30,484 nucleotides of DNA from a virus. Positions within the stretch are counted from its first letter, which is position 1. The number at the start of each line of letters is the position of its first letter. Below the pieces are notes generated by a model. It ran no database searches. It saw nothing but the letters and a program-made list of their open reading frames with translations, and was not told the origin of the DNA. Positions 1 through 30,484 of this stretch are shown one piece after another. The position numbers and the translations under genes were made by a program. The stretch covers positions 1 through 30,484 of IMG/VR virus record IMGVR_UViG_3300032516_000118; one strand, 5' to 3'.

Positions 1-205
1 ATCAAGTTCTGTTGTGCCGCTCGGTATCGCGTGGTCACGTGCCGTCAGGTCCAGCCCTTCCGTCTCGTCTCATGCCGTGGGGTGCCGTGTAGCTGCTATG
101 TTTCGTTTTGTTACGTCTCGCGGCACTGTTTGGTCCGGTGATGTCTCGTTCTGTGTCGCACCGTCCAGGTTCGCCGCGGAGTCGCGTCGCGTCAAGCACG
201 GTGAA
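1..205. repeat. 5-bp-periodic GT/AC tract (non-coding)
   Basis: On the plus strand GT dinucleotides (occasionally GC) recur every 5 bp: at 24, 34, 39, 44, 49; then 62, 67, 77, 82, 87; then 100, 105, 110, 115; then 128, 133, 138, 143, 148, 153, 163; then 181, 186, 191, 201. Several of the missing steps are filled by GC (29, 54, 92, 120, 158, 173, 196). Blocks are separated by 8-bp instead of 5-bp steps (54 to 62, 92 to 100, 120 to 128, 173 to 181), each following a GC. On the minus strand this reads as NNNAC pentamers. A 5-bp period does not match codons, so coding is unlikely. The tract lies 3' of the leftward operon and runs to the window edge, so it may continue outside. Confidence 0.75.
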
Positions 206-214
206 GCCGCCGGG

Positions 215-1009
215 TTATTTTTTCTCCTTTTCCTTTCGTTTTATCTCGGGGATATCGTAGCGGAGGGAGAGGACGCGGAACTTGCCGTTTTCGAGGGCTT
301 TGACGGAGCCGAGGCCGATGATGGGTATGGTAGCGAAGAGGAGTTTGAGTGCGGTTTCGTCGAACTTGAGTGGGGGGACGCGGAATTGGAAGGCGAAGCG
401 GGTTCCGGGGAGGGCGATTTCGGAGTCGTGGACGATGCTGACGCGGCCCTGTGCGCCGTGGACGGATCCCATGTACTTCTTGAACTGGGTGGGCGCTGCG
501 AATGGCGGATCTCCGGTATAGAGGTGGATATGTCCGGCGTGTTCGCAGGCTTTGGAGGCGCCGATGGGTCGAATGGAGCCGAGGTGGGACATGTCGCCTT
601 TGGCGCCCTTTTTTGACGAGAAGAGGTCGACGCGTGTGGCGGCGCACTTCAGGCAGGCTTTGATTTGCCAGTCGCCGAGCCAGGGTCCGGCCTCGCAGTG
701 GCGGATGGAGCAGACGGCGTATGACTCGGCCTCCTTGAGTTCGCCCTCGGGCGCCTGCGCCTCGCCGTTCGGGGTTGGGGCCCCCGTTGATGGTTTGGCG
801 AGTTCTTCGCCTTTGATGCGGGCGACGGCGGCGGGGATCTCATCGTCGGTGAGTTTGAGGTGGAATCGGCAGAAGGCTTCGAGTCCTTTGTCGTCGGCTG
901 GTTGTCCGCCGACGAAGTCGGTAGTGAATTCGCATTCGGCTTCGGCGACGAGGGTGATGCCGTTGTAGATGTCTCTGAGTTCTTGGGGTTCGACGTTTTT
1001 CCAGGTCAT
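215..1009 (-). CDS. Cys/His-rich phage protein, possible RAMP-like C-terminal fold
   Basis: A 264-residue protein of unknown function, last gene of the leftward operon. The ATG at 1009 is preferred to the in-frame upstream ATG at 1054 because AAAGGAT lies just before it. Residues 95-165 hold C100, H104, C105, C119, C122, C155, H157, H160 and H162, a likely zinc site. Residues 72-95 are a low-complexity linker. The C-terminus has a predicted beta strand (203-211), a helix (217-227) and a glycine-rich hairpin (G232, G234, G242-K-F-R-V). That order and the G-x-G...GKF loop resemble the second half of RAMP (Cas5/6/7-type) ferredoxin folds. This is pattern reading only. A Lys/Glu tail ends the protein. 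Confidence 0.8.
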   Translation of the reverse strand: MTWKNVEPQELRDIYNGITLVAEAECEFTTDFVGGQPADDKGLEAFCRFHLKLTDDEIPAAVARIKGEELAKPSTGAPTPNGEAQAPEGELKEAESYAVCSIRHCEAGPWLGDWQIKACLKCAATRVDLFSSKKGAKGDMSHLGSIRPIGASKACEHAGHIHLYTGDPPFAAPTQFKKYMGSVHGAQGRVSIVHDSEIALPGTRFAFQFRVPPLKFDETALKLLFATIPIIGLGSVKALENGKFRVLSLRYDIPEIKRKEKEKK

Positions 1010-1029
1010 GTTTATCCTTTCGTTGTTAG

Positions 1030-1042
1030 GGGGGTCTCCCCC
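1030..1042. other. G5/C5 hairpin in intergenic leader
   Basis: Five G, three bases (TCT) and five C form a perfect 5-bp stem with a 3-base loop about 20 bp upstream of the start of the gene ending at 215. On the minus-strand transcript it precedes the Shine-Dalgarno of that gene. There is no U-tract, so it is more likely a structured leader or translational control element than a terminator. Confidence 0.4.
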
Positions 1043-1045
1043 ATG

Positions 1046-1093
1046 GTTCAGCACTGGTGCTGTTCAGCCTTGGCGCTGTTCAGCGCTGGCGCT
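1046..1093. repeat. Three tandem 16-bp palindromic repeats
   Basis: Three head-to-tail 16-bp units (1046-1061, 1062-1077, 1078-1093) each begin GTTCAG and end GGTGCT or GGCGCT. Units 1 and 3 contain perfect 5-bp inverted repeats (AGCAC/GTGCT and AGCGC/GCGCT); unit 2 is imperfect. They sit between two leftward genes, directly next to the stop codon at 1095-1097. This is the only sizeable intergenic gap in the part of the leftward operon below 7.7 kb. Confidence 0.65.
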
Positions 1094-1094
1094 G

Positions 1095-1826
1095 TTACGT
1101 GATGGTTCTCCAGGAGTAGAGGACTGGGGCGGGTAGGGTGAGGAGGAGTTTGGCGACGTCTTTGGGGCCGCGTATGGGTTCGTCGTTGGCGTGGCCCTGT
1201 TCGGCGCGCCAGGCGGAGTAGGCGTGGGCGATGTCGGTCCAGACTTCGGAGGGGATGGTGAGGGTGTTTTTTTCCCAGGCGAAGGTATCGTTTTCGTAGA
1301 GCTGGGAGTTGGGGAGTCGGAAGGAGAGGCGATCGGGGTGGCGAGTGTCATCGGGTCCGAGGGTTCGGAGTCTGAAGACGGCGGTGCCCAGGTGGTTGCG
1401 GATGACGACGAAGTAGGGTTTGCCGCGGCTGGTAAATCGGCATGGGGAGAGGCCGTAGAAGAGGAAGACGTGTTCTTTAGCACCCCAGGGCCCGTGTTTG
1501 GTGTAGGCGAGCCCTTTGATGGAGCCGGAGGCGAGGAGGTCACCGGAGGCGGTTTGGAGTTCCCAGGTGAAGGGGGGCCCGGGTGGTCGGGGTTCGGCGG
1601 TCGCCTTTCCGGTGGTCCCGGCGCTGAGGGGGAAGGGGTCTGTCGTGAGGCTATCGAGGTGAGCGCTGACGGGTCCCCCGAGGCTATAGCCTGGAGTTGC
1701 TCCGGGGGTTCCCTCGAGTTTGCCGGGTGATCTGAGTGCCCCGTTTGAGAGTCGGACATGATAGAGGGTGGCCTGGATGGTATCGATGCGGGATTCGAGT
1801 GAGTCGAGTCGGTCTTCGATCTTCAT
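1095..1826 (-). CDS. Hypothetical protein, paralogue of the 7134-7721 gene
   Basis: A 243-residue protein of unknown function. Residues 1-25 look like a short coiled coil; 30-85 are Gly/Pro/Ser-rich. Residues 86-206 match the product at 7134-7721 in three collinear motifs: F-x-W-E-x-x-x-A-x-G-D-x-L-A-x-G (86-101), IRN-x-x-GT-x-V-x-RL (142-153), and DT...EN/EK...A-x-AY-x-x-(W/Y) (180-206). The two genes therefore share a domain, probably by old duplication. The ATG overlaps the stop of the upstream gene (ATGA at 1823-1826) and follows a good AAGGAG-type ribosome site. Confidence 0.85.
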   Translation of the reverse strand: MKIEDRLDSLESRIDTIQATLYHVRLSNGALRSPGKLEGTPGATPGYSLGGPVSAHLDSLTTDPFPLSAGTTGKATAEPRPPGPPFTWELQTASGDLLASGSIKGLAYTKHGPWGAKEHVFLFYGLSPCRFTSRGKPYFVVIRNHLGTAVFRLRTLGPDDTRHPDRLSFRLPNSQLYENDTFAWEKNTLTIPSEVWTDIAHAYSAWRAEQGHANDEPIRGPKDVAKLLLTLPAPVLYSWRTIT

Positions 1827-2215
1827 GCGATCTCCTTGTGGGTTAGGAACTGCGCGCGAGGCGCCAACCGCGGTATGCTGGGGGATAATTTTTTTATCTC
1901 GTTGGGGATCAAGATGCCTGTTTGCGGCCCATCGGGTACGCGTTCGGACACGTAGGCTTCCCAGGCGGCGATGGAGGAGAAGTCGATGCCGTAGACGCCC
2001 GCGACGGAGGAGAGGCTCTCGGTTATCGCTCGGATCTCGATCGTTTGGAACTCGAGCCAGCAGGAGGGCGAGATGAGCCAGGTGTTAGGCGGGAGCGGGA
2101 GGGTTGCCAGTACAGGTGCTGCGCGGAACCGGGCCCAGGCCTCGATGGCTTTGAAGGGGATGACGAGTGGGAAGAAGAGTCCGATGGCGGACTTGAGGAA
2201 CTGCCTGCGGATCAT
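1823..2215 (-). CDS. Putative Tat-exported small protein
   Basis: A 130-residue protein of unknown function. It begins MIRRQFLKSAIGLFFPLV. Residues 3-8 (RRQFLK) match the twin-arginine consensus R-R-x-F-L-K and are followed by a hydrophobic stretch (9-26), so the N-terminus looks like a Tat signal peptide. The rest has no motif I recognise. The start at 2215 is preferred to longer in-frame options because AAGGGAG precedes it and it forms an ATGA overlap with the upstream gene. The product would act outside the cytoplasm if exported. An ordinary N-terminal membrane anchor is the alternative. Confidence 0.75.
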   Translation of the reverse strand: MIRRQFLKSAIGLFFPLVIPFKAIEAWARFRAAPVLATLPLPPNTWLISPSCWLEFQTIEIRAITESLSSVAGVYGIDFSSIAAWEAYVSERVPDGPQTGILIPNEIKKLSPSIPRLAPRAQFLTHKEIA

Positions 2216-2400
2216 GGGGTGTCTCCCTTCGTCCCTTCCTTCCGTACATACCGCACCGCGCGGAGCTTCAGCCCCGGCGATCGCTTCCGTTCCGCGGCGA
2301 TCTCGTCCCGTGCCTGCTCGCGCGTAAGGCAGGCGAAGCCCGAGAGCAATTCCCAGCCGATACCAGGCGTATTGACTTCGATCATCCAGGTGTCGCTCAT
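2212..2400 (-). CDS. Small hypothetical protein (62 aa)
   Basis: A 62-residue protein of unknown function with no membrane segment. It has a W-x-I-E-V strand at 5-9, a helix rich in Glu, Arg and Ala (26-40), and a basic strand (45-55, LRAVRYVRK). It looks like a compact alpha/beta fold. A strong AGGAGG site lies just upstream of the ATG at 2400, and the stop overlaps the next gene in an ATGA. Confidence 0.8.
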   Translation of the reverse strand: MSDTWMIEVNTPGIGWELLSGFACLTREQARDEIAAERKRSPGLKLRAVRYVRKEGTKGDTP

Positions 2401-2409
2401 CGTTACCTC

Positions 2410-2490
2410 CTACACCAGATACGCCACCGCCAGGAGCCATACCGCCAAGCCGAGGACGAAGCCGTAGAGCATAGCGAGGAGGAGCTTCAT
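2410..2490 (-). CDS. 26-residue membrane peptide
   Basis: A micro-ORF beginning MKLLLAMLYGF and ending LAVAYLV. Almost the whole peptide is one hydrophobic helix with a single N-terminal lysine, so it is a predicted single-pass membrane peptide. It has a strong GGAGGAGG site about 8 nt upstream, encoded within the AEE codons of the preceding gene, and an ATGA overlap at 2487-2490. The next gene begins 9 nt after its stop. The signals and the fit into the coupled gene chain support expression. The function is unknown. Confidence 0.6.
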   Translation of the reverse strand: MKLLLAMLYGFVLGLAVWLLAVAYLV

Positions 2491-2720
2491 GAGGTTGCCT
2501 CCTCCGCTTCGCGGATGGCGGATTGCAGCATTTCGAAGGCGTACCAAAACTCGCAGCATTCAACACCGTGAGTAGCTCCAGCAGTCTCTTCTATCTCCTT
2601 CGCCGCCGCGAGCAGGCGATCGTACTTGCCACGCACCACATCTAACTCGTGTTGTAGGCTGAGTGCGCGATTGCACGTCTCTTGAACGTCTATTGCTAGA
2701 CTGTCAGTCAACACACACAT
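2487..2720 (-). CDS. Small AIREAEE-family protein (member 1)
   Basis: A 77-residue member of a five-gene family in this window. It shares two blocks with the others: K-Y-D-R-LLAAA (32-40) and a C-terminal AIREAEE (68-74). It is helical, with a possible coiled coil at 20-45 and a CC pair at 55-56. The ATG at 2720 overlaps the end of the Tyr/Ala repeat gene by 13 nt and has only a weak ribosome site, so it is probably translated by re-initiation. Its 3' end carries the ribosome site of the next gene. Function unknown. Confidence 0.75.
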   Translation of the reverse strand: MCVLTDSLAIDVQETCNRALSLQHELDVVRGKYDRLLAAAKEIEETAGATHGVECCEFWYAFEMLQSAIREAEEATS

Positions 2721-3373
2721 TCTTTCGTCTCTTCTCTCTCGAACCGCGCCGTGCGTTCGGTGATCGTGATTAAGTCGAAGCCCGCCGCCTGCGCCGCATT
2801 CGCCGCCGCATACGCCGCCGCATACGCCGCATACGCCGCATTCGCCGCCGCATACGCCGCCGCATGCGCCGCATTCGCCGCCGCATACGCCGCCGCATAC
2901 GCCGCATACGCCGCATACGCCGCATACGCCGCATACGCCGCCGCATACGCCGCATACGCCGCCGCATACGACCGATCTGCACCCGACACCCAGGCGTCTG
3001 CCCAGGCGATCCACGCCGCGTTGTGATACATGAAACGAGCGCATTCGATGGCGTAGTACACGCGCTGCATCATCGTCAGCACCGGCACAGCCAGCTCTTC
3101 AACGAACGTCAATGCCTTGCAGCCGAGTTTGAGTTGCTTGTCGCGTTTGATCGGCTCCTCGGCTTCGGCGAGATAGAGACGTGGACAAGAAAAGTTGGCA
3201 TGCACCGGGTTATGCAGCACGGCAAGCAACGGGTGCTCGTATGCGTGAATCCAGTGCTCGCTACACAACTCGGCGGAGGCGGAGTGTGACGCAACGGCGA
3301 ACCGCTTCCCGAGTTCCCACTGGTGGCCGTTGTACGTTCGCATATTCTCGTCGGTGAGCTTGTAAACTTTCAT
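2708..3373 (-). CDS. Conserved phage protein with Tyr/Ala repeat helix
   Basis: A 221-residue protein. Residues 1-130 form a conserved-looking domain (MKVYKLTDEN start; ELCSEHWIHAYEHPLLAVL; an NPVHANF motif; a W-x-x-W-x-x-x-W segment near 120). I recall this domain type from other phages as uncharacterised. Residues about 135-197 are 18 units of Tyr (sometimes Asn, His or Gln) plus two or three Ala. These give 3-4 spacing, so a helix would show a continuous Tyr stripe. A short charged tail follows. The start at 3373 has GGAGGTGAAGG just upstream and an ATGA overlap; longer in-frame starts lie inside neighbouring genes. Function unknown. Confidence 0.85.
   Translation of the reverse strand: MKVYKLTDENMRTYNGHQWELGKRFAVASHSASAELCSEHWIHAYEHPLLAVLHNPVHANFSCPRLYLAEAEEPIKRDKQLKLGCKALTFVEELAVPVLTMMQRVYYAIECARFMYHNAAWIAWADAWVSGADRSYAAAYAAYAAAYAAYAAYAAYAAYAAAYAAANAAHAAAYAAANAAYAAYAAAYAAANAAQAAGFDLITITERTARFEREETKECVC
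2782..2970. repeat. 9/12-bp tandem repeat array encoding Tyr-Ala units
   Basis: The array is made of GCCGCATAC (9 bp) and GCCGCCGCATAC (12 bp) units on the plus strand, with a few T-for-A and G-for-A variants. Both unit lengths are multiples of 3, so gain or loss of units keeps the minus-strand reading frame. The plus strand and the other minus frames are also open through the array, which explains the Ala/Tyr- and Arg/Met-rich shadow frames. Confidence 0.9.
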
Positions 3374-3660
3374 TCCTTCACCTCCTCCGCTTCGCGGATG
3401 GCGTCTCGCAACACCGACATCGCAATAGCCACCCTTGCGGGGATCGCTTCGTCCTCGAGAATGTCGACTGCGCCCTCCTCCGCGGCGAGTAGGCGATCGT
3501 AACGAGCTTGGAGTTTGTCGCGCTCGCCAACCACTTCTTCGACCGCCGCCCCGTGCTCGCACCATGCGCACGATGGGTCTCGCAGCTTTCGAGACGTGTA
3601 GCCTTCGTGGCAGGTGCAGGAACCGACGAGCTCCATGGCCTTCTTTCGTGCTGGGGTCAT
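3370..3660 (-). CDS. Small AIREAEE-family protein with N-terminal Cys cluster (member 2)
   Basis: A 96-residue protein. The N-terminal part has C15-x-C17-H18 and C31-x2-C34-x-H36, a likely zinc-binding knuckle. It is followed by a helical region with the family block ARYDRLLAA (52-60) and the terminal AIREAEE (87-93). The ATG at 3660 has GGGAGGCGAAAGG upstream and an ATGA overlap with the preceding gene. The zinc part differs between family members while the C-terminal part is shared. Function unknown. Confidence 0.8.
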   Translation of the reverse strand: MTPARKKAMELVGSCTCHEGYTSRKLRDPSCAWCEHGAAVEEVVGERDKLQARYDRLLAAEEGAVDILEDEAIPARVAIAMSVLRDAIREAEEVKE

Positions 3661-3863
3661 CCTTTCGCCTCCCTCGCGGTGAGAACGAACTTCTTGCGTT
3701 GGCCCTCGCGGATAGGTCCGAAGAGCTTGCACGCGTACGTGTAGCAACAGTCCACTTGTCCCGAGTAAGCGTCGGCTTCAATCCAGACATCCCCTTCGCT
3801 TCCATGGCCGTTGCTCTTCCCTCGCACAACGTTTACCGTGAGCTGCCGTTTCTTGCGCGTCAT
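3657..3863 (-). CDS. Small basic hypothetical protein (68 aa)
   Basis: A 68-residue, beta-rich protein of unknown function with Lys/Arg patches at both ends and three cysteines (C39, C40, C45). It sits between two AIREAEE-family genes with ATGA overlaps on both sides. Its ribosome site (GGAGGAGGGG) comes from the 23-bp cassette in the upstream gene. It does not carry the AIREAEE ending itself. Confidence 0.8.
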   Translation of the reverse strand: MTRKKRQLTVNVVRGKSNGHGSEGDVWIEADAYSGQVDCCYTYACKLFGPIREGQRKKFVLTAREAKG

Positions 3864-4093
3864 TCTTTCCCCTCCTCCGCTTCGCGGATAGCGACCGCAA
3901 GCCGCTCAATTGCCTCGGCAGCCGCTCTCGGCATTACGTCCTTGATCTTCTGATACTCCACGGCTACCTTCGCCGCCGCGAGTAGGCGGGCGTGACGCTC
4001 TTGGGTGTCGAAGCAGTCGGCGATGTAGCATTTGTGGCAGTAGTGGTGTGTCGCCGGTTCTTTACCACAACAGGTGCAGCCGTATTCGTTCAT
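3860..4093 (-). CDS. Small AIREAEE-family zinc-ribbon protein (member 3)
   Basis: A 77-residue protein. C6-x2-C9 and C19-x2-C22 (with C8 and C27 nearby) form a compact zinc ribbon. The rest is helical, with ARLLAAA (35-41) and terminal AIREAEE (68-74) shared with the family. The ATG at 4093 is chosen over a longer in-frame start because it has a GGAGGGGAAGG site and an ATGA overlap. Function unknown. The layout suggests a binding head joined to a common helical tail. Confidence 0.8.
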   Translation of the reverse strand: MNEYGCTCCGKEPATHHYCHKCYIADCFDTQERHARLLAAAKVAVEYQKIKDVMPRAAAEAIERLAVAIREAEEGKE

Positions 4094-4326
4094 GCCTTCC
4101 CCTCCTCCGCTTCGCGGATGGCGGCTTCGAACTTGCACCAATTACGTGCGACTCCTGAAGACTCGAAGATTGCGTTGCGATGTGCCTTGTCGTCGCACAT
4201 CACCGCATTCGCCGCCGCGAGCAACTTCTCGTACTTCGCCTTATACTCGCACGTCTCTTCGTGCCTTTGTCGTTGCGCTTCCGCGTCGGCGGAATGTGGA
4301 CCAGTGACGGGAAAATAGTCATTCAT
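4090..4326 (-). CDS. Small AIREAEE-family protein (member 4)
   Basis: A 78-residue protein with a variable N-terminus (1-28), the family block AKYEKLLAAA (29-38) and a C-terminal AAIREAEEGKA. It has cysteines at 26, 44 and 64 but no CxxC. The ribosome site AAAGGAAGGA lies ahead of the ATG at 4326. Its start overlaps the end of a proposed 19-residue micro-ORF by 8 nt, and its stop overlaps the next start (ATGA). Function unknown. Confidence 0.8.
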   Translation of the reverse strand: MNDYFPVTGPHSADAEAQRQRHEETCEYKAKYEKLLAAANAVMCDDKAHRNAIFESSGVARNWCKFEAAIREAEEGKA

Positions 4327-4378
4327 GCTTCCTTCCTTTCTGTATCTTGCATGCCTTGCAGAATACGGCGCTGCTCAC
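4319..4378 (-). CDS. Possible 19-residue CxxC micro-ORF
   Basis: A GTG at 4378 overlaps the stop of the upstream gene as GTGA and has a strong GAGGAGGG site 6 nt away. It opens a 19-residue frame with FCKACK in the middle and a basic tail (KGRKHE). Its stop overlaps the ATG of the next gene by 8 nt. It fills what would otherwise be the only 48-nt gap in this part of the chain. Against it: it is very short and uses GTG. Treat as plausible, not proven. Confidence 0.35.
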   Translation of the reverse strand: MSSAVFCKACKIQKGRKHE

Positions 4379-4647
4379 TTCTTTCCCTCCTCGGCTTCAT
4401 TGATACAGCACTCAGCAAACGCCATCTCGGCGGGGTTGTCGTGTGCTGCGGCAAACTTTCGGAACGTTCTCTTCAGTCGATCACACTTTGCGCGAAGCGT
4501 TGTGATCTCCTCTGCTGCGTCTTCAAGCAACCCGGTTGGGTCAGTGCAAGACTGTAGTGCTCCGTATTGAAACAGCGCAGCCAGGTCGTCTATCGCCTTC
4601 GACAATAACTCTTTTCCCTTCCGTTGCTCGACGGTCTTATCGCTCAT
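4375..4647 (-). CDS. Small AIREAEE-family protein, diverged (member 5)
   Basis: A 90-residue, largely helical protein. The family blocks are degenerate: RAKCDRLKRTFRKFAAA (52-68) replaces the LLAAA block and INEAEEGKK (82-90) replaces the AIREAEE ending. The DNA at its 3' end is a diverged version of the 23-bp cassette. The ATG at 4647 has AGGAGAC upstream and an ATGA overlap; the longer in-frame start at 4695 lacks these. Function unknown. Confidence 0.8.
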   Translation of the reverse strand: MSDKTVEQRKGKELLSKAIDDLAALFQYGALQSCTDPTGLLEDAAEEITTLRAKCDRLKRTFRKFAAAHDNPAEMAFAECCINEAEEGKK

Positions 4648-4889
4648 TCTTTTGTCTCCTCTGTCTTCGGTGGGTACTCTATGCAGTCGCGACAAATGAA
4701 GGCTGGTTTAAGTTCTTCGTCTCGGTATCTGTAGCACGTTTGCGTCTTGAAGACTGGTCGTTCGGTGGTTCCACAGAGTAGGCAGCCTTCCCAGCGGAAC
4801 ACGCCGGTTTCGCCGTGGTACCAGCCGACGCTTTGCAGTAGCTGTCGCTTCCAACTGCGTACCAGCCCCAATTCGTGGTTCATGTTCAT
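4644..4889 (-). CDS. Small zinc-ribbon protein (81 aa)
   Basis: An 81-residue protein. C36-x2-C39 and C66-x2-C69, with C52 between, give a four-cysteine zinc ribbon in the C-terminal half. Residues 1-30 are basic and aromatic, ending in a possible short strand. The ATG at 4889 forms ATGA with the upstream stop; a second in-frame ATG lies two codons on and has equally good ribosome-site spacing. Function unknown. It could bind nucleic acid or protein. Confidence 0.8.
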   Translation of the reverse strand: MNMNHELGLVRSWKRQLLQSVGWYHGETGVFRWEGCLLCGTTERPVFKTQTCYRYRDEELKPAFICRDCIEYPPKTEETKE

Positions 4890-5044
4890 TCCGTCCTTTC
4901 TGTATCGACTGCGATCCAGCGTTCACCTTCGCCGGTGGCGCTCATCCCCGTCGTGGCGTCCTTGAATCCGTGGCATTGGTATTGTTCGAACCTTCCGTTG
5001 TCACGAAGAACGTAATGGTGGACGCCGAGTAGTTGTCCGCTCAT
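4886..5044 (-). CDS. Small hypothetical protein (52 aa)
   Basis: A 52-residue protein of unknown function, probably beta-rich (GVHHYVLRDNGRFEQYQCHG), with a single cysteine. The ATG at 5044 is supported by GCAGGAGGACGC and an ATGA overlap with the upstream gene; the longer in-frame frame is a shadow of other genes. The W-I-A-V-D-T-E ending suggests a final strand. Confidence 0.75.
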   Translation of the reverse strand: MSGQLLGVHHYVLRDNGRFEQYQCHGFKDATTGMSATGEGERWIAVDTERTE

Positions 5045-5358
5045 GCGTCCTCCTGCCCGAGTTTGTCCCACCTGAGTCGGCAGAAGACCTTGCCGGGTGG
5101 GGCCTCTTCGGCGAGTCCGAGGTCGAGGAGGACACCGATGGCCTCTTCCTCGGCAGACATGAAAGAGTGCGAGATGCGGCCATCCTTCCCGGTGGTGAAG
5201 AACTGGTTGACCATGGACATGAGGGCGCCCGTGACGCGCAAGAGTTGCTTCTGGAGGTCGCAGACGGTGCAGATGCAGTCGGTACCCGCGGCCCCGGCGG
5301 TGCCCCCGCACCAACGGCAGGGTTCAGGCGCCACTGGCGCAGTGCTTGCTTCCGGCAT
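5041..5358 (-). CDS. Small zinc-binding protein (105 aa)
   Basis: A 105-residue protein. C14-x2-C17 and C28-x-C30-x2-C33 form a zinc knuckle, followed by a helix (35-55) and a C-terminal alpha/beta part with an acidic helix AEEEAIGVLLDLGLAEE. The ATG at 5358 has GAAGGAGG upstream and lies 35 nt inside the preceding gene. This is the longest overlap among the small genes. Function unknown. Confidence 0.8.
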   Translation of the reverse strand: MPEASTAPVAPEPCRWCGGTAGAAGTDCICTVCDLQKQLLRVTGALMSMVNQFFTTGKDGRISHSFMSAEEEAIGVLLDLGLAEEAPPGKVFCRLRWDKLGQEDA

Positions 5359-5563
5359 CGGGTTCCTCCTTCCGGGCGTAGACGGCGATGCGAAACTTGC
5401 GGCCCCCCGCCATGACCTGGTTGAGTTTGACGCGGAGCTTCTCGACGGCGTGCTTGTCGAGGCTGACGCCGACGCCGTGGGGAGTCAAAGGGAGGGGGCC
5501 CCAGGCCCCATCGGCGGGTGCGCCGAACCAAGCCTCGATGACGTAGAGGGGTGTCTCTTTCAT
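5324..5563 (-). CDS. Small hypothetical protein (79 aa)
   Basis: A 79-residue protein that looks like a compact alpha/beta fold: a strand with W12-F-G, a loop with D-G-A-W-G (18-22), a helix (DKHAVEKLRVKLNQVM, about 36-51) and a basic strand (GGRKFRIAVYARKEE). The start at 5563 is chosen over 5608 because of the ATGA overlap and a GGAGAGAAG site. Function unknown. Confidence 0.8.
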   Translation of the reverse strand: MKETPLYVIEAWFGAPADGAWGPLPLTPHGVGVSLDKHAVEKLRVKLNQVMAGGRKFRIAVYARKEEPDAGSKHCASGA

Positions 5564-5949
5564 GCCTTCTTCTCTCCGAACGTGGCGTTCTGTTGCCGCG
5601 CCTTCCACTCGTAGGTGATCCCGTTTCTGAGAACGACAACGTGCCCCTGGCGCACCTCGGCCTTTTCTATCGTCTCAATCATGTCGTGGACGAGCTCGAT
5701 GAGTTTATTGCGGCTTTCGATGAGCTCGAATTTGTCCTTACGGTATTCCTCGAGCTTCTCTTGCATCGCGGCTCGACGTCTCGTGAGGTCGTCGCCGCGG
5801 GCGCTGAGTTCTGCCTGCGTCGGATTTTCGTAGTTACACTTCGGGCACGGGGAGACAGAGAGAAGGGCGTTGTCCGAGGGAAAGAGGACGCTCCCGGAGA
5901 CCATGAGCCCGGTTCCGCAGGCTTGGCACTGGATGACGATGCTGCTCAT
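5560..5949 (-). CDS. Zinc-ribbon plus coiled-coil protein (129 aa)
   Basis: C8-x2-C11 and C35-x2-C38 form an N-terminal zinc ribbon. Residues 45-95 are a long charged helix (TRRRAAMQEKLEEYRKDKF), probably a coiled coil that dimerises the protein. The C-terminus is short and basic. The ATG at 5949 has CAAGGAGGAAG upstream and an ATGA overlap. Function unknown. The design fits a small scaffold or nucleic-acid-binding adaptor. Confidence 0.85.
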   Translation of the reverse strand: MSSIVIQCQACGTGLMVSGSVLFPSDNALLSVSPCPKCNYENPTQAELSARGDDLTRRRAAMQEKLEEYRKDKFELIESRNKLIELVHDMIETIEKAEVRQGHVVVLRNGITYEWKARQQNATFGEKKA

Positions 5950-6317
5950 TCTTCCTCCTTGAGGCTTTCTGTGGGCGCCCTCCCTGGGGTGGCGCCGTTC
6001 CGTGTCTCCCAGACGATGCGTTGTCGGCCCGACTTCCCGGCCTTCCGTCGAGTCGTTCGCCGAATGAGCCCGAGGGTCTCCATGGGGCAGAACCGCGGGC
6101 TTATGGACTGTAGGTCGAGGCCCAGGTGGTCTGCAACCTCCTCCGAGGTTCCGAAGCCGCCCAGGTTCCGCAGGGCCTCGTAGACGCGAGTCTCAAGGGC
6201 GGAGGCTTTCCGGCCGCGCATCTGGTCGGCGGCTTCGTGCGATGTATCGGGGTCGTCGCCGCGGGCGTACGCGGCGCCTTCACCGAAGGGGAGGTCGGGG
6301 ACGTTGTCGCGCGTCAT
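5946..6317 (-). CDS. Winged-helix DNA-binding protein
   Basis: A 123-residue protein. The N-terminal DPDTSHEAA (22-30) followed by ETRVYEALRNLGGFGTSEEV (42-61) and ADHLGLDLQSISPRFCPMET (62-81) is the pattern of a phage winged helix-turn-helix family. The recognition helix would be about 70-80 and the wing RRTTRRKAGKSGRQRIVWE (86-104). It may regulate the leftward operon in which it lies or act on host DNA; no target is visible. A weak AGAGGAAG site precedes the ATG at 6317 and ATGA overlaps lie on both sides. Confidence 0.8.
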   Translation of the reverse strand: MTRDNVPDLPFGEGAAYARGDDPDTSHEAADQMRGRKASALETRVYEALRNLGGFGTSEEVADHLGLDLQSISPRFCPMETLGLIRRTTRRKAGKSGRQRIVWETRNGATPGRAPTESLKEEE

Positions 6318-6799
6318 GGCCGATGCTTCCTCTTCTTCTCCACGACGGCCCCGCCCTTACTCACGAGTTCGTTTGGGGGTGGAACGGGTAGCGGCGGTGC
6401 CGCCAGCGGCGGTGCCGCCAGCGGCGGTTGGGGCCGGGTCGGCCGCTCGAGGTCGGGCTGGGGCCGTTGCGGGGGGTCCGGCGGGAGCTCGACCATCTCT
6501 ACGGGCTCGCCCTTGGGGGCGGGGGCGGGCGCGGGCGGCTCCGGGGGCCCCTTCCAGGCGGCGACCAGCTCGTCGTATGTCGCGGCCCTGAGTGCAATGC
6601 CGCCGATCACGCGGAGCTTCATCTCGACCTCGACCCCTTCGTCCTCGACGACCTCCTTGATCTTCCTGACGGCCGACTTGAGGATGCTGCCATAGACGGC
6701 GAGCTTGGCGAGCCGCTGGTTGAGCTCAATGACGTCTCTGCGTGCGGCCTCACAGGCCTGCTTCAGGGCCCCGTATGCTTCTGCCTCCTCGAGCGTCAT
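6314..6799 (-). CDS. Helical protein with long proline-rich tail
   Basis: A 161-residue protein. Residues 1-85 are helical and charged (EEAEAYGALKQACEAARRDV and a KIKEVVEDEGVEVE segment). Residues 86-148 are Pro/Ala-rich and include a repeated LAAPPLAAPPLP. A basic end (KKRKHRP) follows. The start at 6799 has GAAGGTGCGAGG upstream and an ATGA overlap; the longer in-frame start at 6943 lies inside the upstream gene. Function unknown. The tail is probably unstructured and may bind partners. Confidence 0.8.
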   Translation of the reverse strand: MTLEEAEAYGALKQACEAARRDVIELNQRLAKLAVYGSILKSAVRKIKEVVEDEGVEVEMKLRVIGGIALRAATYDELVAAWKGPPEPPAPAPAPKGEPVEMVELPPDPPQRPQPDLERPTRPQPPLAAPPLAAPPLPVPPPNELVSKGGAVVEKKRKHRP

Positions 6800-7137
6800 C
6801 CTCGCACCTTCAGTTCTGCGGCCAAGGCTTCGCATTCGGCTTTGGCGTGTTCGCGGTTGAAGATGCTCGGGTCGTCGAAGATGTCCCCATAGTGGAAGCC
6901 GAACGTCCAGCCGTCTGTCTCCATGTCGGCGAAGGTGATGCACCGGCCGACGTGGTCGGGGACGTCGCGCTTCTCACTGAGAGGATGCTTCTCGGGGATT
7001 GTGACATACCCGCACCAGTACCCAGTCTCAAGGGGCTCGGGTAGTTTGTGCGGCGAGGACAGGCGCCGGAAGATGATGGTGGCGATATACCCCACCTCGG
7101 TCGTCCAGCTCTCGTATTCGACTTCGGTGTTTTTCAT
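6796..7137 (-). CDS. Conserved phage protein of unknown function (113 aa)
   Basis: A 113-residue protein with GYWCGYVTIPEKHPL (39-53) and DGWTFGFHYGDI (75-86). This pairing of a GY-x-x-P-x-x-HPL motif with a GW-x-FGF-x-x-x-D motif occurs in a widespread uncharacterised phage family in my recollection. The C-terminal helix (NREHAKAECEALAAELK) also fits. The ATG at 7137 forms an ATGA overlap; an in-frame GTG five codons upstream is less likely. Function unknown. Confidence 0.8.
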   Translation of the reverse strand: MKNTEVEYESWTTEVGYIATIIFRRLSSPHKLPEPLETGYWCGYVTIPEKHPLSEKRDVPDHVGRCITFADMETDGWTFGFHYGDIFDDPSIFNREHAKAECEALAAELKVRG

Positions 7138-7721
7138 CGTCGTTTGCTCCACTTATTCGGGACGCGTGCGGTCAGGAGGCCGACGCAGTTGACGACGTAC
7201 TTATGGGTGAGTCGGTAGTTGAGGTTGAAGTATTTCTGATAGGCCTCGGCGATCTGCTGGAAGATAGGCCCGTCGAGGTAGACGTTCTCAACGCCCATCG
7301 TGTCGCCGTCCGAGAGGAACCGCGATGAGATAGTCATGGCGGTCTCTTCTCGCGCCGGAACGGGCTCTTTGCGGGAGTACGCCTTGAGTCTGAGGACGAC
7401 AGTGCCTCTGATGTTTCGGATGATGAGTTCGGCGATCTCGCCGCCGTGGACACAACGGTCGACCGTTGTCCCGTAGGGCCGGTATTGCTTGTGTCGCGAG
7501 TTCCACCTGAAGTCTTCGATCTCTCCCTTGGCGAGGATGTCTCCGTTTGCCGAGTGCGCTTCCCAGTTGAACGCCTTCGGCTTGTAGACCGGGTAGTCGA
7601 CGTAGACGGTGCGTTTCCGCGACTTCGCTTGTTTGAAGTTGAGCCGCTTCATGATTTTCTCGAGCGCGGAGCCGACCGCCCGCGCTCTTTGCCGCGCCCG
7701 CTTCTTCGACAACTTCTTCAT
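7134..7721 (-). CDS. Hypothetical basic protein, paralogue of the 1095-1826 gene
   Basis: A 195-residue protein. Residues 1-50 are strongly basic (KKLSKKRARQRARAV; KQAKSRKRTVY) and replace the Gly/Pro linker of its paralogue. Residues 51-164 share the three motifs described there: FNWEAHSANGDILAKGEI (51-68), IRNIRGTVVLRL (101-112) and a DT...EN...AEAYQKY block (140-164). The shared part is probably beta-rich. AAAGGATAGG precedes the ATG at 7721. The gene is separated from its upstream neighbour by only 11 nt. Function unknown; the basic start could bind nucleic acid. Confidence 0.85.
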   Translation of the reverse strand: MKKLSKKRARQRARAVGSALEKIMKRLNFKQAKSRKRTVYVDYPVYKPKAFNWEAHSANGDILAKGEIEDFRWNSRHKQYRPYGTTVDRCVHGGEIAELIIRNIRGTVVLRLKAYSRKEPVPAREETAMTISSRFLSDGDTMGVENVYLDGPIFQQIAEAYQKYFNLNYRLTHKYVVNCVGLLTARVPNKWSKRR

Positions 7722-7732
7722 GACCTATCCTT

Positions 7733-7960
7733 TCATTCAAAAGCACAGCCCATGGCGTACATGATGGCGGTTACGATGAGGGAGCCGATGAAGATGGTCA
7801 AGCAGAAGACGAGTCCGATGGCGGCGGCGGCCTGGCCCCGGTTCTCGCGGTCGACTTCCGCGATTGCCTGCTTACACGTCTTCTGGGCCTCGAGGTACCG
7901 CTCGTTCTGTCGGCGCTCTTCGAGAATCACTCTCAGCCGAAGTAGTATGCCTTGTCCCAT
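7733..7960 (-). CDS. Single-pass membrane protein (75 aa)
   Basis: A 75-residue protein. Residues 1-43 form a charged helix (RVILEERRQNERYLEAQK), 45-70 a hydrophobic membrane segment (AAAAIGLVFCLTIFIGSLIV), and the end is short (GCAFE). The predicted topology is a cytoplasmic N-terminal coiled coil with a C-terminal anchor, as in some small holin-like or superinfection-exclusion proteins, but nothing specific identifies it. The ATG at 7960 has GAGAGGAGGAG upstream; longer in-frame starts are shadow sequence. Confidence 0.75.
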   Translation of the reverse strand: MGQGILLRLRVILEERRQNERYLEAQKTCKQAIAEVDRENRGQAAAAIGLVFCLTIFIGSLIVTAIMYAMGCAFE

Positions 7961-7973
7961 GCTACTCCTCCTC

Positions 7974-8306
7974 TCAGAAAGGCATGTCGCCCGGGGGCGC
8001 CGCATTCCCGTCGTCGGGCACGACGCTTTGGTTGTACTCGGCGACGATTGCGTCGCGCACCGCATCCTTCAGATCGCCCGAGAAGGTCACGAGCGAAACA
8101 TACTTCTTCTCGCCAGCCTTCGTGGTGTACTCCCGCGACGGACCGGCGACCCAAAGCTCTCCGTCCTTCTTCCCGAACAGCTTGCAGTCGTCGATCAGGA
8201 TGTCTCCAATCGCGACTTCGGCAACGGCGAGCCAGGACCCGCGGCCGTCAATCGGCCGTAGCTTGGTAACGATGACCTGAAAGAGACCCTCGTCTTTTTC
8301 GGTCAT
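7974..8306 (-). CDS. SpoVG-like protein with SSB-like acidic tip
   Basis: A 110-residue protein. Residues 11-91 match the SpoVG pattern: an opening strand VTKLRPIDG, a strand pair LAVAEVAIGDILIDDCKLF, the motif LWVAGPSRE (51-59), and a terminal helix (LKDAVRDAIVAEY). SpoVG is known as a small site-specific nucleic-acid-binding protein. The C-terminus ends PPGDMPF, resembling the acidic D-D-x-P-F tip by which SSB recruits repair and replication enzymes. GGAGGGAG precedes the ATG, and an ATGA overlap links it to the preceding gene. The SpoVG call is fairly secure; the tip function is inferred. Confidence 0.8.
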   Translation of the reverse strand: MTEKDEGLFQVIVTKLRPIDGRGSWLAVAEVAIGDILIDDCKLFGKKDGELWVAGPSREYTTKAGEKKYVSLVTFSGDLKDAVRDAIVAEYNQSVVPDDGNAAPPGDMPF

Positions 8307-8485
8307 TCTCCCTCCTTAGGAAGAAGTCCTGCGGCGCGTGCCTCTTTCGCTCGGACGAAGACGCCGATGACCTCGCCGTCCTTCATCACCTCTATGATTG
8401 GCGGGTCCCACTCCCGGCAGATCCGGGTGAGGGCCGTTCGGAACTCGTACAGCGCAAGCCTGAGCGGTTTCGGTCTCTCTGCCAT
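8303..8485 (-). CDS. Phd/YefM-antitoxin-like small protein
   Basis: A 60-residue protein, first gene of the leftward operon. Residues 9-47 (RLALYEFRTALTRI, then PPIIEVMKDGEVIGVFV) follow the Phd/YefM pattern: a strand, the E-F-R-x-x-L helix, then two strands ending with a D/H-G-x-x-x-x-V/x turn. Such proteins bind their own operator as dimers and neutralise a toxin. No toxin gene adjoins it, and a few residues would be unusual. It could instead be an operon autoregulator. AGGAGG lies ahead of the ATG at 8485. Confidence 0.7.
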   Translation of the reverse strand: MAERPKPLRLALYEFRTALTRICREWDPPIIEVMKDGEVIGVFVRAKEARAAGLLPKEGE

Positions 8486-8492
8486 GGTGCCT

Positions 8493-8537
8493 CCTGTTGA
8501 TCATGATTATGCCACAGCTTTGGGGCGCGTCAACAGG
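8493..8537. promoter_or_regulatory. Inverted repeat flanking the leftward promoter
   Basis: A perfect 8-bp inverted repeat, CCTGTTGA at 8493-8500 and TCAACAGG at 8530-8537, encloses the promoter. One arm overlaps the -35 box and the other covers the probable transcription start and touches the ribosome site. Arm centres are about 37 bp apart. This arrangement suits an operator bound by a dimer, possibly the Phd-like first gene product, but the binding protein is inferred. Confidence 0.45.
8506..8533 (-). promoter_or_regulatory. Sigma70-type promoter of the leftward operon
   Basis: On the minus strand TTGACG (8533-8528) and CATAAT (8511-8506) are separated by 16 bp, each matching the consensus at 5 of 6 positions. 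Transcription should start near 8499, leaving a leader of about 15 nt before the ATG at 8485 with its AGGAGG. No comparable promoter was seen inside the operon. Confidence 0.75.
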
Positions 8538-8584
8538 AAAATTGAGCGATTTCGGAGGTTTGCTGGGGGCGGGTTGGCTTAGGT

Positions 8585-8884
8585 CTAAAACGGCAGGTCA
8601 TCCGGCACGAGCGCGGCCGCGGCGGCCTCTTCTTCCGAAAGCCCCGGCCGCTCGTACTTTGCCTTGATGGCGGCCGAGATTTCATCGCGAAGGCTGTCGC
8701 CGAATCCAACCCAAAGGGCTCCGGTGGCGCCCATGTAGAACTGGACCCCTTCGAGCTCGAACGAACCCAGCCTGACGGTCGCTATGGCGGCAAGCGGCAT
8801 TGGCCCGTTCTTCGCCTCGACCTTCAGCACCTCGATTGGCATGGACGGGGGTTTTGGCAACTCGGCGATGTTCATTTCGCTCAT
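8585..8884 (-). CDS. Second SpoVG-like protein with SSB-like acidic tip
   Basis: A 99-residue protein. Residues 16-78 align with the product at 7974-8306: an opening strand IEVLKVEAKNG, then LAAIATVRLGSFELEGVQFY, LWVGFGD, and the helix LRDEISAAIKAKY. It lacks the PSRE motif and following strand, so it is a shortened variant. A Glu/Ala linker leads to the tip VPDDLPF, again SSB-like. The ATG at 8884 has AAAGAGG close by; longer in-frame starts run into repetitive intergenic sequence. It lies upstream of the main leftward promoter and must have its own, which I could not place. Confidence 0.7.
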   Translation of the reverse strand: MSEMNIAELPKPPSMPIEVLKVEAKNGPMPLAAIATVRLGSFELEGVQFYMGATGALWVGFGDSLRDEISAAIKAKYERPGLSEEEAAAAALVPDDLPF

Positions 8885-9144
8885 TTGGCCTCTTTCGCAT
8901 CTTCTGCAGCCGATTTTGGCGTTCGCGTCCGAGGCCCCCTTTGGGGGCGGGAAAACGGGGGAGCCCGGAGACTGAGGACGGAGCCTCCGCTGCGCTACGG
9001 CTGAGGGTTTACCATCGCGCCTGGCGCTCTGAGTGTGATCGGGTTTCGCGTGCTTTGCAAGAAAAAACTCAAACACGATCCAACCGAAGGCACAACCGCC
9101 ATTTACGGAAACGCCCTAACGGTTTAGCTGTGAATGAACTTGAG

Positions 9145-9346
9145 TTTCGGCACAAACCAAAAGTCATAAGTCCTTATTCCTAGGGTCCCATGAAGTTTTT
9201 TGTAGAGATTTCTCTTGACAAAACGGAGCGCTAAAGATTTTCGTAACGCTGCCCGCGCGCTTGACTTGTGACGTTTTGTGCCGATTATGAAATTGTGCCG
9301 AAATCTAGGTTTGGCCCTTTTCCCAAAATGAACGAGGCATAAGTCC
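9145..9346. repeat. Repeated TTGTGCCGA and CATAAGTCC motifs
   Basis: TTTGTGCCGA occurs at 9275-9284 and TTGTGCCGAAA at 9293-9303 (about 17 bp apart, same strand). The inverted form TTTCGGCACAAA lies at 9145-9156. CATAAGTCC occurs at 9165-9173 and 9338-9346. Such spaced short repeats in an intergenic region resemble repressor operators or origin iterons. No protein partner can be named. Confidence 0.45.
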
Positions 9347-9376
9347 AATGTTAAGGCGAACTTAGTGTTTTGAACG

Positions 9377-9397
9377 AAAAAGGCCCCCCGGCGGGGC
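9377..9397 (-). terminator. Intrinsic terminator (leftward)
   Basis: On the minus strand GCCCC, a 5-base loop and GGGGC are followed by C and then five T. This is a short but good rho-independent terminator. It would stop antisense transcription coming leftward from the structural genes before it reaches the regulatory region. Confidence 0.5.
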
Positions 9398-9611
9398 ACT
9401 TCGTGAAGTGGAAAAGAAGGTGGAGTTCAAGGTGGGCCGGTTGCCCCCCCGCGGTTGGTGTTGACCCGGTCGCGCTCGGCCACTCCGGCGTAGGCGTCAT
9501 CGCGACGGCCAGATCGTCCCGCGGGGGGACTGTTGGTGCAGTTGAGGTGTGAGTTGTTCGCTGACGCCCGCAATGCTGCAACCTGGGGCAACGTTTTACC
9601 GCCCATTGCGA

Positions 9612-9682
9612 GGAATTTCCAGTAAATTCCGAATTATTTCCCAGGAATGGGCAGTGCCCCTATTCACAGCCCCAATTCCTGG
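9612..9682. repeat. Stacked inverted repeats upstream of terL
   Basis: GGAATTT (9612-9618) and AAATTCC (9624-9630) form a 7-bp stem. CCAGGAAT (9641-9648) pairs with ATTCCTGG (9675-9682) and encloses a nested GGGC/GCCC stem (9649-9659). They end 17 bp before the proposed terL start, where no Shine-Dalgarno is visible. Packaging (cos or pac) sites and leader structures both occur in this position in phages. Confidence 0.55.
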
Positions 9683-9699
9683 TATTTGTTGGCCCACAG

Positions 9700-11136
9700 A
9701 TGGGACGGAAACGTCAGTCCCCAGGGCCGCCGGATTATGAAAACGCCTCCGCGGGAGCGGGCCCAGGGACGGCTACCCTCGACATGGACTCTGACCTCCC
9801 GGGCTTCCTGGGGCCCAACGAGGCCCCCCAGCATCCCGACTCCAGGCAGGGCCCTCCGATCCGTCTCATGGTCGTCAAGCGGCGGGAGGACGCGGCGCGG
9901 GCCTTGGCGCTTTCCCAGGACGGCGAGGTCTGCTGGCCGGTCTCGGTGCCACAGTACGAGTTCGCGCGGATCCGCACCCGCTACGTGGCCTACACGGGGG
10001 GTGTCGGGTCGGGGAAGACCATCGCCGGGGCCCTCAAGGCCATCATCGAGGGCGGGCGTCGCCGGTCGGTCGGCCTGCTCGTGGCGCCGACCTACCCCAT
10101 GCTCCACGACTTGCTCCTCCCGGCGTTCTTCAAGTACGCCATCGGGCCGGGTGAATCCCCGAGGTACCTCCGGAGCTACAACAAGGCCGAGGACTCGGGG
10201 GATCTCATCAACGGGACCAAGGTCTACTGCCGGTCGGCCGACAAACCTGACAAGCTGCGGGGCTTCTCGGCGGGCTGGATCTGGGCGGACGAGGTCCGGG
10301 AGTGGGGGACGGGGGACCCCGAGGCGGGTCTGTACACCTGGAATATCCTGGTCGCCCGGCTCCGGCAGTTCAAGGACGGGGTCCTCTTCCTGACGACGAC
10401 CCCCTGCGGGCGCTCCCACTGGCTGGCGAAGAAGTTCCTGGACTCAAACGACCCGGATTTCGCCATCGTCAAGAGCGCCACCCAGGACAACCCGTTCCTG
10501 CCCGACGACTTCGCCGCCCGGCTTGCCCATGAATACGGGACTGGCTTCTTCTACAAGCAGGAGGCCGGTGGTGAGTTCGTAGACCCCGAGGGCGACCTCT
10601 TCCAGAAGGAGTGGTTCGTCATCAAGGAGCCGCCCCAGAATTGGCGGTATTTCGTCCGCGGCTGGGACCTCGCCTACTCGACGAAGACGAAGGCCGACTA
10701 CACCTGCGGGGTCAAGCTCGGGGTGACGGCCACAAACGACGTCTGGGTCCTGAACGTCGTCCACGGGAAGTGGCCCTGGCCGCAGGCGCGGCAGATGGTT
10801 GCCGACGTCGCGCGCGGCGACGGCTCAAGCGTCATTCAGGCCGTCGAGAAGGTCGGGGCCCAGCTCGGGAGCTTACAGGACATCCGCGACGTCCTTGTCG
10901 GCCACCCGATCAAGAGCATCGACCGGCTGACGGACAAGACGTCCTATGCGCTCCCGATCGCGAGCAGGCTCCAGCAGGGCAAGATGTTCATCGCGCCCGG
11001 AGCTTGGAACCAAGCATATATCGAGGAGTTCTTGTCGTTCGACGGTGAGGGGCGGGGCCACGATGACTATGTCGACGCGACGGCGAACGCCATGCAGGCG
11101 GTCGTCCGCCCGCGGATTGAGATAACGGAGTGGTGA
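9700..11136 (+). CDS. terL: Terminase large subunit
   Basis: A 478-residue DNA-packaging motor and nuclease. Walker A is GGVGSGKT (100-107) and Walker B is GWIWADEV with D197 and E198. A coupling TTTP lies near 232. The RNase H-like nuclease domain has its first acidic residue in RGWDLAYS (D323) and ends with HDDYVDA (454-460, D455/D456/D459 candidates). Residues 1-75 are Pro/Gly-rich and poorly conserved-looking. The ATG at 9700 has no clear ribosome site, so a start at 9784 or 9868 is possible. No small-subunit gene is recognisable nearby. The stop is 2 bp before the portal start. Confidence 0.93.
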   Translation: MGRKRQSPGPPDYENASAGAGPGTATLDMDSDLPGFLGPNEAPQHPDSRQGPPIRLMVVKRREDAARALALSQDGEVCWPVSVPQYEFARIRTRYVAYTGGVGSGKTIAGALKAIIEGGRRRSVGLLVAPTYPMLHDLLLPAFFKYAIGPGESPRYLRSYNKAEDSGDLINGTKVYCRSADKPDKLRGFSAGWIWADEVREWGTGDPEAGLYTWNILVARLRQFKDGVLFLTTTPCGRSHWLAKKFLDSNDPDFAIVKSATQDNPFLPDDFAARLAHEYGTGFFYKQEAGGEFVDPEGDLFQKEWFVIKEPPQNWRYFVRGWDLAYSTKTKADYTCGVKLGVTATNDVWVLNVVHGKWPWPQARQMVADVARGDGSSVIQAVEKVGAQLGSLQDIRDVLVGHPIKSIDRLTDKTSYALPIASRLQQGKMFIAPGAWNQAYIEEFLSFDGEGRGHDDYVDATANAMQAVVRPRIEITEW

Positions 11137-11138
11137 GC

Positions 11139-13355
11139 ATGGGCGTAATCCGCTACCTCCTCAGGAAGACCGGGTACGACGTCGTTCGGATGTCGCCGAA
11201 CGTCCCTGCCGTCCAGCGTACCTGGGCCCTCTCGAAGCTCCCCAACGACGCTGGGCCGCTTTCTCGCCCCTTCATCCAGAACGGCTGGGTCTTCGGCTGC
11301 GTCGACTCGATCATGAAGCGCACCGGCATGGTCCCCTTCCAGCAACGGGATGGCGGGACGGATAGCAAGGCCATGACCGAGGGGGACCTGGTCGACTTCT
11401 TCGAGCACCCGAACCAATTCTGGAGCGCGACGCGCCTCTGGGAGGCGACGGCCGCGAACCTCATGCTCAAGGGGAACTGCCTGTGGATCCTCGACCGGAC
11501 GCTTCCAACCCAGATCCCCATCGAGGCCTGGGCCTTCAATCAAGACCGCTTCGAGGCTGTCTGGGCGAAGGACAGGATGGAGATCGTTCGCTGGATCTTC
11601 CACCCGACCGCCGACAACTGGAAGAAGACGATCAACCTCCTGCCGTGCCAGGTGATCTGGTTCTCGCTCTTCCCGGCCGGTGACACCATGTGGGGCACGG
11701 CGCCCCTTGAGGCCGCCATGAAGGCGGTCGAACAGCACTGGATCGCCTCGGCCTTCGTCCGCGCGTTCTTCAAGAACGGGGCCTCGCCGGGCGGCGTCCT
11801 CTCGATCAAGGAGGAGGTCGGCGATGTCGAGTTCGAAAGCTACCGGAAGCGGTTCGAGGACCGGCATGTCGGCTTCGACCCCTCGGGTGAGCTCAAGGCC
11901 CTGAAGACCCTCGTCCTCAAGGGCGAGGTCGAATATACGCCGCTCACAATCAGCTTCGAGGCCCTCCAGTTCATCGAGCTTATGGATGACGCGAGGAAGC
12001 AGATCCTCGCCATCTTCAGGGTCCCGCCGAGCGAGATCTCGCTCTACGAGCAGATCCAGAAGGCGACTGCGCCCGAGACCTTCAAGATGTATTTCCAGGG
12101 CACCATAATGCCGATCCACAAGCTGATGGAAGAGACCCTGATCAGCCAGTTCTATATCCCGCTTCGCGGGGCCAATGGGGTCCCGGCGAGGTGCGAGGGG
12201 CGTTTCGATTACGCGAATATCGAGATGCTCCAGGACGACTACACGGTCAAGATTGAACGGGCCGACAAGACGTGGCGCATGGGCGTCCCGTTCAACCTCA
12301 TCAACACGGTCCTGAAGCTCGGATACCCGAAAATCGAAGGCGGCGACGTGGGCTATGTTCCGGTGAACCTGCGCCCGATCGACGTGCCTTTCACGCAGCC
12401 TGGTGCTCCGCTCCCCGGGAATAACGTCCTGGATCCTTCAATGGATCCTAACGAGCCCGACCCGAACCCCCCCCCTGCCGAGAAAAAACCGAAGGCACCC
12501 CCAGTGCCTGACGAAAACGCAGACGATGGACCCCCTGCAAAAAGCAGCACCAGTGCTGGTGTTGAACGTGGATTCCAGACCCTTACGCCTAACTCACCCG
12601 AGCACCGGGCACACGTACTGGCCGTCTCAAAGGCGTGGCAGAAGTCGGAGCAGTCGTTTACGTCCCGCCTTCGGAATTATCTCTGGAAGGCGAAGATATG
12701 GATCCTCGCCGCATTCAGGAAGGGGGCCGCAGCGAAGGGCGGGCTCGCGGGCGTCACCGAGGCCGAGATCACCCTCCCCCTGTCCTTCGATAAGGATCTC
12801 GAACGCATCGCCCGCTCGGTCTTCGAGTCGATCACGATAGAGATTCGGCCGGTCATCGACGCCGAACTCGCGAAGCTTGGAATCGCGTACCGCTACGACC
12901 CGACGTCCCGAGGCATCGTCGAGTTCCTGGAGGCCAAGGTATCGAAGGTCGTAGAGAATATAAACGGGATCCGCCTCCGTGGCGCCGTTCGCCGGGCGCT
13001 TCTCCAGGCGCAACAGGAAGGGCTTGAGGTCGAGAAGGTCGCCGACTTGCTGGTCGACGTCGTTCGTGGCAACCGAGCTCGGGCCTTGACGATTGCGAGA
13101 ACTGAGATCGCCCAGGTCGTGAACGGCGTCGAATACGAATCGTATGCCGCGGCCGGGGTCGAGAAGGTCCAGTGGATTACGTCCATGGATGAACGCGTGA
13201 GGGATACACACAACTACAACATGGCCATCGGGCCGTTCCCGATGGGAGCGACGTTTCCCAATGGGTGTAAGTTCCCCGGCGACATCGACGGCCCGCCGGA
13301 AGAAGTGATCAACTGCCGTTGCTCCCTGGCCCCTGTCTACGAACGCACACCATGA
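11139..13355 (+). CDS. Portal protein fused to MuF-like domain
   Basis: A 738-residue fusion. Residues 1-415 are an HK97-type portal (GWVFGCVDSIM near 45; a GAS-PGGVLSI segment near 210; FRVPPSEISL near 295). This ring forms the DNA entry vertex. Residues 418-480 are a Pro/Asp/Lys-rich linker. Residues 600-738 are an SPP1 gp7/Mu F-type minor head domain with ARTEI (about 654), an RDTHN segment and the terminal VINCRCSLAPV. In most phages these are two genes. CGGAG lies 8 nt before the ATG at 11139; an in-frame GTG at 11130 is less likely. Confidence 0.92.
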   Translation: MGVIRYLLRKTGYDVVRMSPNVPAVQRTWALSKLPNDAGPLSRPFIQNGWVFGCVDSIMKRTGMVPFQQRDGGTDSKAMTEGDLVDFFEHPNQFWSATRLWEATAANLMLKGNCLWILDRTLPTQIPIEAWAFNQDRFEAVWAKDRMEIVRWIFHPTADNWKKTINLLPCQVIWFSLFPAGDTMWGTAPLEAAMKAVEQHWIASAFVRAFFKNGASPGGVLSIKEEVGDVEFESYRKRFEDRHVGFDPSGELKALKTLVLKGEVEYTPLTISFEALQFIELMDDARKQILAIFRVPPSEISLYEQIQKATAPETFKMYFQGTIMPIHKLMEETLISQFYIPLRGANGVPARCEGRFDYANIEMLQDDYTVKIERADKTWRMGVPFNLINTVLKLGYPKIEGGDVGYVPVNLRPIDVPFTQPGAPLPGNNVLDPSMDPNEPDPNPPPAEKKPKAPPVPDENADDGPPAKSSTSAGVERGFQTLTPNSPEHRAHVLAVSKAWQKSEQSFTSRLRNYLWKAKIWILAAFRKGAAAKGGLAGVTEAEITLPLSFDKDLERIARSVFESITIEIRPVIDAELAKLGIAYRYDPTSRGIVEFLEAKVSKVVENINGIRLRGAVRRALLQAQQEGLEVEKVADLLVDVVRGNRARALTIARTEIAQVVNGVEYESYAAAGVEKVQWITSMDERVRDTHNYNMAIGPFPMGATFPNGCKFPGDIDGPPEEVINCRCSLAPVYERTP

Positions 13356-13648
13356 TGTTCAACCTTGCAGGCGTAGAAACCTTTCAGACCTGGGTGCCGA
13401 TTAACGCGGCGATCACGATCCTCGTCGCCATCATCATGTCCTTCGGCCTCATGAAAATAGCAACCGACGCTCGGTACATTGCCTCGGTTATGGACAAGAT
13501 CATCGCGTGGCAAAACGAAGTCGCCTCCGAGTTCGCCACCCGAAAGCACGAGCATATCTCAATCAGCGAAGACCTTTCTGCGTTGCGTAAAGAACTAAAC
13601 ACCGTGCGGATGTTGGCTGATAAAGCCAGAAACGAAGGACACGCATAA
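13352..13648 (+). CDS. Small membrane/coiled-coil protein (98 aa)
   Basis: A 98-residue protein. Residues 16-36 (VPINAAITILVAIIMSFGLM) are a membrane helix, followed by a long charged helix with heptad-like spacing (EDLSALRKELNTVRMLADKA near 73-92). It has no own ribosome site; the ATGATG start overlaps the portal stop, so translation is probably coupled. A second in-frame ATG lies one codon on. Function unknown. The position between portal and protease is unusual for a membrane protein; a holin-, spanin- or exclusion-like role is only a guess. Confidence 0.75.
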   Translation: MMFNLAGVETFQTWVPINAAITILVAIIMSFGLMKIATDARYIASVMDKIIAWQNEVASEFATRKHEHISISEDLSALRKELNTVRMLADKARNEGHA

Positions 13649-13651
13649 CCC

Positions 13652-14137
13652 ATGTTTCTTGCTGACATAACGACCACGGCGCTCGGCGACGTAGCGATCG
13701 TCATCGGCTTCCTCGGCTCGTTCGGCGGGATCGCCGTCGTCTGGGGTGCGATGCGCAATCGCATCAAGAACCTCGAAGATCAACAGAAACTATGGGAAAC
13801 CCGGTGCGGCGCGCACCATAAAGAATTCACCGACATACAAGCGTCGGCAAACACCGAATTCCGCGAAGCCGTCAAGGCGATCCTCACTATCAGTACCGAG
13901 ATCAAAGTCTCTATCGCTACCAATATCGGCGCGACCCACACCCTCGGCGCCCAACTCGATGCGCTCAACAAACGCATGGACGTGCTCGATCGCCGCATGG
14001 ACGACATGAGCAGACGTATAGACATCGCTTCAACCGACGCAACCAATGCGACGGCTGCTGCCGCTGCCGCTGCTGCTGTTAACCAACAGCGCGGCGATCG
14101 AGACCAAGGACAACGACAACCGAAACGAGGTTCGTGA
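13652..14137 (+). CDS. Membrane-anchored coiled-coil protein (161 aa)
   Basis: A 161-residue protein. The membrane segment is about 10-32 (LGDVAIVIGFLGSFGGIAVV). A basic stop-transfer RNRIKNLEDQ follows, then a coiled coil to about 130 containing LNKRMDVLDRRMDDMSRRID, an Ala-rich stretch (about 135-143) and a basic/polar tail. It repeats the membrane-then-coiled-coil layout of the gene before it. The ATG at 13652 has AAGGAC about 11 nt upstream. The stop shares one base with the next ATG (TGATG). Function unknown. Confidence 0.8.
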   Translation: MFLADITTTALGDVAIVIGFLGSFGGIAVVWGAMRNRIKNLEDQQKLWETRCGAHHKEFTDIQASANTEFREAVKAILTISTEIKVSIATNIGATHTLGAQLDALNKRMDVLDRRMDDMSRRIDIASTDATNATAAAAAAAAVNQQRGDRDQGQRQPKRGS

Positions 14138-15402
14138 TGCCAAATAAGTCAGCAGTCGAAGAGCGCAGTTTTTTCACCTGCGACGTCACCGGCCCGGTCG
14201 ACAACAACCGGGTCCTGACCTTCATGATGACGACGCCGATCAAGGACCGCATGGGCGATGAGATCCCCCTCGAGGGCTGGGAGTTCGACAACTTCATCGC
14301 CACGGGCGCCCCCGTCCTCTGGGCTCACGGCTACGGGGACCACCAGGTTGGCCGCGGCCTGAAGATCTACAAGGGGAAGGTCAACGGGAAGAAGGGCTGG
14401 AAGCTCGATGTCGAGTTTGTGCCGCTTTCGGTCGACCATCCGATCGCCCACCGGACCTTCGACATGGCTCGCCTTGGGTTCATCAAGTGCGGCTCGGTCG
14501 GGTTCCGGGCGATCGACTCCGAGCGGCTGCCCGAGAGTACGGAGGATAACGAGGAGCGGCAGAAGAACCGTCGCGACGAGTACCTCGGCCGGAAGTTCCT
14601 CAGGAAGGAACTCCTTGAGTACTCGCTCTGCCCGGTCCCGGCGAACCCCGAGGCGCTCCAGGACGCCATGAAGAAGGGGCTCCTGGTTCCCGACGAGATG
14701 GCCTACGTCCTTGAGGCCTGGCGAATGACGAACGACCTCAGCCGGATTACGCGGTCGAACGTGCCTGAGGCCGTCCACGGGTACTTCCAAGGCAACAACC
14801 AGGCCTTTGGCGACGGCAACAGCGGCATGTGGATCCCCATGGAGTTCTGGGCCGCCCGCGGCGGCTGGGAATTCCAGGAGGGGTATTCGGAGATCCGGTA
14901 CCGGGTGAAGGACCCGAGCCTGTTCGATCAGGGGAGCCTCCGTCGGGTCGCCATCCAGAAGAAGAAGCCCCGCGTCTTCTCCGTCATGGGGAAGAAGAAG
15001 GGGCAGGACGCGATGAGTGTTCAGAGCCTTCGGTTCCCCGTGGCCGACAAATGGGACCTGGCGTCGGCGAAAAGCTGGCTTTCAAGTCATAAGGATCTGG
15101 CAAAGAGCGTCGAGGAAGTCCTCGGCGAATGGGATCAAGATACGTTCGATCTCCTCGACGAGGAGGTCGATGGCCTCATGGAACGAATCCTCGCGGAAAG
15201 CGAAGAACCAATCGAGGTAGACGTCGAGGACGCCCCGGCGCCAAACGCACAAGCATCGTCGACAGGGAAAGATGCGGAACCGGCCCCTCAGGGGGACGCG
15301 CAGCCTGCAGGCGAGGCCTCTGGAGCGACGGCGGAGACGGAGCCACCCAAGACGGAGACCGGAATCGGACTCACGCAGCCCGAGGGCATCACCGTCTACT
15401 GA
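14137..15402 (+). CDS. Prohead protease with scaffold-like C-terminus
   Basis: A 421-residue protein. Residues 15-180 match HK97-type (U35) prohead proteases: catalytic His in WAHGYGDHQVG (H64), catalytic Ser in CGSVGF (S120), and the LLEYSLCPVPANPEAL segment. Residues 290-345 contain LRFPVADKWDLASAKSWLSS, a motif often found C-terminal to such proteases. The tail (355-421) is Glu/Pro/Ala-rich and probably disordered. The whole is about twice protease size, so scaffold and protease are probably one chain; no separate scaffold gene is seen. AACGAGG precedes the ATG at 14137. Confidence 0.88.
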   Translation: MPNKSAVEERSFFTCDVTGPVDNNRVLTFMMTTPIKDRMGDEIPLEGWEFDNFIATGAPVLWAHGYGDHQVGRGLKIYKGKVNGKKGWKLDVEFVPLSVDHPIAHRTFDMARLGFIKCGSVGFRAIDSERLPESTEDNEERQKNRRDEYLGRKFLRKELLEYSLCPVPANPEALQDAMKKGLLVPDEMAYVLEAWRMTNDLSRITRSNVPEAVHGYFQGNNQAFGDGNSGMWIPMEFWAARGGWEFQEGYSEIRYRVKDPSLFDQGSLRRVAIQKKKPRVFSVMGKKKGQDAMSVQSLRFPVADKWDLASAKSWLSSHKDLAKSVEEVLGEWDQDTFDLLDEEVDGLMERILAESEEPIEVDVEDAPAPNAQASSTGKDAEPAPQGDAQPAGEASGATAETEPPKTETGIGLTQPEGITVY

Positions 15403-15418
15403 TTAGGAGGTTAGGACA

Positions 15419-16681
15419 ATGGCTGAAAACACGAACACGGGCATCACCCTGACGAAGGAAGAGCTGTCCGCTCTCCTCAAGGGTGCGGCCGAGGCGGCCG
15501 TGAAGCCGCTCCACGACGAGATACTGGAGGTGCGCAGGCAGCAGCCCCGGCTCGTCACCCCCGAAGGCGCTGGCATCGTGACCACGGGGCTCACGACTCC
15601 GATCGACTACAAGTCGATCGCCTTCAAGATCCAGGACGACAACCGCAAGCGGTTCCACCGCTATACGGACGGCCTGCACAAGGACGAGTTCTCCTTCATG
15701 CGCTACTTCCTGGCCATGATCGACAGGAAGTGGTCCGATGCTCCGCTCGAATCGGCCATCCTCGAAGAGTCGCGCAAGAGGACCATGACGTGGGCCTCTG
15801 GTAGCGGGGGCGGGTACTGGGTCGCGGTCGACTTCCTGCCTGCGGAGTTCATCGAGCTTCTCCAGGCGAACATCGTCTGTCGCGCCGCCGGGGCGCGGTT
15901 CTTGCAGGCGACCGGGTCGCCCGTCCAGATCCCGAAGAAGACCTCCGGGTCGACGGCATACTGGATCAACCAGGGCGAGGAACTCACCCCGACGGACATC
16001 ACGGCCGGGCAGCTTCCGTTGAACCCGCACTGGTGTATCGCGCGGTCGAACATGTCTCAGTTCTTCGCGCAGAACAACGCCGTCGCGGCGGAGCAGCTTT
16101 TCCGCGAGGACCTGGCGACGAGCATCGCGCTCGCGGTCGACCTCGCCATCCTCGAAGGCGCCGGGAGCTCGGGCGAGCCGACGGGGCTTGCAAACACGGG
16201 TTCGATCAACACCTGGGAACTCGGGACGAACGGCGCGGCCTTCTCGCCGCCCGACATCTACGCGATGGACTTCCAGCTCAACAACGACAACGTGGGCCGG
16301 AGCGGTCGCGTCTGGATCATGCACCCGAGGACCTGGAACGCGATCAGGCAATTCGTCACCGAGTCGGGTACCTACAAGTACCTGATCAATCCGAACCCGA
16401 CGGTCGGGGCACCCGAGCAGCTTCTGGGCTACCCGGTGTACCAGTCGACGCAGGTGTCGACGACCAACACGAAGGGCAACGGAACGGCACTCGCCAATGT
16501 CTTCCTGGTTCGTATGCCGGAAGTCATCGTGGCGGAGTGGGGCACGTTGGAGCTTGCCGCGACGGACGTCGGCGGCGAGGCGTGGATCAAGAACTTGATC
16601 GAGGTCAAGGCCACGTACACCATGGACTGCGGAGCAAGGCACGAGGCGGCGGTCTGCCTGTGCAACGATTCGACGAGCTAA
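15419..16681 (+). CDS. Major capsid protein, HK97 fold
   Basis: A 420-residue phage capsid family protein. Residues 1-100 are a helical, charged segment like the HK97 delta domain, expected to be removed by the preceding protease. The fold continues with GGGYWVAVDF (near 125), the PKKTSGSTAYWINQGEELTP stretch (near 170), AVDLAILEG and GEPTGL (near 240-255), and the WIMHPRTW segment (near 300). An ideal AGGAGG sits 8 nt before the ATG, fitting the most abundant virion protein. A strong hairpin follows the gene. Confidence 0.94.
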   Translation: MAENTNTGITLTKEELSALLKGAAEAAVKPLHDEILEVRRQQPRLVTPEGAGIVTTGLTTPIDYKSIAFKIQDDNRKRFHRYTDGLHKDEFSFMRYFLAMIDRKWSDAPLESAILEESRKRTMTWASGSGGGYWVAVDFLPAEFIELLQANIVCRAAGARFLQATGSPVQIPKKTSGSTAYWINQGEELTPTDITAGQLPLNPHWCIARSNMSQFFAQNNAVAAEQLFREDLATSIALAVDLAILEGAGSSGEPTGLANTGSINTWELGTNGAAFSPPDIYAMDFQLNNDNVGRSGRVWIMHPRTWNAIRQFVTESGTYKYLINPNPTVGAPEQLLGYPVYQSTQVSTTNTKGNGTALANVFLVRMPEVIVAEWGTLELAATDVGGEAWIKNLIEVKATYTMDCGARHEAAVCLCNDSTS

Positions 16682-16697
16682 GCACTCGAGGGATTCG

Positions 16698-16731
16698 CCC
16701 GGGGCGGGGAAGTTGTACACCCCGCCCCGGG
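16698..16731 (+). promoter_or_regulatory. 12-bp stem hairpin after the capsid gene
   Basis: A perfect 12-bp GC-rich inverted repeat (CCCGGGGCGGGG and its complement) with a 10-base loop lies 17 bp after the capsid stop. There is no U-tract, so it is probably a partial terminator or an mRNA 3'-end stabiliser that sets capsid expression above that of downstream genes. Confidence 0.65.
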
Positions 16732-16753
16732 GGTCTCGTAGAAAGGATTCGTC

Positions 16754-17029
16754 ATGAAACAGTGGAGAGTGAGACAGGGACACACGTACCCCGCGGACAA
16801 AGTGAAGCATGTCTTCTACAAGGGCGGCCGCGAGTTCTCGGCAACCGACGAGCGCGTCTCGGCCTATCGGTACATGCTCGATGAGATCACGCCGAAGACC
16901 GAGGAGGCCGGGCCGCCGCAACTCGTTCCTGCGGCAATGCCGCCGGAACTTCCCGCGAAGCGCAAGCGCGGTCGACCGCCAAAGGTCATTAGGATGATCG
17001 ACGAGGCGCCCGAGAACCGGGCGATGTGA
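16754..17029 (+). CDS. Small protein with AT-hook-like motif (91 aa)
   Basis: A 91-residue protein between the capsid and connector genes. Residues 9-43 look like a small fold (HTYPADKVKHVFYKGGREFS). Residues 50-68 are Pro/Ala-rich. KRKRGRPPK (69-77) matches the AT-hook core R-G-R-P with basic flanks, suggesting minor-groove DNA contact. AGAAAGGA lies ahead of the ATG. Its exact role is unknown. Confidence 0.8.
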   Translation: MKQWRVRQGHTYPADKVKHVFYKGGREFSATDERVSAYRYMLDEITPKTEEAGPPQLVPAAMPPELPAKRKRGRPPKVIRMIDEAPENRAM

Positions 17030-17032
17030 GAC

Positions 17033-17632
17033 ATGGACCTCTGTACGCTCACGGCCGTCAAGGAAGTCCTCGGGATCAAGGGAGGCCAGGTCGAGTACGA
17101 CTCGCGGCTCCAGGCCATCCTGTCGGCCGTTTCGAGCGACATGGAGAAGTACCTCTGCCGCGGCGTCGAGTTCAAGGAGCGGACGCAGCTCTTTGATGTC
17201 TTGGGGACTCGGTTCTTCCAACTCAAGGCGTTCGGCTGTGAGGCCCATCCCATCATCGTGACGAGCGTGCGGAACGACCCCCAGTGGGAGTTCGACTCGG
17301 CGAGCGAGGTCGCCGACGACTACTACCGAATCAGCAATGAAACAGGAGTCCTGCGGTTCCTCCGCGGCGTCCTGACTGAGGGCGACTACGCGCTCGAAGC
17401 AAAGTACCGGGGCGGCATGGGTCTCGACGCCGGGGATATCGAGCGGTCGGACGAGTTCAAGGGGCTGGCCGAGGCGTGCGCCGTCCAGACGGCGTTCCAG
17501 TTCAGGGCGGACAAGGCCATCGGCGCGACGGCGGTCTCGACCCAGGGCGGGTCGGTATCGGTCGTCGGCGACGTCGGGTTCCTGACGTCGGTCAAGAAGA
17601 CGCTGAACCTCCACAAGCTGAGGAGCATCTGA
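17033..17632 (+). CDS. Head-tail connector (gp6-like adaptor)
   Basis: A 199-residue protein. The start CTLTAVKEVLGIKGGQVEYD followed by SRLQAILSAVSSDMEKYL is the helical pattern of gp6/gp15-type connectors that bind below the portal. The middle has the typical beta segment (HPIIVTSVRNDPQ) and the Y-x-x-G-x-x-x-D motif (YRGGMGLDAG), with C-terminal helices after it. It starts 3 nt after the AT-hook gene with a weak ribosome site, and its stop overlaps the next ATG (TGATG). Confidence 0.82.
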   Translation: MDLCTLTAVKEVLGIKGGQVEYDSRLQAILSAVSSDMEKYLCRGVEFKERTQLFDVLGTRFFQLKAFGCEAHPIIVTSVRNDPQWEFDSASEVADDYYRISNETGVLRFLRGVLTEGDYALEAKYRGGMGLDAGDIERSDEFKGLAEACAVQTAFQFRADKAIGATAVSTQGGSVSVVGDVGFLTSVKKTLNLHKLRSI

Positions 17633-18243
17633 TGTCTGCAAGAAGCCAGGCAGACCTGAAGGTCGCGATCAACTTCGGCGCATTCCGCCGGGTGATGGCG
17701 GCGATCTCTGCCGGGATAAACTCCCAGGCGCCAGATGCAATGAAGGCGTGGGCCCGCGATACCCTGAAGGGATTCCAGCGGGCGCGGATCATGTCCGGTG
17801 GGGGCGGCGGGGTGCGGAACCGCACCGGGAACCTGAAGAACTCCTTCAGAAGCAACCAGGATGCGTTGGGGACCGACTTCGCGACCGCCATGGCGCGGAT
17901 CTGGACTGAGTGTAAATACGCGCGCGTTCTCGACACGCCCGGGGGGCGGACGATCCGGCCCGTCAGGCGGAAGTTTCTCGCGATACCCATCGACCCTGGT
18001 CCTGCGGTCTTCCGCAGCGGGCGCCCGCGTTTCGGGTTCTCGCTCTACGACACCCTTCCTGCAGACAGGGGGTTTCACTTCCAGGACTTCCAGTTGAGAC
18101 CCAGCAAGGGGAAGGCTTGGTATAACCTCGCGAGAAGCGTGCGTATCCCTCAGAAGCTTTTCTTCCGAGACTACATCAAGGCACACATCGTAGAGATTAC
18201 AACCTACCTCGGAGACAGGATACGGAAGTGGCTCAAGCGATAA
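17632..18243 (+). CDS. HK97 gp10-like head-tail/tail completion protein
   Basis: A 203-residue protein. RNRTGNLKNSF (near 60) followed by KYARVLDTPGGRTIRPVRRK (near 94-113) and FLAIP matches the gp10-type pattern (R-x-TGnLrnS, then YA..L..G..I.P...K.L.IP). Such proteins complete the head-tail junction. GAGGAGC precedes the ATG at 17632; the longer in-frame start is inside the connector gene. It overlaps the next gene by 16 nt. Confidence 0.78.
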   Translation: MSARSQADLKVAINFGAFRRVMAAISAGINSQAPDAMKAWARDTLKGFQRARIMSGGGGGVRNRTGNLKNSFRSNQDALGTDFATAMARIWTECKYARVLDTPGGRTIRPVRRKFLAIPIDPGPAVFRSGRPRFGFSLYDTLPADRGFHFQDFQLRPSKGKAWYNLARSVRIPQKLFFRDYIKAHIVEITTYLGDRIRKWLKR

Positions 18244-18689
18244 AGACGCTCATTATCAACGACATCGTCTCGACGCTTGAGACCGTGCAGACGGGGGGCG
18301 GAAGTCCCGCCTATCAGCGGACGCTCCGAGCCGTCTCGCGCAAGCGCAAGAGCCTCATGGAGGCGCAGCGCGACATGGTCTACGTCGAGTCGCTCGGCGA
18401 GAAGAAGTCGGACTGGGGCAACAATGTTACGGAAAGCACGATGACGGTTGGGCTCTTCTGTGTGATCCAGGACATGGATGACCTCCCGACCGCCATGGAT
18501 GACGTGACAGCGGATATAACTCGCGCGCTCCTCGCCGACGAGAAGCGCAATCAGAATGCCATTTCAACGGAGATCCTGACGGTGCTTGATAGCGTCGACG
18601 ACGACGCCGAGCCCACCGGGACGGTTTCGATAGAGGTCAAGGTCGTTTACCGCCACAAGCGGACCGACCCAACAGTACGTGCCGGGTGA
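18228..18689 (+). CDS. Tail terminator-like protein
   Basis: A 153-residue protein that begins with GTG at 18228, preceded by GGAGACAGGA. The layout is that of small alpha/beta tail terminators (gpU type): an N-terminal helix (IKTLIINDIVSTLETV), strands, a long central helix (AMDDVTADITRALLADEKRN), and a closing strand (VSIEVKVVYRH). The position between gp10-like and tail-tube genes supports this. The call is mainly positional. Confidence 0.7.
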   Translation: MAQAIKTLIINDIVSTLETVQTGGGSPAYQRTLRAVSRKRKSLMEAQRDMVYVESLGEKKSDWGNNVTESTMTVGLFCVIQDMDDLPTAMDDVTADITRALLADEKRNQNAISTEILTVLDSVDDDAEPTGTVSIEVKVVYRHKRTDPTVRAG

Positions 18690-18705
18690 CCGGCAGGAGG
18701 CAACG

Positions 18706-19650
18706 GTGCTCACGCGCAAGACGCAAGTCGCAGCGAAGATCGAAGAGACGAAAGGGTCGGCTGAGGTGCTCGCTGAGACCGATGCCAACCTGCTGGTTGT
18801 CGAACCCAAGTTCGACTATTCCCCCGAGGAGATCAACCGCGAGATCCTGCGGTCGACCCTCGGTACGGAGGCCTCAATCCCGGGGGCCCCGATCGCAACA
18901 TGCACCTTCCGGGTCGAGCTCAAGGGCTCGGGGACCCCGGGGACGGCACCCGTCTTCGGACGGCTGCTCCAGGCCTGCGGGTTCCTTGAGGACCTGAACA
19001 CGGACAGCGTGATCTACACGCCGAGTTCGAACGAGGCAGACTGGAAGACGCTCACGATCGGCTACAACCTGGACGGTAAGTTCCAGTTCCTCTATGGCGC
19101 GGGCGGTAACGTCAGCTTCACCTGGACTTCGGGCCAGATCTGCTACGCCGAGTTCAACTTCTCAGGGATCTTCGACTCGGAGACCGACAAGGCGCTCTGG
19201 GATGAACAGTCGATCACGTTCGAGACGACGCTCCCTGACAAGTTCTACAACGCCCAGGCCGTCCTCGACTTCGGCTCGCAGTGGAGCGACCCCGTCTTCA
19301 GTACGGTGACGCTCGACATGGGGAACGAGGTGAAGGTCCGCGAGAACGCGAACGCCCCGAACGGACTCCAGTACGCCCGGATCGGCCAACGGAACCCTCG
19401 CGGCACGATCAACGTCGATCAGGTCGCCGTCGCGACGCAGGACCTGACGGCGTTCATGACGGCCCCGACGCTCGGGATCTTTGAGTTCACCCTCGGCGCG
19501 ACCCCCGGCAACATCATCTCCATCGCCGCGCCGAAGATTCAGATCATCAGCAAGCCGACCGGCGATCGCGACGGGACCGCGACCCACGACCTCGCCTTCG
19601 CGTGTCGGAAGAACCTTGGAGATGACGACGTAACCATCACCTGTTCGTAG
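18706..19650 (+). CDS. Major tail tube protein
   Basis: A 314-residue protein. The GTG at 18706 is preferred to the one at 18679 because AGGAGG lies 6 nt before it. The opening RKTQVAAKIEETKGSAEVLA, then ETDANLLVVEPKF, is typical of a tail tube family (A-x-K-x-E-x-x-x-G...A-x-DA). It is beta-rich throughout, with two halves (20-150 and 165-314), and longer than simple tube proteins, so it may contain a second tube-like or surface domain. It follows the terminator and precedes the chaperone, the normal order. Confidence 0.82.
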   Translation: MLTRKTQVAAKIEETKGSAEVLAETDANLLVVEPKFDYSPEEINREILRSTLGTEASIPGAPIATCTFRVELKGSGTPGTAPVFGRLLQACGFLEDLNTDSVIYTPSSNEADWKTLTIGYNLDGKFQFLYGAGGNVSFTWTSGQICYAEFNFSGIFDSETDKALWDEQSITFETTLPDKFYNAQAVLDFGSQWSDPVFSTVTLDMGNEVKVRENANAPNGLQYARIGQRNPRGTINVDQVAVATQDLTAFMTAPTLGIFEFTLGATPGNIISIAAPKIQIISKPTGDRDGTATHDLAFACRKNLGDDDVTITCS

Positions 19651-19681
19651 GGCGCACGCGCCCAAGAAAGGACACGGGGCC

Positions 19682-20056
19682 ATGATTCACGTTTCGACTC
19701 GTGAGGTGTTTGAGTACACGTTGGAACGCGACCGGGAGACCGACAAACCGAGCATCTTCCGTCTGAAGCCGCTCACCCCCCTCGAGGTCAAGAGGATTGG
19801 AGACCTCATGGGGAACAGGAACAGCGAGTACGGCTTCCCGGTCGGTTCCTTCGTCTACGAGAACCTGAAGTGCGGCCTGGTTGGCTGGGACAACGTCGAG
19901 GACAAGGCGGGGAAGCCCGTCAAGTTCGCGAAGGAAAAGGACGGCCGGGTCAAGGACGCGATCATCGCCATGCTCGGGTCTGACGACCAGAGCGAACTCG
20001 CGTTCGCGATCTGGGGTGCCGCCAAGCTGACCGAGGAAGACGAAAAAAACTCCTGA
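19682..20056 (+). CDS. Tail assembly chaperone (G-like)
   Basis: A 124-residue protein between the tube and tape-measure genes, the standard place for the G chaperone that coats the tape measure during assembly. It is alpha/beta with an acidic helical end (AKLTEEDEKNS). The final codons contain a slippery heptamer that leads into the -1 frame. AAAGGACACGGGGCC precedes the ATG. Confidence 0.8.
   Translation: MIHVSTREVFEYTLERDRETDKPSIFRLKPLTPLEVKRIGDLMGNRNSEYGFPVGSFVYENLKCGLVGWDNVEDKAGKPVKFAKEKDGRVKDAIIAMLGSDDQSELAFAIWGAAKLTEEDEKNS
20044..20050 (+). promoter_or_regulatory. Programmed -1 frameshift site (A AAA AAC)
   Basis: The in-frame heptamer A-AAA-AAC lies at the correct codon phase (GAA AAA AAC) two codons before the stop of the G-like gene. 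A -1 slip continues at 20050 into an open frame ending at 20394. A small stem CGGTC (20060-20064)/GACCG (20076-20080) starts 10 nt downstream and could stimulate slippage. Confidence 0.85.
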
Positions 20057-20394
20057 TCGCGGTCGGGATCGAGGAGACCGATCTCGACTGCGCGACTTGT
20101 GACGAGACGAGGCAGATGCGTTACGGCTGCAAGACGGAGATCCTGAACCCGGCCCTCTGGCATACCATGTCGGGGATCGAGGGCGGACTGCCACGGTGCC
20201 CGAGGACCTATCTCACGCCGAACGTCATGCACACGGTCAGGCTCATTAGTTGGATCGATCCGTCGCACACCTGGCCTGACGCGGGTGGAATTCTGGATCA
20301 GGCGAACCAGTTCTTTGAGGCGGCGAACATAGTCGTCGTAGCCCGGCAGAAGGCCTGGGAGGAAAAGTGCCGGAACCAACGCTCGAAGTCGTAG
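20050..20394 (+). CDS. T extension of the G-GT tail chaperone (made by -1 frameshift)
   Basis: This frame is read only after the -1 slip, giving a 237-residue GT fusion (123 + 114). It has no good start of its own near its 5' end. Its cysteines (DCATCDE, RYGC, RCPR) may form a metal site. The GT form is known to recruit tail tube subunits to the tape measure. It overlaps the tape-measure start by 28 nt. Confidence 0.8.
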   Translation, partial: LLIAVGIEETDLDCATCDETRQMRYGCKTEILNPALWHTMSGIEGGLPRCPRTYLTPNVMHTVRLISWIDPSHTWPDAGGILDQANQFFEAANIVVVARQKAWEEKCRNQRSKS

Positions 20395-23078
20395 TAGCGC
20401 TGAAGGACCGCTTCTCGGCCGACTTCGACAAGATCGTCTCGAAGATCGAGGCTGCCGCAGCCAAGATCAACAAGGCGCTCGCGCCCGCGGGCAGCGGCTT
20501 CGGAGCCATAACTACTGGCGCGAACGAGGCGACACAGGCCATGGGCGGCCTCGACAAGGCGACCGCGGCGGCGACCAAGAAGACAAAGACCTTCGCGACG
20601 ACCTTCGGGGCCTCGTTCAAGCGGCTCTCCCACGACCTCTTCAGCTTGCGGAACGTCTTCGTCACCTGGATCGGCGGGTACTTCGTAAAGTCCCTGGCCG
20701 ACGTCATGAAAAAGAGCGAGGACCTTTCCTATACCTTCTCGACCCTCACGAAGAGCCTGGGCATCAACGCCTCTGAGGGGCTCCGTGGGATGCGGGAGGC
20801 TATGAAGGGAACCGTGACAGACATGGACCTCATGGCCTACGCCAACAAGGCCATGATGCTCGGCGTCATCCGCAGTAGTGGCGAGATGGCCATGTTCAGC
20901 GAGATGGCCAGGCGCCTCGGCAAAGCCATGGGGTGGGACCTTTCGAATGCCTTCGAGCGCCTCATCCTCGGAATCGCCCGGCAGAGCGACCGGCTGCTCG
21001 ACGAAATCGGCATCACGATCTCGGCGAACGATGCGTATGAGAAGTACGCCCGGACGATCAATAAGGCGCAGAAAGACTTCACTGAGAACGACCGCATGAT
21101 GGCGTATCGCTCGGCCGTCCTTGAGGCGGGGCGTGACCGGATGAAGATGCTCGGTGTCGACGTTCTTTCGACCAGCGAGAAGTTCTCCCAGCTTCACGTC
21201 GCCGCATCGAACGCCTGGAAGGCGCTCGCCGAGGGAATCAAGCCAGCGTTCCTTGAGCTGTCTCTGAAGCTGTCGGATGCGTTGAAAGACAACAAGCTCG
21301 CCCTGGTCAGCTTCGGCAAGGCGCTTGGAGAGTTCGCCGCGAACACCATGCCGCCGGTCTTGGCCACCTTTGCTTCGATCCTCAAGTATGTCATGGAGAC
21401 GGCCGAGGGGATGCGGCAGAACACCGCCGACCGGAGCGGCGGAGCGGCAAAGGTTGACTCCGCAAGGATCAGAGCCTGGAAGGGGGATCTCGACTTCTTC
21501 AAGAACACGTTCCTTCCCAAGATGACGGGGTTTGAGCTCCAGGCGCTCTTGGATCTGGAGAAAAAGAAGGCCCTTCTTCTCGGCGCACCAGCACAGAATT
21601 ATGGTTGGTCGCCATATAGGGGCCCGCCTGACGCAAAGAACGAAGAGGGGAGGCGACAGTCGGCGGAAAACATTGCCGCGATCGAACAGCAAATAGAGAA
21701 GCTCAAGGAACTCGGGAAGGCCATGGGGCGCCTCCGTGACTGGCAGGCCCTTACCGGCTACGAGGGGAAGCCGACGGACTTCTTTAAGGCATTCGGGATC
21801 CCAACCGACAAAGACATGAAGCGGGCCCTCTCAAGGGCGCAAGCCGAGCTTCAGGTCTTCTTCAGTCAATACGAAGAGATGATGGGCCTTAACGATAAGG
21901 AGGGTGCGCTCGGAAAGTTTCTTCGGGAGTCGGGGAGCGCAATCGGCACCTACGAGAGCCCAATCACGGAAATCTTCCCCGCGATGGCCTCGCCAAAGGA
22001 ATGGGTTGCCACCCTCAACAAGAACGCCGATGCCGACCAGAAGTTCCTGGACCGCGCCATAGAGATGCGCGCCGACCTCGAAGCCCTGTTCAACAAGCCG
22101 TTTAAGGGAGACATCACGGGCTTCCTTTCCGCAAAGGACGAGATCGATAGACGGAATCGATTGCTGCGCGCTCGCGACACCCTGATTGAAATCTACGGAG
22201 AAATGGGCGATGCGGCAATGGTCGCCCTCATCGAGGAATCGCAAGCACTGGACGAGATCGAGCAGCAGCGGCGTGATCTCGCGGCCCAGATGCGGAAGGA
22301 CGCGCGCGAGCTCATGCGTCTCATGCCGGAGACGTTCACGACCTTTGAAGGCGCAAAGGGCTACGCCGAATTCACGGACAAGCAGCAGAAGCTCGATGAT
22401 GTGCGGCGACGAAGCGAAGACCTTATCCTCTATTACGAGGCGCACGGGGACACGGCGAAGGCGTTCTGGAAGGCTGGCGAGAGCGCCATCGACGAGTACA
22501 TGAATAAGCTCAAGAGCGTGGCGGTCCTCACGAAGGGGTTCTTCCAGGACGCCCTCGGCTCAGTCCAGAACTTCTTCAGCGACATGATCTTCGGGGCCCT
22601 GACGAACGACTTCGGGAAGTTCAAGGACTACCTGATCGCGTTCCTCAAGGACTTGGCCAAGGCCCTCTCGGAGCTCGCTTCCCAGATGATGATGCTCGGG
22701 ATTATCAAGGGGGTCGCCTCTTTGGCGTTGTCAATTGGCGGCGGAGCGACGGGTGAGTATAAAACCGGATCCGATGCTCCCGACCTCGTCTGGGACGCGA
22801 TGCAATATGGTGGCATCCGCACGAAGCCAACGAGGGCCATCATCGCCGAAAGGGGCGCCGAGGCCGTCGTCCCTCTTCCGAACGGGCGCGCCATCCCCGT
22901 CGATCTCCGCGGCGGAATGGGCCAGGGGACGACGGTCGTCAACAACTGGAACATCCAAACCATCGATTCGACGACGTTCGAGGCCTGGCTCGTGAAGTCA
23001 AAGAAACGTGTTGAGGCCATAACGACTGAGATGGCGCAGAGTTCCCCCTCCTACCGCTCCGCGCACAGGAGGATCTGA
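20367..23078 (+). CDS. Tape measure protein
   Basis: A 903-residue, mostly helical protein that sets tail length. GTG at 20367 follows GGAGGAAAA. It has an N-terminal coiled coil (1-40), hydrophobic segments near 97-112, 310-345 and 770-790, and a long charged helical middle. The C-terminal motif IIAERGAEAVVPLPNGRAIP (near 830-850) is a hallmark of many tape measures. By the usual 1.5 Angstrom per residue, the tail would be about 135 nm. It shares one base with the next ATG (TGATG). Confidence 0.92.
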   Translation: MPEPTLEVVVALKDRFSADFDKIVSKIEAAAAKINKALAPAGSGFGAITTGANEATQAMGGLDKATAAATKKTKTFATTFGASFKRLSHDLFSLRNVFVTWIGGYFVKSLADVMKKSEDLSYTFSTLTKSLGINASEGLRGMREAMKGTVTDMDLMAYANKAMMLGVIRSSGEMAMFSEMARRLGKAMGWDLSNAFERLILGIARQSDRLLDEIGITISANDAYEKYARTINKAQKDFTENDRMMAYRSAVLEAGRDRMKMLGVDVLSTSEKFSQLHVAASNAWKALAEGIKPAFLELSLKLSDALKDNKLALVSFGKALGEFAANTMPPVLATFASILKYVMETAEGMRQNTADRSGGAAKVDSARIRAWKGDLDFFKNTFLPKMTGFELQALLDLEKKKALLLGAPAQNYGWSPYRGPPDAKNEEGRRQSAENIAAIEQQIEKLKELGKAMGRLRDWQALTGYEGKPTDFFKAFGIPTDKDMKRALSRAQAELQVFFSQYEEMMGLNDKEGALGKFLRESGSAIGTYESPITEIFPAMASPKEWVATLNKNADADQKFLDRAIEMRADLEALFNKPFKGDITGFLSAKDEIDRRNRLLRARDTLIEIYGEMGDAAMVALIEESQALDEIEQQRRDLAAQMRKDARELMRLMPETFTTFEGAKGYAEFTDKQQKLDDVRRRSEDLILYYEAHGDTAKAFWKAGESAIDEYMNKLKSVAVLTKGFFQDALGSVQNFFSDMIFGALTNDFGKFKDYLIAFLKDLAKALSELASQMMMLGIIKGVASLALSIGGGATGEYKTGSDAPDLVWDAMQYGGIRTKPTRAIIAERGAEAVVPLPNGRAIPVDLRGGMGQGTTVVNNWNIQTIDSTTFEAWLVKSKKRVEAITTEMAQSSPSYRSAHRRI

Positions 23079-23758
23079 TGTACCAGACATTCCCGCTCAA
23101 CCCCGAACTCGTCTACACTGAGAAGGCGAAGTACGATACGGCGAAGACAGAGTTCGAGTCCGGCGACATCCAGCTCCGCGCGAAGGCGGAACGCGGACGT
23201 CGCTACTGGAAACTCGTCTGGGCCACGGCGCCGCGGAGCGAGTACGACATCTTCCGGTCTTTCCACCGCGACCACCTAGGATCGGCGACCCCTTTCTACT
23301 TCAACCCGGCGGACGCCTGTGCCGACCCCTACTGCCCGCCAGACGTGTCCTCGGAGGCCGGGGGGACGCTCGACGAGCATACGGTCTACGCCGCCTACAC
23401 CTGGTGCGATTCTGAGGGTGCCGAGACGAAGCCGTCGCAGGCGGGCGCTCTGATCGTCGCCGTGAATCGGCTCGCAACCGTGACCGTGCCCTATTTCCCG
23501 CCCAATGTGGCCTATGCCAACGTCTATGTCGGCCCTGCGTCGGGCACCCTGTATAAGCAGTCAGGGGCGATTGCGACCAGCGGAGGGACCTGGACGGAGC
23601 CTTCCGGAGGGTATAGCGAGTCCGGGGATCCGACCCCTACTGAGAACACGCTCGACGAGGACGTCTTCGTCCACTTCCTCTCGGACGAGTTTGAGCAGAG
23701 CCGCGTGACTCCGAACACCTGGGCCTTCGATTGCGAGTTGGAGGAACTCTTCGAGTGA
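23078..23758 (+). CDS. Distal tail-like protein with inserted Ig-like domain
   Basis: A 226-residue protein. The N-terminal half (FPLNPELVYTEKAKYDTAKT; ESGDIQLRAKAERGRRYWKL; SFHRDHLGSATPFYFNP) matches a minor tail/distal tail family in which the last motif is F.FxDP-like. Residues about 95-195 are an insertion with the pattern of an Ig/Fn3-like domain (TVYAAYTWCDSEGAETKPSQ; YANVYVGPASGTLYKQ). The core resumes at DEDVFVHFLSDEF with a closing strand. AGGAGGATC precedes the ATG. It probably forms the ring at the tail tip. Confidence 0.8.
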   Translation: MYQTFPLNPELVYTEKAKYDTAKTEFESGDIQLRAKAERGRRYWKLVWATAPRSEYDIFRSFHRDHLGSATPFYFNPADACADPYCPPDVSSEAGGTLDEHTVYAAYTWCDSEGAETKPSQAGALIVAVNRLATVTVPYFPPNVAYANVYVGPASGTLYKQSGAIATSGGTWTEPSGGYSESGDPTPTENTLDEDVFVHFLSDEFEQSRVTPNTWAFDCELEELFE

Positions 23759-25014
23759 AGACCCTGAACCCGGCCCTCATCCTCGCGAAGAACCAGAAGT
23801 ACCTGGCCCACCCCTGGATCTGGCTGCTCGAAATCGACATCGACGACACAACCACTCGATACCTCGCCATCTATCCCCAAGACGTTACATGGAACGGGCA
23901 ACTCTGGACTCGGTTTCCCGCGACACTCGAACCGGTCGGGGAGGACGTCTCGGGTAAGATTCAGGGCCTCGCCCTGTCGGTCGCGAATGTCAGCCGGGAG
24001 ATCTCCTCGTACCTCGAACAGGACCTCCTCCTGGGGCGCGAGGTCACGCTCTATGTCGTCAATCGCGGCCACCTCGACGTGACGACGGACGTCCTGACGT
24101 TCACCTATCGGATTAACAAAGTCTCGACGATCGTCGTTGCCGCCTCGTTCGAGCTTGGGCACGACGACCTCTTCGCGATCCAGATCCCGCGGCAACGGTT
24201 CGTTCGTGACCGCTGCCGGTTCTTCTATCGCGACGAGCACTGCGCCTACCTGGGAGACGAGTTTGGCGAGGTCACCGAGCAGGACTTCTTCCAGCAGGGC
24301 GACGGGGAGGGCCTCTATGGTTGGTACGCCACCAATATGGCGGGGGCCGCTCTCTGCGATACGAACGACTCCCCTCGGCGTGACCCAGGGGAGCAAGGCA
24401 GCGGGCAGTTCGTCGTCTATTGCAAGGACACCGAGGGCGCACTCGACTGGAATAACTCGGCACGCGACGGGCCCTACGTCTATAAGCTCATCGATGGCGA
24501 CTTCGACTGCTACATCAAAGCGCCGATGTACGGGTATGCCGACGAGTCTGGCCCCATCTTTATGGTCCAGAGCGACGGGACCCCCGACAATTGGCTCGGG
24601 TATATGGGGCTCGATTATGACCATATCATCACACGGAACACTATTGACGCCTCAAGTTCAGACGCAGAACTCATAGAACCTTATTCCGAGGGGCATTCCT
24701 ACTGGAGAATCGCCCGCGTTGGAAACGTGTTCAGGTTTTATAGCAGAAACTGGTATTCCGATCTTGAGTGGGCCGCCGAGGGGGAGGTTACCAACGACAA
24801 CATGGAGGGGTCGGTGCGCGTCGGCATCGGGTCCTGGTATAGCGGTGGATATCAGGCGCTTGCGGTCCAGTGTAACTTCTGGTTTATCCGCTTTACGGCG
24901 GGTGGGTTTCTGACGTGTGACTACAGCTACGCCGGGCCGAACGGATGCCAGAACCACAAGAACACGATTCACAATGGAGGCTGCCCTGCGCTGCCCAACG
25001 GTCGACTACTCTAA
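23755..25014 (+). CDS. Lambda L-like tail-tip protein with inserted lectin-like domain
   Basis: A 419-residue protein. GTG at 23755 overlaps the previous stop (GTGA) and follows GGAGGAA. Residues 1-170 are an L/BR0599-type tail-tip core with C154-x8-C163 (RCRFFYRDEHCAYLGD). The end carries C388, C398 and C410 (YAGPNGCQNHKNTIHNGGCP). In lambda gpL four such cysteines bind a [4Fe-4S] cluster, but there they are close together. Here about 215 residues (172-385) separate the two sets. This insert has the pattern of a concanavalin-like domain (DFDCYIKAPMYG; WRIARVGNVFRFYSRN; VRVGIGSWYS). Confidence 0.82.
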   Translation: MKTLNPALILAKNQKYLAHPWIWLLEIDIDDTTTRYLAIYPQDVTWNGQLWTRFPATLEPVGEDVSGKIQGLALSVANVSREISSYLEQDLLLGREVTLYVVNRGHLDVTTDVLTFTYRINKVSTIVVAASFELGHDDLFAIQIPRQRFVRDRCRFFYRDEHCAYLGDEFGEVTEQDFFQQGDGEGLYGWYATNMAGAALCDTNDSPRRDPGEQGSGQFVVYCKDTEGALDWNNSARDGPYVYKLIDGDFDCYIKAPMYGYADESGPIFMVQSDGTPDNWLGYMGLDYDHIITRNTIDASSSDAELIEPYSEGHSYWRIARVGNVFRFYSRNWYSDLEWAAEGEVTNDNMEGSVRVGIGSWYSGGYQALAVQCNFWFIRFTAGGFLTCDYSYAGPNGCQNHKNTIHNGGCPALPNGRLL

Positions 25015-25399
25015 GCTCATCGGGGTCCCCTTCAAGTGGGGCGGGAGAGACCTTTCCGGCCTCGACTGCTGGGGCATTGTGAGGGCCTATCACGCGCTTC
25101 GCGGGGTCACGATCCCAGACCCATTGGAGTACCAGTGGGACCCCCGGGAGGGCAAGGACGCAGCGGCAGACGTCTTCGGGCCGAACATCACGGCCGAATG
25201 GTTGGAGGTCGCGGGCGCCGCAGAGCCGGGCGACGTTCTACTGCTGTCGCGGAACGGTGGGGAGTGCGCCGTCCATTGTGCCGTTTATGTGGGCGGGCAG
25301 CGGATCCTCCATGCGACGTCGCAGTTCGGGGTCGTCTCGGAGCCGCTGCGAAGGGTCAGAGGCAGACTATTGAAGGCGTACCGATATGCCGGAGCTTAA
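24974..25399 (+). CDS. NlpC/P60 peptidase, lambda K-like
   Basis: A 141-residue papain-like cysteine peptidase. Catalytic Cys is C32 in SGLDCWGIV, and H101 (AVHCAVYVGG) and H113 (ILHAT) supply the His and polar residue. GVPFKWGGRDL is the usual lead-in. In tails this enzyme cuts peptidoglycan peptides during DNA entry. It starts 41 nt inside the L-like gene with a weak ribosome site, so coupled translation is likely. The lambda order L-K-J is kept. Confidence 0.9.
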   Translation: MEAALRCPTVDYSKLIGVPFKWGGRDLSGLDCWGIVRAYHALRGVTIPDPLEYQWDPREGKDAAADVFGPNITAEWLEVAGAAEPGDVLLLSRNGGECAVHCAVYVGGQRILHATSQFGVVSEPLRRVRGRLLKAYRYAGA

Positions 25400-28300
25400 G
25401 GTCATCCGGAACCTGCTCGCGCCGCAGAAGTTTGAGACGATCCCGATCACGGTCGGGACGCCGATCGCCGAGCTTCTGCCGCTCGATCTGCCCCATGACC
25501 AACTCCAGGTCATCTGGAACGGGAAGGCATATAACCGCTACGAGGAGATCCTCGGCCTTATCTGCAGGCGGGAGGGAGACCAGTTTATTGCGCGCGTGAT
25601 CCCGGGAGAGCCTGGGACGCTTTTCCTGATAGGCCTCGCGATTACCATCGTCTCGACCGGCGTGAGCTTCGCGCTCCAGGCGTTGACGCCGAGGCCAAAG
25701 CTCAACAACAAGCTCTACGATAATACCGAGGAGAGCCCGACCTATAGCTGGGACGGGGTCCAGAACACGACCCAGAATGGGACCCCGATCCCGCTCGTCT
25801 TCGGCCGCCACCGCGTTGCGGGTCAGTATCTCTCGACCTTCGTGACAATACCCGAGGGAAACAAGAGCTACCTGAGCTTCCTGATCGGACTCTGCGCCGG
25901 GCCCATAAGTGCCATCTCTGGTCAGACGCGGGACACCTATTACGATCCGGCGACGGGGATGAGCATCCTGAACGGAGCCTCTGTCCCCGCCGACTTTCTC
26001 GTCAACGAGAATCCGGCGAACGAGTACAAGGAGCTTGAGGTCTACTATCGCCGCGGCGGCTGGGACCAGAGCCTTATTCGCGGCTTCCAGGATACGGTTG
26101 AGTATCACGAGGCGAGCGACTATAGCATCGACCCCGAGCTCCGCTACGAGGACGACAAAACTATCGTTACCCGCGGAGAGGTTCAGGCGATCGACCTCCT
26201 TTTTAGGTTCCCTCAGGGGCTATACAGCCATGACGTCAGCGGCGCATTCCGACAATACGAGGTTGCGATCAAGGTCGAGTACCGCGTTAACGGGAGCGGT
26301 GGCGCATTCGCCGGGTGGGACACGGTGAAGTTCTCGGCACAGACGCGCAGTCAGTACGAGAAGATGGTCTCGATTATTGGGCTCCCCATCGGAATCTATG
26401 ACATCAAGCTCACGCGACTAACGCTAGACGACGAAGATTACGAGGTTTCCACCTCCTACCTCGGCTCGACTAACGAGCGGCTTAACAACGACGTGATGTA
26501 CAAGGGCATCGCCCTGTGTGGCGGATCGTGGCTCGCAACCGAGCAACTCAACGGCCGCCTGCCGACCATGACAAACCTGGTCCATGGGACCGTCCTGAAG
26601 GTATTCCAGCCGGGCGACGACTTCTCGGCCGACCGCACGCAAGACATGCTCGCCGGGACGCTCTACGACCCGGGGGCATACGACACGACGCCCCGAGAGC
26701 TCCTCTGGGGCTGGAATGTTCGCGGGCTCGGGTACCTCGACTACTCCCAGGTGTGCGGACCCACCGCGAACGCCTTTGACGTCAAGCACGGCGCGACGGC
26801 TTCTCGCTGGGGCTACTATGACATGGGGAGCTACGAGTACACCTCGAGCTTCTTCTATAAGAAGATTCGAGGGCTCAACTGGGACGTCCGCATCGTCATA
26901 GAGTACCCGAATGGACTGTCGAGCGGAGATGCCGCCTACTTGACGGCGTGCCGGACGACCAACGGGATCCCAACATACACCCAGTACGCCCAAATAGGCC
27001 TTATGAATGACGGCGCGACGAAGTGGGAGTATCGCATCCCGGGGGAGTATGGAGCGGACAGCATAAACGGCGCGACGACGACAGCCGAGAAGTACTACCG
27101 CATCGTTTGCACTAACGGCATCCAGAACTTCTATTCGAGTACCGACGGGGTCGCCTGGACGAAACGGAACACCAATGCTTATCTGGCCACACTATATGAC
27201 GAGGATGACTGCTACTTGGTGGGAGTCATGGTATCCTCTCATGCGGCGACGCCCGAGAACTGCATGGTGCGTTTCACGGACTTCACGTTCGCCGACGCCG
27301 AGTGCCACAGCCTTGAGTGCTCAAACAACCCCGCCTGGGTGGTTTATTATCTTCTGACGCAAGCGCACTATGGCATGGGGGACTATATCTCCGAGGATGA
27401 CATCGACCTCGATACCTTCCTCGGATTCGCGGCCTTTTGCGACGAACTCGTCGCCGACGGGTATGGAGGGACGGAGAAACGGTTCTGCTACGACGGGATC
27501 ATCGATGCCGCGAACGCCTCGTGGGAAAAGATCATCGATATTCTCGCAATGTACCGGGCCGTCCCGCTTCGCCAAGGGAACCGGATTCGCGTCGCCTGGG
27601 AGTGCCCCAAGGTTCACACGCAAGTCTTCTCGATGGCGAACATCAAAAAGGGGACCTTTGAGGCGGTCTATCAGACGCCGCAGCTCGGGGCAAACTACTG
27701 GGAGATCCAGTTTCTCAATGAGGAGGCGAACTACGCCCAGGACTTCGTAGGATACGTCGACAAGGAACTTGAGGAGAACGAGCCCTATCGGAAGCAGACG
27801 ACGACGCGATACGGGACAACGCGTCCCTCAGAGGCGAACCGCGTCGGACGGTTCCTTTGTAAGAAGAACCGGCACCAAACGGTCGCGGTCGGGTTCGTGG
27901 CGGGCGTCGACGCCATCGCCTGCGAACCGCTCGATCGCATCGAGGTTCAACACGATGTTCCGGGTTGGGGCGACTCGGGATATGTCTTGAGTGCCGACAC
28001 CGCGTCAATCACCCTCGACCAACCAACGACGCTCGTGGGCGGAAACTCCTATGAAATCATGATCCGCCACGCGAACGATGCCATCGAGATTCAGACCGTC
28101 CTCACCTCGGGCACGTTCACGACGAGCGTCCTTGAGGTCGACATGTGGGACACCCTCCCGCAGGCGGGCGATATCTGGGTCGTCGGCGTCCAAAACATCC
28201 TGACGAAACCCTTCATCGTAACCGAGATCAAGAGGACGAGCGACCTTGAGTGTAAGATATCGGCGATCAACTACGTCGAGGGCGTGTACGACGACGACAT

Positions 28301-29645
28301 CGAGAACATCCCGTATGTCGTCTATAGCAATCTGCCGGACCCGCGCAAGTTCCCCGGGAACGTCAGTGAGCTCGTCCTTACCGAGCGGGCCCAGCTCATG
28401 AAGGACGGAACGATCCAGAGTGTGATCGACGTAACCTTCAAAGGTGGAGACAACGCCGCCGGGTACGAAATCTTCCTTCGCGAGACCGGGTACGAGGCAT
28501 GGAGGTATCAGGGGTACTCGCGCGGGACGCACTTCGTCGTTTCGGGCAACCTAAAGGAAGGGACGCGGTACGACATCTGCGTCGTGAGCATAAGCCCCTT
28601 CGGCATGAAGCGGCTCTGCGACGGCTCTCCCTGGCTCACCATAAAATACAACGGGAAGGTTGAGCGACCACCCGACGTAGGCCAGGACTCCTTCCGCCTG
28701 ACGCGCGTCGGGCAGACCGTCATTATGCGCTGGGATCCAGTCGTCATCGGCGACCTCGGCGGCTACGAGATTCGCTATGGCAAGGTCAACGATTGGGCGT
28801 CGACCACGTGGCTCGCGTGGCTCGACAAGACGCCCGAGAAGATCACAACCGACTTCCCGGCGGCGACCGAGTACTATTTCATGGTCAAGGCGGTCAACCG
28901 CTCGGGGATCTACAGCGAGACGGCGGCATCCGTCCAGGACACGCTCCCCGATGACTTCATTGACGATGTCATTGTCTCCCATTCGGGCCGACCCGACTGG
29001 ACGGGGACGAAAGTCGATGCCTCAGTCGTTGGCCATGACCTCGTCATGGATGGCGGCCAGACGATATGCTCCTACGAGACTCCAGTTCTGGATATCGGTG
29101 TCGTTGCGACGGTCGAACTCCGAGCCCAGTTTTCATCTGCCCTCGGGACCGAGGACTACACCTGGAACTCGGCGACATTTACCTGGGATAGTGCGACCGC
29201 CGCGAACACGACCTGGGACGGGAACCCCGACGGCGGGCAGATTGAAAGTGTCATGTGGTTCCGTTACGGCGACACGACGCCGACCGGAGCCTACATTCGC
29301 TTCCAGCGGGGTTATTACATCGGCCAGTACTTCCAGTTCAAGCTCGTGACCCAGGTCGACTCGACGGGCTATGGCGCGACGATCCACGAGATGATCTGCG
29401 AGGTCGAACCTCCCGACGTCGTCGAGTCGGCAAACAACGTCCTAATCGACGATACAGACTGGACGACGATTACCTTCCAAAGCTTCAACGTGACACCGAC
29501 CTTCCACGCGACCCCGCACAACGGCGCTGTCGGCGATACGATTCAAACGCAGAACGTCGACAAAGACTCGATCGAGGTGAAGTACTTCGATTCGACGGGG
29601 GCCAAGGTTGCAGGTAACATAGACTGGACCGCGAGAGGATATTGA
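25386..29645 (+). CDS. J-like central tail fibre / host specificity protein
   Basis: A 1419-residue tail-tip hub. Residues 1-78 are a small N-terminal domain, 79-100 a membrane-like helix (LFLIGLAITIVSTGVSFALQ), and ESPTYSWDG...GTPIPLVFGRHRVAGQY (116-150) is the J signature. The hub core to about 450 resumes at NPAWVVYYLLTQAHYGMGDY (about 647). The intervening 455-640 is an insert with a concanavalin-like pattern (QNFYSSTDGVAWTKRN; RFTDFTFAD). Two Fn3 domains follow (about 985-1190), then a beta-rich C-terminus to 1419 likely to contact the receptor. GAAGG lies 8 nt before the ATG. A separate lambda I gene is absent. Confidence 0.92.
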   Translation: MPELKVIRNLLAPQKFETIPITVGTPIAELLPLDLPHDQLQVIWNGKAYNRYEEILGLICRREGDQFIARVIPGEPGTLFLIGLAITIVSTGVSFALQALTPRPKLNNKLYDNTEESPTYSWDGVQNTTQNGTPIPLVFGRHRVAGQYLSTFVTIPEGNKSYLSFLIGLCAGPISAISGQTRDTYYDPATGMSILNGASVPADFLVNENPANEYKELEVYYRRGGWDQSLIRGFQDTVEYHEASDYSIDPELRYEDDKTIVTRGEVQAIDLLFRFPQGLYSHDVSGAFRQYEVAIKVEYRVNGSGGAFAGWDTVKFSAQTRSQYEKMVSIIGLPIGIYDIKLTRLTLDDEDYEVSTSYLGSTNERLNNDVMYKGIALCGGSWLATEQLNGRLPTMTNLVHGTVLKVFQPGDDFSADRTQDMLAGTLYDPGAYDTTPRELLWGWNVRGLGYLDYSQVCGPTANAFDVKHGATASRWGYYDMGSYEYTSSFFYKKIRGLNWDVRIVIEYPNGLSSGDAAYLTACRTTNGIPTYTQYAQIGLMNDGATKWEYRIPGEYGADSINGATTTAEKYYRIVCTNGIQNFYSSTDGVAWTKRNTNAYLATLYDEDDCYLVGVMVSSHAATPENCMVRFTDFTFADAECHSLECSNNPAWVVYYLLTQAHYGMGDYISEDDIDLDTFLGFAAFCDELVADGYGGTEKRFCYDGIIDAANASWEKIIDILAMYRAVPLRQGNRIRVAWECPKVHTQVFSMANIKKGTFEAVYQTPQLGANYWEIQFLNEEANYAQDFVGYVDKELEENEPYRKQTTTRYGTTRPSEANRVGRFLCKKNRHQTVAVGFVAGVDAIACEPLDRIEVQHDVPGWGDSGYVLSADTASITLDQPTTLVGGNSYEIMIRHANDAIEIQTVLTSGTFTTSVLEVDMWDTLPQAGDIWVVGVQNILTKPFIVTEIKRTSDLECKISAINYVEGVYDDDIENIPYVVYSNLPDPRKFPGNVSELVLTERAQLMKDGTIQSVIDVTFKGGDNAAGYEIFLRETGYEAWRYQGYSRGTHFVVSGNLKEGTRYDICVVSISPFGMKRLCDGSPWLTIKYNGKVERPPDVGQDSFRLTRVGQTVIMRWDPVVIGDLGGYEIRYGKVNDWASTTWLAWLDKTPEKITTDFPAATEYYFMVKAVNRSGIYSETAASVQDTLPDDFIDDVIVSHSGRPDWTGTKVDASVVGHDLVMDGGQTICSYETPVLDIGVVATVELRAQFSSALGTEDYTWNSATFTWDSATAANTTWDGNPDGGQIESVMWFRYGDTTPTGAYIRFQRGYYIGQYFQFKLVTQVDSTGYGATIHEMICEVEPPDVVESANNVLIDDTDWTTITFQSFNVTPTFHATPHNGAVGDTIQTQNVDKDSIEVKYFDSTGAKVAGNIDWTARGY

Positions 29646-29646
29646 C

Positions 29647-30484
29647 ATGGGACAAACATGGGAATCGATTGACTCGGGCGAGACCCTGAAGGACTCGCGG
29701 GCGCAGATCGTCACGAACTTCGACACGCTCAGGACCACCTTCGCCGGTCCAGCGGACGCGCCGACACCCTTCGAGGGGCAGCTCTGTTTCAACACCTCGA
29801 CCCAGCACCTCAAGGTTCGCATCGGGACCGGGGTGTGGAAGATCGTCGGAAAATATGGGCTCGCCAATGGAAGCGACTATGGGAATTGTCTGCCGAGGAC
29901 CGGCGGCGTGACCTACGCGATGACCGGCGATTTTTACATGGGGTCCGGCGCATCGAATTGGCAGGTCAAGAACGTATTGGACCCTACCGCGGCCCAGGAC
30001 GCCGTTACGAAGAACTATCTCGAAACGGTCTTCGCTAACACGACGAGTGGTCATGATCACGACGGATCCGCCGCGAAGGGGAAGAAGATCGCCTGGTCGA
30101 ACCTGGTGCAGCCGGTCGGGGTGAACCTCAACAACGCCGTTGTCGGCGGGGCGAACGGGGCGATTGTGGCTCGCGCGTTCGTCCTGTCGGCGCCGCTTAC
30201 GCCTAACTGGTACGTCGATACAAACGCTCTGGCCGAGGCGATTTCAGTCGAGGCCTACGTGAACGCGACCGAGCTCAAGTGGATCCAGTTCTATGTCATC
30301 GCTCCCTGGGGAAGGCCGAATAAACCACCACAATTCAGTGCTCACCGGCAACTCCTCCCCGCGGGAGCCGTCACCGAGATACAGGCCGTTACGACGATGC
30401 CGGACGCAACCATGCACTCGCACCCCGGACTCGAGGCGAGTAGTTGGATCAACGAGGGAAATTACTATGCGCCACTTTTGTGGG
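29647..30484 (+). CDS. Tail fibre-like protein (3' end cut by window)
   Basis: The first 279 codons of a gene that remains open at the window edge. GAGAGGATATTGAC leads to the ATG, right after the J-like stop. Features include a GQLCFNTSTQHLKVRIG segment (near 44-60) and GDFYMGSGASNWQVKNVLDP (near 94-113), both typical of fibre shaft or side-fibre starts. SGHDHDGSAAKGKKI (near 133-147) resembles His/Asp metal-binding motifs in fibre trimers. The C-terminal receptor-binding part lies outside the window. Confidence 0.8.
   Translation, partial: MGQTWESIDSGETLKDSRAQIVTNFDTLRTTFAGPADAPTPFEGQLCFNTSTQHLKVRIGTGVWKIVGKYGLANGSDYGNCLPRTGGVTYAMTGDFYMGSGASNWQVKNVLDPTAAQDAVTKNYLETVFANTTSGHDHDGSAAKGKKIAWSNLVQPVGVNLNNAVVGGANGAIVARAFVLSAPLTPNWYVDTNALAEAISVEAYVNATELKWIQFYVIAPWGRPNKPPQFSAHRQLLPAGAVTEIQAVTTMPDATMHSHPGLEASSWINEGNYYAPLLW

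Follow-up and report, generated by a model that had tools for sequence, protein, structure and literature searches.

Features at the left end of the window

The DNA analysed here (the window) comprises all 30,484 bp of a virus record and includes genes for terminase, portal, head-maturation and tape-measure proteins. Its left end carries a tract of tandem pentamers that is convergent with a gene at 215-1009. Read on the plus strand, positions 16-198 resolve into blocks of the form GCN(NNNNN)7 or GCN(NNNNN)5, in which the pentamers mostly begin with GT. We describe these features in the terms of VIPR, a system that a 2026 preprint defines in its main description as a phage RAMP protein (Vipr) together with vrRNAs of tandem YNNGG pentamers (PMC13142463). 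Loci from other contigs are designated by L numbers.

1-198, plus strand: very probable 3′ part of a vrRNA-type guide array, (GT/GC/AT)NNN pentamers in blocks (autocorrelation, parse, and grammar in L002, L255, L256, L257 and L261)
11-18, 49-56, 87-94, 115-122, 153-160 and 191-198, plus strand: 8-nt units GTNNNGCN (sequence parse)
16, 54, 92, 120, 158 and 196, plus strand: GCN phase-shifters (3-nt insertions), at spacings of 38, 38, 28, 38 and 38
16-53, plus strand: block 1, GCC and seven pentamers, GCTCG GTATC GCGTG GTCAC GTGCC GTCAG GTCCA (parse)
54-91, plus strand: block 2, GCC and seven pentamers, CTTCC GTCTC GTCTC ATGCC GTGGG GTGCC GTGTA (parse)
92-119, plus strand: block 3, GCT and five pentamers, GCTAT GTTTC GTTTT GTTAC GTCTC (parse)
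120-157, plus strand: block 4, GCG and seven pentamers, GCACT GTTTG GTCCG GTGAT GTCTC GTTCT GTGTC (parse)
158-195, plus strand: block 5, GCA and seven pentamers, the next GCA lying at 196-198 (parse)
199-224, plus strand: terminator-like hairpin CGGTG-AAGC-CGCCG (199-212), then GGTTATTTTTT, at the array 3′ end on the GT strand
215-1009, minus strand: vipr homologue, 264 aa, ∼29 kDa, RAMP/Cas7-like with G-loop GLGSVKALENGKF, convergent with the array (homology and predicted fold)

The contig start falls inside the array, so that the 5′ part of the array is missing; with the array start off the contig, no promoter is visible. The first four pentamers of block 5 (161-180) are degenerate. No structured 3′ tail was recognised between the window blocks, the only candidate being the terminator-like hairpin at 199-212, which folds as drawn (z 0.19). 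Terminator-like sites on window 1-1200 number 2 against 2.8 expected, and the hairpin is thus no better than chance.

The initial annotation had described a 5-bp GT/GC rhythm over about 200 bp, with regular 8-bp jumps after GC. Both are borne out, the jumps by the six 8-nt units and the rhythm by lag-5 autocorrelation far above that of dinucleotide-preserving shuffles (n = 2000). Within window 1-205, GT-GT pairs at lag 5 number 17 against a shuffle mean of 4.9 (z 6.3, 0/2000), and those at lag 10 number 15 (z 5.6); when GT or GC is counted, the lag-5 value rises to 34 against 11.4 (z 7.9, 0/2000). Further strong peaks stand at lags 28, 33 and 38 (z 5.2, 5.4 and 7.4), the signature of 8-bp phase jumps every 5–7 pentamers. 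This tract has by far the strongest lag-5 GT or AC signal in the window, and nowhere else comes close. A plus-strand frame is open over 2-616, but translation of the tract was rejected and its non-coding status upheld, as all six frames are interrupted by stop codons in arrays of the same grammar (L002, L255, L256 and L257).

Related arrays and the gene at 215-1009

A first scan of viral contigs with the degenerate pattern (ACNNN)7AC matched at least 120 viral stretches, many of them more than once, which substantiates the earlier impression that similar stretches occur in other phage intergenic regions. The arrays seen are long runs of pentamers, in which two or three bases are fixed and two vary, broken by short constant resets. 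On the GT strand the fixed triplet varies by phage (GGT, TGT, GTC, GTT or GTG, then NN), as does the phase jump (+1 in L019, +2 in L090, +3 in the window and L002, +4 in L089 and L100). The VIPR arrays at L019 1675-2165 and L090 7990-8520 have 1-nt and 2-nt jumps, respectively, instead of the 3-nt GCN, indicating that punctuation length differs between phages. Other phage VIPR arrays (L045 880-1920, L051 2144-3408 and L108 2355-2909) have long constant inter-guide segments, such as GTGTTTATCACTCAGACAAGGAGGCTGTTTTTCCTGAC in L108 (AC strand); these segments are candidate tails or ribozymes. Pattern matches in genome contigs are a mixed set, mostly single, from which the Vipr HMM recovered L210 only.

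A second, grammar-based scan returned eight loci, among which L255, L256, L257 and L261 show the block grammar of the window. The form GCC GCTNN (GTNNN)n is common to these four and L002, whose array of ∼850 bp adjoins a relative of the window protein. Neighbouring blocks in L002 are near-duplicates that start and end at GCC, implying that GCC bounds the duplication unit. When units from six arrays are pooled (n = 396), 266/396 (67%) begin with GT, 16% with AT and 10% with GC. Position 1 is G or A, position 2 is T or C, position 3 is C-biased and positions 4–5 are nearly uniform, with entropies of 0.81, 0.81, 1.81, 1.98 and 1.99 bits for positions 1–5 and a consensus of RY(C)/NN. In-register block lengths in the six arrays cluster at 33, 38 and 43 nt with a peak at 38 nt, and blocks carry 5–8 repeats (7, 7, 5, 7 and 7 in the window).

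Strong tracts are associated with Vipr genes. In the positive control, Escherichia phage SUSP1 (KT454805), GGTNN arrays flank a 195-aa Vipr gene on both sides, on the vipr strand. An iterated HMM seeded with SUSP1 Vipr found 40 homologues among the open frames of the fetched loci. A homologue is present at 26/35 viral loci with strong tracts and at 1/39 with weak tracts (Fisher 2e-11), and all 38 homologues scored for distance lie within 581 bp of an array. Some strong-tract loci that lack a Vipr gene may have been cut short by their flanks. This association identifies the general phenomenon as VIPR arrays. PHROG 4652 (function not assigned) matches 22 of the 28 aligned Vipr proteins, and could be renamed Vipr; it does not match the window protein.

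The 264-aa window protein has no match in Pfam, NCBIfam, PHROGs or PADLOC, window 1-8000 has none by BLAST against phage records, and Rfam gave no match. No relatives were found in named phages or plasmids, and 392 Planctomycetota genomes yielded no more than weak, chance-like matches, none of them beside an array. The first relative found, in L002, shares 49% identity with the window protein, and that in L256 shares 38–40%. As in the window, the Vipr-like gene is convergent with the array in L256 and L257; in L255 it is divergent. The L257 protein forms a bridge, matching both the SUSP1-family Vipr HMM (1.6e-13) and the window-family HMM (6.5e-16). By hhalign, the window family (window, L002, L256 and L257) aligns with the Vipr family at a probability of 90.8 (E 1.2e-6) and with the Vipr relatives L019/L253 at 95.8 (7e-9); for comparison, unrelated window ORFs against two closely related profiles gave 0.13–0.95. 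With a 28-sequence profile that includes the window protein, the solved structure PDB 36pp (‘SUSP1 Vipr protein’) is matched at 2.7e-26, and weak matches to Cas7-11/Csm5 are also seen. In the PDB sequence search the window-family profile on its own falls short of SUSP1 Vipr; intermediates and profile-profile comparison carry the link.

The vipr gene retains an intact frame with conserved key residues; in the GLGSVKALENGKF loop, G232, G234 and G242 are shared by all four family members. AlphaFold modelling from the 28-sequence alignment gave a pLDDT of 77 and a pTM of 0.72 (pLDDT 37 with a 2-sequence alignment). Among the Foldseek matches listed, all are CRISPR RAMPs (Cmr, Csm3 and Cas7-11; 5.6e-6 and up), and VIA scored the AlphaFold model at Z 10–11 to Csm3 and kin. 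Since the alignment contained Vipr proteins, the fold supports the homology but is not fully independent proof of it. On profile comparison and modelled fold together, the gene at 215-1009 is a divergent Vipr.

Interpretation of the tract

We consider it highly probable that the tract forms the 3′ end of an array of guide RNAs (vrRNAs) belonging to a phage-encoded VIPR system. Tract and gene are most likely a further member of VIPR, which as a system is already known (PMC13142463); the view in the initial annotation that no function had been described for such stretches is outdated by that preprint. Its main description has the NN letters of vrRNAs recognise dsDNA with a 1-nt skip, silencing competing phages; the system has been proposed to predate CRISPR.

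By this guide-array reading, the array would be transcribed on the plus strand, and R-Y (mostly GT) with the C-biased third base would form a handle gripped by one Vipr subunit per pentamer. The last two bases (NN) would be the variable part, pairing with the DNA of the target, two letters being read per five. The convergent gene at 215-1009 would supply Vipr, and about seven units would make one block, with a phase-shifting GCN of 3 nt at its close. If it works as the SUSP1 system does, the Vipr-RNA complex may bind dsDNA of competing phages through NN pairing, with one base skipped per unit, and so repress their transcription. The plus (GT) strand is preferred as the informative and transcribed strand because SUSP1 vrRNAs lie on the GT strand, as do the terminator-like hairpins downstream of arrays (window 199-224; L016); the AC reading on the minus strand, as first put forward, is very probably to be corrected accordingly.

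Several lines bear on this code. When 53 guides were compared with 2.2 Mb at a 1-nt skip, there were 8 exact matches against 3 for shuffles, without a clear excess, and no target was found; viral contigs likewise gave no exact match to one long guide from L002. NN read with one skip resembles codon positions 1–2 (sense or antisense) best in five of six arrays, and in the window array, with 26 units only, it fits positions 2–3 slightly better. This fit is suggestive in its agreement with the wobble-skip rule given in the main description of PMC13142463. A guide may correspond to a single GCC block, or one vrRNA may span several blocks, as in the ‘staggered arrays with overlapping vrRNAs’ of the preprint.

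Like the SUSP1 (type II) system in the preprint's main description, the window locus has a phage RAMP gene beside intergenic tandem pentamers with fixed bases and a hypervariable NN. It differs from that characterised type in several respects. The consensus is RY(C)/NN rather than GGY/NN; the strict GGY is not seen in the window, but the preprint also admits a consensus related to GGY/NN. A vrRNA has 9–16 repeats in the clades of SUSP1 and P. fulva, followed in SUSP1 by an invariable structured tail (PMC13142463), whereas in the window GCN separates blocks of ∼7 repeats and no tail was recognised. SUSP1 Vipr is ∼20 kDa against ∼29 kDa in the window, and SUSP1 arrays lie on the vipr strand whereas the window array is convergent to vipr. 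It is possible, though short of probable, that these features mark a distinct VIPR variant, with a ∼29 kDa Vipr, continuous tail-less arrays, a GCC(GC) codeword that moves the phase once per ∼7 repeats and so punctuates guides with ∼14 readable bases, and an RY(C)/NN consensus. The likeness to Class 1 CRISPR RAMPs (Csm3/Cas7 of type III, Cas7-11) lies in the predicted fold (Foldseek 6e-6, Z about 10–11) and the G-rich loop. Unlike those systems, the window has no contiguous spacers and no cas genes recognised among the proteins scanned, and a tandem-repeat scan found no CRISPR array, the tract itself being degenerate pentamers.

The initial annotation had raised DNA bending or a protein that binds every half-turn, and GT steps at such spacing could form a ladder of protein sites in replication, partition or packaging, given that 5 bp is half a helical turn and the arrays are intergenic. 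We find this very unlikely. The 8-bp jumps (6-, 7- or 9-nt in other phages) break helical phase, variability at two bases of each unit is close to the maximum, and the arrays co-occur with a family of RNA-guided RAMP proteins. The period fits the repeat code of a guide RNA that a RAMP-type protein (Vipr) would read.

An RNA role was also among the options raised and is favoured here, but not in the form proposed, an unstructured NNNAC transcript: array stretches fold no weaker than shuffles, which argues against selection for lack of structure. The same result weighs against an unstructured leader or attenuator RNA bound by a Rho-rut-like or TRAP-like protein and regulating neighbouring phage genes. 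TRAP RNA targets, (G/U)AG-NN, do share a triplet with a 2-nt spacer, and hence the 5-nt period of the window array, and some arrays elsewhere end just before start codons (L053). However, the window triplet is unlike both (G/U)AG and YC-rich rut, the repeats are many more, with phase jumps and variable NN, and the protein is a RAMP. The array is moreover convergent to the gene in the window, L256 and L257 rather than running into it, and the Vipr association would be left unexplained; this reading is scarcely credible. A dead or decaying VIPR-type array left over at the contig end is unlikely, if less remote. The degenerate block 5 and other off-consensus units (CTTCC, ATGCC) would fit decay, but blocks 1–4 remain perfectly in phase, the vipr frame is unbroken and its key residues conserved, and AT and GC units occur at similar rates in the long arrays of L256 and L255.

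On the guide-array reading, raw sequence alone reveals that uncultivated phages widely carry an RNA-guided system described only recently, and lag-5 GT with phase jumps provides a simple search signature for VIPR. The punctuated blocks pose a testable question, namely how a guide end is marked where no tail separates one guide from the next. The differences in fixed letters from phage to phage (GGT, TGT, GTC, GTT, GTG and RYC) could reveal the way in which each Vipr lineage recognises its repeat.

Other features of the window

The gap upstream of the vipr start codon contains a 16-bp tandem repeat, GTTCAGCACTGGCGCT (3.2 copies, partly palindromic, window 1046-1096), which is possibly a vipr operator. 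An accessory vap gene was not identified; the neighbour at 1095-1826 (minus strand) has no Pfam or PHROG match and no relative in like loci. This gene, directly upstream of vipr, is paralogous to that at 7134-7721 (minus strand), with 27% identity over 122 aa (E 1e-10), and a vap role is possible. Small minus-strand ORFs at 2487-3044, 3370-3747, 3860-4141 and 4375-4695 share a C-terminal EAEEGKE/EAEEVKE-like motif and are apparently a paralogous family. Window 2782-2970 is an imperfect 21-bp tandem repeat rich in CGCCGCATA, which reads AAYAAY in one frame and GVCGVC in another.
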